Source: Chloroflexota bacterium
GTDB taxonomy: Bacteria > Chloroflexota > Limnocylindria > Limnocylindrales > CSP1-4
Direction of reading: 5' to 3'
DNA length: 64,000 bases
Assembly: GCA_003141955.1 (NCBI GenBank)
Contig: PLOC01000033.1
Span: 1 to 64,000 of the forward strand
Made by a program: the position numbers and the translations under genes. Numbering within the stretch: the stretch's first letter is position 1; every line of letters begins with the position of its first letter. Below the pieces are notes generated by a model that was not told where the DNA came from, ran no database searches, and saw nothing but the letters and a program-made list of their open reading frames with translations. Shown piece by piece: positions 1-64,000 of the stretch.

Positions 1-17
1 TTCTTGCTACTGGCCAT
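1..17 (-). CDS. 5' end of a probable HigA-type antitoxin (ATG GCC AGT AGC AAG...), truncated by window edge
   Basis: ATG on the minus strand at 17 preceded by AAGGAGA, directly downstream of the HigB-like toxin; only 5 codons visible. Confidence 0.4.
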
Positions 18-29
18 GTTTCGTCTCCT

Positions 30-305
30 TCAATGGTAATCCACGATTTCGACATTGTAGGTATCACCGTCCCGCCACTCGAAGCAGATGCGGTACTGGT
101 CGTTGATCCGAATGCTGTGCTGTCCCTTGCGGCTTCCTTTGAGGGCCTCCAGACGAAACCCGGGCAGATTGAGGTCTCGCAGCGAGGTCGCCGCGTCCAG
201 CACTTCCAGCCGCAGGCGTGCAGACTTCTCGATGGACTGAAGCCTCCGGCTGAATATCCGCTCCAGGAGCCGTTGCGCGTCTCTGTCGCGGCAGGAACGA
301 ATCAT
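30..305 (-). CDS. higB: RelE/HigB-like type II toxin
   Basis: MIRSCRDRDAQRLLERIFSRRLQSIEKSARLRLEVLDAATSLRDLNLPGFRLEALKGSRKGQHSIRINDQYRICFEWRDGDTYNVEIVDYH matches the HigB/RelE pattern (LPGFRLEALKG, QYRICFEW, VEIVDYH); start shortened from the 404 ORF. Confidence 0.85.
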   Translation of the reverse strand: MIRSCRDRDAQRLLERIFSRRLQSIEKSARLRLEVLDAATSLRDLNLPGFRLEALKGSRKGQHSIRINDQYRICFEWRDGDTYNVEIVDYH

Positions 306-459
306 ACACCTATCATAATACGTGATCCGTACAAGACTGACAAGCTGCGTGCCGCGGGCGGCTTCCCGCAAACCACGCGGCCTCCCGCGGGCGGCTTCGC
401 CCAAGCCGCGCGGCCACCCGCGTCCGGCTCGCCGGGCGCCACGCTATCATGGAAGCACT

Positions 460-930
460 ATGGGAAAAGCTGCAAGTCCGATTCCACCTGGGTTTCACTC
501 GCTGACGCCGCATCTGGGGGTGCATGGCGCGGCGAACTATATCGACTTCCTGGCGCGCGCGTTCGGCGCTGTCGAGATCGGCCGCTCTCCGGGGCCGGGC
601 GGCAAGCTGATGCACGCCGCGGTCCGCATCGGCGATTCCATGCTGCTGCTCCACGACTACTTTCCGGAGATGGGTGGGCCGCCGCCCGCCACGGGGAACG
701 GGCCGCTGGTTCTGCACCTGTACGTGCCGGACGCGGACGCGACCTGGGCGCAGGCCATTGCGGCGGGATGCGAGGTGGTCTTCCCGATCGCGGACCAGTT
801 CTGGGGCTCTCGCTACGGGCAGGTGCGCGACCCGTTCGGCTTGGTCTGGGCCATTGCGACGCAAACCGAGGACCTGACGCCCGAAGAGTCGCAGGAACGG
901 CAGAAGAAGCTGTTTGGGGGCGCGGCGTAG
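460..930 (+). CDS. VOC (glyoxalase/PhnB-like) family protein
   Basis: PGFHSLTPHLGVHGAANYIDFLARAFGAVE... and RDPFGLVWAIATQTEDLTPEE motifs; ATG at 460. Confidence 0.85.
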   Translation: MGKAASPIPPGFHSLTPHLGVHGAANYIDFLARAFGAVEIGRSPGPGGKLMHAAVRIGDSMLLLHDYFPEMGGPPPATGNGPLVLHLYVPDADATWAQAIAAGCEVVFPIADQFWGSRYGQVRDPFGLVWAIATQTEDLTPEESQERQKKLFGGAA

Positions 931-975
931 GCGCTGGTTGTGTGCCCGCGCAGGGCTGCTGTACACTCAGAGCTT

Positions 976-3426
976 ATGCAATACGGGCACTTTGACGACC
1001 AGAACCGGGAGTACGCGATCACGCGGCCGGATACGCCGCTGCCGTGGATCAACTACCTGGGATGCCAGGCCTATTTCGGGATCATCTCGAATACGGCCGG
1101 CGGCTACTCCTTCTACCGCGATGCGCGGCTGCGGCGCATCACGCGCTACCGCTACAACAACGTCCCCTACGATTTTGGAGGCCGCTACATCTACCTGCGG
1201 GACGACGACTCGCGGGAGTTCTGGTCTCCGAGCTGGCAGCCCACGCGGCGGGATCTCGAGGACTACAGTTGCCGCCACGGGATGGGCTACAGCATCATCG
1301 GCTCGAAGTGCCAGGGGATCGAAGCGCACACGCGGTATTTCGTGCCGCTGGACGAGAACCTGGAAATCTGGCAGCTCACGGTCACCAATCACCGCGCGGC
1401 GCCGGCGGCGCTGTCGGTATTCTCCAGCATCGAGTTCTGCCTGTGGGACGCGCAGGACGACGGGACCAACTTCCAGCGCAACTTCAGCATCGGACAAGTG
1501 GAGATCGAGGACGGCACGATCTACCACAAGACCGAGTACCGGGAGCGCCGCGATCATTTCGCGTACTTCGGCTGCTCGGCGCCGCTGGCCGGGTTCGACA
1601 CGCAGCGGGACGCCTTCGTCGGCCCCTACCGCGGCTGGGATAACCCGGAGGCGGTGGAGCGCGGGACGTTGTCCAACTCGGAGGCGCACGGCTGGGCGCC
1701 GATCGGCGCGCACCACGTCAAGCTGGCGCTGGAGCCCGGCGAAACGCGGCAGATCGTTTTTGTTCTGGGCTATCACGAGAACCCGGTGGCGGAGAAATTC
1801 GATCCGCCGGGCTCCCAGATTATCAACAAGAAGACGGTGAAGCCGGTCATCGCGAAGTACCTGAATCAGGCCCACGCGGACGCCGCCTTCGAGGCCTTGC
1901 GCGCCTACTGGGACGGCCTGCTGGGCGTCTGCCAGGTGACGACGCCGGACCTGCATACGGACCGCATGGTCAACGTCTGGAACGCCTACCAGTGCATGGT
2001 GACGTTCAACCTGTCGAGGTCGGCGTCCCTGTTCGAGTCGGGCATCGGCCGTGGCATGGGCTTCCGCGACTCCAACCAGGATCTGCTCGGCTTCGTCCAC
2101 ATGATCCCGGAACGGGCCCGCGAGCGCATCCTCGACATCGCTGCCACGCAGCTGTCGACCGGCGGCGCCTATCACCAGTACCAGCCGCTGACGAAGCGCG
2201 GTAACAACGACGTCGGCGGAGGTTTCAACGACGACCCGGCCTGGCTCGTGCTGGGCGTAGCCGCCTACCTCAAGGAAACCGGCGACACATCGATCCTCGA
2301 CGTGCCCGTGGCCTTCGACAACGAGCCGGGCTCGGAGAGGCCGCTGTACGAGCATCTCCAGCGCTGCATCGGCTACACCCTCGATCGGCTTGGCCCGCAC
2401 GGGCTGCCGCTCATCGGTCGAGCCGACTGGAACGACTGCCTCAATCTCAACTGTTTCTCCGAGACGCCCGGCGAGTCGTTCCAGACGACCGAGAACAAGG
2501 CCGGAGGGGTGGCCGAGTCCGTCTTCATCGGCGGCCTCTTCGTGCTGGAGGCCGACGAGATGGCCGCCATCGCGGATCTGCGCAGCGATGCCGCCGAGGC
2601 GAAGCGCTGCAGGGATGTGTCGGCGACCATGACCGGCGTCGTCAAGACGGCCGGCTGGGACGGAGACTGGTTTCGGCGCGCCTTCGACTACTTCGGCAAC
2701 GTCGTGGGCTCGTCGCGCAACCAGGAAGGCCAGATCTTCATCGAGCCACAGGGCATCTGCATCGTGGCCGGCATCGGCCTCGACGACGGCAAGGCGGCCC
2801 GGGCGCTGGCGTCGGTCCGGGAACGCCTGGCCACGCCGCACGGCATCGTCCTGGCCAACCCTGCCTACACGTACTACCACCTGAACCTTGGCGAGATCTC
2901 CTCGTACCCGCAGGGTTACAAGGAGAACGCCGGCATCTTCTGCCACACCAACCCGTGGGTGATGATCGCCGAGGCGATGGCCGGCAACGGCGAGGGCGCC
3001 ATGGACTACTACATGCGGATCAACCCGTCGGCCCGGGAGGGGATCTCGGAGATCCACCGCTGCGAGCCCTATGTCTACGCCCAGATGATCGCGGGCAAGG
3101 ACGCCCCGACCCACGGCGAGGCCAAGAACTCCTGGCTGAGTGGCACCGCCGCGTGGAACTTCGTGGCCATCAGCCAGTGGATCCTCGGTGTCCGCGCCGA
3201 GCACCAGGGCCTGCGCATCGACCCGGTGCTGCCGGCCGATTGGGGAGACTTCGCGGTCACCCGCCGCTTCCGCGGTACGATCTACAGGATCGCCGTGCGC
3301 AAGCCGAAGGGCTCGACCGGTCGCGTTTTCCGGCTCGCCGTTGATGGGGAGGCGATCGCCGGGAACGTCGTCCCTCTGCCGGCGAGGCCCGGCCGGGTTG
3401 TCGAAGTCGAGGCATTTGTCGAGTGA
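976..3426 (+). CDS. GH94 family glycoside phosphorylase (cellobiose/chitobiose phosphorylase-like)
   Basis: Full-length GH94 pattern (REYAITRPDTPLPWINYLG, GMGFRDSNQD, PHGLPLIGRADWNDCLNL, KENAGIFCHTNPW, GLRIDPVLP). Confidence 0.9.
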   Translation: MQYGHFDDQNREYAITRPDTPLPWINYLGCQAYFGIISNTAGGYSFYRDARLRRITRYRYNNVPYDFGGRYIYLRDDDSREFWSPSWQPTRRDLEDYSCRHGMGYSIIGSKCQGIEAHTRYFVPLDENLEIWQLTVTNHRAAPAALSVFSSIEFCLWDAQDDGTNFQRNFSIGQVEIEDGTIYHKTEYRERRDHFAYFGCSAPLAGFDTQRDAFVGPYRGWDNPEAVERGTLSNSEAHGWAPIGAHHVKLALEPGETRQIVFVLGYHENPVAEKFDPPGSQIINKKTVKPVIAKYLNQAHADAAFEALRAYWDGLLGVCQVTTPDLHTDRMVNVWNAYQCMVTFNLSRSASLFESGIGRGMGFRDSNQDLLGFVHMIPERARERILDIAATQLSTGGAYHQYQPLTKRGNNDVGGGFNDDPAWLVLGVAAYLKETGDTSILDVPVAFDNEPGSERPLYEHLQRCIGYTLDRLGPHGLPLIGRADWNDCLNLNCFSETPGESFQTTENKAGGVAESVFIGGLFVLEADEMAAIADLRSDAAEAKRCRDVSATMTGVVKTAGWDGDWFRRAFDYFGNVVGSSRNQEGQIFIEPQGICIVAGIGLDDGKAARALASVRERLATPHGIVLANPAYTYYHLNLGEISSYPQGYKENAGIFCHTNPWVMIAEAMAGNGEGAMDYYMRINPSAREGISEIHRCEPYVYAQMIAGKDAPTHGEAKNSWLSGTAAWNFVAISQWILGVRAEHQGLRIDPVLPADWGDFAVTRRFRGTIYRIAVRKPKGSTGRVFRLAVDGEAIAGNVVPLPARPGRVVEVEAFVE

Positions 3427-5822
3427 TCCAGAACGCGGCCAGGATCGGGGCCAACGCGTACGGCTACTTCGACGCAGCAGCCCGCGAGTACGTCATCACC
3501 CGACCCGACACGCCCACGCCCTGGATCAACTACATCGGCGAAGGCCGCTACGGCGGCATCGTCTCCAACACCGGCGGTGGCTACTCGTTCGACCGCGACC
3601 CTCGTAACCGGCGCGTCACTCGCTACCGCTACAACGCCATCCCCGCCGATCAGCCGGGCCGCTACCTCTACTTGCGAGACCAGGAGACGGGCGACTACTG
3701 GAGCCCCACCTGGCAGCCGGTCCGGCGCGACCTGGAGAGCTACGAGTGCCGTCACGGGGCCGCCTATACGCGCATCTCGAGCGCCCGCAATGGGATCGCG
3801 GCCGAGATCACGTACTTCGTCCCGCCGAGTCCCGCCGACGAACCCGTCCCCTGCGAGCTGTGGGTGCTTCGCGTGCGCAACACCGGCGCCGTCCCGCGCC
3901 GCCTCCGCAGCTTCACCTACGCCGAGTTCAGCTTCTTCGACGCCAACCAGGACACGGTCAATCTCGACTGGGCCCAGCACATCGTCTTCAGCTCGTGCGA
4001 AGAGGGCATGATCCGCGTCCGCACGAAGTTCAACCCGCTCGTCTACTTCTTCGGCTCGAGCGCTGCACCGACCGGCTACACGTGCGACCGCGAGGACTTC
4101 GTCGGCCGCTGCCGCGACCTGTCCGGCCCGATCGTCGTTGAGACGGGCGAGCCATCCAACGCCCCGTCCCCACGCGGCAACAGCGTGGGGTCGCTGACTC
4201 ACGACATAGAGCTGGCACCGGGCGAGGAGCGCCGGCTCGTCTACGTCATGGGTGCCACTGAGCGACCCGCCGAGATCGCTCGCACCGTCGCGCGGTTCAG
4301 TGACGTGGCCGAGGTCGATGCCGCGTTCGCCGACCTGCGCGACGACTGGGACGGCTACCTCTCGCGTTTCACGGTCGAGACTCCGGACTCCGACACGAAC
4401 GCGATGCTCAACTTCTGGAACCAGGTCCAGTGCCGCACCACTCTGTTCTGGTCGCGCTTCGTCTCCGGTTACGAGACCGGCATGGGCCGCGGCATGGGCA
4501 CTCGGGACAGCGCCCAGGACACCCTCGGCACGATGCACACGGTCCCTGACCACGCCCGCCGGATGCTGACCCGGATCTGGGAGGTTCAGTTCGGCGACGG
4601 CCACACCTGGCACCAGTTCTACCCGCTCACGGGCCAGGGTGGACCGGGGCTGGCCGCCGAGTTCCCTGACTGGCCGCAATGGTTCTCAGACGATCACCTG
4701 TGGCTGATCATCGCCGTCTGCGCCTACGTCCGGGAGACGGGCGATTTCGCTTACCTCGACCAGCGCGTCCCCTATGCCGACGGCGGCGACGATTGCGTCT
4801 GGGCGCACATGCTGGCGGCGGTCGAATTCACGCTCTCCCATCGCGGCCCCCACGGCCTGCCGCGCTCGGGCTTCTCCGACTGGAACGACACGCTCAACGT
4901 CGATCACGGATCGGGCAAGGCGGAGAGCGTCTGGACCGGCATGCAGTTCTGCCGGGCGATGCTCGATCTTGTCGACCTGGGCAGCCACTCCGGCCGCGGC
5001 AAGGAAGCCGGGCGGTTCGAGGAGCTGCGCGCCGAAATGGCCGCGGTCATCAACGGCTGCGCCTGGGATGGAGCGTGGTACGCGCGCTCGTTCGATGACG
5101 GCGGCCTCCCGATCGGCGTCTCGGGCGCTGCTCACCATGCCATCGACCTGATCCCGCAGAGCTGGGCGGTGATGGGCGAGGTCGCGCCGCAGGCCCGAGC
5201 CGAGCAGGCGATGCGCTCGGCCGACGAGCAGCTCAACACCAAGTTCGGGCTGGTGCTGCTGCGGCCGCCCTACGACGGCGCCGACCCGCGCGTCTGCGGC
5301 ACCGCGACGTTCCTGCCGGGGGCCAAGGAGAACGGCGGCATCTTCTGCCACTCCAACCCCTGGTCGGTCGTGGCTGCCGCGATGCTCGGTTGGGGCGAGG
5401 AGGCCTACCGCTACTACCGCCAGATCCTGCCGCTGGCCCGGACCGACTCCGACGTCTACAAGGTCGAGCCGTACGTCTACCCCCAGAACATCTGCGGGCC
5501 GGCCCATCCGTCTTTCGGGATGGCCCGCAACGCGTGGCTCACCGGGGCCGCGGCCTGGGCATTCGTCGCCGCCACCCAATGGATCCTCGGCATCCGGCCC
5601 ACCTTTGAGGGCCTGCGAGTGGCCCCCGTCCTGCCGGCGGCCTGGCCCGGTTTCAAGGCCCATCGCGAGTTCCGCGGCACCGCATACGAGATCTCGGTGC
5701 GCCGCGAGGGGTTGGGAAACGCCGTCGCGCTGGTCGTGAACGGCGCCCCGATCGCCGGCGACGTGATCCCGCTGCCGGCGCCCGGGACGGCGTCGGTGGA
5801 GGTCGACGTTGTCCTGAGCTGA
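3423..5822 (+). CDS. GH94 family glycoside phosphorylase, tandem paralogue
   Basis: REYVITRPDTPTPWINYIG, GMGTRDSAQD, PHGLPRSGFSDWNDTLNVD, KENGGIFCHSNPW; GTG start overlaps the upstream TGA (GTGA). Confidence 0.9.
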   Translation: MIQNAARIGANAYGYFDAAAREYVITRPDTPTPWINYIGEGRYGGIVSNTGGGYSFDRDPRNRRVTRYRYNAIPADQPGRYLYLRDQETGDYWSPTWQPVRRDLESYECRHGAAYTRISSARNGIAAEITYFVPPSPADEPVPCELWVLRVRNTGAVPRRLRSFTYAEFSFFDANQDTVNLDWAQHIVFSSCEEGMIRVRTKFNPLVYFFGSSAAPTGYTCDREDFVGRCRDLSGPIVVETGEPSNAPSPRGNSVGSLTHDIELAPGEERRLVYVMGATERPAEIARTVARFSDVAEVDAAFADLRDDWDGYLSRFTVETPDSDTNAMLNFWNQVQCRTTLFWSRFVSGYETGMGRGMGTRDSAQDTLGTMHTVPDHARRMLTRIWEVQFGDGHTWHQFYPLTGQGGPGLAAEFPDWPQWFSDDHLWLIIAVCAYVRETGDFAYLDQRVPYADGGDDCVWAHMLAAVEFTLSHRGPHGLPRSGFSDWNDTLNVDHGSGKAESVWTGMQFCRAMLDLVDLGSHSGRGKEAGRFEELRAEMAAVINGCAWDGAWYARSFDDGGLPIGVSGAAHHAIDLIPQSWAVMGEVAPQARAEQAMRSADEQLNTKFGLVLLRPPYDGADPRVCGTATFLPGAKENGGIFCHSNPWSVVAAAMLGWGEEAYRYYRQILPLARTDSDVYKVEPYVYPQNICGPAHPSFGMARNAWLTGAAAWAFVAATQWILGIRPTFEGLRVAPVLPAAWPGFKAHREFRGTAYEISVRREGLGNAVALVVNGAPIAGDVIPLPAPGTASVEVDVVLS

Positions 5823-6040
5823 GAGGCCGGCGGCGCGCCCCCCGAGGCCGGTCCCCGCGAGCGCGCCTCGGCTCAAGGTTGGCCGAGCAGCGTCCGGTCC
5901 AGGCGCGCTCCCGCTGGCCCGGACCGCGGGCCGCCGATTGCCATCGCGGCCGCGCAAGCGCATGCTTGGAGCCTGTCCGACCCCCCGTGCCGATGCCTCG
6001 GTCCCCGAGACTGCGTCAGGCCGGCAGTGGCAAGGATTTC

Positions 6041-6205
6041 ATGCCTCCCCTGATCCTGTTCTTGTTCGCCCTGGCCGGAGCAGTCTTGCTCCAGGCGTTC
6101 ATTCGGATGCTCCTTGCGCCTGGCCGGAGCAGGGTCACCGTGATGGGGCGCTCGGCGGGCCAACACCCAGTTGATCATGGCGATGGGACGGGAGAGTCTC
6201 GATGA
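6041..6205 (+). CDS. small hypothetical protein with hydrophobic N-terminus
   Basis: MPPLILFLFALAGAVLLQAFIRMLLA...; stop overlaps the next ATG (ATGA at 6202). Confidence 0.3.
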   Translation: MPPLILFLFALAGAVLLQAFIRMLLAPGRSRVTVMGRSAGQHPVDHGDGTGESR

Positions 6206-6621
6206 CGACTCAACGAACCACCGGCGTCTGGATCTCGGCGACTTCGGCCACGGTCCTGCGCTGGGGCCCCGAGGGGGTCACTGTCCGCGAACGGTTCGAT
6301 TCCATGGTCCCGGGCCGGCACCGCTCCACCGGCCGTCCGCCGACCGAAGACCGCCCATCTGCCGAAGGTCACCGCGACGAGCACATGCGGGCGTTCTTTG
6401 CTCGAGTGAGCGGTACGGTGCCGTTCGACGACGACCTTCTGCTCGTGGGCGACGGCGAGGTCGTCGAGCATTTCGCGCACCAGATCAGAGTTCGCGATCA
6501 AAGCCGCGACGTGGATCGACGCATCGAGGTGGACAAGAGCGGCCCGATGACCGAACCGCAGTTGCTGGCCCGAATTCGCGCGTTCGCCGGCTCATCTGCC
6601 AGACGCACACTGCCGACCTGA
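6202..6621 (+). CDS. hypothetical protein, possibly eRF1-domain-1/baeRF-like
   Basis: GVWISATSATVLRW...DDDLLLVGDGEVVEHFAHQI...DKSGPMTEPQLLARIRAF resembles the GVWIDxxxAxIV...GPGEAK...DKMTxxQLxAxVR layout. Confidence 0.5.
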   Translation: MTTQRTTGVWISATSATVLRWGPEGVTVRERFDSMVPGRHRSTGRPPTEDRPSAEGHRDEHMRAFFARVSGTVPFDDDLLLVGDGEVVEHFAHQIRVRDQSRDVDRRIEVDKSGPMTEPQLLARIRAFAGSSARRTLPT

Positions 6622-6638
6622 GCGAGGAGGACTATCCG

Positions 6639-6857
6639 ATGGCGAGATCCACGACCGTCGGCAACTACCGATCGGCCGCCAACGACGAGCGGGTGAACGA
6701 GGCGTTCCACACGGTGCTGCGCGAGGCCGCCGCCGAGCGCGAGGGGCGGGCGCGTATTCAGGCGGTTGGAGACGCGGTCGCGGACAGGCAGGAGTCGGCC
6801 GATCTCCTCGCCCTTGCCCGAGGCGAGCGTTCTGAGCGGCGGCCCGCCGCGCGCTGA
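6639..6857 (+). CDS. small hypothetical protein
   Basis: 72 aa ORF (MARSTTVGNYRSAANDERVNEAFHTVLREAAAERE...), RBS-like AGCGAGGAGG upstream. Confidence 0.45.
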   Translation: MARSTTVGNYRSAANDERVNEAFHTVLREAAAEREGRARIQAVGDAVADRQESADLLALARGERSERRPAAR

Positions 6858-6935
6858 GTCTCCGTCGATCGGCGCTCACCACGAGACTGCGCGGCGCGGC
6901 GTTGGGCGTGCTGCACCCGAGCCGGGAAAAGAGCA

Positions 6936-6967
6936 AGCGGCCCGGCGAGGGGGGTAGCCGGGCCGCT
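6936..6967. terminator. perfect 11-bp-stem hairpin AGCGGCCCGGC/GCCGGGCCGCT
   Basis: Exact inverted repeat read directly; sits between convergent genes. Confidence 0.6.
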
Positions 6968-6975
6968 CGATCTGG

Positions 6976-7003
6976 CGAAGACGCCCCGTCACTGGCGTCT
7001 TCG
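6976..7003. terminator. perfect 10-bp-stem hairpin CGAAGACGCC/GGCGTCTTCG
   Basis: Exact inverted repeat with 8-nt loop. Confidence 0.5.
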
Positions 7004-7014
7004 AGGTAATGTGC

Positions 7015-7209
7015 TTAGTGAGCTTCCACAAAGAGACTCGCGCCCGAGGCTGAACCGGTCCTGAATTGCGCTCCTGCCCGTCCGGGTGGCCGCGACGAGT
7101 CCACGGAGGCGGCATTCGAGGACCGGGCCTCATCGAACGAGATGACGTGCTTGTGGACATTGGCTGCTTCCTTCTCGTCATCCCAGTCGAACTCGCGCAC
7201 GCACCGCAT
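7015..7209 (-). pseudogene. degenerate BrnT-like toxin remnant
   Basis: FDWDDEKEAANVHKHVISFDEAR is a BrnT N-terminal signature; the rest lacks the normal BrnT core; no BrnA seen downstream. Confidence 0.55.
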
Positions 7210-7375
7210 CTTGTGATGCGACGCTCACCCGCGGCTTACCTGGAGTCGCCAGCAATTCGGCTGTGCGGGCCGGCTCGAACGTTCGAGGACTCCCGAGAGC
7301 GCGTCGGGCGGCGAGCCCTCGAGCCGTCGCCCGCCGACGACTCCCTCGGCCCTTCCTCCGTGCTAACCTACGGCC

Positions 7376-7486
7376 AACCTTTGGCCGGTCCTGTGAGGCC
7401 GGCGGACCGGTCCGGAGAGGCCGGGAAGGAGGTCCATGGTCGCCTGCGACGAGAACCACCGAGCCAGTTCGGCCGGTGGCCTTTTT
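7376..7486 (+). promoter_or_regulatory. PyrR-type pyrimidine attenuator leader of carA
   Basis: Two GGTC-CNGNGA-GGCC hairpins (7387-7400 CTGTGA; 7409-7422 CGGAGA) and terminator CCACCG-A-GCC-AGTTC-GGC-CGGTGG-CC-TTTTT (7456-7486). Confidence 0.8.
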
Positions 7487-7582
7487 GTCGGTGCGGCCCG
7501 CCGGTCCGGGGCCTCCGGTCGCGTCGCCGTCGGCCGGGGCGCCGCCAACCATTTCGATGCCGGGCGTCGAGGTGCCGCGTGA
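7436..7582 (+). CDS. candidate carA leader peptide (48 aa) overlapping the attenuator terminator
   Basis: AAGGAGG-TCC-ATG; MVACDENHRASSAGGLFVGAARR...; TGA overlaps carA GTG start; first 18 codons conserved at the carB leader. Confidence 0.5.
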   Translation: MVACDENHRASSAGGLFVGAARRSGASGRVAVGRGAANHFDAGRRGAA

Positions 7583-8838
7583 CCGAGTCGCGGCGCCCCC
7601 GCAGGCAACCGCCACTCCCGCGCCCCAGCGCCGTCGTCGATCCGAGGATCGGCGACTTCGGCCCGGCGCTCCTTGCCCTGGAGGACGGTCGTGTCTTCCC
7701 CGGCATCGCCTTCGGCTCGCAGCACTCCGGTCAGGGCGACCTCGTCGTGAACACCAGCCAGACCGGCTACCAGGAGATCGCCACCGACCCCAGCTATGCT
7801 GGCCAGCTGGTCGTCATGACCTACCCGCTCATCGGCAACTACGGCCGCGTCCGCTACGACGACCAGTCCGAGCGGCCCTGGCTGCGTGGCCTGATCGTGG
7901 CCAACGCCACCGCGGCCGTGCTCGACGACGCCCGCCAGCTGGCCACGATGCTGCGCGAGGCCGGCATCCCGGCGATCGCCGGCGTCGACACCCGAGCCCT
8001 GGCCCGACACCTCCGATCGAGCGGCAGCCTGCGCGCCATCGTGACCGCGCCGGGCCAGACCGATCCGCAGGAGGCGCGCGAGCTCGCCCGCAGAGTCCCT
8101 CGCTGGGAAGACCAGGACTTCGTGGCCGAGGTCTCGCCCGTGGCCGCGCGCGACGAAGGCGACCCCTCCGAGGGCGGCCCGCTCGTCGCGATCCTGGACT
8201 TCGGGCTCAAGACGAACATCGTGCGCAGCCTTCGCCGGCGGGGTGCGCGGGTGCGGATCCTCCCTCACACCGCTACCTCGGCGGAGGCGCTTGCCCCGGA
8301 CGTGGACGGCGTCGTCTTCTCGCCGGGACCCGGCGACCCGGCCCGCCTGGACGGCCCGGTGGCCCTAGCCGCCGCCGCGATCCGGGATGGGCGGCCGCTT
8401 CTCGGAATCTGCCTGGGCCACCAGATAATCGGCCGGGCCGCCGGCGCCGGCACAAGACGCCTGCCCTTCGGCCACCACGCCGCGAACCACCCGGTGAAAG
8501 ACCTCGAGACGGGGCTGGTCCAGGTCACGGCGCAGAACCACGAGGTCACGGTGATCGGCGAGACGCTGCCGGAGGCCAGCGGCTTCGTGGTCAGCCAGAT
8601 TGACCTGAACGACGGGTCGGTGGAGGGGCTGCGGCATCGCACGCTGCCGATCGAGACGGTCCAGTACCACCCCGAGGGTGGCCCCGGGCCCCTTGACGCG
8701 CTGGCGGTCTTCGACCGGTTCGTCGCCGCTGCCCGCGCCCGCCACGGCGGCACGGCGCCCGAAGCCACGGTCGGCAGGGTTGAGCCGGTCCACCTCGACA
8801 CGGCCGAGCTGGCGAGGCGACTGCACGGTATGGGGTGA
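7579..8838 (+). CDS. carA: carbamoyl-phosphate synthase small subunit
   Basis: ALLALEDGRVFPGIAFG, VVNTSQTGYQEIATDPSYAGQ, LLGICLGHQIIGRAAGA, HHAANHPVKD, QYHPEGGPGP; start uncertain (GTG 7579 chosen). Confidence 0.95.
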   Translation: MTESRRPRRQPPLPRPSAVVDPRIGDFGPALLALEDGRVFPGIAFGSQHSGQGDLVVNTSQTGYQEIATDPSYAGQLVVMTYPLIGNYGRVRYDDQSERPWLRGLIVANATAAVLDDARQLATMLREAGIPAIAGVDTRALARHLRSSGSLRAIVTAPGQTDPQEARELARRVPRWEDQDFVAEVSPVAARDEGDPSEGGPLVAILDFGLKTNIVRSLRRRGARVRILPHTATSAEALAPDVDGVVFSPGPGDPARLDGPVALAAAAIRDGRPLLGICLGHQIIGRAAGAGTRRLPFGHHAANHPVKDLETGLVQVTAQNHEVTVIGETLPEASGFVVSQIDLNDGSVEGLRHRTLPIETVQYHPEGGPGPLDALAVFDRFVAAARARHGGTAPEATVGRVEPVHLDTAELARRLHGMG

Positions 8839-9008
8839 CCGAGTCCGGAGAGCGCGTGGGAGACGGAGACGGCCTTCGGCGAACGGACTGGCCTTCGGCG
8901 AATGGACGGCCGGCCGCCGTTGGACGTCATTGACCACCCAAAAACAGTCTGGTGGGTACGCTCACTTCGATTGGGCGCCAGGCGGCCGCTCGCCCCTAGA
9001 TCGCTGGC

Positions 9009-9037
9009 TTGACGGGCCAGGAGCAGCTGGCCAGAAT
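9009..9037 (+). promoter_or_regulatory. promoter TTGACG-N17-CAGAAT with embedded palindrome GGCCAG-N6-CTGGCC
   Basis: Hexamers 9009-9014 and 9032-9037; inverted repeat 9015-9032 just upstream of the Phd start. Confidence 0.5.
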
Positions 9038-9043
9038 AGCCAT

Positions 9044-9337
9044 ATGCGGACCACCACCATCACTGAAGCCAAGAACGGCCTGAGCGCCCTCATCGACCGA
9101 GTCAGGTCCGGCGAAACCATCGTCATCCTGGACCGCGGAACTCCGGTCGCGCGGCTGGAGCCTGTAACGAGCGATCCAGACGCAAGTGGGCGGATGAAGC
9201 GGTTGGGGCGGGCCGGCATCGTTCGGGCCGGGAACGCCGCTGCCCCAATGGATCTAATTCGAACCCCGGCTCCCGGGCTTGTTGTGGGGGCGAGCGCCGT
9301 CCAGGTGGTTCTCGACGAGCGGCGAGCCGGCAGGTGA
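9044..9337 (+). CDS. Phd/YefM-family antitoxin
   Basis: MRTTTITEAKNGLSALIDRVRSGETIVILDRGTPVARLEPV. Confidence 0.85.
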   Translation: MRTTTITEAKNGLSALIDRVRSGETIVILDRGTPVARLEPVTSDPDASGRMKRLGRAGIVRAGNAAAPMDLIRTPAPGLVVGASAVQVVLDERRAGR

Positions 9338-9774
9338 GGTTCTGGGACAGCTCCGCTCTGATCCCCCTGCTCGTGGCCGAACTATCCAGTCCCGCGGTGA
9401 TGGGGGAGTACGAACGCGACCCCGACATCCTTGTCTGGTGGGCCAGCGAGGTCGAGTGCGTTTCGGCTCTGGCTCGCCTCGAGCGTGAGGGGAGCCTTTC
9501 GGCAGCCTCGATGACCGAAGCGCTACGGCGCCTCTCGGCGTTGGCGCAATCGTGGGGCCAAGTCGAGCCGGTTTCACCCGTTCGCCGGACTGCCGTCCGC
9601 CTGCTGCGCGTCCACCCGCTGCGAGCCGCCGACGCACTCCAGCTCAGCGCCGCCCTGGCCGCCGCCGAGGACCAACCGCAGACGTTGCCATTCGTCACCC
9701 TGGACGCGCGTCTGGCTCAGGCAGCGGAGCGGGAGGGCTTCCCAATCGTCCTTGGGTCGTTCCCGTCCGAATAG
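9334..9774 (+). CDS. PIN-domain VapC-family toxin
   Basis: FWDSSALIPLLVAE...RAADALQLSAALAAAE...FVTLDARLAQAAEREG; GTGA overlap with antitoxin. Confidence 0.85.
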   Translation: MRFWDSSALIPLLVAELSSPAVMGEYERDPDILVWWASEVECVSALARLEREGSLSAASMTEALRRLSALAQSWGQVEPVSPVRRTAVRLLRVHPLRAADALQLSAALAAAEDQPQTLPFVTLDARLAQAAEREGFPIVLGSFPSE

Positions 9775-9804
9775 ATGCTCCAGCGCGCTGGATCGGCCGA
9801 CGGA

Positions 9805-9824
9805 TGTGCTACATTGTGCTACAT
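9805..9824 (+). promoter_or_regulatory. tandem 10-bp direct repeat TGTGCTACAT x2, likely TA operator/-10 region
   Basis: Exact repeat 9805-9814 and 9815-9824, 18 bp before the antitoxin ATG. Confidence 0.5.
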
Positions 9825-9842
9825 GCGGGTTGAGTCACGATC

Positions 9843-10145
9843 ATGAGCGAAGGGGACGCACCCGCGCATGTGGGAGTGCGTGAGCTCCGTCAGAACCTTT
9901 CCGTCTACCTGCGGCGTGTGGAGCAGGGTGAAACGCTCGACGTCACCGAACACGGCCGTCTGGTGGCGCGACTCGCGCCGGCGCCGGCTCCGGAGACGAG
10001 CAACCTGGACCGCCTGATCGCCGAGGGCCGCGCTACGCCGGCCAGTCGCTCGATCGATGCCCTCCCGGAGCCGAGGGAACTCGAGCCAGGCGCCCAGAGT
10101 CTCTCGGAAGCGCTCCGCCGGATGCGCGAGGATGAGCGCTCGTGA
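9843..10145 (+). CDS. Phd/YefM-family antitoxin
   Basis: VGVRELRQNLSVYLRRVEQGETLDVTEHGRLVARLAP. Confidence 0.88.
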   Translation: MSEGDAPAHVGVRELRQNLSVYLRRVEQGETLDVTEHGRLVARLAPAPAPETSNLDRLIAEGRATPASRSIDALPEPRELEPGAQSLSEALRRMREDERS

Positions 10146-10543
10146 GCCCGGTCTATGTCGACTCGTCGGCCCTGGTCAAGCTCCTCGTTCGGGAGGCCGA
10201 GAGCGACGCGCTTCGGCGGTATCTCAGTTCGGCCGGGCCCCTCACGTCGAGCATTCTCGCCACCGTCGAGGTAGCGCGCGCCGTCGCCCGGTCGGCTCCC
10301 GACTCAAGCGCCGCCGTGGCCGCCGTGTTCGAGACGCTGTCGGTGCTGGCCTTCGACGCTCGAATCGCTGCCCGCGCAGCCGCGCTGAGTCCCGCAGGCT
10401 TGCGCGCGCTCGAGGCCATCCACCTCGCGACGGCCCTCGAGCTGGCGGACGAGCTGGCCGCCTTCGTTAGCTATGACGACCGCCTCTCTGCCGCGGCCCG
10501 AGATCTGGGCATGCCGGTGGTGTCCCCAGCGAGCGACGCCTGA
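10142..10543 (+). CDS. PIN-domain VapC-family toxin
   Basis: VYVDSSALVKLLVREAES...ALEAIHLATALELADELAAFVSYDDRLSAAARDLG; GTGA overlap with antitoxin. Confidence 0.9.
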   Translation: MSPVYVDSSALVKLLVREAESDALRRYLSSAGPLTSSILATVEVARAVARSAPDSSAAVAAVFETLSVLAFDARIAARAAALSPAGLRALEAIHLATALELADELAAFVSYDDRLSAAARDLGMPVVSPASDA

Positions 10544-10569
10544 GGACATCGAGGCGCAGGACAAGAACA

Positions 10570-10602
10570 GACCCCGGGGCAATCGCCCCGAGACCCGGGG
10601 TC
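10570..10602. terminator. hairpin GACCCCGGG/CCCGGGGTC with alternative GGGGC/GCCCC inner stem
   Basis: Exact 9-bp inverted repeat between convergent genes. Confidence 0.55.
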
Positions 10603-10607
10603 CGGAC

Positions 10608-10791
10608 CTAACGCGAATAGTCGTCCCGCTCGCTACCGTCGAAGTCGCCCGAGCGCAGGCAGCAGCTCTTGGAAGCGCTTCGCGCAGCCGCACGGGCAGA
10701 GATCGTTCCGGCCGAGCTTCTCAGCCAGCTCCTTGTCGCCGTGGACGACCCGGAGTCCGCGCCGAACCTTCGTCTCGGACGGGTATCCCAC
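10608..10791 (-). pseudogene. SEC-C zinc-motif mini-protein interrupted by a +1 frameshift
   Basis: [40 protein letters not shown] in one frame, (K)[19 protein letters not shown] in the next. Confidence 0.7.
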
Positions 10792-11223
10792 ACCTGCGCT
10801 TACCGCTAGGCTCGAAAGGAGGGCAGGTTCTCGAATTCGCCGTGGCGCACCATGACGGACCTCCTCTCAACTGCCTGACCACGCGGCCAGGGTAGGGGAG
10901 TGTCCCAGAATTGGCGATCCCATCCGGCGACGACTGTCTTGGGCAACCGCCTCGGCCTTCGGCGCCCGACTGGCCTTCGGCCGAAAGGACGGACGGAGGA
11001 CGGGTTCAGACGGAGGACGCGCCCGCAAGCGCTTATGAGACCATTGGCGGCCGCGAGCGGCCTCTGATGTGCATTGGTAGCGAGCAGCGAAGAGCTTGGG
11101 GGAGATACAGTGAACGCTGCTGATTGTGAAGTCAGTGCGATCCTTCGCCGCGGCAAGAACGATGGCAGAACGGCGCTACGGGGGGGGGTCGGATGGCATC
11201 CGGAACGCGGGGAGGACCCGGAA

Positions 11224-11856
11224 GTGGCCGATTTCTGCTACACGACAGTTCCAGGGAAGATCAAGCCCCTTCTTGCCAAGGTGCGCGAAGTCGGCGTGCC
11301 CAAGAGGGCCGGCGTTCAATGGCTGAAGACTCTTGGCTTCACTTCGAGCAATGACGCCAGCCTGCTCAAGGTTCTGACGCAGATTGACCTGATCGATGCT
11401 GGCTCGAGTCCGACCGCTCGCTGGAATAGGTACAGAGGGGCGGACTACCGCAGCGTCCTCGCCGAGGCGATCGTTCAAGGCTACTCGGAACTGTATTCCG
11501 TATACCCTGACGCCCACCGGCGGTCCAACGAGGAACTCGATCACGTGTTCAGCACCCACTCCGAAGGTGGGAAGCAGGTGATCTCCAAGACAATCAGCAC
11601 CTTCAAAGCACTCGTCGAGTTGGCTGACTTCTCAGCTACGCCCCAGACCGCAGCCGGCGCGCCGACGGCGAGATCTAGCGTGCCGGAGCCCTCCACGCCG
11701 GCGAACGCCGCCCCTGGCCGGGGGTCTGCAGGTTTTCCCGACGTCCACATCGACCTGCAGATCCACATATCGCCGGAGGCATCTGCAGACCAGATCGACA
11801 AGGTCTTCGAGAGTATTGCTCGCCACCTGTACAGGGCCGGGAAGCCCCGCGAGTGA
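11224..11856 (+). CDS. DUF5343-like protein
   Basis: FCYTTVPGKIKPLLAKVREVGVPKRAGVQWLKTLGFTSSNDASLLKVLTQIDLID...PTARWNRYR...VYPDAHRR...ALVELADF; GTG 11224 preferred over the 11074 start. Confidence 0.65.
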   Translation: MADFCYTTVPGKIKPLLAKVREVGVPKRAGVQWLKTLGFTSSNDASLLKVLTQIDLIDAGSSPTARWNRYRGADYRSVLAEAIVQGYSELYSVYPDAHRRSNEELDHVFSTHSEGGKQVISKTISTFKALVELADFSATPQTAAGAPTARSSVPEPSTPANAAPGRGSAGFPDVHIDLQIHISPEASADQIDKVFESIARHLYRAGKPRE

Positions 11857-12365
11857 TGCCGGCACAGGATGTGCTCGTTGCAGCACAGGCCATTCAGAAA
11901 GACATCTCGGATCTGTTGGGACCCCCCGCCGAAGGCCTGCCAGCGCCAAGTCAGAGCGTGGTGCCCCAGTCCATCGTTAGGGGCACGCGCGGGTACATCG
12001 AAAGCGTGGCCAACCAGGCCAATGGGGCCTACGCGAGCGGCTGGTATGACGCTTGTGGCGTTATGGTGAGGCGGCTTGTTGAGACGCTCATCATCGAAGC
12101 GTTCGAGTGCCACGGACTTGCCACCAAGATCACGAATGCAGGCGGGGACTTCTTTTACCTAGGCGACCTGATAGATGCCTGCCTTGGGGAGAAGACGTGG
12201 AATCTCAGCCGCAACTGCAAGTCGGCTATGCGAAAGCTCAAGGATCTGGGCGACAAGTCGGCGCACAGCCGCCGGTTCGTCGCACACAAGGGAGATCTGG
12301 AGCCCCGGCTTGGGGACATCCGTGTCGTCGTGCAGGAGTTGGTCTATCTCGCAGGCCTGAAGTAG
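11853..12365 (+). CDS. DUF4145/HEPN-like protein, coupled to the upstream gene
   Basis: WYDACGVMVRRLVETLIIEAFE...FYLGDLIDACL...AMRKLKDLGDKSAHSRRF; 4-nt overlap with the DUF5343-like ORF. Confidence 0.6.
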   Translation: MMPAQDVLVAAQAIQKDISDLLGPPAEGLPAPSQSVVPQSIVRGTRGYIESVANQANGAYASGWYDACGVMVRRLVETLIIEAFECHGLATKITNAGGDFFYLGDLIDACLGEKTWNLSRNCKSAMRKLKDLGDKSAHSRRFVAHKGDLEPRLGDIRVVVQELVYLAGLK

Positions 12366-12411
12366 GAGCTTGACGTTCGAGCGGCGCCCACCTTGCTGCT
12401 ATCCTTCGCTC

Positions 12412-12524
12412 AACCTTTGCGGCCGGTCCTGTGAGGCCGGCGTACCGGTCCAGTGAGGCCGGGAAGGAGGTCCATGGTCGCCTGCAATGAGAACCACCGC
12501 GCCGACTCGGCCGGTGGCCTTTTT
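12412..12524 (+). promoter_or_regulatory. PyrR-type pyrimidine attenuator leader of carB
   Basis: GGTC-CTGTGA-GGCC (12425-12438), GGTC-CAGTGA-GGCC (12447-12460), terminator CCACCG-C-GCC-GACTC-GGC-CGGTGG-CC-TTTTT (12494-12524). Confidence 0.8.
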
Positions 12525-12530
12525 GTGTGA
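12474..12530 (+). CDS. candidate carB leader peptide, 18 aa MVACNENHRADSAGGLFV
   Basis: AAGGAGG-TCC-ATG; near-identical to the carA leader peptide; TGA overlaps the GTG at 12527. Confidence 0.5.
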   Translation: MVACNENHRADSAGGLFV

Positions 12531-15500
12531 GGCAGTCGCCGTTGCCCGCACCAACCATGCCCGTGCCCGCCAACCCGGCGCCGCGCGCTGAGCGGCCCAA
12601 GCCGAAGAGCGCGCTGATCATCGGCTCCGGGCCAGTCGTCATCGGCCAGGCGGCCGAGTTCGACTATGCGGGCACACAGGCCTGCCGCGCGCTCCGCGCT
12701 GAGGGCGTTCGCACGATCCTGGTGAACTCGAACCCGGCCACGATCATGACCGACGCCGAGGTGGCGGACGCGGTCTACCTCGAGCCGCTCACCGTTGAAG
12801 CCATCGAGCAGGTCATCGCCAAAGAGCGGCCGGAGGGGCTGCTCGCCGGACTCGGCGGCCAGACCGGCCTGAACCTGGCCGTGGCGCTGGCCAGGGCCGG
12901 CGTCCTGGACCGCTACAACGTCCGGCTGATCGGCACGCCGCTGGAAGCGATCGAGATGGCCGAGGACCGCGAGCTGTTCCGCGACCTGCTCGACCGGATC
13001 GGCCAGCCGTACGCGCCGAGCTGGATCGTGGAGGGCGAGACGGAAGAGGCGCGCGACGCGGCGGCTCACGAGGCGCTCACGAAGATCGGCCTGCCGGCGA
13101 TCATCCGGCCCGCCTTCACCCTTGGCGGCACCGGCGGCGGCATCGTCGAGACCGAGGCGGCGTACTGGGAGCGGACCCGGACCGGCCTGCGCCTCAGCCC
13201 CATCCACCAGGTCATGATCGAGCGCTGCCTGGTGGGCTGGCAGGAGATCGAGTACGAGGTCATGCGCGACGCGGACGACACCTGCATCGCCGTCTGCTCG
13301 ATGGAGAACGTCGACCCGCTCGGCATCCACACCGGCGACTCGATCGTGGTCGCGCCGGTCCAGACGCTCCCGGATCCCGTCCACCAGCGCCTCCGCTCTG
13401 CCAGCCTCGCGATCATCCGGGCGCTGGGAGTCGAGGGCGGCTGCAACGTTCAGTTCGCGCTCTCGCCCGACTACGCCGACTACGCGGTCATCGAGGTCAA
13501 CCCGCGCGTCAGCAGATCCTCCGCGCTCGCGTCGAAGGCGACCGGCTATCCCATCGCGCGCGTGGCGGCCCAGATCGCCGCGGGCCGGCGGCTGGCGGAG
13601 ATCCCGAACGTCGTGACGGGGACCACCGTGGCGGCCTTCGAGCCGGCGCTCGACTACGTCGTCGTCAAGCTCCCGCGCTTCCCGTTCGACAAGTTCCCCA
13701 CGGCCGACCGAACGCTGGGCAGCCAGATGAAGGCGACCGGGGAGGTCATGGCGATCGACCGAACCTTCGGCTCGGCGCTGAACAAGGCGCTGCGGGCGCT
13801 CGAACAGGCGGGCGCGGGCTGGCTGGCCGAGAACGCCGGCTGGCAGGCGACGCTCGACTACCTGATGGAGCCGGCGGTCGCGGAGCCGGCTTTTGTCACG
13901 GTCGATACCAGCGGTCTGGTGTGCGAGGCGAGGGCTCACGCCGAGCGGATGGCATATCCGATAGTGCTCAAGCGCTTCCTGGCACCCTCGGACTCGCGGC
14001 TGTGGCGGATCCTCGCCCTTCTGCGGCGGGGCATGCCGGCGGAGCGGATCCGCGGCGTCACGGGCATCTCCGCCTGGTTCCTGTGGGAGTTCGAGCGGGC
14101 GATCGCGCTGGAGCGCGAGGTGCGCAGGTACGGGGCGCGGATCGCGGAGCCACGGGACGATGAGGCGGCCACTCTCCTGGCGACCGTAAAGCGCGCCGGC
14201 TTCGGAGATCGCGAGCTCGCGCAGATGGCGGGGCCCGGCGTGACGGCAGAGGCGATCCGGCTGGCCCGCATGGAGCTGGGCCTGGTGCCGGGCTACGCGA
14301 TGGTGGACACGTGTGCGGCGGAGTTCGCCGCGGAGACGCCCTATTTCTACGCCACGTACGCCGCGGCGGGCTCCGAGCCGGAACTGCCGCCGGTGGAGCG
14401 GCCAGCGGCGCTGGTGATCGGCTCCGGCCCGGTGCGGATCGGGCAGGGGATCGAGTTCGACTACTGCGCCGTCCAGGCCGCGGCCGAGCTCCGCGAACAG
14501 GGCTGGCAGGCGGTCATGATCAACTCGAACCCGGAGACGGTCTCGACCGACTTCGACGCCAGCTCGCGCCTGTATTTCGAGCCGCTCGACTCGGAGAGCG
14601 TGCGTTCGGTCGTGGAGGCCGAATCGCCGGACGGCCGACCGATGCTCGGCGCCTTCGTCCAGTTCGGCGGCCAGACTCCGCTCAACCTGGCCGAGTCCCT
14701 CGCCGCGGCCGGCATCCCGCTGCTCGGCGCGAACCTGGAGACGATCGACCAGGCGGAGGACCGCATTCGCTTCGCCAACCTGGTCGAGGCGGTCGGCATC
14801 CCGCAGCCCGAAGGCGGCATGGCCCGCTCGATCGAGGAGGCGCTCGCGCTGGCCGACCGCATCGGCTACCCGGTCATCGTTCGACCGTCGTTCGTCATCG
14901 GCGGCCTCGCCATCGACTTTTCGTACTCGCCGTCCGATCTGGTCGAGCAGCTGGCCCGTGCGACCGTCGTCGACCCCGATCGGCCGGTTCGGATCGACCG
15001 CTATCTCGAAGGGGTCGAGGTGGACGTGGACGCGATCTCCGACGGCGAGACGGTCCTGATCCCGGGCCTGCTCGAGCACGTCGAGCGGGCCGGCGTCCAT
15101 TCGGGCGACTCGGTCGGGATGTTCCCGCCGCAGACGGTTTCGGTCTCCGACCAGGAGCTGATCGTCGCCGCGATGGATCGGATCGTTCGGGCGTTGGACG
15201 TCCACGGCCTCGTCAACGCTCAGTTCATCGTCCGTGACGACGGGGTGTATCTGATCGAAGTAAACCCGCGCGCCAGTCGCACGGTGCCGTTCATGAGCAA
15301 GGTGACCGGCGTGCCGATGGTCAAGCTGGCGGTCCGAATCGCTCTCGGCGAGACACTGCGCGAGATGGGGTGGGGGAACGGGCTCCTGGAGCCGCCGCCG
15401 CTGGTCGCCGTAAAGGCGCCGGCCTTCTCCACGGCCAAGCTGCGCGGCGTGGACCCATCCGTCGGGCCGGGGATGCAGTCCACCGGCGAGGTCATCGGCA

Positions 15501-16030
15501 TCCACACCGATCCGCGAGTGGCGCTGGCCAAGGCGATGCAGGGCGCGGCGCTGATCCCGCCCAGGCCGGGCGCCGACGGGGCACTGGCCTTGATCTCCGT
15601 CGCGGAGCGAGACAAGAAGGAGCTGCCGCGCGTGGCGGCGGCGTTGTCTCGGGCCGGCTACCGATTCGCCGCCACCTTCGGAACCGCCGCCGAGCTGCGC
15701 AAGCTGGGCCACGAGGCGCAGGTCGTGGCCAAGATGGGGGAGCGGACCGGCGCGGGGCAGGTCACCATCCTGGATCTCATCGCCGGCGGATCGGTGCGGC
15801 TCGTGGTCAACACCCCCTCACCGAAGTCCGGCCCGGTCCGCGACGCGGCCGAGATCCGCCTCGCCGCCACGGCCCAGGGAATCCTGTGCCTCACCGCGAT
15901 CGAGACCGCCGTGGCCGCCGCCGAGGCCCTGGATCCGGACCTGCGAACGCGCCTGGCCGAGGTCCGCCCGCTGGGGGAGTGGGTGCCGGAGCCGGGCAAG
16001 CCCCGCGGAGCGGTGGCGGCCGCTCGCTGA
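12527..16030 (+). CDS. carB: carbamoyl-phosphate synthase large subunit
   Basis: ALIIGSGPVVIGQAAEFDYAGTQACRAL, duplicated ATP-grasp halves, LVIGSGPVRIGQGIEFDYCAVQAA, EVNPRASRTVPFMSKVTGVP; ATG 12556 is an alternative start. Confidence 0.97.
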   Translation: MRQSPLPAPTMPVPANPAPRAERPKPKSALIIGSGPVVIGQAAEFDYAGTQACRALRAEGVRTILVNSNPATIMTDAEVADAVYLEPLTVEAIEQVIAKERPEGLLAGLGGQTGLNLAVALARAGVLDRYNVRLIGTPLEAIEMAEDRELFRDLLDRIGQPYAPSWIVEGETEEARDAAAHEALTKIGLPAIIRPAFTLGGTGGGIVETEAAYWERTRTGLRLSPIHQVMIERCLVGWQEIEYEVMRDADDTCIAVCSMENVDPLGIHTGDSIVVAPVQTLPDPVHQRLRSASLAIIRALGVEGGCNVQFALSPDYADYAVIEVNPRVSRSSALASKATGYPIARVAAQIAAGRRLAEIPNVVTGTTVAAFEPALDYVVVKLPRFPFDKFPTADRTLGSQMKATGEVMAIDRTFGSALNKALRALEQAGAGWLAENAGWQATLDYLMEPAVAEPAFVTVDTSGLVCEARAHAERMAYPIVLKRFLAPSDSRLWRILALLRRGMPAERIRGVTGISAWFLWEFERAIALEREVRRYGARIAEPRDDEAATLLATVKRAGFGDRELAQMAGPGVTAEAIRLARMELGLVPGYAMVDTCAAEFAAETPYFYATYAAAGSEPELPPVERPAALVIGSGPVRIGQGIEFDYCAVQAAAELREQGWQAVMINSNPETVSTDFDASSRLYFEPLDSESVRSVVEAESPDGRPMLGAFVQFGGQTPLNLAESLAAAGIPLLGANLETIDQAEDRIRFANLVEAVGIPQPEGGMARSIEEALALADRIGYPVIVRPSFVIGGLAIDFSYSPSDLVEQLARATVVDPDRPVRIDRYLEGVEVDVDAISDGETVLIPGLLEHVERAGVHSGDSVGMFPPQTVSVSDQELIVAAMDRIVRALDVHGLVNAQFIVRDDGVYLIEVNPRASRTVPFMSKVTGVPMVKLAVRIALGETLREMGWGNGLLEPPPLVAVKAPAFSTAKLRGVDPSVGPGMQSTGEVIGIHTDPRVALAKAMQGAALIPPRPGADGALALISVAERDKKELPRVAAALSRAGYRFAATFGTAAELRKLGHEAQVVAKMGERTGAGQVTILDLIAGGSVRLVVNTPSPKSGPVRDAAEIRLAATAQGILCLTAIETAVAAAEALDPDLRTRLAEVRPLGEWVPEPGKPRGAVAAAR

Positions 16031-16090
16031 CGGGCCGCGTTCGCAGGCCCGCCGCGGGACGGAACGGCCCCCTGCTTCGTCAATCAGGTC

Positions 16091-16672
16091 ATGATGGAGG
16101 TCGTGACCGTCGAGAGAGGGAGCCAGGAGGCGCTCGAGCGAGTTGGGAGCGCCCGTTCCGGGGCCGACGTCGAGGGCATCGACGCCAGCTTCGAGGCGCT
16201 TTATCGGCAGCGCTACCGCGACGTCTACCGCTACGCCCTGCTGATGCTGCGCAGCGCCGAGGACGCCGAAGACGTGACCGGCGAGGCGTTCGGGCGCGCC
16301 TACGCTGCCTGGTGCTCCGGCCACGGGCCGGCCGGCCAGGCATTGCCCTGGCTGTTCCTGATCACTCGCCGGCTGGTCATCGACAGGACCCGCCGTCGCC
16401 GGCTGCTGTCGTGGCTGCCGCTGGCGAGCCTCCATTCGACCCATGAACCGGCGGACGATGCCGACACCGGCCGAACCGAGTTCTGGCTGTGGTTCGACCG
16501 CTTCGCCCGCGAGCTGCCAGCGCGACAGCGGGAGGTTCTCATCCTGCGTTATCAGCGCGACCTGGACGACCCCCAGATCGGCGAGATCCTGGGGATCTCG
16601 GCTTCCGCCGTCCGCTCGCTGGTGGCTCGCGCGTGCGCGACTCTGCGCCGCAACCCGGAGATCTGGCGATGA
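16091..16672 (+). CDS. ECF-type RNA polymerase sigma factor
   Basis: FEALYRQRYRDVYRYALLMLRSAEDAEDVTGEAFGRAY and LPARQREVLILRYQRDLDDPQIGEILGISASAVRSLVARA. Confidence 0.88.
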   Translation: MMEVVTVERGSQEALERVGSARSGADVEGIDASFEALYRQRYRDVYRYALLMLRSAEDAEDVTGEAFGRAYAAWCSGHGPAGQALPWLFLITRRLVIDRTRRRRLLSWLPLASLHSTHEPADDADTGRTEFWLWFDRFARELPARQREVLILRYQRDLDDPQIGEILGISASAVRSLVARACATLRRNPEIWR

Positions 16673-17826
16673 ACGAGAACGAGATGGATGTTTTGGGGGC
16701 GTCTGATGATGACGTCCTCGGCGGTGTTCGGAAGCGAATCTCGGCGGTCGAGCCGTTGCTCCCGCAGCCGCCGGCGTGGAAGCCCGGAGCGGACGCCCGG
16801 GCCACTGGAGAACAGGGAGGTCGAGTGAATCTCCAGATCCGTCCCGCGGGCGCCTTCGGCTTCGGAGGCGTGGTCGCCGTCACGCTGGTCGCCGTGATCC
16901 TCGCGATCTCGTTCGGGGCTCAGGGCTCACACGGCACGGGCCGCCCAAGCCCCGCCAGCGCAACTCCGGTGGCCTCGGGCGTGCTGCCAATCGTCGCTCC
17001 ATCGGTAGTGACGCCGACCGACCTCCCGACCGACGGCCGGACTCTGGGCAATCAGGACGCGCCCGTGACACTCGACGTCTGGGTCGATTTCCGGTGCACG
17101 GCCTGCGAGGACTTCAACGTGGAGACCCTGCCGCAGCTGATCGCCAACTACGTGCGGCCCGCCAAGCTCAAGATCGTCTACCACGATCTCCTGGTCATCG
17201 ACAGTCAGGACGGGACCACCGAGTCGCGCGACGCCGCCGACGCGGCCCTCTGCGCGGCCGACCAGGGCAAGTTCTGGGCCTACCAGGACTGGCTGTTCGC
17301 GAACCAGTCGCCGACCGAGAAACCCGGCGCGTTCACGCTCGATCGCCTGACCGAGCTGGCTCAGAGGGCCGGTCTGGACATGACCGCGTTCGAGCCGTGC
17401 CTCACGAGCGGCAAGCACAACGCCGAAATCGTGGCCGAATCCCAGCTGGCGCCGTCGTCGCTGATCGGCGTGCCATCCTTCTTCGTGAATGGCACCGCGC
17501 TTGGCCCCGGTGCGGGCGGCGGTGTGAGCACGTATGCAGACGTGGCGGCTGCCATCGACGCGGCACTCCCCAAGACGGCCGCCTCCAGCGCTCCGCCCGT
17601 CGCCGCGGGCACGTTCCTCGTCTACACGGTCTCGTCCAAGGACAAGAGCCTGAGTGGCATCGCTGGCAAGTTCGGGATCTCTCTCGCGCAGCTGGAGCTG
17701 GCAAACCCCCTGTCGACGTTTGCGAGCCACAACTACGACATCATCTATGCGGGCATGACCATCTACATCCCGTGGCAGACCTGGGTCCCGACGCCGCCGG
17801 TTCCGTCGTTGACGACGTCGCCGTAG
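16669..17826 (+). CDS. membrane-anchored DsbA/thioredoxin-fold protein with C-terminal LysM domain
   Basis: TM VVAVTLVAVILAISFG; VTLDVWVDFRCTACEDFNVETLPQLI; LysM VYTVSSKDKSLSGIAGKFGISLAQLELANP...GMTIYIP; ATGA overlap with the sigma gene. Confidence 0.85.
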   Translation: MNENEMDVLGASDDDVLGGVRKRISAVEPLLPQPPAWKPGADARATGEQGGRVNLQIRPAGAFGFGGVVAVTLVAVILAISFGAQGSHGTGRPSPASATPVASGVLPIVAPSVVTPTDLPTDGRTLGNQDAPVTLDVWVDFRCTACEDFNVETLPQLIANYVRPAKLKIVYHDLLVIDSQDGTTESRDAADAALCAADQGKFWAYQDWLFANQSPTEKPGAFTLDRLTELAQRAGLDMTAFEPCLTSGKHNAEIVAESQLAPSSLIGVPSFFVNGTALGPGAGGGVSTYADVAAAIDAALPKTAASSAPPVAAGTFLVYTVSSKDKSLSGIAGKFGISLAQLELANPLSTFASHNYDIIYAGMTIYIPWQTWVPTPPVPSLTTSP

Positions 17827-17933
17827 CCGGCGTCGAGATAGGAGTTGGCCCTGTCCAGCGGGCACTGGCTCGGCTAACCTGAGCGCGCGCCGCAACCCGG
17901 CGCACTGTCAGGTCCCGCCGCCAGGGTTCTTTC

Positions 17934-19307
17934 GTGACGCCTTCGCTACCCGGCCTTCGATTCCGCCTCCTCGGCTTCCCGGTCACGATCGGGGTCGACT
18001 TCCTGCTGATCACCCTGATCATTGGCCTGGGGGCCCGGCCCGGCGTCGGCATCCTCGAGTGGGTCGTGGTGGTGGCGGTCTCGCTCCTCATCCACGAGCT
18101 CGGGCACGCCTTCGCCTTGAGCATGTACAACATCCACCCGGAGATACGGCTGTGGGGCATGGGTGGGCTCACGATCTCGGGCTTCGTGCTCCCGCCGCGC
18201 AAGTCGATCCTGGTCAGCCTGGCGGGCCCGCTGGTCGGGATCCCGGTCGCGATCGCGGTCATGGTGGTCAAGCCATGGCTTCCGGCGAGCAGCCCAGTCA
18301 CGGATGCGGCCAGCGACCTGATATTCGTCAACCTGTGGTGGGGCATCCTGAACCTGCTGCCGATCGCCGGGCTGGACGGCGGCAGCGTCGTCACGAACCT
18401 CTTCGTGGTCGCGCTGGGCCTGCGCGGCAAGCGGCCGGGCCTCGTCATGGTGGCGGTCGCCAGCGCCGTGATCGCCATCGGCGCGACCTTCGTCGGCTTC
18501 TTCTACCTGACCATCGTCGTCTTCTTCTTCGGGCTCTTTAACCCGGAGCCGTATCTGACGGTGTGGCAACTCGCCTCGGGCGGGCCAGGCGGGCAGCGCG
18601 CGGCCGGCACGACGCCGTCGAAGGGCGCCTGGGCGGGGCCGACAGTGGAGTCGCGCTCGAACTCGGGCGCCGATCGACAGGGCGGCGAGGGGCGCGGAGG
18701 GGGCCGGCAGCCGGTGGTGATGGTGGCGGCGGAGTCGCGTCGCGCCTTCGGGGAGGCTCTCGCAGAAACGATGCCGGGCGGCACAGGAGAGGCCGCGTCG
18801 ATGGACCTCGACGAGCTGGAACGCCGGCCGGCGCCGCTCCTGCCCGATGTGATCGGCATGGTGGCGAATCGCGACGATCCGGCCGTGGCGGCCCGCCTCG
18901 CGACGGAGACCGACCCTCTGGCGGTGTTCGGGATCGTCACACGGGTCGTCGAGGCCAGGCGGGTCTCGCAGCTCCTCGGCGTGCTGCGGCGCGACCAGAC
19001 GGGCGATCGAATCCCGGCCCTGCTGAAGCTGCAGGTCGGCCTGCATGCTCTCGGCCGGTTCGAGGATTCGATGGCCGCGGCGTCGATGCTCGGGCGGTCC
19101 GGCGGCGCCCGGAGCGCCGCACTGGAGGCGCGGAGCGCGGCCCGGGCTGGCGATCGGAAGAGGGCGGCAGCGGCCCTGGAACGGGCGCTCGAGCTCGGCC
19201 CGGTCCGACTCTCGGACGCCGCCCTGGGCGACATCGCTCGTTTGGGACCGGACCGCAGGATCGCCGACCTGCTGGCAAGGCTCCGGAGCTCGACTTCTCC
19301 CAACTGA
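17934..19307 (+). CDS. M50 family site-2 protease
   Basis: LLIHELGHAFAL (HExxH), NLLPIAGLDGGSV, multiple TM segments. Confidence 0.88.
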   Translation: MTPSLPGLRFRLLGFPVTIGVDFLLITLIIGLGARPGVGILEWVVVVAVSLLIHELGHAFALSMYNIHPEIRLWGMGGLTISGFVLPPRKSILVSLAGPLVGIPVAIAVMVVKPWLPASSPVTDAASDLIFVNLWWGILNLLPIAGLDGGSVVTNLFVVALGLRGKRPGLVMVAVASAVIAIGATFVGFFYLTIVVFFFGLFNPEPYLTVWQLASGGPGGQRAAGTTPSKGAWAGPTVESRSNSGADRQGGEGRGGGRQPVVMVAAESRRAFGEALAETMPGGTGEAASMDLDELERRPAPLLPDVIGMVANRDDPAVAARLATETDPLAVFGIVTRVVEARRVSQLLGVLRRDQTGDRIPALLKLQVGLHALGRFEDSMAAASMLGRSGGARSAALEARSAARAGDRKRAAAALERALELGPVRLSDAALGDIARLGPDRRIADLLARLRSSTSPN

Positions 19308-19362
19308 TTCGCGTCGGCCGCCCCGGAAGGCGGCGGGCTCCGCTCCGGCCTGCGACAGCGCG

Positions 19363-20688
19363 TTAGGCGTGCTCGAGCAGGGTGACCGGGGTCTCGGCCA
19401 GAATCGGCTCGACTTCGGCCTCCCCCACGGCAGCCGCGACCTCCCGGGCCGCGCGGTCGGCGCCGCGGAACCACCTCCACAGCAGGGACGTGGCGATCGT
19501 GTAGAGCACGATGATGGTGATGAAGTCCACGGTGTAACCCGTTGTGAAGCCGAGCCTGCTCTGCAGCTCGCCGTAGTAGAGCGGCGCGACTGTCTCGCCC
19601 AGGGACCACGACAGCGTCATGCCGGCCGCCAGCGTTGCTCTCTCGGCCGCGGAGACGTGCTCCATGGCGAAGGCGTCGAAGATGGGACTGCCGGCGTTCA
19701 TCATGGAGTTGCGCACGGCCAGGGCCACGATCACGGTCCACAGCACCGGGGAGAATCCGAGGACCAGCAGGAAGGGGATGCTGGACGCCTGGACCAGGAC
19801 GATCGATCCGATCCGGCCGAAACGCCGCGCCAGGGCCGGTTGCGCGATTATCGCAAACGTCGTTCCCAGGTACGCGATCGCGATGACCGCGTTGATCTCG
19901 GGCAGGCCCAGGTTGAACTTCTTCTGCACGAAGACGTTGAGGAACGGGATGAGCTGGCCGGCGCCGAGAGCCGTGATGAAGCCGGGCAGGAGCAGCCGCG
20001 CGAACAGGCCACGGTCCGACACCGCGATGCCGAACCTGTGGCCCTGCGCGCGGCGCGGGCGATCGAGCCCGGGGCGGTCGCTCGTAAGAGGCAACACCGT
20101 GACCACCGAAAGGACACCGAGCAGCGCGATCCCCACGATCAGCACCCGGTATGGCGCCGGACCCCCGCCGAGCCCGAGAGTGGTGGCCAGCACGGTCGCG
20201 ATCGCGCCGCCTGCCAGCATGGCCACGACCGCCGTCATGTTGTTAATGGCGAACCAGATCGCGAAGTACTCGTTTCGCTGGTCAGGCCGGGTGTGCTCGG
20301 CAATGAAGGGGATCTGGACGACGCTCACGGCCTGAGAGCCCGCACCGAGGGCCGCTACTCCCACGAAGAGCAGCGCCACGTTTCCGGGCAGCACCGCGAG
20401 CATCGCGACGGCCACCATGGCCATGCCGCCGATCATGACCGCGCGCCTGCCGATGCGGTCCGAGAGCGCGCCGCAGGGGAGCGCCACGAGGACACCCGCC
20501 AGCATCGCGACGGACATCAGCTCGCCCATCGTCGAAGGGCTGAGGCCGATTGCCCCGACGTACAGGTTGAAGTCGGCCCAATAGAGGCTGATGACGGCGC
20601 CGTAGACGATGGTCGTGACAAGGAACAGCCGGGCGTCACGGCTGAATCCGGTGAAGCTCCTCATGTACCGGACGAAGGCCTGAGTCAC
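19363..20688 (-). CDS. MFS transporter
   Basis: 12-TM-like hydrophobic protein with GALSDRIGRRAVMIGG. Confidence 0.88.
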   Translation of the reverse strand: MTQAFVRYMRSFTGFSRDARLFLVTTIVYGAVISLYWADFNLYVGAIGLSPSTMGELMSVAMLAGVLVALPCGALSDRIGRRAVMIGGMAMVAVAMLAVLPGNVALLFVGVAALGAGSQAVSVVQIPFIAEHTRPDQRNEYFAIWFAINNMTAVVAMLAGGAIATVLATTLGLGGGPAPYRVLIVGIALLGVLSVVTVLPLTSDRPGLDRPRRAQGHRFGIAVSDRGLFARLLLPGFITALGAGQLIPFLNVFVQKKFNLGLPEINAVIAIAYLGTTFAIIAQPALARRFGRIGSIVLVQASSIPFLLVLGFSPVLWTVIVALAVRNSMMNAGSPIFDAFAMEHVSAAERATLAAGMTLSWSLGETVAPLYYGELQSRLGFTTGYTVDFITIIVLYTIATSLLWRWFRGADRAAREVAAAVGEAEVEPILAETPVTLLEHA

Positions 20689-20700
20689 GGGTCCCCACTC

Positions 20701-20757
20701 GAGCGTGCGTTACGGAGCGTGCGTTACAGAGCGTGCGGTGACGGAGCGCGTCCTACG
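20701..20757. repeat. degenerate tandem 14-15-mer GAGCGTGCGTTACG x4
   Basis: GAGCGTGCGTTACG/GAGCGTGCGTTACA/GAGCGTGCGGTGACG/GAGCGCGTCCTACG. Confidence 0.7.
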
Positions 20758-21014
20758 AGCGCATAAGGTCCGGACAGGGCGGTTCGTCTTCGCGGAGGGT
20801 ACGCCCCACCACGATGAGGAGTCGGCCCAGACGCAGATGGATGCCGCTGACGGGTCCAAGCGGCCTTCGCGGTCCTTCGGATCGGCTGGTGCGGCGCGCT
20901 TCCAGGGCGTCAGCGCGCATCTCCGCCTGTTGCGTTTGGACCATGCGAAGAACCTGTTCGGGTGGTTGGTACCACATTCGATCTACTCTCCTGGTCAGGG
21001 GTTTGGATATCAGA

Positions 21015-21032
21015 GTTAGCTGTGTATCTAAC
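21015..21032. promoter_or_regulatory. candidate ArsR operator GTTAG-N8-CTAAC upstream of the MFS gene
   Basis: Exact inverted repeat with the same spacing as the one before the arsR-like gene. Confidence 0.65.
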
Positions 21033-21069
21033 ACGGGGTCGCTCAGAGCCGACGGTCGGCACCGATGGG

Positions 21070-22158
21070 TCAGCGCGCCAGAAAGGCGACCAGCTCCGGT
21101 CCGGCCTGTTCGACACGGTCCCGTCGAAGCGTGTAGTAGGTGAGGTTGCCCTGCTCGGTCATCGTCACCAGGCCGGCGCTTCGAAGCTGAGCCAGGTGAT
21201 GGCTGACCGTCGGTTTGCTGAGTTCGAGCTCGGTGGCGAGCTCGGTGAGATAGCGGTCACGTTCGGCCAGCAGGCACAGGATGCGCAGCCTGCTCTCGTC
21301 TCCCAGGGCGCGATAGAGGCGCACCGTCGCCACCGGAGGAGCGGCCCTGCCGCCGGCCCCGAGAGCCGAGTCGGCGATCGGGTAGCAGACGAGCGTGATC
21401 TCGCCGACCTTGGTCAGCGAGTTGTACGGCCGGCCGAAGTAGCTGGGCGCCAGAACGATCCGGCGGGTCCTTTGCTCCGGCACCATTCGGATGCCGTTGG
21501 TGGCCTTTTCGACGAAGCCGAGTGGATTGGCAACGGCATCGTCCATGTGGCGCCCGGCGACGTCTCGGTCGAGCATCCGGCCCACGCGCACTTCGATCTG
21601 CTCGAAGCGAGGGAGCCACGCGTGAAGCACCCGGCGCGCGCCCGGCGCGAGCTCACCCAGGGTCTCCGGCATAACCGCGTGGCCCCTCCAATGCTCCAGC
21701 TGGTCGCCCAGCGCGGCGTAGGCCTCGGCGTCACCGTTGAGGGCCCTGTGGGCCGAATCGGTGAGTTCCGGGCTCTCGAGCAGTTCGCCGAACAGGCACT
21801 CGAGCAGATCGGCGTCGGGAAGCTGGTCGACCGCAGCCACGACCTGGCGGGCGGTCTTGATCTCGGGCCGAACCACGAGCAGCCGGCCGACCTCGGACAC
21901 GAAGCCGACGCAAGCCCTGGCGGACTCACTTTCGCCAACTTCGTTGAGGGCTGCCGCGCGCGACTCCTGGAGCCAGGTCCGGTCCTCCGGCAGGAGATCC
22001 TCGAGTTCGCCGCAATCCGCGCAGGCGCTCACGAGGAAGTCGTAGCCCGTGCGCGGATCGAGTTGGACTGTCGGCATCTGAGGCATCGTCAGTCCCGGCC
22101 TGACGAGGCCGCCGGATCGCTCCCGAGCGGTACGCGGTGGGTTCTGGAGCCCTGCCAC
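21070..22158 (-). CDS. ArsR-family transcriptional regulator with long N-terminal domain (DUF5937-like)
   Basis: C-terminal LYRALGDESRLRILCLLAERDRYLTELATELELSKPTVSHHLAQLRSAGLVTMTEQGNLTYYTLR; start may be internal (about 22085). Confidence 0.85.
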   Translation of the reverse strand: MAGLQNPPRTARERSGGLVRPGLTMPQMPTVQLDPRTGYDFLVSACADCGELEDLLPEDRTWLQESRAAALNEVGESESARACVGFVSEVGRLLVVRPEIKTARQVVAAVDQLPDADLLECLFGELLESPELTDSAHRALNGDAEAYAALGDQLEHWRGHAVMPETLGELAPGARRVLHAWLPRFEQIEVRVGRMLDRDVAGRHMDDAVANPLGFVEKATNGIRMVPEQRTRRIVLAPSYFGRPYNSLTKVGEITLVCYPIADSALGAGGRAAPPVATVRLYRALGDESRLRILCLLAERDRYLTELATELELSKPTVSHHLAQLRSAGLVTMTEQGNLTYYTLRRDRVEQAGPELVAFLAR

Positions 22159-22181
22159 TTCTAGCGATTCCTCTTACTCAT

Positions 22182-22199
22182 GTTAGATAGAAGGCTAAC
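22182..22199. promoter_or_regulatory. candidate ArsR autoregulatory operator TGTTAG-N8-CTAACA (core GTTAG-N8-CTAAC)
   Basis: Inverted repeat immediately upstream of the arsR-like ORF. Confidence 0.65.
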
Positions 22200-22414
22200 A
22201 AGGCGCGAAGGGCAAGTCAAGGGCGGTGCAGGGTACGCGCCAGGCGAGATGGGGCATCCGGCCCGGTTTCGATTGCCCGGCCGGGCGGTGGCTCACAGGG
22301 AGGTCGTGGAGCCTGCCGCCAACCCTCGCCGTGGCGGCGGCCCGTACAATGCATGGGCCGCGGCGTCGCTGTCACTGAATCGCGCGACCGCGCATCCTCC
22401 AGGAGCCCCACCGC

Positions 22415-23725
22415 ATGACCGCACCGACAGTCAGGTTCACCGACGAGCGATTGGCCAACGGGCTGCGGCTGATCATCGCCGAAGACCATCTGGCCCCGGT
22501 CGTCGCGGTCTGCATCTGGTATGCGGTCGGCTCCAAGAACGAGGTTCCCGGCAAGACCGGCTTTGCCCACCTCTTCGAGCACGTCATGTTCCAGGGCTCT
22601 CGCCACGTTGCCAAGACTGAGCACATGGGCCTGGTCCAGGCGGCCGGCGGGACGCTCAACGGCACGACCTGGCTGGACCGAACCAACTACTTCGAGACGA
22701 TGCCGAGCCACCAGCTGGAGCTGGCGCTGTGGCTCGAGGCCGACCGGATGGCGACGCTTCTGGACGCCCTCAACCAGGAGAACCTCGACAATCAGCGCGA
22801 CGTCGTCAAGAACGAGAAGCGCTCGAGCTACGACAACCGACCCTACGGCCAGTGGTTCCACAAGCTCCAGGAACAGCTCTTTCCGCCGGAGCATCCGTAC
22901 CATCATCCGACGATCGGGTCGATGGAGGACCTGGACGCGGCCTCGCTCGAGGACGTGGCCGCTTTCTTCCGGACCTACTACGCGCCGAACAACGCGGTCC
23001 TGGCGATCGCCGGCGACGCCGATCCGGCGCAGGCTCGGGCCTGGGTGGAGCGCTACTTCGGCGAGATAGCGGCGAATCCGAGGATCCCGCCGCTGGGCGA
23101 CGTGAGCTTGCCGCCCACGCTCGGGGCCGAGAGTCGCGAGGTGATCGAGGATCGGGTGCCGCTGCCGCGCCACTACTTCGGCTTTCGGGCGCCTTGCTTC
23201 GGCGATCCGCGGCTGGAGGCCCTGGAGGTCGCGTGCCAGATACTGGCCGGCGGAAAGGGCAGCCGGCTGTACCGTCGGCTCGTGCGCGACGAACGGATCG
23301 CCCAGGACGTCGCGTTCTTTGCCCTCGGGTTCGTCGGTGGGGCATCGATCGCAGCCGGCCAGGCGACGGTTCGGCCGGGAGTCGATCCGGAGGTCGTCGA
23401 GCGCGCCTTCGAGGAGGAGCTCGAACGGCTTGGTCGGGAGCCGGTGACGGCCGACGAGCTCGCCCGGGCGCGGGCACTGATCGAGACGTTCGAGCTCGAG
23501 GCGCTCCAGCGGGTTGAGGAGCGGGCTGATCGGCTGGCTATGTTAGCCACCCTGCTCGACGACCCGGACCTCATCAACCGCCAGCTGGAGCGGTATCTAG
23601 CGGTGACCCCGGCGGAGATCCAGGCCGTGGCCGCGGAGGTGTTTCGGCCGGAGAACCGCGTCGTGCTCACCTACGTGCCCGCCGCCGGAGCGGCCAGGGG
23701 TCAGGACGAGGAGTCGGCGGCATGA
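22415..23725 (+). CDS. M16 family zinc protease, catalytic-type subunit
   Basis: HLFEHVMFQG (HxxEH) with downstream E; typical N-terminal M16 domain. Confidence 0.92.
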   Translation: MTAPTVRFTDERLANGLRLIIAEDHLAPVVAVCIWYAVGSKNEVPGKTGFAHLFEHVMFQGSRHVAKTEHMGLVQAAGGTLNGTTWLDRTNYFETMPSHQLELALWLEADRMATLLDALNQENLDNQRDVVKNEKRSSYDNRPYGQWFHKLQEQLFPPEHPYHHPTIGSMEDLDAASLEDVAAFFRTYYAPNNAVLAIAGDADPAQARAWVERYFGEIAANPRIPPLGDVSLPPTLGAESREVIEDRVPLPRHYFGFRAPCFGDPRLEALEVACQILAGGKGSRLYRRLVRDERIAQDVAFFALGFVGGASIAAGQATVRPGVDPEVVERAFEEELERLGREPVTADELARARALIETFELEALQRVEERADRLAMLATLLDDPDLINRQLERYLAVTPAEIQAVAAEVFRPENRVVLTYVPAAGAARGQDEESAA

Positions 23726-25179
23726 CGCTCGAGGAGATCCTCGCCGCCCGACCTTCGCCCGGCCAGCCGCGTGCGTACAACTTCCCGCCGTTCGAGCGGA
23801 CGGTGATGCCGTCCGGCCTGCAAGTCCTGGCGGTTCACGTCCCGGGCCGGCCGCTGGTGTCGGCCAATCTGATCTTCCTGTCCGGGGCTGCCGACGAGCC
23901 GGCCGATCTGGCGGGGGCGACCGTTCTCACGGCTCGGGCGATGACCGAGGGCACGGACCGTTACCCAGGGCTGGAGCTGATCGAGGCCGCCGAGAGGCTC
24001 GGCTCCACGCTCCACGCGGACGCCAGCTGGGACGCCTTCGCGGCCAGCGTCGAGGTTGCGGCGTCGCGCCTGCGGGCCGCCCTGGAGCTGCTCGATGAGC
24101 TCGTGGAGCGGCCGACCTTCCCGGCGGAGGAGGTCGCGCGACTGCGCGACGAGCGCCTCAACGACCTGCTGCAGATGCGCGCCGAGCCGCGCCGCCGGGT
24201 GGAGCAGGCATTCTCTCAGGCCATCTACACGCCGGAGTCGCCTTACTCGCGCCTTGCCGGCGGGGACGAATCGACGGTCGAACGGCTTACACGCGACGAA
24301 CTGACGGCGGTCCATCGCGCGCTGCTGTCACCGGAGCGGGCCGCTCTTGTGGTCGGCGGCGACCTGACCGGGCTCGACGTCCCTCGCCTGGCCGAGGAAG
24401 TGTTGGGTTCGCTGGCTCGCGACGGTTCGGGCGCTTTGGGCACGTCGGCCGGGTCGAAGTCGCCGCTCGCCGGACGAATCCCAGTCGCCGACGCGGCCGT
24501 CGATCGACCAATCGTTCGGCTCTACGACCGTCCCGGCTCGGTGCAGTCGGAGGTGCGGATCGGACACGTCGGCCTTCGGCGTCATGTCCCGGACTTCCAC
24601 GCCGTGCAGGTCATGGCCGCGATCCTGGGCGGCCTCTTCAACTCGCGGCTGCAGCTGAACCTGCGCGAGGAGAAGGGCTACACGTACGGCGTCGGGGCCG
24701 GGTTCGACATGCGGCGCGGCGCCGGGCCGTTCGGCGTCCGGACCGCGGTCCAGACGGCGGTCACGGTGCCCGCCATATCCGAGGCGCTCAAGGAGTTGAA
24801 CCGGATGCGCGACACGCTGGTCACGGACGCCGAGCTGGCCGTCGCGCGGGACTACCTGGTCGGCGTGTTCCCGCTGCGCTTCGAGACGCCGGGCGCTGTG
24901 GTCGGGGCGATCGGCGGGCTCTTCGTGAACGGCCTGCCGGACGACGAGCTGGCCCGCTATCGTGGCCAGGTCGAGGCGGTCACGGCGCAGGACGTCCGGA
25001 AGGCGGCCCAGGACCACATCCATCCTGACCGGCTGGCGATCGTTCTGGTCGGCGACGCGGACGTCGTGGGCAAAGATCTCGAGGCGGCGGGCTTTGGCGA
25101 GCTCGAGGTGATCCACGATGAGCTCCCGGGCGAGGTCGATGAACCCGGTGCTCCCCAAGGGGACGAGGAGGGCGAATGA
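23722..25179 (+). CDS. M16 family protein, partner lacking HxxEH
   Basis: LAGATVLTARAMTEGTDRYPGLELIEAAERLGSTLHADASWD, GGLFNSRLQLNLREEKGYTYGVGAGF; ATGA overlap. Confidence 0.92.
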   Translation: MTLEEILAARPSPGQPRAYNFPPFERTVMPSGLQVLAVHVPGRPLVSANLIFLSGAADEPADLAGATVLTARAMTEGTDRYPGLELIEAAERLGSTLHADASWDAFAASVEVAASRLRAALELLDELVERPTFPAEEVARLRDERLNDLLQMRAEPRRRVEQAFSQAIYTPESPYSRLAGGDESTVERLTRDELTAVHRALLSPERAALVVGGDLTGLDVPRLAEEVLGSLARDGSGALGTSAGSKSPLAGRIPVADAAVDRPIVRLYDRPGSVQSEVRIGHVGLRRHVPDFHAVQVMAAILGGLFNSRLQLNLREEKGYTYGVGAGFDMRRGAGPFGVRTAVQTAVTVPAISEALKELNRMRDTLVTDAELAVARDYLVGVFPLRFETPGAVVGAIGGLFVNGLPDDELARYRGQVEAVTAQDVRKAAQDHIHPDRLAIVLVGDADVVGKDLEAAGFGELEVIHDELPGEVDEPGAPQGDEEGE

Positions 25180-25901
25180 TCGTCGTCATCGGTCTGCCGG
25201 CGTACGCCGGCTCGGCAGGCGGGGAGGAGAGTGTGGGCGGGCTTGCCGTCGACGTGGCCGCTGCCGCAGCCGTCCTGGGCAGTTCTGTGGAGCTGGTCGG
25301 AAAGGTCGGCGACGACGGCGCGGGCGACGCGGTCGTTCTGGCGCTCGGCCGTCTGGGTGTCGGGCACGCGGCGCTGCTCCGGGATCCGGCGCGGTCCACG
25401 CCGGTGCTGTCCGCCGTGGCAGTCGCCACGGAGCCCGAAGCCGCGGACGGGGCCGCCGACGCGCTGGCGGGCGCCGCTCTCACGGCAGACGCGCTGGCGG
25501 GCGATCGCGCCGACGACGGACCGCGGGTCGAGGTCGAGCTGCTCCCCGCCGATCCGGCCGCGCGGCCGGGGCTCGAGGCTGGCGACATCTCCCTGGCGTT
25601 GCGCTACCTGGCCGAGGCACGGGTCGTGGTCCTCGCGGAGCCACTCCCCGAAGTGGCGGTCGCGGCCGTGGTCGAGGGCGCGACCTTCGCCGGCGCGCGT
25701 CTCGTCGTGCTCCTGCCGCCCGGCGCCGCATCCCCGGCCCTGCCGCCGGAGGTCACGCTTCTCGAGGCCCCCGCCGTCGACGACGGATCGTTCGGTCGCG
25801 TGGTGGGCGCCTTCGCCGCCGGGCTCGATGCCGGGGCGGAGCCAGCCGCGGCGTTCGCGGAGGCGGTCAGGGCTTCGGGCTGGCAGCCTGTCGCCGACTG
25901 A
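25176..25901 (+). CDS. PfkB/ribokinase-like protein
   Basis: GGLAVDVAAAAAVLGSSVELVGKVGDDGAGDAVVLALGRLGVGHAALL; overlaps the upstream stop. Confidence 0.65.
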   Translation: MIVVIGLPAYAGSAGGEESVGGLAVDVAAAAAVLGSSVELVGKVGDDGAGDAVVLALGRLGVGHAALLRDPARSTPVLSAVAVATEPEAADGAADALAGAALTADALAGDRADDGPRVEVELLPADPAARPGLEAGDISLALRYLAEARVVVLAEPLPEVAVAAVVEGATFAGARLVVLLPPGAASPALPPEVTLLEAPAVDDGSFGRVVGAFAAGLDAGAEPAAAFAEAVRASGWQPVAD

Positions 25902-25970
25902 GGATCCACGCCTGCGCCGCGCCCGCGTCCGGCGGCCCGCCGGGCCCTTCGTTCATGTAGAGTGCCCGCC

Positions 25971-27323
25971 ATGGATCGTGCTTCCGAGGGGCTCCGTTTC
26001 GAGGGCTCGCCCACCATTCCGGCGGACTTCGACCCGTCTGCCAGGGGCCCGCTGGATCGACCGACGGCCATCGCCCTGATCCGCCGGGCCGACGAGCTGA
26101 TGGAGGCCGGTGAGCCTGAGCACGCCCTGGCCCTGTACGGCCGGACGCTCGGCGCGTCGGACCGGGACGTTTCCGCGGCCGCCCTGTATGGCATGGGTAA
26201 CGCACTCTACCGTCTGGACCGCGAGGCCGACGCCCTGGCTGCGTGGGAACAAGTGACCGCCCTGCCCGAAACGCCGGCAACGTATCGAGCCTGGCGTCAG
26301 GTCGCGGCGGCGCGGGTTCGCGCCAAGGACATCCAGGGCGCGCTCGACGCCTACCGCCAGTGCGAACGGCGCGCCCCCGCCGCCGACAAGGCGTTGATCG
26401 CCTCACGCCTGGGCTGGCTCTCCAAGGAGACCGGCAACACCCGTGCCGCAGGCCGCTACTTCGCGCGCAGCCGCGGCGACGTGCTGCCGGCCTTCATGAC
26501 CTACATGATCATCGGCGTGACGGTGGTCACGTCCCTGATCGCGATGCAGGGCGGGACGGCGCCGCCGGGCCAGGTCAGTCCCGGCGGCCCGCTCGAGCTG
26601 CAGCTCGAGCTCAACAAGTACCTGGTCGCCAGCGGGGAGATCTACCGGCTGCTCACCGTCGTCCTGGTCCATGACCCGAACGACATCTTCCACTTGCTGT
26701 TCAACATGTACGCGCTGTGGTTTGCCGGGCAGGTGGTGGAGAAGATGTACGGCGCCAGGCTGCTGCTCTTCTTCTACGTCCTGACCGGGATAGCCGCCTC
26801 GATCGCCAGCTACGTCTTTGGGGACAGCGGAGCCTCGGTCGGCGCATCGGGCGCGATCTTCGGGCTCTTCGGCATCGTGCTGGTGGCGACGCAATTCCAC
26901 AAGGCCGTCCTGGACTCGCAGTCGCGGGCGATCGCCTCGCAGGTCGGCTTCCTGATCGTCCTGAACCTCGTGCTGGATTTCTCCGGCTTCTTCGGCAACG
27001 TCGACACATTTGCCCACGTCGGCGGGCTAGTCGCCGGCGTTTGGCTCGCGCTGACCATGCCCCCGGGCCGGGTGCCGACGCTCGGCTCGCTCTGGCAGAT
27101 GCCCGGGGGCGGGGACAGGTCGGGGCTCCAGCGGCTGGCGCTGCCCATCCTCGGCGTGGCCGCGCTGGTGGCGGTCATGGTCGCCGGCTACTTCGTCGGC
27201 ACTGCCAGGTGGCAGGCGGATCCGCTCTACCACTACTACACGAGTCAGGTCCCGCCGGCCGTGCAACTGGATGTCGCACCGGCCACCGGCCCCGCGTTCG
27301 TCGCCACGGCGATCGTCGAGTAG
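25971..27323 (+). CDS. rhomboid intramembrane serine protease with N-terminal TPR-like region
   Basis: HLLFNMYALWFAGQVVEKMYG, GASGAIFGLFG (catalytic GxSG), AHVGGLVAGVWL. Confidence 0.92.
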   Translation: MDRASEGLRFEGSPTIPADFDPSARGPLDRPTAIALIRRADELMEAGEPEHALALYGRTLGASDRDVSAAALYGMGNALYRLDREADALAAWEQVTALPETPATYRAWRQVAAARVRAKDIQGALDAYRQCERRAPAADKALIASRLGWLSKETGNTRAAGRYFARSRGDVLPAFMTYMIIGVTVVTSLIAMQGGTAPPGQVSPGGPLELQLELNKYLVASGEIYRLLTVVLVHDPNDIFHLLFNMYALWFAGQVVEKMYGARLLLFFYVLTGIAASIASYVFGDSGASVGASGAIFGLFGIVLVATQFHKAVLDSQSRAIASQVGFLIVLNLVLDFSGFFGNVDTFAHVGGLVAGVWLALTMPPGRVPTLGSLWQMPGGGDRSGLQRLALPILGVAALVAVMVAGYFVGTARWQADPLYHYYTSQVPPAVQLDVAPATGPAFVATAIVE

Positions 27324-27372
27324 GGCGGCGTACCCAGGGCAGCGCGCGCCCAGCGGCGAAGGGCCGCCTGGA

Positions 27373-28455
27373 TCAGACCAGGTCCTCGCGCCAGCCCCAG
27401 CGGTCGAGCACGCGGTACATGTTGCGGCGGCCCAGGCGCGATCTGTCGGGCGGCCACGGGATCTCGTCGTGCTCGACCGGCAGGTCGAGGCGGATGGCTC
27501 GGCGTGGGGGCGGGACTTCGAACTCGACGGTCCCGGCTCCGGCGGCCGGGCGTTCGGCCGCCTTGCGCGCGGCCGCCTCGGCTTCGTCTGCCCTCGGTTC
27601 GGCCGCCTCGGGGTCGGTCCAGTCGGGGTCCTGGCCCGCCCGGAGCCGCAGGCTCCACCAGACGTCGAGCCAGGCCGGCGTGACGAAGCGCTCGTCGAGC
27701 GGCCCCAGCGCGACGTAGTCGGCGCGGCGGAATGCCATCCAGCCCGCGAGCACGGCTGCGGGCTCGCGCGCGTCCGAGGGCGCGAAAGCCGCCGGCCGAA
27801 GGCGTCCGGGTTCGTCCGAGGCGACGCCGAAGGCTCCGGCCACCGCGGCGGCCGGGTCGGTCAGGGCTTCGGCCAGCGGAGTGAGCGCGTCCCCGCCTGG
27901 CCAGGCCGTGCCGTCGGCGATGAGGACCAGGTCGCCGGCCGCCCGCCGCAGCGCGATGTTCAGCGCGGCGGCATGGCCCAGGCGGGTGGCGGTACGCAGC
28001 ACCTCGACCTCGCGCCCGCCTATGGCAGCTCGATCCGGTGCCCCGGCGGCGAGCGCCGCCTGCTGCGGCTCGCTGGGGTCGTTGGAGACGACCACGACCT
28101 GCGTCGCGTCGGGGGCGTGGACCCGCACGCCAGCGAGCAGCCGCGAAACCCGTTCGGGGGCCTCCGACGCGAGGACGATCACCGTCCAGGGCGCGTCGGG
28201 CGGCTCGTCCAGGCGGGGCGGCACCGCGACTGCCGACCCGTAGCGAACCTCGCCGTCCAGCTCGACGGTGGGTGGCGCGGCCGGGCTCACGGAGGTCCGA
28301 CCGCCGTGGTCAGTGACCTTCCAGCCGGCGGCCTCGATCTCGACCTTCAGGGCGTCGGCGGCCGCCCAGTCGCGGCGGGCGCGGGCCTCGGTCCGCTGGC
28401 GCACCAGATGGGTTATCTCGGCCGGCGGGCCGGGTGGTTTGATGGGGTCGCTCAC
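27373..28455 (-). CDS. glycosyltransferase-2-like protein with CysRS C-terminal-like N-terminal segment
   Basis: ITHLVRQRTEARARRDWAAADALKVEIEAAGWKVTDHGGRTSV followed by a GT2-like domain (WTVIVLASEAPERVSRLLAGV, GDLVLIADGTAWPG). Confidence 0.65.
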   Translation of the reverse strand: MSDPIKPPGPPAEITHLVRQRTEARARRDWAAADALKVEIEAAGWKVTDHGGRTSVSPAAPPTVELDGEVRYGSAVAVPPRLDEPPDAPWTVIVLASEAPERVSRLLAGVRVHAPDATQVVVVSNDPSEPQQAALAAGAPDRAAIGGREVEVLRTATRLGHAAALNIALRRAAGDLVLIADGTAWPGGDALTPLAEALTDPAAAVAGAFGVASDEPGRLRPAAFAPSDAREPAAVLAGWMAFRRADYVALGPLDERFVTPAWLDVWWSLRLRAGQDPDWTDPEAAEPRADEAEAAARKAAERPAAGAGTVEFEVPPPRRAIRLDLPVEHDEIPWPPDRSRLGRRNMYRVLDRWGWREDLV

Positions 28456-28522
28456 CCGCGAAGGATAGCGGCAGGCGCCTCCAGGTCGCCGGCTCGCCCG
28501 GAAAGCCCGCGGCTCCGACCGG

Positions 28523-29950
28523 TCAGGCTTCGGTTCCGGCGCTCTCGTCAGCGGGCTTCGTCATGCTGGGAACCACCGGGCTAAGGGGCAGCAGAACCGT
28601 GACTCGGGCACCGTGCGGGGCGACGTTCTCGGCCCAGGCTTCGCCGCCGTGGGCACGTGCCAGCTCGCGGACGATCGCCAGTCCCAGCCCGGAGCCACCG
28701 CCGGCGCGCGACGGATCGGCGCGGAAGAAGCGCTCGAAGACCCGCTCCGACGTCCCGGGCGGAAAGCCGGGCCCATCGTCGGTGACGCTCAGGGAGATCC
28801 CCGGCGGGCGCCCCGGCATCCGCAGCGACGCGGCGCGCAGCCATACGTGGCCGCCCCTGGGCACCACCGAGAGGGCGTTCTCGACGAGGTTCTGGAGGAT
28901 CCGCTCGACGGCCAGCCGGTCGCCGGTGAACGCCAGGGCGGGCTCTCCGGGGATGGCCCCGGCGTCCTCGATGGCCAGGCCCAGGCCGGCGGCTCGCGCC
29001 TCGAACCGTGCCGCGGCGTCGGTCAGCAGTTCGGTCGCGTCGAGCGCCTCCGGGCGCAGCGAAGCGGGACCCTGGCGCAGCCGCTCCACGACGCCCAGCT
29101 CGCCCACCAGCCGCTCGAGCCGCTGGGCTTCCTCGGCGATGGTCCGTGCCGCCGAGGCGGCTCGATCGCCCGAGGCCGTGCCATCGGCGATCGCCTCGGC
29201 AAATCCGCCGATGCTCGTCAGCGGCGTGCGCAGGTCGTGGCGCAGGTTCGCCAGCAGATGCGTCTCCTCCTGTCGCGTCGACGCCAGCTCGTGGGCCATG
29301 GCGTTGAACCGTTCCGTCAGGGCTCTCACTTCCGTCGGGCCCTCGAGCGGAAGCGGCTGAGTCTCGCCTGAGGCGGCCGGCAGCTCCGCGGCGGCGTTGG
29401 CGAGCCTTCGCATCGGCCCGGTGAGCGAGCGCGACAGAAGCCAGGCGACAGGGATGCCGACGATGAGCAGGACCAAAGCGACGATGAGCATCGCGCCACC
29501 AAGATCGCCGAGGGCCATCTTCGCCGACGTGTCGGGGACGGCAAAGACGATCGTTCGGCCGCCCGTGGCGTCCTTGCTCGGCTCGATGTAGATGAACGCC
29601 TTGCCGTCCGAAGTCGTCGTCCTGCCGATCAGGCCGGATGGCATGGTCAACGACGATGGATCGCCGGCCACGACCCGGATGGCACCGTTCGGGTTCTGGA
29701 CCAGGATGTAGCCGCCGTCGCTGGCGATCGAAGCGCCGACCTGCGATAGCGTGGTGTCCCACAGGGCAGGTTTCTCGCCAGCCAGGTCCACCACGACCAG
29801 CTCGACCTGACGCGAAAGCGAGTCCTTGATCTCGTTTTCATGGAGCTGGTGCAGGACAAAGAACAGGGTTGCCGCAACGGCGATCAGCATCGTCGCGGCC
29901 AGCCCGACGAACGCCAGGACGATCCGGCCGGTCAGGCCGCGCGGCAGCAT
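28523..29950 (-). CDS. HAMP-domain sensor histidine kinase
   Basis: LLANLRHDLRTPLTSIGGFAEAIADG, NLVENAL, VTDDGPGFPPG, GGSGLGLAIVRELARAHGG. Confidence 0.93.
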   Translation of the reverse strand: MLPRGLTGRIVLAFVGLAATMLIAVAATLFFVLHQLHENEIKDSLSRQVELVVVDLAGEKPALWDTTLSQVGASIASDGGYILVQNPNGAIRVVAGDPSSLTMPSGLIGRTTTSDGKAFIYIEPSKDATGGRTIVFAVPDTSAKMALGDLGGAMLIVALVLLIVGIPVAWLLSRSLTGPMRRLANAAAELPAASGETQPLPLEGPTEVRALTERFNAMAHELASTRQEETHLLANLRHDLRTPLTSIGGFAEAIADGTASGDRAASAARTIAEEAQRLERLVGELGVVERLRQGPASLRPEALDATELLTDAAARFEARAAGLGLAIEDAGAIPGEPALAFTGDRLAVERILQNLVENALSVVPRGGHVWLRAASLRMPGRPPGISLSVTDDGPGFPPGTSERVFERFFRADPSRAGGGSGLGLAIVRELARAHGGEAWAENVAPHGARVTVLLPLSPVVPSMTKPADESAGTEA

Positions 29951-29962
29951 TGGTGGGCGCCT

Positions 29963-30676
29963 CTAGTCGGCGACGGGTGACGGGCCGGGGCCCGCCGCGC
30001 CCCGTGCAGGAGGCACCAGTCGGTATCCCAGGCCGCGGATCGTCTCCACCTGCGGCCCGTCGTCGCCGAGCTTCTTGCGCACCTCCGCGACGTGAACGTC
30101 GACGGTGCGGGTCTCGCCCGGGAAGTCCGTGCCCCACACGTCCTCGAGCAGCGCGTCGCGGGTGAGCACGACACCGGGATCGCGCGCCAGCGCGGCCAGC
30201 AGGTCGAACTCGCGCGCGCGAAGCTCCAGACGCCGGTCGCCGACCAGCGCCTCTCGGCGGCGCGGGTCGATGCGCAGGTTGCCGACCTCGATCGGCCGTC
30301 CGCCTTTGGCGGTTGGGTCGGTTCGGCGCAGGATCGCCTTGACCCGCGCCACCAGCGCCCGCGGGTTGAACGGCTTGGTCACGTAGTCGTCGGCGCCCAG
30401 CTCGAGGCCGACGATCGCGTCTACATCCTCCGAGCGGGCGGTCAGCATCAGGATCGGCACGTCGCCGCGGCGGCGCAGCTCGCGGCAGACCTCGAAGCCG
30501 TCCATCTTGGGCAGCATCAAATCGAGCACCACCAGGGCGGGATCGGTGCGCTCGTACTGGACGAGTGCCTGCTCGCCGTCGCCGGCTGCCACGACGGCGA
30601 AGCCCTCCTTCTCGAGGTACAGCCGGACCAGCTCGACGATGTTCCTCTCGTCGTCGACGACAAGGATGGTCTTCAT
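29963..30676 (-). CDS. OmpR-family response regulator
   Basis: KTILVVDDERNIVELVRLYLEKEGF...VVLDLMLPKMDG...GADDYVTKPFNPRALVARVKAILRR; C-terminal winged helix. Confidence 0.95.
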   Translation of the reverse strand: MKTILVVDDERNIVELVRLYLEKEGFAVVAAGDGEQALVQYERTDPALVVLDLMLPKMDGFEVCRELRRRGDVPILMLTARSEDVDAIVGLELGADDYVTKPFNPRALVARVKAILRRTDPTAKGGRPIEVGNLRIDPRRREALVGDRRLELRAREFDLLAALARDPGVVLTRDALLEDVWGTDFPGETRTVDVHVAEVRKKLGDDGPQVETIRGLGYRLVPPARGAAGPGPSPVAD

Positions 30677-30865
30677 TGGCGCAGGATACGTCGCCCGATG
30701 CCAGCCTCGCGGAGCGTATGTAAGCGGAAGGTAAGGCGAAGGAGAGCGCCCCGCGGGTGAGCGGCCGCGGCTGCGGCCTCGACGCGCCCGGCAGGCCGCC
30801 CCGTCGAACCGCTACCATGACGGCGCCCGACGCAACAACCACCCAGTCCGCGCCCGGGAGGAACG

Positions 30866-31327
30866 ATGCATCTGTCAGGACAAACGGAGATCGCAGCCAG
30901 TCGCCAACGCGTCTGGGACTCCGTCAGCAACCCGAACCGCGCGGCCGCCTCGAGTTCCTCAGGCCAGGCCCAGGTCGAGAAGATCGACGACCGTCGCTAC
31001 AAGGTCACGGTTTCCGCGCCCGCGGGGGCCATGCCGATGGGCGTCGTCCTGGACTTGCAGGTGACTGATCTCAACGCGCCGTCGAGAATCGCGGCGACAA
31101 TCGCGGGCGCGGTCATGGGTGGGCCGATCGAGGGGACCGGATCGATCGATCTGGCGGAGCTCGGACCGAAGCTGACCCGCGCCACGTGGGTCGCCGATGC
31201 CACGCTGGGCGGCTTGCTGGGCGGGTTCGAGCCGATGATCCAGGGGCCCATGCAGCAGGCCGCGGATCAGGGCTTCGCTTCCTTCAAGGCCCGGCTCGAG
31301 GCCGAGGAGGCCGCTGCCGGAGCGTAG
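30866..31327 (+). CDS. SRPBCC/CoxG-like protein
   Basis: LSGQTEIAASRQRVWDSVSNPN...YKVTVSAPAGAMPMGVVLDLQVTD. Confidence 0.75.
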   Translation: MHLSGQTEIAASRQRVWDSVSNPNRAAASSSSGQAQVEKIDDRRYKVTVSAPAGAMPMGVVLDLQVTDLNAPSRIAATIAGAVMGGPIEGTGSIDLAELGPKLTRATWVADATLGGLLGGFEPMIQGPMQQAADQGFASFKARLEAEEAAAGA

Positions 31328-31350
31328 CCCGGCCGGGCCGGGGCCGCGGA

Positions 31351-31965
31351 CTACTTCCGGCGCGTGTAGGTCGCCGTCAGCGTCGTGTGGCCCAGCAGGA
31401 CGCGGGCCAGGGCGCCGCGCACCTCGCCCGCCGACGGAGTGCCGCTCAGCGTGAGCGGCGCCGACAGCGCGTAGAGCGTGAACCGGTAGTGGTGCGTCCC
31501 GCCGGGCGGGCAAGGGCCGCCCCAGCCGGCCCGGCCGAAGTCGTTGCGCCCCTGCGGCGGCGCGCTCGCCGAGCCGGCTCCCTCAGGCAGTCCGCCGGCC
31601 GGGCCCCCGGCGATGTTGTATGCGACCCAATGAATGAACCCGCGAGCGTCGGGGTCGTCCACGATCAGCGCCAGCGCGGCGGTCGAGGCGGGGGCGCCCT
31701 CCCAGACCAGTGCCGGTGAGACGTCCTGGCCGTCGCAGCTGTGCTTGATCGGGATCGGTCCCGCTTCGACGAAGCTCGGGCTCTTGAGTTCGAAGCCGGC
31801 CATGTCGGTCTCCTCCACGGATTGCGATGCCGGGGCGGGCGTCACCGCACCGGCGGAGCAGGCCGCGCACAACAGAGACAACGACAACGCAACCAGGCGG
31901 GCGCGGCGGGGTGCTTGCAAGTCGCGCATCCGCCTGAGCATCCCCGCCGCCGGTCGCGCGGTCAA
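31351..31965 (-). CDS. YbhB/YbcL family PEBP-like lipoprotein
   Basis: PIKHSCDGQDVSPALVWEGAPASTAALALIVDDPDARGFIHWVAYNI, GGPCPPGGTHHYRFTLYAL; lipobox-like LLCAACS. Confidence 0.92.
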   Translation of the reverse strand: MTARPAAGMLRRMRDLQAPRRARLVALSLSLLCAACSAGAVTPAPASQSVEETDMAGFELKSPSFVEAGPIPIKHSCDGQDVSPALVWEGAPASTAALALIVDDPDARGFIHWVAYNIAGGPAGGLPEGAGSASAPPQGRNDFGRAGWGGPCPPGGTHHYRFTLYALSAPLTLSGTPSAGEVRGALARVLLGHTTLTATYTRRK

Positions 31966-32013
31966 GACGCAATGTCGCCACAGTGAAGGTCGCCACAGCC
32001 GCCAGGGTCGACG

Positions 32014-33112
32014 CTACCGGCGATACGTCTTGCGGGCCATGCTGTCGGCCGCGGCGTTTCGGACCGACTTATGGAACCGCCGGTCCCTCTCGCGCCGCTG
32101 TGCGGTCGAAGGTTGTTTTGCCAGCTATGGGCGAGACTGCGGTAGCTCTTGAGCCGTCCTGGGTCGAGCCGGCCGTTGGCGACTGCCGTCCGCACCGCGC
32201 AGCCGGGCTCGAACTTGTGCGAGCAGTCGACGAAGCGGCAGCCGGCTGCGAGTTCGACGATCTCGGAAAGGTCTCGTCCACGCCTTCGTCCGCATCCCAC
32301 AGCCCGAACTCGCGCATGCCGGGCGTGTCGAGCACGAGTGCGCCATTCGCCAGAAGGAACAGCTCCCGATGAGTGGTGGTATGGCGGCCACGGGCGTCGT
32401 CCTCGCGAATCTCGCGCGTGGCCATCAACTCCTCGCCCGCGAGCCGGTTGAGGAGGGTCGACTTGCCGACGCCGGACGATCCGACAAGAGTCAGTGTCTT
32501 GCCCGGGGCAAACCACCGGCCTACCGACTCGATGCCCTCGCCGCTGCGCGCACTTATGGCAACGACGGCCACTCGCAACTCGGCCTCGAGCCGCGCCGCC
32601 GAGTCGTCCGCGGCCTCTACGAGATCCGCCTTGGTCAGCAGCACGACCGGCTCCGCGCCCGATTCATGTCCCATCGCCACGTACCGTTCGAGACGGCGCG
32701 GGTTGAGCTCGCCATTGAGGGAAGTGGCGACGAACAGCGTGTCGACGTTGGCGGCAACGACCTGGGCGCCCACTCGCGACCCGGCCGCCCGCCGCATGAA
32801 CGCGGAGCGACGGGGCAGCACGCTATCGATACGGGCCTCGCCGTCGTGCGGGGAGCGCACGCACGCCACCCAATCTCCAACGGCCGGGACCTCGCCGTCG
32901 CCCGCCTCGTGGCGGAATCGACCGGTCAGCGACGCAGACCGCTCGCCCAGCTCCGAGGCGAGCAGCCATAGGCCACGATGCTGGGCGATGACGCGCGCGG
33001 GCCAGCTGCCTTCGCCGTCCGAGCGGGCGAGGGTACCAAACGCGGCGGCCCAGCTGGGGTTCCAGCCCCAGGCCCCCAGGCCGCCAGTCTCGACGAGGTC
33101 GGGGCCCGTCAT
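32014..33112 (-). pseudogene. rsgA: ribosome-associated GTPase RsgA, interrupted by two apparent 1-nt deletions
   Basis: LVGSSGVGKSTLLNRL, DTPGMREFGLWD; then frame change near 32267-32271 to LSEIVELAAGCRFVDCSHKFEPGCAV, then near 32126 to LAKQPSTAQRRERDRRFHKSVRNAAADSMARKTYRR*. Confidence 0.85.
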
Positions 33113-33423
33113 CGGTCGGACTCCGGTGCCGGGTCGGCCAGCCGATCGTCGAGATGACGCTCGAATGACAGACAGACCGGAGTGAAGGAACGCAACCAGA
33201 AGCGCCGGGCGAGCAGGTTGGGCGTCTCGAAGTCGACCGCCATACGTTCGAACCCGGCTGAGCGCGCCCAGGCCACGATGACCGAGAGAAGCGCCCGGCC
33301 CACGCCGGAGCCTCGCGCCTCGGGAGCCGAAGCCCGCAGGTCCACGATCTCGACGGTGCTACGGCCGCCGGAGCAGGGGAGTGCCGCCGGCACTGTGCCG
33401 ACGGCTTCTGGATCGAAGTTCAT
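33109..33423 (-). CDS. GNAT acetyltransferase, N-terminally truncated
   Basis: VDLRASAPEARGSGVGRALLSVIVAWARSAGFERMAVDFETPNLLARRFW; ATGA overlap with rsgA; abuts a permease fragment. Confidence 0.7.
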   Translation of the reverse strand: MNFDPEAVGTVPAALPCSGGRSTVEIVDLRASAPEARGSGVGRALLSVIVAWARSAGFERMAVDFETPNLLARRFWLRSFTPVCLSFERHLDDRLADPAPESDR

Positions 33424-33424
33424 C

Positions 33425-33675
33425 TCAGCCCACCCTCTTCAGCTTTCCGGTTCGCTTGGCATAGCGCTCGGCCCGGCCGAAGCCCCACAACCCAAGCGGA
33501 ATGAAGACGAATGCCATGGCCACCAGCGGCCACAAGTCCGGCAGCAGCTGGTCCACCGACGCGCCGTCGATTAGTGCCCTGCGAACGGCGTCCAGGACGT
33601 AGGTGGCGGGCGACATGCGAGACAGCAGCTGCATCCAGCCGGGCAGGATGTCCGTCGAGTAGTACACGCCGGTGG
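33425..33675 (-). pseudogene. ABC-2 permease 3'-end fragment, copy 1
   Basis: TGVYYSTDILPGWMQLLSRMSPATYVLDAVRRALIDG...FIPLGLWGFGRAERYAKRTGKLKRVG*. Confidence 0.85.
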
Positions 33676-33731
33676 CGGATAGGGGGCTCAACTCCCCGTT
33701 CCGTAGTCGCCGACTGGCGGGTGCGCGGTCG

Positions 33732-34673
33732 TCAGATCGGGAAGCTCGTCAGCTCAGTCCATGAGGCCCCGCCGTCATCTGTCCTTGCGACCACCGAGGA
33801 CGCGCCATCGCTGAGGATCGCAAAGCCTGTCTGCGGCGTCACCAAGTCGGCTGCCGCGACGGAGGACGAGGCGCTCGTATCAGCCGCCTTCACTGGACCC
33901 CACGTTCGTCCGGCATCTGATGTCGTATAGAGCCGATCGTTCGTCCAGAGCCAACCGTGGCCGTCGGCCGTCATTGAGATGCCCAGCAGCTCACCCTCAG
34001 ACGGCAAGGCCCCTGTCGCGCTGGCCCCGCCAACAGACGACATCAGATCCAGTGAAGAGCCCTCCCAGTTGGATTGCCAGATTGCCCGAGTGGTCTCTGA
34101 GGGCGTGGCCCCGCCGCACGCGGTCCAGCTCTCGTCGGGCGACGGAAAGTCAATCGCGACCGTCGGCCCAACGCACGCAGTCGATGTCTGCGCCCACGTC
34201 GCGCCGGCATCGTCTGTTACCCAGAGGGTCGTTCCGTTTGGCGGTGGTGTCATCACGAAGCCCCGCTTCTCATCCACAAGCCCAGGGTGAACGAGCCTTG
34301 GGACTTCGGGCAGGTCGGTGAAACTCCCACCGCTGTTGGTGCTGATCCACACGCAGTCCGGCCCGGTCGCCTTCGGGCAGTCGGCTGTGACGAGGACGGT
34401 GGTGCCCTTGGCCGCCACGCCGTTCAGCGGAGGCATGTTCAGCACGCGGCTCGTCCACGTTCGACCGTCGTCGGCCGTCGTCGCGATTGCCCCGCGGGTC
34501 CGATCGCTCGTGCTCGACCCGACCACGATTACGTGCTGCGCGTCGAGGGCAGCCAGAGCCGACGGAAGGATGTGCACGGGCGGGGTTTGGCTGCTGGTCG
34601 GGGCGGATATCGTCGAGTTGCCGCAGCCCGCGAGAATCACTGCCAGCACGAATGGCCAGATTAGTCGGAGCAC
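33732..34673 (-). CDS. BNR/YCF48-like repeat lipoprotein
   Basis: Lipobox VLAVILAGCGNS; repeated DDGRTWTS, TNSGGSFTDL, TDDAGATWAQT, TSDAGRTWGPV, TDDGGASWTEL motifs; GTG start with GGGGGAGG upstream. Confidence 0.82.
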   Translation of the reverse strand: MLRLIWPFVLAVILAGCGNSTISAPTSSQTPPVHILPSALAALDAQHVIVVGSSTSDRTRGAIATTADDGRTWTSRVLNMPPLNGVAAKGTTVLVTADCPKATGPDCVWISTNSGGSFTDLPEVPRLVHPGLVDEKRGFVMTPPPNGTTLWVTDDAGATWAQTSTACVGPTVAIDFPSPDESWTACGGATPSETTRAIWQSNWEGSSLDLMSSVGGASATGALPSEGELLGISMTADGHGWLWTNDRLYTTSDAGRTWGPVKAADTSASSSVAAADLVTPQTGFAILSDGASSVVARTDDGGASWTELTSFPI

Positions 34674-34806
34674 TCGAACACCTCCCCCACGTAGTATCTG
34701 TTGAGACGTGTCCAAGGCCCGAACGGTTCCCCCGATGCGTGTCCAGATCACGCGATGCCCCGGACACGATTCTACCCGCGGGGGCGCCCACGGCCAAGGC
34801 AGGGGC

Positions 34807-35050
34807 CTACCCGACCCTTTTGAGCTTCCCTGTCCTCTTCGCATATCGCTCGGCCCGGCCGAACCCCGACAGCCCGACCGGGATGAAGAAGCAGGCCATT
34901 GCGACCAGGATGGCCACCTCGCCCCAGTCAGGTCCGGTTCCGTCGATCAGAGCCGACCGCACGCCGCGCAGGACGTGGGTCGCGGGCGAGAGCTCGCTGA
35001 TGTAACGAAGTGGACCAAGCGTGGACGGAAGTGGTGCGTATACCCCGGTG
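34807..35050 (-). pseudogene. ABC-2 permease 3'-end fragment, copy 2
   Basis: TGVYAPLPSTLGPLRYISELSPATHVLRGVRSALIDGTGPDWGEVAILVAMACFFIPVGLSGFGRAERYAKRTGKLKRVG*. Confidence 0.88.
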
Positions 35051-35415
35051 GCCGGCCGCCCCGCTGACTTGCGGTGCCGTTACATTGGCCCCGGGTGCTC
35101 TCGGGCGCGATAGAGGCGAATCCATGCCGGCGCGACCAACCACGCCTCGACGGCGAGAGCCGCGACGTTAACCGCCACGACTGCGGCAAGAGTTGGCTGT
35201 TCGGACGGAAAATGCCCGAATGGGGCGAGCGCGACGACCCCGACCGGCCCGAGATTGGCGAAAGCGATACAGACCAAACACCACCACGCCTGGGCCAGAC
35301 CGGCTGGCTCGCGGCTACCGCTGTGGCTTCTCTTCCACGGTTTGAGTGAGGCGATGACTCGAGGCCAAAAAGGCACACCCGTCCGATCGGTCCGCTCCCC
35401 GGCGGACACAGCGCC

Positions 35416-35691
35416 TTGCCCGCCCTGGCCACCGTCACCGATGTTCTTGCCGATCGTGGCTATCGAGGCTTGACCAAGGCCGCCGGCATGCATCACGCCC
35501 GAGTCCAGATCAAAGCTCCTGCACCCGGTCAGAGCGGGTTCGAGCCGATTGCCCCGCTCTACAAGGTCGAGCACGCGTTTGCCCAGCTCGGGCGCTGGCG
35601 ACGGCTGTCGCGTTGTTTCGAGCAAACGCAGATGAGCGCCGAGGCATGGCTCCAGATCGCGGCGTTCGGGTATCTGCTCGGACGAGTCTGA
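35416..35691 (+). mobile_element. C-terminal remnant of an IS5/IS4-like DDE transposase
   Basis: PALATVTDVLADRGYRGLTKAAGMHHARVQIKAP...YKVEHAFAQLGRWRRLSRCFEQTQMSAEAWLQIAAFGYLLGRV*. Confidence 0.8.
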
Positions 35692-35724
35692 ACGCCAAAG
35701 CGAAGGATTGATGACGGCCAGACG

Positions 35725-36117
35725 CTACGGCGGGCTGCTCTGCCCAGGGCACTTCCCCTGCGAGCACTGCACCTGCTGGACCGTGTCACCGGTGTACCCG
35801 TCGATGACAGCTCGGCTGCCGATCGGCTGACTCAGGGTTACGAGCAACTCCTCGCTCGTCCCTACGCCTGCCTCTGGCTGTGGCCAGGGAAAGATGAACG
35901 AGCCGACACTCACGATGACCCGATCAGAGGTCTCGGTGACGCCGGTGATGCGGGTCCATTGGGGAGAACTCGCATCGACCTCGACGCCGATCGTCCGGTC
36001 GTTGATGACGCGATAACCCTCGATGGGCTGTGACCGGTCGAGCCAGCGACCGACCAGGATTAGCCCGACAAGGATCGCGAGAACGACCCAGAGCCGCCTC
36101 GACTTCAGACGCTTCAC
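35725..36117 (-). CDS. hypothetical single-TM protein
   Basis: VKRLKSRRLWVVLAILVGLILVGRWLDRSQPIEGYRVINDRTIGVEVDASSPQWTRITGVTETSDRVIVSV...; GTG with GGGGGG upstream. Confidence 0.6.
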   Translation of the reverse strand: MKRLKSRRLWVVLAILVGLILVGRWLDRSQPIEGYRVINDRTIGVEVDASSPQWTRITGVTETSDRVIVSVGSFIFPWPQPEAGVGTSEELLVTLSQPIGSRAVIDGYTGDTVQQVQCSQGKCPGQSSPP

Positions 36118-36307
36118 CTGGACCCCCCTAACCTGCGCGACTGCGATCAACTCTTGATACGCACCAGGCAACCGGTCGGATCTCGGCCAATCCACGAGCG
36201 TAGTTGGGTTCGCGCCGATAGTTCGTATACAGGCTCTCACTCTACGCTGAACTCCGCCCTGGCTGCCAGCGGCTCGCTCAACCCAGTCCAGTCGGCGGAG
36301 CAGGGGA

Positions 36308-36551
36308 TCAGCCGACCCTTCTGAGCTTCCCGGTCTGCTTTGCATAGTGTTCGGCCCGGCCGAAGCCCCACAGCCCAACAGGGATGAAGAAGCGCGCCAT
36401 AACGACCAGGATCGCGACCGCGCCCCAGTCTGGCCCGGTCCCGTCAATCAGCTCCGACCGAACTCCACGCAGGACGTAGGTCGCCGGCGATAGCTCGCTG
36501 ATGTAACGGAAAGGACCAATCGAGGATGGAAGTGGTGCGTATACCCCGGTG
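36308..36551 (-). pseudogene. ABC-2 permease 3'-end fragment, copy 3
   Basis: TGVYAPLPSSIGPFRYISELSPATYVLRGVRSELIDGTGPDWGAVAILVVMARFFIPVGLWGFGRAEHYAKQTGKLRRVG*. Confidence 0.88.
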
Positions 36552-36789
36552 CTCGGGAGACTCCGCCAGTTTGCCAGGTGCCTGAGTCACGAGACCTAAG
36601 CCGGCCAGGTGAATGACGATGTGATGCCCGGATCGGGCTATATACGAAGGGCCGATCGTGCCAGAGCATTCTTGTTGAGTTCCGGCGGCCGGTGGCAACC
36701 ACCGGCGGCGGGGTCAATGCCAGACCCCGAGAGCCGACGCCTCTGCCAAGTGATTCTCCGCCCGGCAGGAGCGTGGAGGGTATGGTCGG

Positions 36790-37638
36790 ATGTCGAAGAG
36801 AACGATCGCGCTGGCATTGCTCATCGGCGGTGCGTGGCTGGTTGCTGCCGTGCCGAGGCCGGTCGCCGCTGACGGCCCATTCCCGATGACCTGCACCTTC
36901 TCTGACAGTGCCAAGAGCACCAAGCCACTGGTCGTGACTGTCAAGCTGTCGTGTTCTGGCACCAACGAATACGGCTCCACGGTCGACGCGTCGTTGATCG
37001 GCCCGGCGACGGTCGACTTCTACTCGGGAACGAACCTTAGCTGGACCACAGCCGTTCAGGTCCCGGTTGCCGGCGTTTACCAACTGAGCATCACTGCGAC
37101 CGCCAGATACTCAGACGGATCTTCAAGCAGCGGCACCTATGTCTGTTGCTCGGTCCAGGCATACCCAGCGGACGCCGCCACACCGACTCCCCAACCGACT
37201 CCGCCTGCGACTCCACCGCCGGCGTCTACGCCGGCCCCGCCTGCGCCCACGCCGAAACCAAAGCCGGCCCCGCCTGCGCCCACGCCGAAACCAAAGCCGG
37301 CCCCGGCCGCGACTCCGGCACCGACCGCCACCCCTGCCGAGACGGCGACACCGAGCCCTTCGCCAACCGACACCCCGCAGCCCACGCCAGCGGTAGGGAG
37401 CGCGCCTCCGAGCGCGGCACCATCACCCTCCGCGGAGTTGGCGCCGAGCCCGTCGGCCTCGCCGTCGAGTTCTCCCACGCCGGCTCCTGCCAGCACCGGG
37501 GGGACCCAGGACCCGTCGAGCGTTAGTCCTTATCTCGTGGCAGGGGCAGTTGCCGCGATCCTTGCGGTGCTCGTTCTGCTGCTTCTACTCGGTCTGGTGA
37601 AGTGGCGGCGCAGGCGCCGAGATGGTCTGCCCGGGTAG
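36790..37638 (+). CDS. secreted, membrane-anchored protein with Pro/Ser-rich stalk and C-terminal TM
   Basis: Signal peptide MSKRTIALALLIGGAWLVAAVPRPVAADG; (PAPPAPTPKPK)n stalk; VAGAVAAILAVLVLLLLLGLVKWRRRRRDGLPG*. Confidence 0.8.
   Translation: MSKRTIALALLIGGAWLVAAVPRPVAADGPFPMTCTFSDSAKSTKPLVVTVKLSCSGTNEYGSTVDASLIGPATVDFYSGTNLSWTTAVQVPVAGVYQLSITATARYSDGSSSSGTYVCCSVQAYPADAATPTPQPTPPATPPPASTPAPPAPTPKPKPAPPAPTPKPKPAPAATPAPTATPAETATPSPSPTDTPQPTPAVGSAPPSAAPSPSAELAPSPSASPSSSPTPAPASTGGTQDPSSVSPYLVAGAVAAILAVLVLLLLLGLVKWRRRRRDGLPG
37231..37296 (+). repeat. exact 33-bp tandem repeat x2 in the Pro-rich stalk
   Basis: CCGGCCCCGCCTGCGCCCACGCCGAAACCAAAG at 37231-37263 and 37264-37296. Confidence 0.9.
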
Positions 37639-37751
37639 AACGAGCCGGTGGAGTAAGGCAACCAAGTATCCAGACCGGCTGACCGCCATGGCCTCAGCTC
37701 TTGTGGGGCCGCCGACTTCGGCTTTCGTCGAGTCGGCCTCAGGGACAATCA

Positions 37752-37966
37752 GCCGGGGTAGCGCTTGCGAGCGATACGCTCGGCGGAGGCATTGCGAACC
37801 GCTTTGCCGAACTGCCGGTCCGTCTCCCGACGCGCCGCGGGTGTCGGCTGGTCGGCCAGTTCGCGGGCCAGGCGGCGATAGGCTTTGAGACGCGCCTGAT
37901 CGAGCCTTCCACTCGCCACAGCTGTCTGGACAGCGCAGCCGGGCTCGAACTTGTGAGACCAGTCGG
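37752..37966 (-). pseudogene. rsgA 3'-end fragment
   Basis: DWSHKFEPGCAVQTAVASGRLDQARLKAYRRLARELADQPTPAARRETDRQFGKAVRNASAERIARKRYPG* aligns by eye to the repaired C-terminus of the 32-33 kb rsgA. Confidence 0.82.
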
Positions 37967-37970
37967 CGTG

Positions 37971-38075
37971 CTGCTGCTTCTACTCGGCCTGGTGAAGAGG
38001 CGGCGCGGGCGCCGAGATCGTCTGCCCGGGCAGAACGGGCCAGCGGAGTAGGCCACCAAGTATTCCAGACCGGGT
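37971..38075 (+). repeat. second copy of the 36790-37638 gene 3' end (matches 37576-37678)
   Basis: CTGCTGCTTCTACTCGG[T/C]CTGGTGAAG...CGAGAT.GTCTGCCCGGG.AGAACG.GCC...ACCAAGTAT.CCAGACCGG in both. Confidence 0.85.
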
Positions 38076-38156
38076 AGGCCGCCTTCGTCCGCGCGATGGC
38101 GCAGTCGCCCGGTTGGAGAGGCGAAGGCCTCGCCGTTGGCTCCGACAACGAGCCAC

Positions 38157-38951
38157 TCATCCGACCCTCTTCAACTTGCCGGTCCGCTTGGCGTAGCGTT
38201 CGGCGCGGCCGAACCCCCACAGCCCAACTGGGATGAAGAAGCAGGCCATCACGACCAGGATGGCCACCTCGGCCCAATCGGGCCCGCTGCCGTCGATCAA
38301 TGCCGACCGCACGCCACGAAGGACGTAGGTCGCGGGCGATAGCTCGCTGATGTAACGGAGCGGACCAATCGAGGACGGAAGTGGTGCGTATACCCCGCTG
38401 ATCAGCAGCAGGCACGACTGCATGACGAAGACCATCTGCGAGCCGCGCTCGACAGACATCATGGGCAGGATCGCGGCCAGCATGCCGATGCCGATCAGGC
38501 TGGCGGAGCCGACGACCATGAAGACTGCGGCCGCACCCAGGTTGGCGTGTCCGAGATCCAGTGAGAAGAAAAGTACGAGGACGATGAGCAGGATCGCGGT
38601 GTGGATCAGGCCGTACACCACGGCGTACAGGGCGGACCCGAGCAGCTGCACGGAGCGCCGGACCGGCGCCATCATCGTGTACTCGAGCGTGCCCTCCCAG
38701 CGCTCCCAGGTGATCGTGTCGCCGATCGACTGGAAGACCACGGACAGGTAGTTCCAGAAGACGGCGCCGACCACGAGCGACATGAGCAGACGGCGGCTGC
38801 CGACCGACTGGCCGATCAGCGAGACCGACAGCGCGCCCGCTACGGCGTAGACGAGGAATGCGACCTCCCAGCCCCAGTAACGTTTGGTGAGGTTGAAGTT
38901 GCGCTCGACGAAGGCGTAGCTCGCCAGCGCCTCGCGCCTGATTGCAGTCAA
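38157..38951 (-). CDS. ABC-2 type transporter permease (full-length copy)
   Basis: ALASYAFVERNFNLTKRYWGWEVAFLVYAVAGALSVSLIG..., C-terminus shared with three fragments; TTG 38951 chosen over the 39011 start. Confidence 0.85.
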   Translation of the reverse strand: MTAIRREALASYAFVERNFNLTKRYWGWEVAFLVYAVAGALSVSLIGQSVGSRRLLMSLVVGAVFWNYLSVVFQSIGDTITWERWEGTLEYTMMAPVRRSVQLLGSALYAVVYGLIHTAILLIVLVLFFSLDLGHANLGAAAVFMVVGSASLIGIGMLAAILPMMSVERGSQMVFVMQSCLLLISGVYAPLPSSIGPLRYISELSPATYVLRGVRSALIDGSGPDWAEVAILVVMACFFIPVGLWGFGRAERYAKRTGKLKRVG

Positions 38952-39204
38952 GTTAGGTCTCCTGGTGGGCGGCCAGCTGGAGCGGGCCATCGGCCGCGAG
39001 CATCGACCCAACCCGGATCAGCCCGAAACCGAGGCGATGACGGACAGAGCGGCGCCGGATCTGGCTTCGGTCTACCGACCGGAAGCGAAGCAGGCGTTCG
39101 ATCTCCCGCTGGCGTTCCCTGTGTATCTCCAGGGCGAGATAGTGCGAATGCAACGAAGTGTCCCTTTCAGTTGTGTGGGTCCGATCTAGTAGCCGGCAGA
39201 GCGG

Positions 39205-40086
39205 CTACTCGACCTGTCCGGCTTCGCCCTCCTCGATGTCGTCGTCGAGGGAGCGGCCGGTGTATTGCATGAAGGCGCTCTCGAGCGTGGGCGGAAGCCC
39301 GTGTTCGAAGGCGACCCGTGTCTTGAGGCGTTCGGGCGTTTCCTCGGCCGTCAGTCGCCCGCCGGCCAGGATCCCGATTCGGCCGCACAGCCGATCCGCC
39401 TCCGCGAGGTCGTGCGTGGTCAGCACGATCGTGGCGTCGTGATCGGCCCGAAGCTCTTCGATGAAGGCCTGGACGTCGAGCTTCGAGCGCGGGTCGAGCC
39501 CGGTCGTGGGCTCGTCCAGCAGCAGCAGCGTGGGGCTCGTCAGGATGGCCCTGGCGATCGCCACCTTCTGCTGCATGCCCCGGCTCATCTGCTCGACCGG
39601 CCGGCCCATTCGCTTCTCGCCGATCCCGAGCCGAGCCATGATCTCGGCTGCCTTGCGGCGGGCTTCGCCCGCGTCGAGGCCGTAGAGTCGGGCCGCGAAC
39701 GAGAGGTTCTCGGCCGGCGAGAGCTTCTTGAAAAAGGCGGCGTCGACGCTGACCCGGTTGATCAGCCGCTTGACCGCCATCTCGTCTCGGGCCAGGTCGT
39801 GGCCGAAGACCTCGACGCGACCTGCGTCGAGGGTCAGCAGGCCGCTGACCAGGCGAATGAACGTGGACTTGCCGCTTCCGTTCGCCCCGAGCAGGCCGTA
39901 GATCTCGCCCCGCTCGATGCGGATCGAGACGTCATCCACGGCCATGACCGGCGGCTTGCGCCGATCGACCTTGAACCCTTTGGTAGCGTGCTCGACCAGC
40001 AGGGCGGCCGGGCCGGCCCGGAACTCTTTGGCGATGGGCCGGCCCGAGGCCGGCGATTGAGTTGTTTCCAGAACCGCGATGCTCAT
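39205..40086 (-). CDS. ABC transporter ATP-binding protein (exporter type)
   Basis: Walker A GLLGANGSGKSTFIRL, signature MSRGMQQKVAIARAILTSPTLLLLDEPTTGLDP. Confidence 0.95.
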   Translation of the reverse strand: MSIAVLETTQSPASGRPIAKEFRAGPAALLVEHATKGFKVDRRKPPVMAVDDVSIRIERGEIYGLLGANGSGKSTFIRLVSGLLTLDAGRVEVFGHDLARDEMAVKRLINRVSVDAAFFKKLSPAENLSFAARLYGLDAGEARRKAAEIMARLGIGEKRMGRPVEQMSRGMQQKVAIARAILTSPTLLLLDEPTTGLDPRSKLDVQAFIEELRADHDATIVLTTHDLAEADRLCGRIGILAGGRLTAEETPERLKTRVAFEHGLPPTLESAFMQYTGRSLDDDIEEGEAGQVE

Positions 40087-40197
40087 TGGCTCCTCCCTCG
40101 GGTGGAGCTCGCGGCCGTGGAGGAACCGCGAGCTGGTTTGAAGCGGGATGGGGGTCGCGGCTCGCCCCCGAGGCGTTCGCGCCTGCCAGGGGGCATG

Positions 40198-40230
40198 AAA
40201 AAAGCCGGGGGCCCGATCTGGCCCACGGCT
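40198..40230 (-). terminator. intrinsic terminator in the ABC-ATPase leader
   Basis: Minus strand GCCGTGGGCC-AGATC-GGGCCCCCGGC-TTTTTT. Confidence 0.75.
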
Positions 40231-40304
40231 CAGAGGTTCGTCCTGGCGGCACTACCGCCTGGGGCTAACTCCCGGTGGGCGCAGATCTCCCGCACACGAC
40301 GGGC

Positions 40305-40370
40305 TTACCGCTCGCGAGAGCGGCTCCTGCCGTGGCGTTGCCGGCGAGATTGCGCACGAACACACCTCAT
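40305..40370 (-). CDS. candidate Arg-rich leader peptide MRCVRAQSRRQRHGRSRSRER
   Basis: 21-codon ORF (9 of 21 Arg) upstream of the terminator preceding the ABC ATPase. Confidence 0.5.
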   Translation of the reverse strand: MRCVRAQSRRQRHGRSRSRER

Positions 40371-40646
40371 GTTGCTGCCGCCCTGGTGGCGGACCTGGGG
40401 GAGTCTACGGGGGGTTGCTGAAAACTGTCAATGGCCGGGCTCGCTCGGGCGCAGCGCCGGCGGTCGAGCTGCCGATTCCCTGCACGAGGCAGGCCGCCGC
40501 GGCCGTTCCTCGGGCGATCGGACGCCGCCCGCGGGCCACTGTAAGATCTCTCCCGGTACAGAGAGGGCGCGAAGGGCTGGCACGGCCCCTTCCGGACGAG
40601 TCCAGGATTACCTCAATTGCTGCCCGTGCGCATTCGGTGATCAACA

Positions 40647-41723
40647 ATGACGAAGTCTCGAATGGCGAAGTCCCGTTCTCTTCGCATCGCCATGATGGTC
40701 GCCCTGGCGGCGGCGGTTTCCGCCTGCTGGTTCAGCAGCCCGACCCCGACGGCGGCTCCGGCCACGCCGCCGCCCGCCACCCCTACTCCGGCTCCGACCC
40801 GGACGCCGAAGGTCCTCACGTACAAGGACATGGTCGTCGGATTCATCCAGACGGGATCGGAGAGCCCCTGGCGGGTCGCGAACACGGCCAGCTTCACCGA
40901 CACGGCGACCGCCGACGGCATCACCCTCAAGGTCTTCGATTCCCAGGACAGTTTCCAGAACCAGATCGCCGGCTTCCATCAGTTCATCAGTGACCTGTCC
41001 GTCAACGTCATCGTCCTCGACCCCGTCGACACCACCGGCTACGACGCGGTCCTCAAGCAAGCCAAAGCTGCCGGCAAGGTCGTTGTGATCGAAGACCTCA
41101 AGATCGATGCCGACCCGAGCCTGTACACGAGTTACGTCGGTCCGGACTTCGTCGCCGAGGGTCAGAATGCCGCGACGGCGATGTGCGGCCTCCTGACGGG
41201 GTTCACGGCCGACAAGCACAACGTTGTCGAGATCACGGGCGCCGTCGGCGATGCGATCGGTATGGACCGCGGCGAGGGCTTCCGCGACAAGATGGGCGAC
41301 TGCGGCATCACGATCCCGGCGGGCTTCAGTCAGAGCGGCGATTGGAGCGTGGCCCAGTCCAAGTCCGTCATGACGGCCATGCTCAAGAAGACCAAGAACA
41401 TCCAGGGCGTCTTCGCCCAGGACGACGAGGAAGCGATCGGGGCAATCCAGGCGATCAAGGCCGCCGGCCTCAAGCCCGGCAAGGACATCATGGTCGTCGG
41501 CATAGACGCCACCGCCGACGGGTTCAATGCCCTCATCGCCGGCGACCTCGGTGCGGACATCGAGTACAACCCGCTCCTCGCCCCACAGGTTTACGACACC
41601 GCCCTCAACGGCCTGAAGGGCTACATCGGCATCCCGAAGTGGATTCCGTCCAAGGAGAGCACGTTCCTGGCGTCGCAGGGTGCCGCGGCTCTGCAGGCGA
41701 TCCTCGCGACCCGCACGTACTGA
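40647..41723 (+). CDS. sugar ABC transporter substrate-binding lipoprotein
   Basis: Lipobox AAAVSACWFSS; MVVGFIQTGSESPWRVANTASF, NVIVLDPVDTTGYDAVLKQAKAAGKVVVIED, GVFAQDDEEAIGAIQAIKAAGLKPGKDIMVVGIDA. Confidence 0.92.
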   Translation: MTKSRMAKSRSLRIAMMVALAAAVSACWFSSPTPTAAPATPPPATPTPAPTRTPKVLTYKDMVVGFIQTGSESPWRVANTASFTDTATADGITLKVFDSQDSFQNQIAGFHQFISDLSVNVIVLDPVDTTGYDAVLKQAKAAGKVVVIEDLKIDADPSLYTSYVGPDFVAEGQNAATAMCGLLTGFTADKHNVVEITGAVGDAIGMDRGEGFRDKMGDCGITIPAGFSQSGDWSVAQSKSVMTAMLKKTKNIQGVFAQDDEEAIGAIQAIKAAGLKPGKDIMVVGIDATADGFNALIAGDLGADIEYNPLLAPQVYDTALNGLKGYIGIPKWIPSKESTFLASQGAAALQAILATRTY

Positions 41724-41974
41724 GCCCCGGCGGGTGGCGGCAGACTCCCAGAGGATCGCCGCCGAGCCCCCGGCGGACGCAACGAGCCCATGAGGCATCT
41801 CGGGCGGTCCGACCGACCCGACCTGAGCCGTCCGCTCGGCGGCGGGGAGGGGACATGCGGCACGGCGACGCGCCCGACGCTCGCTGTACCATTCACGGGC
41901 CATCAATGGACCCGTTCCCGGCTTTGGGGCGCCTCACGCGCCCGAGGCCGGGCATCGTCAGGAGAACGAACGCA

Positions 41975-43372
41975 ATGCCCAAGGTTGCCGGCTCCGTCAA
42001 GGAGCTCCTTGCCGCCCTCGACGGCATAGTGCGGATCGATGGGGAGCGACTCGCCATAACCGACGAATCCGCCCTCCGGACGCGCGGCATCTACGACCTC
42101 GCCTGGACCGCCACTTTCAGCGAGGATGAGGCCACGGTCGAAGCCGCCCGCTGGATCGTCTGGGAAGCCAGCCAGGCCATCGGCGCTCGCTCTGCGAGCA
42201 TCCAGGAGCTGTACAACGCCCGTGCCCGGAACGAGTACCAGGGGATGACCGTTCCGGCCATCAACCTGCGGGCGCAGACCTTCGACATGGCCCGCGTCAT
42301 CCTCGAGACGGCCAAGAAGAACGACTCCGCCGCCGTCATCTTCGAGCTGGCGCGCTCCGAGCAGATCTACACCTTCCAGCGAGTCTTCGAGTACGCCACG
42401 AGCGTTCTCGCCGGCGCCATCGCTGCCGGCTGGAAGGGGCCCGTCTTCATCCAGGGCGACCACTACCAGTTCAATGCCAAGAAGTACGCGGCCGACGCCG
42501 AGAAGATGACCGACGAGATCCGCAAGGGCTGCCGCGACGCCATCGCCGCCGGCTACCGGAACATCGACATCGACAGCTCGACTCTGGTGGACCTTTCGCA
42601 TCCCACGCTCGATGCCCAGCAGCGTGAGAACTACATGCGCGCGGCCGAGCTGACCGCCCTCATCCGCTCGCTCGAGACCGACGGCGTGACCGTCAGCGTC
42701 GGCGGCGAGATCGGCGAGGTCGGCAAGAAGAACTCCACAACGGACGAGCTCAAAGCCTACCTCGACGGCTACCGTCGCGAGCTTGACGCCCGGGCGAAGG
42801 GCGCGATCGGCCTCTCGAAGGTCTCCGTCCAGACCGGCACGAGCCACGGCGGCACTCCGCTGGCGGACGGCGGCGTGGCCGCGGTCGCGCTCGACTTCGG
42901 CGTCCTGACCGAGCTTTCGGCCGTCGCCCGCGAGTACGGGCTGTCGGGCGCGGTCCAGCACGGCGCGAGCACTCTGCCGGACGACATGTTCCACAAGTTC
43001 CCGGCCACCGGCTGCGCCGAGATCCACCTCGCCACCGGCTTCCAGAACGCCCTGTTCGAGCACCCGGCCTTCCCGGCCGAGATGCACAAGGCGATCGAGG
43101 CGTGGGTCTTTGCCAATTGCCAGGACGAGCGCAAGCCCGATCAGACCGACACGCAGTTCGTCTACACGGCTCGCAAGAAGGCGATCGGCCCGTTCAAGCG
43201 CCAGCTCTGGGATCTGCCGACCAAGGGCGCGATCCTCGCCTCGCAGGCCGCCAAGGTCGACTTCCTCTTCAAGCAGCTCGGCACGCCGGGCAGCCGCGCC
43301 CTCGTCGAGAAGTACGTCAAGCCGGTCGAGTTCCACAAGCCCATGCCCGCGCCGCTCAAGACGGCGATCTAG
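41975..43372 (+). CDS. class II fructose-bisphosphate aldolase-like protein
   Basis: FIQGDHYQFNAKKYAADAEKMTDEI, GYRNIDIDSSTLVDLSHPTLDAQQRENYMRAAELTALIRSLE, VSVGGEIGEVGKKNSTTDELKAYLDG, QTGTSHGG, LATGFQN. Confidence 0.85.
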   Translation: MPKVAGSVKELLAALDGIVRIDGERLAITDESALRTRGIYDLAWTATFSEDEATVEAARWIVWEASQAIGARSASIQELYNARARNEYQGMTVPAINLRAQTFDMARVILETAKKNDSAAVIFELARSEQIYTFQRVFEYATSVLAGAIAAGWKGPVFIQGDHYQFNAKKYAADAEKMTDEIRKGCRDAIAAGYRNIDIDSSTLVDLSHPTLDAQQRENYMRAAELTALIRSLETDGVTVSVGGEIGEVGKKNSTTDELKAYLDGYRRELDARAKGAIGLSKVSVQTGTSHGGTPLADGGVAAVALDFGVLTELSAVAREYGLSGAVQHGASTLPDDMFHKFPATGCAEIHLATGFQNALFEHPAFPAEMHKAIEAWVFANCQDERKPDQTDTQFVYTARKKAIGPFKRQLWDLPTKGAILASQAAKVDFLFKQLGTPGSRALVEKYVKPVEFHKPMPAPLKTAI

Positions 43373-43395
43373 GCGTCTGCCCGGTTCACAACGCT

Positions 43396-43423
43396 CGAAG
43401 GGCGCCCGCAGGGGCGCCCTTCG
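43396..43423. terminator. perfect 12-bp-stem hairpin CGAAGGGCGCCC-GCAG-GGGCGCCCTTCG
   Basis: Exact inverted repeat just after the aldolase stop. Confidence 0.75.
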
Positions 43424-43454
43424 GCTTCCCGACGCCCGCCCGGGAGGACCCCCT

Positions 43455-44266
43455 TTGGACACCTGGAAGTTCTACGACATCACGCATCGGGATCACGTCC
43501 TGTGCAACCCCACCAGCATCGGAAAGCTCGACGAGCTCATCGGGTTGCTCGATCTCGGGCCGGAACCGCGCGTCCTGGACATCGCCTCGGGCAAGGGAGA
43601 GTTCATCGTCCGGGTCGCGGAGCGGTTCGGCGGCTCGGCAGGCCGTGGTGTCCGGGCCGTCGCGGTCGACATCTCGCCGTACTGCACGGCGGAGCTTCGG
43701 GCGACCGCTGCCCGGCGGAGCTTCGGGCGACCGCTGCCCGGCGGATCCCCGCCGCCGAGATCGAGGTCCTGGAGATGGATGGCGCCGACTACCATCCCGC
43801 CGCGGGGACGTTCGACCTCGCTTCCTGCCTGGGCGCCAGCTGGACGTACGGCGGGCACCGTCCGACGCTTCGCTTCCTGGCGCAGGCGACGCGGCCGGGT
43901 GGCTGCGTCGTCGTTGGCGATCCCTTCTGGAGGAAGGAGCCCGTGGCGGAGTACCTGGCGTGGTCGGGCATCAGACGCGACGAGTATGGTAGTCACGCTC
44001 AGAACGTCGAGGCCGGCGAGGCCGAGGAGCTCGTGCCGTGGCTCGCGCTGGTGAGCTCGGATGACGAGTGGGACCACTACGAGACGCTCCAGTGGCGCGC
44101 GGCGGCCCGATACGCCAACTCGCACCCGGAGGACCCCGACGTGACCGAGCTGCTCACCCGGGTGGAGAAGAACAGGCGCGAGTATCTCAACTGGGGCCGG
44201 GACACGCTCGGTTGGGCGCTCTACCTCTTCGCAAAGCGGCAGGATCACGCGCCGGCCGCTCCATAG
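43455..44266 (+). pseudogene. class I SAM-dependent methyltransferase disrupted by a 26-bp tandem duplication
   Basis: LGPEPRVLDIASGKGEFIVRVAERFGG...VAVDISPYCTAELRATAARR in one frame; IPAAEIEVLEMDGADYHPAAGTFDLASCLGASWTYGGHRPTL... in another; removing one 26-bp copy rejoins them. Confidence 0.85.
43687..43738 (+). repeat. exact 26-bp tandem duplication CGGCGGAGCTTCGGGCGACCGCTGCC x2
   Basis: 43687-43712 and 43713-43738, followed by partial CGGCGGA. Confidence 0.95.
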
Positions 44267-44551
44267 GAGCCTGTCGAGGCGACGTCGAGGCGACGGGCGG
44301 TTGACCGCGAGCCCGGCCGGGTCAGCGCGTGGCTTCCAGGGCTGCCACCAGACTGGCGAGCCAGGCCTGGTCGGCGGCCGAAGGGTCGGGCAGCGGTGAG
44401 CACCGAGAAGGCGACGTTGTCGACGACGCCCGCGCCGCGGTAGCCCGCGCGGCCGCTCGCGTCCCGGTCTCCTGCCGGTCAGGCGGGGCCTCGGTCGGCG
44501 ACGCGTCGATCGGAGCCTTCGGGCCGCTTTCCGTCCGGCTACGATTCGCTC

Positions 44552-45340
44552 ATGCCCAGACCAATGACGTCACTCGTCGATTTGACCCGCTGGCGCGAGA
44601 CCGCCCTATCCATCTGCGACGAGGCCGACCGGATCGCCATGGCCGGGTTCCGGCGCGACATCGCGGTCGACACAAAGGCCGACCGCAGCTTCGTGACCGA
44701 GGTCGACCGATCGATCGAACGCCTGGCCCGCGAGCGGCTGCGAGCCGCCTACCCCGACTGCGGGCTCGTCGGCGAGGAAGAGGGGCCGGACGCGGCCGGC
44801 GCCACCGTATGCTGGTACATCGATCCGATCGATGCCACCGCCAACTTCGTGCGCGGCATCCCCATCTTCGCCACGCTGCTGGCGGTCGCCGTCGAGGGCG
44901 AGCTCCAGTTGGGCGCGGTGAGCGCCCCGGCGATGCGCGAACGCTGGGTGGCCTGGCGGGGTGGGGGAGCGTGGCGCGGCGACCAACGGTTGGCCGTGAG
45001 CCGCGTGTCGCGGATCGAGGATGCGCATCTCATCTACGGCAGCGAGCGGCTCCGCGACGGCCAGCTGCCCGGGCTCGGGGCGACGCTCGCGGCGGCCTGG
45101 CGGGACCGCGGCTTCGGTGACTTTTGGGGCTACATGCTCGTGGCCGAGGGCGCGGCCGAGGCGATGATCGAGGTCGGCGCCCATACCTGGGACTGGGCTG
45201 CGCCGCTCGTCATCGTTGAGGAGGCCGGTGGCCGCTTCACGACGGCCGCAGGGGAGCGGCGCATCGACGGGCCGTCGGCGCTTGCCACCAACGGCCTGAT
45301 CCACGACGATCTCCTGCGCCGGCTGGACGCATCGCGATAG
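44552..45340 (+). CDS. inositol monophosphatase family protein
   Basis: GLVGEEEGPDAAGATVCWYIDPIDATANFVRGIPIFATLLAV; GAHTWDWAAPLVIVEEAGGRFT. Confidence 0.92.
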   Translation: MPRPMTSLVDLTRWRETALSICDEADRIAMAGFRRDIAVDTKADRSFVTEVDRSIERLARERLRAAYPDCGLVGEEEGPDAAGATVCWYIDPIDATANFVRGIPIFATLLAVAVEGELQLGAVSAPAMRERWVAWRGGGAWRGDQRLAVSRVSRIEDAHLIYGSERLRDGQLPGLGATLAAAWRDRGFGDFWGYMLVAEGAAEAMIEVGAHTWDWAAPLVIVEEAGGRFTTAAGERRIDGPSALATNGLIHDDLLRRLDASR

Positions 45341-45427
45341 TCGAGAAGCGGCGGCTGAGATACGATGCTGGCGTGCCATCGGTCCCACCGAAGGGCGATC
45401 ACGCAGCGACGGCACCCACACGGAGGC

Positions 45428-45514
45428 ATGATCATGGGCGACAAGACGCCAAAGCGACCACCGAAGACCAAGAAGCCGAAGCCAGCGCCGCAGCCGCCGA
45501 CCAAAGGCGCGTAG
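45428..45514 (+). CDS. 28-aa Lys/Pro-rich microprotein MIMGDKTPKRPPKTKKPKPAPQPPTKGA
   Basis: RBS-like ACGGAGG; stop TAG directly abuts the GTG start of the next ORF. Confidence 0.45.
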   Translation: MIMGDKTPKRPPKTKKPKPAPQPPTKGA

Positions 45515-45784
45515 GTGGCCGCTGGGGACCAGCGCGCGCGAGCCGTCACACCCGGCCGCCGGTTCAAGAGGCGTGAGGTCGAGCTTGCGGAGAGCGGCAA
45601 GCTCGTCCTCCATACCGACGGCTCGATCAGCCAGCTCGACGGCCAGGGAGAGGTTGTCCACAAGTGGGCCATCGGCGACCCTGAGTGGCCGCGTCACGCG
45701 ATCCGGTTCGGGCTGCTGCCGCAGCCCAGCACGACGGTGCCGCCGGATGTCCGGGTCAAGGGAGCCAAGACGCTCGGCGGGTAG
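45515..45784 (+). CDS. hypothetical protein
   Basis: 89 aa: GRRFKRREVELAESGKLVLHTDGSISQLDGQGEVVHKWAIGDPEWPRHAIRFGL. Confidence 0.6.
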   Translation: MAAGDQRARAVTPGRRFKRREVELAESGKLVLHTDGSISQLDGQGEVVHKWAIGDPEWPRHAIRFGLLPQPSTTVPPDVRVKGAKTLGG

Positions 45785-45850
45785 CGAACCGCCGTCGATC
45801 CGGGCTGAGCACGATCTATAGGGCCCACCCGCTGCCCCGGAGGTTCGCCC

Positions 45851-47110
45851 ATGCCCGCGCCGATCCAACCAGCAGTCATCGTCGGGGCGCGCCTGCTCGA
45901 CGGTCGCTCGCCGGACGCGATCGCGGACGGGGTTCTCTTGACGGACGACCAGGGCAGGATCGTTGCCGCCGGACCCGCCGCCGCTACCTCGGTGCCCAGG
46001 GATGCCGAGCGGATCGACCTGTCGGGTCTGACGGTCCTGCCCGGCATCATCGACTGCCACGTTCACCTGGCGCTCAAGCTCGAGCCGGTCCACGACCAGG
46101 TCCAGCGTTCTGCGACGGACATAGTCGTGCGCTGCCTCCAGGTCGGGCGCGAGTTCCTCGAAGCGGGCGTGACCACCGTCCGCGACGCCGGCTACGCACC
46201 GGCCGGGATCAAGCGCGCGTTCGCCTCGGGCGCGTTCCCGGGCCCGCGCACGCAGGTCAGCTGCCGGCCGCTCTCCCAGACCGGCGGCCACGGCGACGAG
46301 TGGACTCTTTCCGGGACGATCCTCACGACCGAGATGAGCGACCTCCCGCCCGGAGTGGCCGACGGAGTCGATGCCGTCCGGCACGCTGCCCGGCTCCAGA
46401 TCCGGGCCGGCGCCGATTGGATCAAGGTCATGGCGACGGGCGGCGTCCTCTCCGCCGCCGACACACCCGACGCGTCGCAGTTCACGGTTGACGAAATCGG
46501 GGTCATAGTCGAGGAGGCGCGCGCTGCGGGGATCCACGGCACTTTCGCGCACGCCGAAGGGACTGCCGGCATCAAGAACGCCCTGCGCGCCGGCATCTCC
46601 AGCATCGAGCACGGCGACCTGATCGACGACGAGGGGATCGACCTCATGCTCGAGCGCGACGTGCCGCTGATTCCCACGTTCAACATCAACTTCTCGCTCA
46701 TGGACGAGGGCCGCATCGCCCGGGGTGAGGTTCCGCCGTGGGCCGTCGAGAAGATGCGCTACCTCTTCGAGCGCCAGCAGGGCAACTTCCGCCACGCCGT
46801 CGAGAGGGGCGTGCGGGTCGTCATGGGCACGGACAGCTTCGCGGACATGTACCCGCCGGCGGAGCTGGCATACATGTCGGAATACGGCCTCGGGCCGTTC
46901 AGGGCGATTCAGGCGGCGACGAGCGAGGCGGCGAAGCTCCTCGGCCTGGCCGGCCAGGCCGGCACTCTTGAGGCGGGCAAGCAGGCCGACCTGATCGCGG
47001 TCTCGGGCGACCCGCTGGCCGAGCCGGAGCTGTGGCGCGATCGGGCCCGGATCGTCTTCGTCATGCAGGGCGGCGGGATCGTGGCGGACCGGCGGGGCGT
47101 GATGGCGTGA
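45851..47110 (+). CDS. amidohydrolase family protein
   Basis: [74 protein letters not shown]. Confidence 0.95.
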
Positions 47111-47604
47111 CCTTCTTCTGGGCCGCCAGGTTCATCGACGGCTGGCTCGCGCTGATACGGGGGGCGCGCGCGGCCTGGCGGGCACTGCCGGGGGACCTGA
47201 TGGCGTTCCTGGTGATGCGTTCCTGCGGCATTCCGCGGACCGGCCTCGGCCGGGAGGTGCGTTCGGCGGCCACCTCGGCGATCGTGGTTGAGCATCCCGC
47301 GGCCGCCCACTATCTGGACCACCAGTGGATTCCGGTGCACGCCCAGACGCTCGGCCGATACGTCTTCGCCCGCGAGAGGCTGTCCGACCGGACGATCGCC
47401 CACGAGATGGAGCACGTCCGGCAGTGGGAGCGACTCGGGCCACTGTTCTTGCCGGCCTACGTGGCCTCGTCCGGCGTGGCTCTGCTCCGCGGCCTGCATC
47501 CGTACGGCGCGAACCGGTTCGAGGTAGCCGCCCGACGGCAGGAGTCGGACCCGCCAGACCGGCAGGACCCGCGTCGGCAGGCGTATTCCATACCAAAGCC
47601 GTAG
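47107..47604 (+). CDS. hypothetical HExxH-containing protein
   Basis: [36 protein letters not shown] overlap with the amidohydrolase. Confidence 0.7.
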
Positions 47605-47671
47605 GATATCCGGAGACGGCGGGCGCGTCGCCCGCGCCGCACAACACTCGAGACTCGAGGAAGCCGACCGA

Positions 47672-48742
47672 ATGCCCACTCTGACCGAAGAAGCCGTCCT
47701 CAAGGTACTTGCCACCGTTCAGGAGCCCGAGCTCGGCGGGGACCTCGTGTCGCGAAACATGATCAGGGACCTCGCGATCGAAGGGACCAGGGTGGCCTTC
47801 ACGATCGAGCTGACGACGCCCGCCTGCCCGCTCAAGGACGAGATCCAGGAGCGAGTCGAGAAGGCCCTGCGATCGATCGGGGCGGAGCAGGTCGACGTCG
47901 CCTGGGGCGCGACGGTCCGCCGGGCCACGCCGGCGACGCCGCAGCTGCTGCCCGGCGTGAAGAACATCGTGGCCGTGGCCTCCGGCAAGGGCGGCGTCGG
48001 CAAGACCACCGTCAGCGTAAATCTGGCCGTGGCCCTGGCGCAGGCCGGAGCATCGGTCGGCCTTCTCGATGCCGACATCACGGGCCCCAATATCCCGATG
48101 ATGATCGGGGCCGAGGGCCAGCCGGTGGCCAGCCCGAACGGGAAGATAACCCCGATCGAGGCCCACGGCGTGAAGGTGATCTCGATCCAGTTCTTCCTGC
48201 CCGAGGGCCAGCCGGTCGTGTGGCGCGGCCCTCTGGTAGGGGGCGCGATCCAGCAGTTCCTGCGCGACGTGGAGTGGGGCGATCTGGACTATCTGGTCGT
48301 CGACCTGCCGCCCGGCACCTCGGACGCGCAGCTGACGCTGGCCCAGTCCGTGCCCATCACGGGAGCGGTCCTCGTCACCACGCCCCAGCGGGTCTCGCTT
48401 TCGGACGTGACCAAGGCCCTGGCGATGTTCCGCCGTGTCAGCGTCCCCGTCCTGGGCATCGTGGAGAACATGTCGGGCTTCGTCTGCGCCCATTGCGGCG
48501 AGACGACCGACATCTTCGGCCGGGGTGGCGGTGAGCGCTTCGCGGCGGAGAACGGGATCGACTTCCTCGGCGGCATCCCGCTCGACATAACGGTTCGCCA
48601 GGGCGCCGACGTGGGCGTTCCGGCCGTCGCCCAGCGCGAGCCGGGACCCGCGTCGAAGGCCCTCACCGACATCGCTAGGACGATCGCGGGCAAGGTGAGC
48701 GTCCAGGCGGCGATCGAGCAGCCGGTCCTCACGGTTTCCTGA
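47672..48742 (+). CDS. mrp: Mrp/NBP35 family ATP-binding protein (Fe-S carrier type)
   Basis: VASGKGGVGKTTVSVNLAVALAQAGASVGLLDADITGPNIPMM; ENMSGFVCAHCGETTDIFGRGGGERFA. Confidence 0.95.
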   Translation: MPTLTEEAVLKVLATVQEPELGGDLVSRNMIRDLAIEGTRVAFTIELTTPACPLKDEIQERVEKALRSIGAEQVDVAWGATVRRATPATPQLLPGVKNIVAVASGKGGVGKTTVSVNLAVALAQAGASVGLLDADITGPNIPMMIGAEGQPVASPNGKITPIEAHGVKVISIQFFLPEGQPVVWRGPLVGGAIQQFLRDVEWGDLDYLVVDLPPGTSDAQLTLAQSVPITGAVLVTTPQRVSLSDVTKALAMFRRVSVPVLGIVENMSGFVCAHCGETTDIFGRGGGERFAAENGIDFLGGIPLDITVRQGADVGVPAVAQREPGPASKALTDIARTIAGKVSVQAAIEQPVLTVS

Positions 48743-48906
48743 TCGCGGACGCAATCGCCGATGCGGAGGGGCGGATGTGGCGGGAATCGGGCGCGTCGCC
48801 GAGTCTGGAGCGATGCGTGTGACCGTTCGGTCAACCACGATCTGACCTTTCGGGCAAGGGTCCGACGGGGTACCATCGGGGAGCCCGTCCACCTTGGGGT
48901 TACCCG

Positions 48907-50982
48907 ATGCTCTGTCCCGATTGCGCGGCGCCGAAGGCGCCTGGAGCACGTTTCTGCCATCAGTGCGGCAGAAAGCTGGACTCCGCCTCGAACGGCCTGA
49001 AGGCCGGCGATCGACGCGTCGTGACCGCTCTCTTCGCCGACCTGGTCGGGTATACACAGCTCGTCGACCAGCTCGATCCCGAGGAGGTCCGATTACGCGT
49101 TGACGGCGCCTTGACTGTCCTGGGCGATGCCGTCATGCGCTTTGACGGCTCGCTCGAGAAGTTCGTTGGAGATGCGGTGCTGGCCGTCTTCGGCGCTCCC
49201 GCGGCCCATGACGACGACGCTCTGCGGGCATGCCTGTGCGCCCTGGAGATGCAGGCGGCTCTGGCCCGGCTCGGCGAGGGGAGCGACAGGCCCCTGCGGC
49301 TGCGAGTCGGCATCGCCACGGGCGAGGTCGTGGCGGCGATCCGCGATCTGGCGGGAGTCCGTTCGGTGGCTCTGACCGGCGATTGCATGACGACCGCGGC
49401 CCGACTCCAGCAGCTCGCCGAGCCGGCGGAGGTTCTGCTCGACGAGGCAACCGTCCGGGCTGCGGAACCCAGGATCGGCGTGGAGCGCATCGGCGAGCGC
49501 CTGTTGCGCGGCCAGAGCCGGCCGATCCTGATCTATCACCTGCGTGACGAGCGGCGCCGCGCGCGGAGCTTCGGCCGGGCCACCCGACTGGTCGGCCGGG
49601 ACGCGGAGCGGCGCCGGCTGGCCGAGGTGATCCGCCGAACCGCCAGGACCGGCCGGGGCAGCGCGGTGCTGGTGTCCGGTGAGGCCGGGATCGGCAAGTC
49701 GCGGCTGCTCTCAGAGATGGAATCCGAGGCGACGGCAGCCGGATTCGGTTGGGTCTGGATCGACAACCCACCTCACCGCCAGGGCGCCCCGTACCACACC
49801 GTCCGGGCCATGATCGATGCCCTGGCCGACGAGTTCGGGGTCAAGGCCGGGATAATGGCCCGCCAGATCGTCGGCTCGCCGCTGGACGAGGAGACGGCGC
49901 GCCTGCTGTTCGGCGCGGCGGCCGTGCTGGCCCGCGACTCCGAGATGCAGCTGCTACCCGAAGAGGGCTGGGATCAGCGGTTCATCGGGCTCTCGGACCC
50001 GGCCGAGCTGGCCACCGGACTCAAGCTCGCCGCGAAGTCATTCCTGTCGGGGCTCGTGGCGACTCAGCCGCGCTGCTTCGTCCTGGACGACTACCACTGG
50101 ATGGACCCGTCCAGCCAGCTGATGCTGGCGGAGATGGTCCGGCTGGCCGCTGAGCTTCCGATCGTGGTCTTTTCGAGCATTCGGCCGCCTCTCAAGCCCG
50201 AATGGACGAGCCTGCCTCACGTCGAGGTCATCGACCTCGGCGGCCTGGACGAGGCGGCCACGGAGGAGTTGGGAACGGCGGTGGGCGGCGCCGAGCTGGA
50301 GCCGGAATCGGCTCGCTGGCTCTTCCAGCGCACCGCCGGCAACGCCCTATTTATCGGCGAGGTAATTCGCATGCTTCGGACCAGCGGGCGCATGGAGCAC
50401 GTCGGCGAGTGGCTGCGGATCGACCGCGGGGCCGCGCGGCGCAGCGTTCCGCTCAGCTTGCGGGCGCTGCTGGGGGCCCGGATCGACGCCCTGCCACCGA
50501 GCCAGCGGTCGGCCCTGGAGGTCGCGGCAGTCATCGGCGTCACGTTCCAGGAGTGGCTGTTGTGCGAGCTCGAGGGCAGGTCGGACATGGGCGACGACCT
50601 GTGCCAGCTCGCGGACGCCGGGATACTGGTGCGCTGCGAGGGCGAGTCGGAGCGGCCCGCGGTAGTCTGTGAACCCACTGGATGCTGGCGCTTCCGGCAC
50701 CAGCTGTTCCATGACGCCGCTTACGGCCGTCTGCTCATGGACCGCAAGCAGCATCTGCACACCGCTCTGGCCGACCGGCTCGAGACGGTGGAGCCGGCCC
50801 CGGATGCCGCCGAGCTGGCGCGCCATCGGATTGCGGCCGGCGATGTGGCGCGGGCGTTGCCGCTGCTGCAGCGGGCGGTGCTGGAGGCCGAGGCAATGGG
50901 GGCCGTGGCCGAGGCGGAGGCCTTCAGGCAGGCCGCGGCGGCGCTTCGAGACGGCAGGACGGTGCCTAGCACTGTCGCCTGA
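48907..50982 (+). CDS. zinc-ribbon + class III nucleotide cyclase + AAA ATPase regulatory protein
   Basis: CPDCAAPKAPGARFCHQCGRKL; VVTALFADLVGYTQLVDQ...KFVGDAVLAVFGAP; VSGEAGIGKSRLLSEM. Confidence 0.92.
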   Translation: MLCPDCAAPKAPGARFCHQCGRKLDSASNGLKAGDRRVVTALFADLVGYTQLVDQLDPEEVRLRVDGALTVLGDAVMRFDGSLEKFVGDAVLAVFGAPAAHDDDALRACLCALEMQAALARLGEGSDRPLRLRVGIATGEVVAAIRDLAGVRSVALTGDCMTTAARLQQLAEPAEVLLDEATVRAAEPRIGVERIGERLLRGQSRPILIYHLRDERRRARSFGRATRLVGRDAERRRLAEVIRRTARTGRGSAVLVSGEAGIGKSRLLSEMESEATAAGFGWVWIDNPPHRQGAPYHTVRAMIDALADEFGVKAGIMARQIVGSPLDEETARLLFGAAAVLARDSEMQLLPEEGWDQRFIGLSDPAELATGLKLAAKSFLSGLVATQPRCFVLDDYHWMDPSSQLMLAEMVRLAAELPIVVFSSIRPPLKPEWTSLPHVEVIDLGGLDEAATEELGTAVGGAELEPESARWLFQRTAGNALFIGEVIRMLRTSGRMEHVGEWLRIDRGAARRSVPLSLRALLGARIDALPPSQRSALEVAAVIGVTFQEWLLCELEGRSDMGDDLCQLADAGILVRCEGESERPAVVCEPTGCWRFRHQLFHDAAYGRLLMDRKQHLHTALADRLETVEPAPDAAELARHRIAAGDVARALPLLQRAVLEAEAMGAVAEAEAFRQAAAALRDGRTVPSTVA

Positions 50983-50998
50983 CTCCGCGCCCCGGCCA

Positions 50999-52213
50999 TC
51001 AGCGCGCAGGGCGGCGAGGGCTCCCGCGTCGACGCAGCCGGCCGCCGAGCCGGAGCGGCACGGCCGGAGCGATGCCCGCCAGGGCGGCCCCTCCGCCACC
51101 GCCGGCGCCTCCGCCACCGCCGGCCCCGCCGCCACCACGGAGCGCGGCCGCGGCCGCTCCTGGCGGCAGCGGCACGGTGGCCCAATAGCCGGCCTCCCAG
51201 GCCGATGTCGCCATCTTGGCCTGTCCCGAGAGCGATGGATGGAAGTAGTCGACCGTGCTGAGGTCCTTGATCACGAAGTTCTTCTCGGACAGGAGCGCTT
51301 CGTTGCTGCGGCACTGGAGTCTGCCGGCCGGGCCGTCGGTCGCCTCGATCTCGTCGCAGACCTGGGCAAGGCTGGCGTCGTAGGTGGCCAGCAACTGCTC
51401 GGCGGCCGCCATGGAGAGCGGGCTATCCGAGCCGAGGAACGGCGCGCACGTCTGCGAGTTGGCGGCCTCGTTCAGGGTCGCCCTGGCCTTCGCGTTGGCC
51501 TGGGTGATGGCGTAGAAGTGGGCGTAGTCGGGGATGGAGAGCATCAGGATCTCGCTCCCGCTCGGCAGTCCTGATTGGAGAATGGCGGTCGCTGAGCGAA
51601 GCTGCATCTCGAAAGTCGCAGGGGCCGTCGTCGGGTTGTCGCACAGGTCGTTGATGCCGAGCTCGAAGGTGACGTAGACGGTCGCGCCCGGTGGCAGCTT
51701 CCCGGCGGCGGTCACGATCGCCGTCGCCTGGCGCGCGGCGTCGCTCATCTTCTTGCCCGAAGTCGCCGCGTCGACGATCGTCAGGTTGTCGCCGAGGGCC
51801 TGGAAGCGCTCTCGCAGGCTGAAGACGCCGTCGCCCTCGACCGAGCCAACGGCCCACGAGAATCCCGGGTGGTCCTTCTTGTAGCTCGGCGAAACGTTCC
51901 AGGCCTGCGTGTAGGAATCGCCGATCGTGGCCAGCATCGCCGGCAGCGCAGGCGGAGCGCTGGACGCGGCCGTAGGAGTGGGAGCCGGCGTCGGCAAAGG
52001 TGACGGCGAAGCGCTCGGCGTGGCGGTGAGGGTCGGCGAAGCACTCGGCGTGGCAGTCGCGGAGGCCTGCACGACGTGGCCGGTTGTTGGACTGGACGAG
52101 GGGCCGCCGGTGAACATGTCCGATCCGAAGCCGATCGCCAGGACCGCCACCAGCACGACTGCGCTCAGGGCAAGCGCAATTCCGATGATGCGTTCCGCGG
52201 AGAGGCGTTGCAT
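50999..52213 (-). CDS. SGNH/GDSL hydrolase family protein
   Basis: MLATIGDSYTQAWN, GKKMSDAARQ, FELGINDLC, DYFHPSLSGQAKMA; N-terminal TM and Pro/Ser/Thr linker. Confidence 0.85.
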   Translation of the reverse strand: MQRLSAERIIGIALALSAVVLVAVLAIGFGSDMFTGGPSSSPTTGHVVQASATATPSASPTLTATPSASPSPLPTPAPTPTAASSAPPALPAMLATIGDSYTQAWNVSPSYKKDHPGFSWAVGSVEGDGVFSLRERFQALGDNLTIVDAATSGKKMSDAARQATAIVTAAGKLPPGATVYVTFELGINDLCDNPTTAPATFEMQLRSATAILQSGLPSGSEILMLSIPDYAHFYAITQANAKARATLNEAANSQTCAPFLGSDSPLSMAAAEQLLATYDASLAQVCDEIEATDGPAGRLQCRSNEALLSEKNFVIKDLSTVDYFHPSLSGQAKMATSAWEAGYWATVPLPPGAAAAALRGGGGAGGGGGAGGGGGAALAGIAPAVPLRLGGRLRRRGSPRRPAR

Positions 52214-52315
52214 CGGTCAATCGTATGCGGCGTTCGCTTCCGGCGTCGTCGCGCCCTGAGTGGCTGTGCCATGGAACATGGCGCCGCGGCTCTTTCCCGA
52301 CGCTACCATTTGGCC

Positions 52316-53011
52316 ATGACGAACGATTTCGCGGTCGAGGCACTGGGCCGTTGCCCGCTCTTCAGCGGGTTGGGAACGGAGTCGCGCCTGGCGATCGCCC
52401 AGAGCCTGCGGAGGCGGCGCTTCCGAAAGGGCGAGGTGCTGTTCCACGAGGGCGATCCCGGAGACTCGCTCTTCATCGTGGCCTCCGGTGCGGTCAAGGT
52501 CGTCGTGCCCTCGGACGAAGGCGACGAGGCGATCCTGGCGACGATCCGGCGCGGCGACTTCCTGGGTGAGCTGGCGCTCCTGGACGGCGCGCCCCGCTCC
52601 GCCAGTGCGATAGCGCTCGAACCGACCGAGACTCTCGCCCTGCCGCGCGTCCGCTTCAGCGCCCTGGTGGCGTCGGAGCCGGCGATTCGCGACGCGCTGC
52701 TCAGTTCGCTGGCCGCCGAGCTGCGCCGCCTGACCGCCCACGTGGCCGAGCTTCACTTCCTCGACCTGACCGGCCGATTGGCGGCGCGGCTGGCGCGGCT
52801 GGCGGAGGAGCACGGCTTGCGCGACGCCGCCGGCTCGATACGACTGGACGCTCCGCTGACGCAGAGCGACCTGGCCGCGATGATAGGGGCCACGCGCCAG
52901 AGCGTGAACAAGCTCCTGGGCGAGTTCGTCGACAAGGGGTTGCTGCGCATGGACCGCGAGACGATCGTCATCCCGGATCTCGACGCCTTGCTCCGCGCTT
53001 CGCGCCGCTAG
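52316..53011 (+). CDS. Crp/Fnr-family transcriptional regulator
   Basis: cNMP-binding fold FRKGEVLFHEGDPGDSLFIVASGAVKVV and HTH LTQSDLAAMIGATRQSVNKLLGEFVDKGLL. Confidence 0.93.
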   Translation: MTNDFAVEALGRCPLFSGLGTESRLAIAQSLRRRRFRKGEVLFHEGDPGDSLFIVASGAVKVVVPSDEGDEAILATIRRGDFLGELALLDGAPRSASAIALEPTETLALPRVRFSALVASEPAIRDALLSSLAAELRRLTAHVAELHFLDLTGRLAARLARLAEEHGLRDAAGSIRLDAPLTQSDLAAMIGATRQSVNKLLGEFVDKGLLRMDRETIVIPDLDALLRASRR

Positions 53012-53490
53012 CCTGCGGAGATGACCCCCTCGCGCCCCAGCTGGAGCAGCTGCGCACGGCTCTCGTCCAGGTGCTGTGTCGCGATTCCGAAAAGCCGGCG
53101 CAGCAGCAGCTGAGACTTGGACGAGCCGCCCACTAGCAGGCCGAGCAATCCTGAGGCCGAAATCGAGAGCATCACCGCCGGGCCGATTGCTCGGGCGGTG
53201 GACAGGGCCGTCGGGTCCTCGCGCAGCGCCGACCAGCCGAGCAGGTCGCCCGTGTGGAGCGTCGAAACCAGGACCCAGCGCCCGTCGTGGCGGACGCGCA
53301 GGGCCAGCTGGCCGCTCTCCAGCCAGTGGATCTCGGAAATCGGGTCGCCCATCTCGACCAGGGTTTCGCCGTCGTTCAGGCGGCGCCGGCAGGATGCCGC
53401 GGCAAGGGGCGCAAGATCGGCCTCTGTCCACCCTTCGAACAGCGGCAGTAGGGCGAGCTCGGCCGCCTCGATCCTCTCCTTGGTGTTCAT
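53008..53490 (-). CDS. cyclic nucleotide-binding-domain protein without HTH
   Basis: LNDGETLVEMGDPISEIHWLESGQLALRVRHDGRWVLVSTLHTGDLLGWSAL. Confidence 0.82.
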   Translation of the reverse strand: MNTKERIEAAELALLPLFEGWTEADLAPLAAASCRRRLNDGETLVEMGDPISEIHWLESGQLALRVRHDGRWVLVSTLHTGDLLGWSALREDPTALSTARAIGPAVMLSISASGLLGLLVGGSSKSQLLLRRLFGIATQHLDESRAQLLQLGREGVISAG

Positions 53491-53565
53491 GCTCCGCTCC
53501 AGCTTCGGGCCCGGCGACGACCCCTGGTGCGTATTGTCCGCCAGAAGCGGCCTTCCTGCGCAGGC

Positions 53566-54807
53566 CTAACGGGACCGATCCTCGCCGGCGGGCGGCTCGT
53601 CCCGAACCGCGGCATGGAGGAACGCGGCCGCCGCGACCCCGGCCCGGCGACGGCCCTCTGTGCCGCCCAGGAATGCCGTCTGGCCCGCCTCACGGGCCCC
53701 CCAGGGGCCGCTGACCGCGACATCGACCCGGGTGTCCTCGCCCGACTCGACCGCCCGCACCGCCAGGCCGACGGTCGCGGCGGCAGAATTCCGGGCCTGC
53801 TCGGCCAGGGCGGCGATCGGGGCGTCGGCCTCGGCTGGCGCGAGGAGGCGCGACGACACCAGCCACGGGGCGTCGCCGAGGAGGCGCATGGTGGCGCCGC
53901 CCGTGCCCGCCTCGACGAGCGCCGCCGTCCACCCGCGCGCCGCCAGCTCGCGGCCCAGGACGCCGGGCCACGTGTCGGCGTCGCGGCCCCACACGTACGT
54001 GCCGACGGCGGCCAGCACGAGGGCCGCGGCTTCCTCGACGAGCTGCTCCGGCGAGCGCCCCGCGTCGGCGCGGGCGGAGATGCGCACGTCCACCGCGTCC
54101 GACCGCGCGTACGTGGCCACGACCGGGTTCTCGGCGCGGAGCAGCCGCTCTCCCAGCAGCGCTGCCACCGCCGACTCGCCGATGCCCGCCAGGCGATACG
54201 TCCGCGTGACGCGGTCCTGCCCCAGGCCGCGCGCCGCCAGGTGGGGGAGCACCCAGCCCTCCCACATCGGTCGCATCTCGGCCGGAGGCCCCGGCAGCGC
54301 CACGATCACGCGCCCGTCGGGCCGATCGACCCACCACCCCGGCGCGGTGCCGCGCTCGTTGGGGATCGCGGTCGCCGAGGGGATGAGCCACGCCTGCTTG
54401 GAGTTCCCTCCGTGGTAGGCGATGCCGCGCCGCTCGAACAGGTGGCGCAGCCAGCGCTCCAGCTCCGGGTCAACCGCCGGCCGCTCCCCGACGACGGCGG
54501 CGATCGCCTCACGGGTCAGATCGTCGGGCGTGGGGCCGAGACCGCCGGTCGTGACGGCGAAATCGGCCGCGGCCAGCGCGTTCCGAAGCGCGTCGACGAC
54601 GGTCGCCAGGCGATCGGGCAGCGCCACGACCCACTCGACTTCCACGCCGCGCTCCGCCAGCGACCGCGCCAGATCGCCGCTGTTGGTGTCTCGGGTCTCG
54701 CCCACGGTGAGCTCGGTGCCCACCGCGAGGAGCACGGCCGTCCGCAGCGGGCGCGCAGCAGTCGCGGCTTCGAGCTTGGGCGGCTTCGGCGGCTTCGGTT
54801 CGGGCAT
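53566..54807 (-). CDS. cinA: CinA family protein
   Basis: AVLLAVGTELTVGETRDTNSGDLARSLAERG, VTTGGLGPTPDDLTREAIA, VALPGPPAEMRPMWEG; C-terminal CinA domain. Confidence 0.93.
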   Translation of the reverse strand: MPEPKPPKPPKLEAATAARPLRTAVLLAVGTELTVGETRDTNSGDLARSLAERGVEVEWVVALPDRLATVVDALRNALAAADFAVTTGGLGPTPDDLTREAIAAVVGERPAVDPELERWLRHLFERRGIAYHGGNSKQAWLIPSATAIPNERGTAPGWWVDRPDGRVIVALPGPPAEMRPMWEGWVLPHLAARGLGQDRVTRTYRLAGIGESAVAALLGERLLRAENPVVATYARSDAVDVRISARADAGRSPEQLVEEAAALVLAAVGTYVWGRDADTWPGVLGRELAARGWTAALVEAGTGGATMRLLGDAPWLVSSRLLAPAEADAPIAALAEQARNSAAATVGLAVRAVESGEDTRVDVAVSGPWGAREAGQTAFLGGTEGRRRAGVAAAAFLHAAVRDEPPAGEDRSR

Positions 54808-54965
54808 AGCGGGAGGGTAGTCGGTTCGCCCCGGTTCGTCTCGAACCGCCAATTCGGCCGCTAGGTTCTGCCGCCGGCCCACATTCTCCGCGCCGGGATT
54901 GCCGAAGCGGCCCCTCCCGCTGCTATGATCGCCATGCTCTTTTACCCCTAACCCCAGGAGGTCCC

Positions 54966-55895
54966 TTGGCCGACCGGCCCTCCTCATCCGATCAGTCACC
55001 GGCAACCGGCAAGAGCGCGGACTCTGGTCGGAGCGCGAGCCCTGGCAAGAGCGCGAGCTCGCCGCCGCGGAGCCTGGGCGAGCAGTTCGGGCGAACGCGA
55101 AATGCCCTGCTCGGCCTCATCTCGGCCCATTTCAAGCTCCTCTCGACCGAGCTGTTCGAGATCATGGCCGAGATCAAGCGCGCGGTCGCCCTCGCCGGCG
55201 CTGCCCTGGCGTGCCTGTTCCTGGCCGGCATAGTGGCGTTCGTCGGGTCGATCCTGTGGCTCGACGAGTGGGTCTTCGGCTCGATCGGCTGGGGCGCGCT
55301 CCACGGCTCCACGCTGCTGATCGCCATCGCCGTCACCCTCGTCATGCTGATCATCCCCCATGCCGCGCCCCGCCTCGGGCTCGCGTTCTTCGTCGGGCTC
55401 GTGGTGGCCGTCGTCGTGGGCCTGGTCCTGTGGCTGCAGTTGACCAGCCGCGCGCTCGGCTGGGTCGGCAGCACCTTCTTCGGCGGGCTGACATGGTTCG
55501 ACGGCCATGCTGTTTCGGCCGCCGATCGCCCAACCGCCGCCGGCGTGATCGTCCTGGCGGTCCTGCTCGGGGTCGTGGGCGCGATCGTGGGGCTTGCCGT
55601 GGGGAGTGGGGTCCTGAACCGCGTCGGTGCGGCGGTTGGCATCGCGATCGCAGGCGCCGTCACCGGCGGCCTGCTCGGCGCGCTGCTGGGCGTGCCGATG
55701 AGCTGGGGGATCGCGATCGCCGTCGCCCTGGCTGTCTTCCTGATCGTGTACCCGATCCTGGCCGCCATCCTCGTGCTGCGGAAGGCCGACTTCGAGGAGC
55801 TCAAGAACCGCCTGCTGCCGAACCAGTCCATCGAAACCACCAAGGAGACCATCGAGTGGGTGCGCGCACAGATGCCGCTCGGGCGGAAGTCGTAG
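54966..55895 (+). CDS. membrane protein with Holin-X-like region (phage holin family/DUF1469-like)
   Basis: LLSTELFEIMAEIKRAVALAGAALACLFLAGIVAFVGSILWLDEWV; several TM segments; TTG start. Confidence 0.6.
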   Translation: MADRPSSSDQSPATGKSADSGRSASPGKSASSPPRSLGEQFGRTRNALLGLISAHFKLLSTELFEIMAEIKRAVALAGAALACLFLAGIVAFVGSILWLDEWVFGSIGWGALHGSTLLIAIAVTLVMLIIPHAAPRLGLAFFVGLVVAVVVGLVLWLQLTSRALGWVGSTFFGGLTWFDGHAVSAADRPTAAGVIVLAVLLGVVGAIVGLAVGSGVLNRVGAAVGIAIAGAVTGGLLGALLGVPMSWGIAIAVALAVFLIVYPILAAILVLRKADFEELKNRLLPNQSIETTKETIEWVRAQMPLGRKS

Positions 55896-56488
55896 CCCGC
55901 CGCCAGCTCCTGCTGGAAGAGGTCATAGGGCTCGAGGCGGCCGGCCGCGCGGCGGTCGACATCCCCGCCAAGATCCGGCGGGCGCCGGGCAAGACGGTCG
56001 CGGTCGCCGCCGGTGCGGCGTTCTTTGTCTTGGGCGGGCCCAAGCGAACCTATCGCGCGATTCGGCGGGCAGTACTCGGTTCCAGGGCGGATCTGCCCAA
56101 GTCGATGCTGCCAAAGCAGATCGACAAGGCGCTGCGCTCGCTCGGCGAAGACGGCGAGCAGGTCCGCGGTCTGCTCGAGCACGAGTTCGGCGCCTACCTG
56201 GACAAGAGCCGCCCCGAGCGAGAGGCGCGCGATCTGAAGGGCACGATCTCCGAGCTGGGCGGCAACATCCTCCGCCCGGTAACCGCCGAGGCTGGCAAGC
56301 GGCTGGCCAGGGAGCTGTTGAGCCCCGACGCCGGCGGCTTCGCGGCGGCCAGGGACCGGATTCGGGCTCGGCGCGAGAAGCGCAAGGCCGAGCATTCCGA
56401 CGAGGCGGCCTCAGGGCCCGGGAAGGCCACGCCGGCGCCCGTGGGACGGCGGCCCGGCACGCGCCGCAACCGGCTCCGCCCGCGCTGA
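55856..56488 (+). CDS. hypothetical protein
   Basis: VGARTDAARAEVVARRQLLLEEVIGLEAAGRAAVDIPAKIRRAPGKTVAVAAGAAFFVLGGPKRTYRAIRRAV; overlaps the holin-like gene end. Confidence 0.6.
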   Translation: MGARTDAARAEVVARRQLLLEEVIGLEAAGRAAVDIPAKIRRAPGKTVAVAAGAAFFVLGGPKRTYRAIRRAVLGSRADLPKSMLPKQIDKALRSLGEDGEQVRGLLEHEFGAYLDKSRPEREARDLKGTISELGGNILRPVTAEAGKRLARELLSPDAGGFAAARDRIRARREKRKAEHSDEAASGPGKATPAPVGRRPGTRRNRLRPR

Positions 56489-56544
56489 TCACGCTCCGCG
56501 CCGCGTCGCGGCGCCTCGGCGCCCCCGCTAGACTCTTGGGCCAC

Positions 56545-56632
56545 GGGCGAGTGGCGGAATGGCAGACGCGCCAGCCTTAGGAGCTGGTGCCGCGTAAGCG
56601 GCGTGTCGGTTCGACCCCGACCTCGCCCACCA
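56545..56632 (+). tRNA. tRNA-Leu(UAG), CCA encoded
   Basis: Acceptor GGGCGAG/CTCGCCC, anticodon arm CCAGC-CTTAGGA-GCTGG, long variable arm, T arm GTCGG-TTCGACC-CCGAC, terminal CCA. Confidence 0.95.
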
Positions 56633-56701
56633 CCCTGTACGTGTCGCGCCCCTCGGCCGTCTTTCTGTCAGGCGGGGCGCGTCCCTACGCGCCGGGCCGG
56701 G

Positions 56702-58291
56702 CTACCAGGACAGCGTCTTCTTGGAGGCGGCGTAGACGCGGTTCATGACGGCCTGGCCGCTGACCGGATCGAGCAGGTTGGGCTGGGCGCCGCCGAGGAT
56801 GATCGTGGGGTGCGTCCAGGCCTGAACCAGGGTCGAGCCGCTGAACGTCAGCTCGAGCACGAGTCCCTCTTCGGTCTGCTCCGACCACGTCTGGTCGAAA
56901 ACGAAATTGCCGAGCGCGTACCAGATCGGCTTGCCCTTGTATATCTCCATCGCCCCGGCCCAGTGGGGATGGTTGCCGATGATGATGTCCGCGCCGGCGT
57001 CGATCATCGCGTGCGCCCACTTCTTCTGGGCCGCAGTGGGTCCGGTGGTGTATTCGACCCCCCAGTGTGGGTAGACGATGACGACCTGTGCGCCGGCTGC
57101 CCTGGCGGCCTTGATGTCGGCTGGAGCGGTGCCCGCGGAGAGTTCGGCGGTTCCCGGCGTGTTCGGACCCGCGGCCTCGCCGGGTGAGATCGCGTCGTAG
57201 GCCAGGACCGCGACTTTCACGCCATCGATGGTGAAGATGGCCGGAGCCCGCGCCGCCGCGATGTTCGCGCCGGCGCCGCTGTGGGCGATCCCGAGCTTGT
57301 CCAGTGCCTGGACCGTCTGGACGACGCCCTGCCTGCCGGCGTTGAGGATGTGGTTGTTTGCCAGGGAGACCCAATCGATGCCGGCGTACTGGAGCCCGGC
57401 AAGAAGCGCCTGATTGAAGTTGAAGGTCATTCCCGTGGCGTGGTACGAGGCGTTGTTCGGGGCCGGACCCTCCAGGTTCACCAGTGACAGGTCGGCTCCC
57501 GATGTCAGGGCGCGGACGTCCTGGGTCGTGTCGTCAGTCTTGGTGCGGGGCATCACCCAGTCCCACGATGAGCAGCAGTAGCGGCTGGTGATCGTGGCGG
57601 TCCCGCCGGAGAACGGGTAATCGACGCCCTTGCCTTCGAGCTTGACCACCTTGTACACGCCCCGGTCGAACATCACGTCGCCGCCTGCGACGATCGTCCA
57701 GGTCGTCGACGGATCGAATGGCGCCGTGCCGGCGGCCGCCGGCAGGCTGGCCTGCAACGGCCAATCGGCCAGGCTCTTGACCCGGGCCACCCCGAAGAGC
57801 GAGACGTTTCCCCAACCCAGCGCTCGCACGCTCGGTCCTACGTCGGTGGCGCGGACGATGCCCAGGCGGGCCGCCTTCGTGTCGAGGTCGGCCTCGAGGG
57901 CGGCGGCGGTCGGCGCGAGCACGAGACGGCTCGCGACCGACGGCTGGGCCAGGCCGAGCGCCGTCATGATGCTGTCCGCGTCGGCGCTCACCAGCTCGAG
58001 CGTGGTGAACTGCTTGTTCGTGCCGGCCAGGATGGCCGCGACGCCGGCCTGATCGATCGATGTCGCGATCGTCCGGAAGTCCGCGACCGGGACGATCGGG
58101 ACGGACGGCTCCGGCGTGGGCTCCAGCGTCGGCGAGGGGGTCGGCACAGGGGTCGGCATGGCCGACGGCGACGCGACCGAAGTCGGGCTGGGGGCCTGGC
58201 TGGGCGGCGGGCTCGGCGGGTTGGAGCCGCAAGCTGAGACGAGGGCGACCAGGGCGAGCACCGCCAGCGGGGATCGACGCATGTGTGTCAT
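56702..58291 (-). CDS. CapA family lipoprotein (poly-gamma-glutamate synthesis CapA-like)
   Basis: TIVAGGDVMFDRGVYK, LVNLEGPAPNN, WVSLANNHILNAGRQGVVQTVQALDKLGIAHSGAGAN, YPHWGVEYTTGPT; lipobox LVALVSACGSN. Confidence 0.92.
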   Translation of the reverse strand: MTHMRRSPLAVLALVALVSACGSNPPSPPPSQAPSPTSVASPSAMPTPVPTPSPTLEPTPEPSVPIVPVADFRTIATSIDQAGVAAILAGTNKQFTTLELVSADADSIMTALGLAQPSVASRLVLAPTAAALEADLDTKAARLGIVRATDVGPSVRALGWGNVSLFGVARVKSLADWPLQASLPAAAGTAPFDPSTTWTIVAGGDVMFDRGVYKVVKLEGKGVDYPFSGGTATITSRYCCSSWDWVMPRTKTDDTTQDVRALTSGADLSLVNLEGPAPNNASYHATGMTFNFNQALLAGLQYAGIDWVSLANNHILNAGRQGVVQTVQALDKLGIAHSGAGANIAAARAPAIFTIDGVKVAVLAYDAISPGEAAGPNTPGTAELSAGTAPADIKAARAAGAQVVIVYPHWGVEYTTGPTAAQKKWAHAMIDAGADIIIGNHPHWAGAMEIYKGKPIWYALGNFVFDQTWSEQTEEGLVLELTFSGSTLVQAWTHPTIILGGAQPNLLDPVSGQAVMNRVYAASKKTLSW

Positions 58292-58406
58292 GCCCGGATT
58301 GTCGCATGGAAGGTCCCGACCGTTGCGGGCGACTATGATCTGGGGCGCTTGCCGATCGACGGCAGTCGGTCGAGTCGTGGTCCGGCTCGTCCAGAGGTGT
58401 CGCACT

Positions 58407-59618
58407 GTGGCCACTCGTCGCCTTCTCGTGGGCCTTCTGGCATGTGCGGTGTTGGGTTGCGGAGGCGGCTCGACTCCGCCGGCATCGTCCGATTCGAGGT
58501 CGGTCAGCCCCACCATCTCCACGACTCAGTCGCCCGGGTCGCCGACCCCGTCGCCCGCGCCCTCGCCCAGCCCGTCGCCCACGCCGCAGAACGCCTGGAC
58601 GAGCGGGTCGGTGGCCTTGTACGCGACGGCAAGTGACGACGGCGCCGCCCAGGTCCATCTCGGGGCGAACTTCCCGCTAGCGCTGACTTTGAAGTCCGCC
58701 ACGGTCGATGGCCAGGTCTGGTACCAGGCCACCTGGCAGACGCCGGGCCGGCAGGGGACCGGCTGGCTGCCAGGGTCGGCGCTGACGATGATCCAGCCAT
58801 CGGGCGGCGCCATGGCGAGCTTCGACGCGCTGGACACAGGCCTGGCCGACTACCTCACCGACTACGGCAAGCGGGTGGGAGTCGAGCTGCTCGATGTCAC
58901 CCGCGGCGTGACCTACACCTACAACGCGGACCTCCCCTATGTCGTCGCGAGTTCGATCAAGGTGCCGATAATGCTGACTTTGCTGACTCAGCTCGAGGCG
59001 AAGGGCAGGCGGCCCAACGCCACCGAACTGTCGCTGCTGACGACCATGATCGAGAACTCGAACAACAGTTCCGCGTCGGCGCTGTACAAGGAGATCGGCT
59101 ACCGGACCGGGCTAAACGCCTTCATGAAGAAGGTGGGAATCTCAGGTCTGACCCCGCATGTCAATCCCGTCGGCTGGTGGGGCTATAGCACGATCACACC
59201 CGCGGCGATGGTCTCGCTGCTGGAGCTGCTGCATGCAGGAAAGGTCCTGAACGCGAAAGATCGCGCCCTGGCGCTCAAGCTCATGGAGCACATCCAGGCC
59301 GACCAGCGGGTCGGGGTCGGCGACAGCAGCCCCGCCGGGGCGACGATCGCGCTGAAGGACGGCTGGGTCCTGGGACCGGACAACCTATACGTCATGAACT
59401 CGTCGGGGATCGTCACCATCGGCCCGGAGACATACATTCTTGCCGTCTACACGATGGACGACAAAACGTACGGGGAGGGTTTCAGGATCGTCCGCCACAT
59501 TTGTAGCATCATCGGCGCCCGCATGGTCGGTTCGTCCGCGAGCCCATCCCCGAGCTCGTCGGCGGGCCCATACCCGAGCCCGTCCCCAAGCTTGCCCGCG
59601 AGCTCGCCCTCCGCGTGA
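58407..59618 (+). CDS. class A beta-lactamase-like serine hydrolase lipoprotein
   Basis: GVELLDVTRGVTYTYNADLPYVVASSIKVPIMLTLL (SxxK), ENSNNSSASALY, IALKDGWV; lipobox LLACAVLGCGGG. Confidence 0.88.
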   Translation: MATRRLLVGLLACAVLGCGGGSTPPASSDSRSVSPTISTTQSPGSPTPSPAPSPSPSPTPQNAWTSGSVALYATASDDGAAQVHLGANFPLALTLKSATVDGQVWYQATWQTPGRQGTGWLPGSALTMIQPSGGAMASFDALDTGLADYLTDYGKRVGVELLDVTRGVTYTYNADLPYVVASSIKVPIMLTLLTQLEAKGRRPNATELSLLTTMIENSNNSSASALYKEIGYRTGLNAFMKKVGISGLTPHVNPVGWWGYSTITPAAMVSLLELLHAGKVLNAKDRALALKLMEHIQADQRVGVGDSSPAGATIALKDGWVLGPDNLYVMNSSGIVTIGPETYILAVYTMDDKTYGEGFRIVRHICSIIGARMVGSSASPSPSSSAGPYPSPSPSLPASSPSA

Positions 59619-59648
59619 GGGCGGCCTGAAAAGCCAGGAGGAGCAACG

Positions 59649-60011
59649 ATGGACACGACACCCAAGTCCGAAGCCAGCGACGACACGGACCAGCCGATCG
59701 CCTGGCGCGCCGTGCCGGAAAACACCCCGGTGCGGTCGGACGGCGAGCAGGTCGGTACCGTCTACGACCTCCTGGGCTCCCACGAAGAGGACATCTTCCA
59801 CGGCATCGTGGTGCAGCTCAAGTCGAAGGGGCGACGCGTCTTCGTGCCTGCCGATGACGTGGCCGCCTTGACGGCCTCGCACGTCGACGTGTCCCTCAGC
59901 GCGGGCGAGCTCGGCGCTCTCCCGGAGCACACCGACGAGCGCCAGTTCCAGCTGGGCATGGTCGGGCTCCTGCGCAAGCACGTGGGCTGGGTCAAAGAGA
60001 AGGACCGCTGA
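59649..60011 (+). CDS. PRC-barrel-like protein
   Basis: AWRAVPENTPVRSDGEQVGTVYDLLGSHEEDIFHGIVVQLKSKGRRVFVPADDV. Confidence 0.65.
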   Translation: MDTTPKSEASDDTDQPIAWRAVPENTPVRSDGEQVGTVYDLLGSHEEDIFHGIVVQLKSKGRRVFVPADDVAALTASHVDVSLSAGELGALPEHTDERQFQLGMVGLLRKHVGWVKEKDR

Positions 60012-60102
60012 TCCGGCGGGCATCGGGTCGCCGTACCACCGGCTCCGGAGCCCGACCTCCGCTCCCCGCCGCGCTCCGCCGCGGCCCCTATAATCGCCCG
60101 CG

Positions 60103-61533
60103 ATGCAGACGACCAACACCCCCCTTCCCAAGTCCCGCCTCCAGATGGAGTTCGAGCTCCCGGCCGAGCGCTTGACCCGCTCGCTGGACGACGCCGCTCG
60201 CCGCCTTTCGCAACAGCACCGCATCTCGGGATTCCGGCCCGGCAAGGCGCCGCGGGCCGTCGTCGAGCGAGTGGTCGGTGCCCCGACGGTCATGGAAGAA
60301 GCCGTCGATCTCCTCGTCGAGAATGCCGTGCGCGAGGCCGTGCGCGAGCAGGAGATCGTGCCGCTGGCTTCTCCCGAGGTCGAGGTCACCCAGGCCGAGG
60401 AGGGCAAGCCGGTCATCTTCAAGGCGACCCTGCAGGTCCGGCCGGAGATCAAGCTCGGCGACTTCGAGAACTTCCCGTTCAAGCCCGAGGTCGAGGCCGT
60501 CGACGAGACGATGGTCGAGAAGGTGGTGGACGAACTGCGCGACAGCGAGGCCCACCTGGAGCCGGTGGAAGGCCGCGCCGCCGCGAACGGTGACTTTGCG
60601 ATCGTGTCGTTCGACGGTCTGCGCAACGGCGCCAAGTTCATCGGCGGGTCGTCGGATCAGATGCCCCTCGTCCTGGGCGAGAACCGGCTGTACCCGGGTT
60701 TCGAAGACCACATCGTGGGGATGTCCAAGGGCGAGGAGCGCGAGTTCGACATCGACATTCCCGAGGAATTCCCTGTCGCGACGATGCGCGGCGCCCACAT
60801 GCACTTCAACGTGAAGCTGAAGGAGCTGCGCGGCAAGGTCGCACCCGAGGCCAACGACGAGTTCGCCCGATCCATAGGGCGATTCGAGGACCTGGCCCAC
60901 CTCAAGGCCGAGCTGCGCAAGCGCCTCGAGGAGAACGCCCTCGATCGGGCCCGCCACCAGTTCGCCGACCGGATCGTCGACTACGCCGCCCTCAACGCCA
61001 CGATCGACCTGCCGGACATCCTGGTCGACCAGGAGGTCGAGGTCATGCGCGACGAGATGCGCTCCGCCATGGCCCGCCAGGGCATCACCGAAGAGGCGTA
61101 TCTCAAGGCGACGGGCAAGACTGAGGAGGAGATGCGCGAGCAGCTCCGCCCGCAGGCCTTCACGCGGGCGAGGAGCCTGCTGGCTCTCTCCGAGATCGCC
61201 AAAGTCAAGGGCGTGGAGGTCCCCGACGCCGACATCGAGGCCGAGGTCGCTCAGGCCCGGGCTCGATATGCGAACGACCGCAGCCTGGTCCAGTACTTCG
61301 AGAGCGAACGCGGCCGAAACTACATCAGGAGCACGTTGAGGCGGTCGCGGACCGTGGAGCAGCTTGTGGACGAGTGGCTCGCCGCCCACCCCGAGGCGCC
61401 GCGCCTGCGGCACATCGAGGATGCCGGGCCAGGCTCGACCGTCGAGACTCGGCCGGCCGAGGCTGCCGCGCCGGCCGGAATGACCGAACCTGTCAGCCTG
61501 ACGCCGCCGGCCGCCAGCGCGCCCGGCGCCTGA
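60103..61533 (+). CDS. tig: trigger factor
   Basis: [68 protein letters not shown]; followed by clpP-clpX. Confidence 0.95.
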
Positions 61534-61562
61534 GCGCGACCCAGCGAAGAGGAGACGATCCG

Positions 61563-62243
61563 ATGCTCGTGCCAATGGTGATCGAAACCTCGAGCCGTGG
61601 CGAGCGTGCCTACGACATCTACTCGCGCCTGCTGCGCGAGCGGATCATCTTCCTGGGCGACACGATCGAGGACAACGTCGCTAACCTGGTCATCGCCCAG
61701 CTGCTCTTTCTCGACGCCGAGGATCCGGAGCGGGACATCAGCCTCTACATCAACTCGCCCGGCGGGGTCATCACCAGCGGCCTGGCCATCTACGACACGA
61801 TGCAGTACGTCCGCGCCCCCGTGAGCACGATCTGCATCGGTATGGCGGCCAGCATGGCGGCCGTGCTGCTTGCCGCGGGCGCGCCCGCCAAGCGCTTTGC
61901 CCTGCCGCACAGCCGGATCATGATCCACCAGGGGTCCGGCGGCTTCCGTGGCAACACCCCGGACGTGATGATCCAGGTCAAGGAGATGGAGACTCTGGTC
62001 AACACAAATCACGAGATTCTTAGTCACCATTGTGGACAACCCATCGAGAAGATCGTTGCCGATACCTCAAGGGACTACTTCATGTCCCCAACGGAGGCGA
62101 AGGAGTATGGCATCATCGATGCCGTCTACTCCGCCACGGGAAATCCGCTGGCCGCACTGAGCCAGCCGGCGGACGGTGCCGACGGAGTCGACAAGGCCGA
62201 CGGAGGCCAGCAGCCTCCCGAGGCCGAACTCGACCGGGGATAG
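61563..62243 (+). CDS. clpP: ATP-dependent Clp protease proteolytic subunit
   Basis: [71 protein letters not shown]. Confidence 0.98.
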
Positions 62244-62272
62244 AGCTCAGTCGCAAAGGACGGGTCCAGGGC

Positions 62273-63577
<1,305 letters not shown>

Positions 63578-64000
63578 GACAGGCGGGGGAGGGGAGATAG
63601 CGGCGCCGAAGGTCGCCTCCCGCGCCTCGACTTGCGATCCATTCACGCCGCGACTGTTCTCCAGGTTCCGGCTCCTGCACGCGGCCACCGCTGGCCATGT
63701 TCCACGGACCAGCGGGCCGATTCACGCTCGGATTCGTCCCGGTTGAGCATGGGAGCGTGGCCACCGGCTCCCCCATTCGCGTCGAACGTGGATACCAGTC
63801 ACCCGGCGCATGAATCGAAGGCGGGCGCGGTTCCGATCGTTGGTGAGCTCTGATGACAGCACACTGGCCCACGCTGGCGAGCTGTCGCATCGGGTCGGGG
63901 CGAGGAGATTGACTCCGGAGTCTCAAGCTCGGCCTATTCACACGAGACCCAGCGTCATACCATGCCGACCGAGGGCACTTGTCGGCGCCGCTGAGAACCG

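What the first reader, a model, noticed from the sequence alone, without database searches (positions are those of the whole stretch)
33425..38400. Four copies of an ABC-2 permease 3' end, three of them cut at the same point
Seen: the C-terminal roughly 80 codons (S/T-G-V-Y ... GKLKRVG-stop) occur on the minus strand at 33425-33675, 34807-35050, 36308-36551 and within the complete gene at 38157-38951. All four keep the stop codon. The three partial copies lose homology to the permease at the same place: immediately after GTGCGTATACCCCGGTG in copies 2 and 3 and GTAGTACACGCCGGTGG in copy 1 (full gene: GTGCGTATACCCCGCTGATC). Different genes sit between the copies. Inference: repeated recombination at a fixed site, or a silent-cassette arrangement in which partial copies could convert the exporter's C-terminus. 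Divergence between copies argues against simple misassembly.
Basis: partly seen in the sequence, partly recalled or inferred. Interest (0 to 1): 0.75.

Follow-up and report, generated by a model that had tools for sequence, protein, structure and literature searches.

The report
Gene cassettes swapping a transporter's tail
In a group of uncultured Chloroflexota from a fen, small gene cassettes have repeatedly been inserted at one exact base position inside a transporter gene, each bringing a replacement for the gene's last 80 codons and pushing the old ending aside, so the locus behaves like an integron-style gene-capture array but has no recognisable integron parts.

Summary
Four copies of the ABC-2 permease 3' end exist, only here in this genome, and the three partial ones are cut at one point, CA[C/G]^CGG. 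Relatives explain it. Twelve genus-mates carry one permease with a 'resident' 3' end. In the window and in G003 the full gene instead has an 'element' 3' end (~60% identical), and the resident end lies displaced downstream (copy 1 here). Five species carry such arrays. Across them 13 junctions join eight unrelated cargo ends to a permease 3' end at the same place. The same cargo (bnr, surf) meets an element end in one species and a resident end in another, with identity falling from 85-93% to ~40% at the crossover. Cassettes are reordered between species; one is 96.5% identical where host genes are ~83-87%. Orphan ends are under purifying selection (dN/dS ~0.13). Best reading: recurrent site-specific insertion of small cassettes whose attachment site is the permease's C-terminal coding end, plus homologous exchange. 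It resembles an integron array or CIME accretion, but no integron integrase, attC-type site or linked recombinase was found. The recombinase is unidentified; that is the main gap.

The parts
38157..38951 (-). Full-length ABC-2 permease gene, chimeric: resident 5' part (38400-38951) and element-type 3' end (38157-38399)
   Evidence: Pfam ABC2_membrane 1.3e-14; 5' and 3' trees disagree
38388..38400 (-). Crossover site in the gene (CAG^CGGGGTATAC), gene-side junction (attL-like)
36308..36551 (-). Orphan 3' end c3, element type, crossover CAC^CGGGGTATAC at its 5' edge; cargo on its 5' side is surf
34807..35050 (-). Orphan 3' end c2, element type; cargo on its 5' side is the memb gene
33425..33674 (-). 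Orphan 3' end c1, resident type: the gene's original 3' end, displaced; cargo on its 5' side is bnr (attR-like junction CCAC^CGGCGTGTAC)
33732..34664 (-). Cargo bnr: lipoprotein-like protein with sortilin/BNR-type repeats; same cassette in G010
35080..35370 (-). Cargo memb: 5'-truncated small membrane protein gene, complete in its own cassette in G018
35725..36120 (-). Cargo orfB: small membrane-anchored protein; 98.5% aa identical in G018
36790..37638 (+). Cargo surf: proline-rich surface-type protein with C-terminal membrane anchor; also in G014 and G018 arrays
37748..38155 (.). Remnants inside the first cassette: rsgA pieces (37748-37968 and 38073-38155) and a duplicated surf 3' end (37967-38083)
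39205..40086 (-). ATPase of the ABC transporter, upstream partner of the permease
   Evidence: ABC_tran 4.6e-32
32069..33112 (-). rsgA, the gene that follows the permease directly in species without an array

Best explanation
The permease gene is the insertion platform of a mobile cassette array. A cassette is [permease 3' end, 80 codons + stop][one or a few cargo genes]. Site-specific recombination at CA^CGG, about codon 183 of the permease, inserts a cassette: the gene keeps its 5' part and receives the cassette's 3' end, so a full-length protein is restored with a new C-terminal loop and last membrane segment, and the previous 3' end is pushed downstream behind the cargo. Repetition gives tandem orphan 3' ends, with the resident one farthest from the gene. 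Homologous recombination between the ~250-bp repeats further shuffles, fuses and transfers cassettes between co-occurring species. Shown: chimeric gene, displaced resident end, one crossover point with many cargos, partner switching, sharing and reordering of cassettes, purifying selection. Inferred: a recombinase acting in trans, a circular intermediate, and expression of same-strand cargo from the transporter operon.
For: Twelve genus-mates have a single permease with a resident 3' end, followed directly by rsgA in eleven. In G000 and G003 the full gene has an element end, while resident ends c1 and cA sit displaced and group with relatives' gene ends. 13 junctions with 8 unrelated cargo ends at one point. 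Partner switching: bnr left 93% / right 42%, surf left 85% / right 38%, c1 vs G003 cA left 20% / right 95%. Cassettes shared in different order; orfB 96.5% nt identical over 944 bp against ~83-87% for host genes. dN/dS ~0.13 among orphan ends, as expected if each once served as the gene's end.
Against: No recombinase is encoded in the cassettes or the window, and none tracks array presence. Cargo sides of the junction share only CCAC, less than known recombinases usually need. The orfB junction in G018 lies in the repeat tail, so at least one transfer used homologous recombination. G010's cassette sits at another locus through a different junction.
Confidence: 0.75

Rival explanations
1. Decayed tandem integrative elements (CIME-type accretion): ordinary integrase-bearing elements integrated one after another into the permease gene, each restoring the 3' end, then lost all but their ends and a few genes. 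This shares the insertion step with the best explanation but makes the small cassettes relics, not mobile units.
For: Tandem accretion at gene 3' ends with decay is well described (PMC5704250). Cargo such as IS remnants and broken genes shows decay.
Against: No integrase, relaxase or phage gene in any of the five arrays, and no parent element with this 3' end in viral contigs, GTDB genomes or genus genomes. Single-gene units recur intact in other orders and one moved recently. Decayed relics of one element type should share their attP-side arm; these share 4 bases.
Confidence: 0.3
2. Homologous recombination only: one ancient truncated 3' end became a repeat, and transformation plus recombination between repeats built and shuffled the arrays. 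The common breakpoint is inherited, not re-made.
For: Repeats of ~250 bp allow it; G018's mosaic 3' end and the orfB transfer boundary inside the repeat tail show that it occurs.
Against: Resident and element ends are ~60% identical with almost no shared stretch at the crossover, yet bnr and surf cargo switch between them exactly there, and resident ends c1, G003 cA, G014 and G018 cB abut four different cargos there.
Confidence: 0.15
3. Assembly or binning artefact.
For: All genomes are MAGs, at least four from one fen survey, and the locus is repetitive.
Against: Repeats are only ~85% identical, too different to confuse short reads; the same junctions recur in contigs from different samples and dates with the same conserved flanks.
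Confidence: 0.03

Closest known systems
Integron gene-cassette arrays, including CALIN (attC clusters lacking an integrase)
   Same: Tandem single- or few-gene cassettes, each with a copy of a recombination site; exact crossover at one edge of the site and variable sequence on the other side; cassette order differs between species.
   Different: The site is a 243-bp functional coding end of a transporter gene, not a structured attC; no GTTRRRY core; no integron integrase over the cut-off; one host gene is rebuilt at each insertion.
Tandem accretion of ICEs/IMEs and CIMEs at gene 3' ends (also SCC-type insertion at a gene end, own knowledge)
   Same: Insertion at one point near the 3' end of a host gene with an element-borne replacement 3' end; the old end is displaced; further insertions stack at the same site.
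   Different: Units of ~1-2 kb with cargo only; no integrase or transfer genes; no parent element found; reassorted as single cassettes.
Silent-cassette antigenic variation by gene conversion
   Same: One complete gene with partial alternative copies alongside, and a C-terminus that changes.
   Different: Replacement is by insertion with displacement; unrelated genes sit between the copies; only one mosaic end was seen.

Membership tests
Integron / CALIN | Integron integrase (IntI, TIGR02249) in the genome | tested here: not met
   No match over the cut-off in 21 genus genomes; best ~80 bits, mostly Xer-like, against a cut-off of 265. CALIN do not need a neighbouring integrase.
Integron / CALIN | attC site: RYYYAAC/GTTRRRY cores and an imperfect hairpin | tested here: not met
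   Crossover reads CCAC^CGG[GC]GT[AG]TA; no consistent hairpin beside it or in the 3' end.
Integron / CALIN | Tandem exchangeable cassettes with one crossover point | tested here: met
CIME / tandem accretion at a gene 3' end | attL- and attR-like junctions, with the target gene's 3' end restored by the element | tested here: met
   Chimeric full gene and displaced resident end.
CIME / tandem accretion at a gene 3' end | Derives from an ICE/IME: parent element or integrase with the same site specificity | tested here: not met
   No parent element in the arrays, genus genomes, GTDB contigs or viral contigs; integrases in the genomes cannot be assigned. Absence in incomplete MAGs is weak evidence.
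Silent-cassette gene conversion | Expressed copy changes by one-way conversion from silent copies | tested here: inconclusive
   One mosaic 3' end in G018, donor unclear; G000 and G003 fit insertion instead.

The most novel reading that the evidence does not exclude
An integron-independent gene-cassette system: a trans-acting recombinase inserts single-gene cassettes at one point of a host ABC exporter gene, using the exporter's own C-terminal coding sequence as the mobile attachment site, so that each capture event also replaces the exporter's last outer loop and membrane segment.
Probability: 0.4. Interest if true: 0.85.

Novelty: new variant of a known kind. Interest (0 to 1): 0.68.

Why it matters
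Integrons are the standard example of a bacterial platform that captures and shuffles single genes. A second platform that reuses a functional gene end as its attachment site, keeps that end under selection, and couples gene capture to exchange of a transporter domain would show that cassette systems can arise from ordinary gene-end integration. It would also give a concrete case for asking how cassettes without an integrase move. The predictions are testable: circular cassette junctions, and strain variation confined to the same base position.

Tried and rejected
Viral contigs searched with the element-type 3' end: none. GTDB contigs: only the same fen species plus one weak unrelated hit. Exact core-site pattern across the genus: outside the arrays only matches within unrelated sequence. 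Hairpins next to the crossover or in the 3' end (attC-like): no consistent signal, z-scores scatter around 0. Clustering about 70 tyrosine recombinases to find a family confined to array-bearing genomes: one G000/G003-only pair and one G000/G014-only pair, not informative. Serine recombinases: widespread, no match to array presence. A resemblance of GGTGCGTATAC to a Xer arm of dif (own knowledge) was dropped because resident ends lack it. Other genera of the family: no clear tandem orphan ends. Literature searches found no description of such an array; the library holds open-licence papers only.

Full report
OBSERVATION. Four copies of the last ~80 codons of an ABC-2 permease lie on the minus strand at 33425-33674 (c1), 34807-35050 (c2), 36308-36551 (c3) and inside the full gene at 38157-38951. 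A whole-genome search finds only these four. c2, c3 and the full gene are 83-86% identical, c1 much less. All partial copies start at the same place, CA[C/G]CGG on the coding strand, and all keep frame and stop codon.

RELATIVES. Among 20 genus-mates, twelve have a single permease copy behind its ATPase. rsgA follows directly in all of these but G006, and downstream genes (ybhB-like, SRPBCC, response regulator, kinase) are syntenic where the contigs reach. This is the unoccupied locus. Five species (G000 = window, G003, G010, G014, G018) carry tandem orphan 3' ends; G019 has only decayed remnants. Across 107 genomes of the family no other genus clearly shows this. The named contigs are Chloroflexi MAGs from fen samples of different dates.

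CHIMERA AND DISPLACEMENT. The 3' ends fall into two types about 60% identical: resident (YYSTDILPGWMQLLSR...) and element (APLPSSIGPLRYISELS...). In the window and in G003 the full gene has an ordinary genus-type 5' part (89% nt to each other, 82-88% to genus-mates) but an element-type 3' end. The resident-type end is found as c1, with one base between its stop and the next start codon, and as cA in G003, three bases from rsgA. In trees the 5' parts follow the genus. The element ends form one clade (support 98/98), and c1 and cA pair together inside a clade with the nearest relatives' gene ends (96/81). So c1 is the gene's original end, displaced by insertions.

ONE CROSSOVER, MANY CARGOS. Thirteen junctions with eight different cargo ends meet a permease 3' end at the CGG: bnr, memb, surf, a G003 lipoprotein, an AadA-like nucleotidyltransferase, an S51 peptidase, the orfB cassette of G018 and a SUFU-domain protein (domains). 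Ten of them read CCAC on the cargo side; otherwise these ends are unrelated (20-40% identity, the random range). The sharpest evidence is partner switching. The bnr cargo end is 93% identical between window and G010 up to the crossover and 42% beyond it, because it meets a resident end in one and an element end in the other. surf does the same between window and G018 (85%, then 38%). Conversely c1 and G003 cA differ completely on the left (20%) and are 95% identical on the right. Homologous recombination has no reason to switch exactly at the edge of dissimilar sequences; site-specific recombination does.

CASSETTES MOVE. bnr (window, G010), orfB and memb (window, G018), surf (window, G014, G018) and the S51 peptidase (G003, G014) recur with different neighbours. 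orfB DNA is 96.5% identical over 944 bp between window and G018, whose shared permease locus is ~83-87% identical, so it moved recently. In the window the orfB and memb cassettes are fused by a deletion, and the first cassette holds pieces of rsgA and a duplicated surf end. Homologous exchange also acts: G018's full gene is resident-type for ~190 bp and then switches to the tail that belongs to the orfB cassette. In G010 the bnr cassette lies beside tRNA-Gln, and its outer 3' end is joined at another base to a dispersed repeat, so it got there by another route.

SELECTION. Element ends, orphans alone included, differ mainly at silent sites (mean dN/dS 0.13) and carry no stops. This fits the model in which each orphan was once the working end of the gene; it does not prove that orphans are used now.

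MECHANISM. Shown: precise recombination at one point, restoration of the gene by a cassette-borne end, displacement of the old end, repeated use. Inferred: a recombinase acting in trans, probably a circular cassette, and read-through expression of same-strand cargo (bnr, orfB, memb) from the transporter operon. From general ABC-2 topology (own knowledge) the replaced part would be the last outer loop and final membrane segment. No recombinase is encoded in the cassettes, and no tyrosine recombinase was found in the window contig. Tyrosine and serine recombinases are common in the genus but none tracks array presence clearly; incomplete MAGs limit this test.

COMPARISON. It works like an integron array but fails two defining tests: no IntI over the cut-off and no attC consensus or structure. 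It has the geometry of tandem accretion and CIMEs at a gene 3' end (PMC5704250), but the units are single-gene cassettes and no parent element was found. I file it as a new variant of a known kind: gene-end integration turned into a cassette array.

Noticed in passing
L037:11623-11711 and 12031-12143; copies in L191-L210: A ~100-bp G+C-rich repeat (GGCCCCCGACGCAGCCGCTCG..CTGGCCGG..GGGATCGTCGGC..AGCGGAGCGGGGGC..GCTTATC..GGCTTA) is dispersed in many copies through nearly all genus genomes; two copies flank a ~95-codon ORF beside tRNA-Gln in G010. Nature unknown.
   Followed up: partly
G018:C68, C103, C48; G010:C69; G000:C57; G004:C166; G012:C60, C21; G008:C6: A ~325-aa tyrosine recombinase recurs within about 2-9 kb of a ~500-600-aa serine recombinase in many species, suggesting an element with both recombinase types.
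   Followed up: no
window 33109-33423: The small GNAT gene after copy 1 starts with what looks like the first ~20 codons of rsgA, so another gene piece seems inserted near the rsgA start; the window's rsgA also looks frameshifted near its C-terminus.
   Followed up: partly
window 7361-7488 and 12397-12526: A 130-bp leader, 88% identical, stands before both carA and carB; probably a pyrimidine-type regulatory leader, but no Rfam family reached its threshold.
   Followed up: partly
window 35440-35690; L036:7015-7200: C-terminal remnant of an IS5-type transposase inside the orfB cassette, shared between window and G018.
   Followed up: no
L035:6878-8011 and 12365-12598; L042:149-2724: rsgA is itself duplicated or replaced within arrays: G003 has an intact copy upstream and a remnant at the old place, and G014 has two partial copies.
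   Followed up: partly
L021 (G026), permease 3' end: A permease of another genus has an 'AP...'-like C-terminus on a long branch next to the element clade, a possible source of the element type.
   Followed up: no
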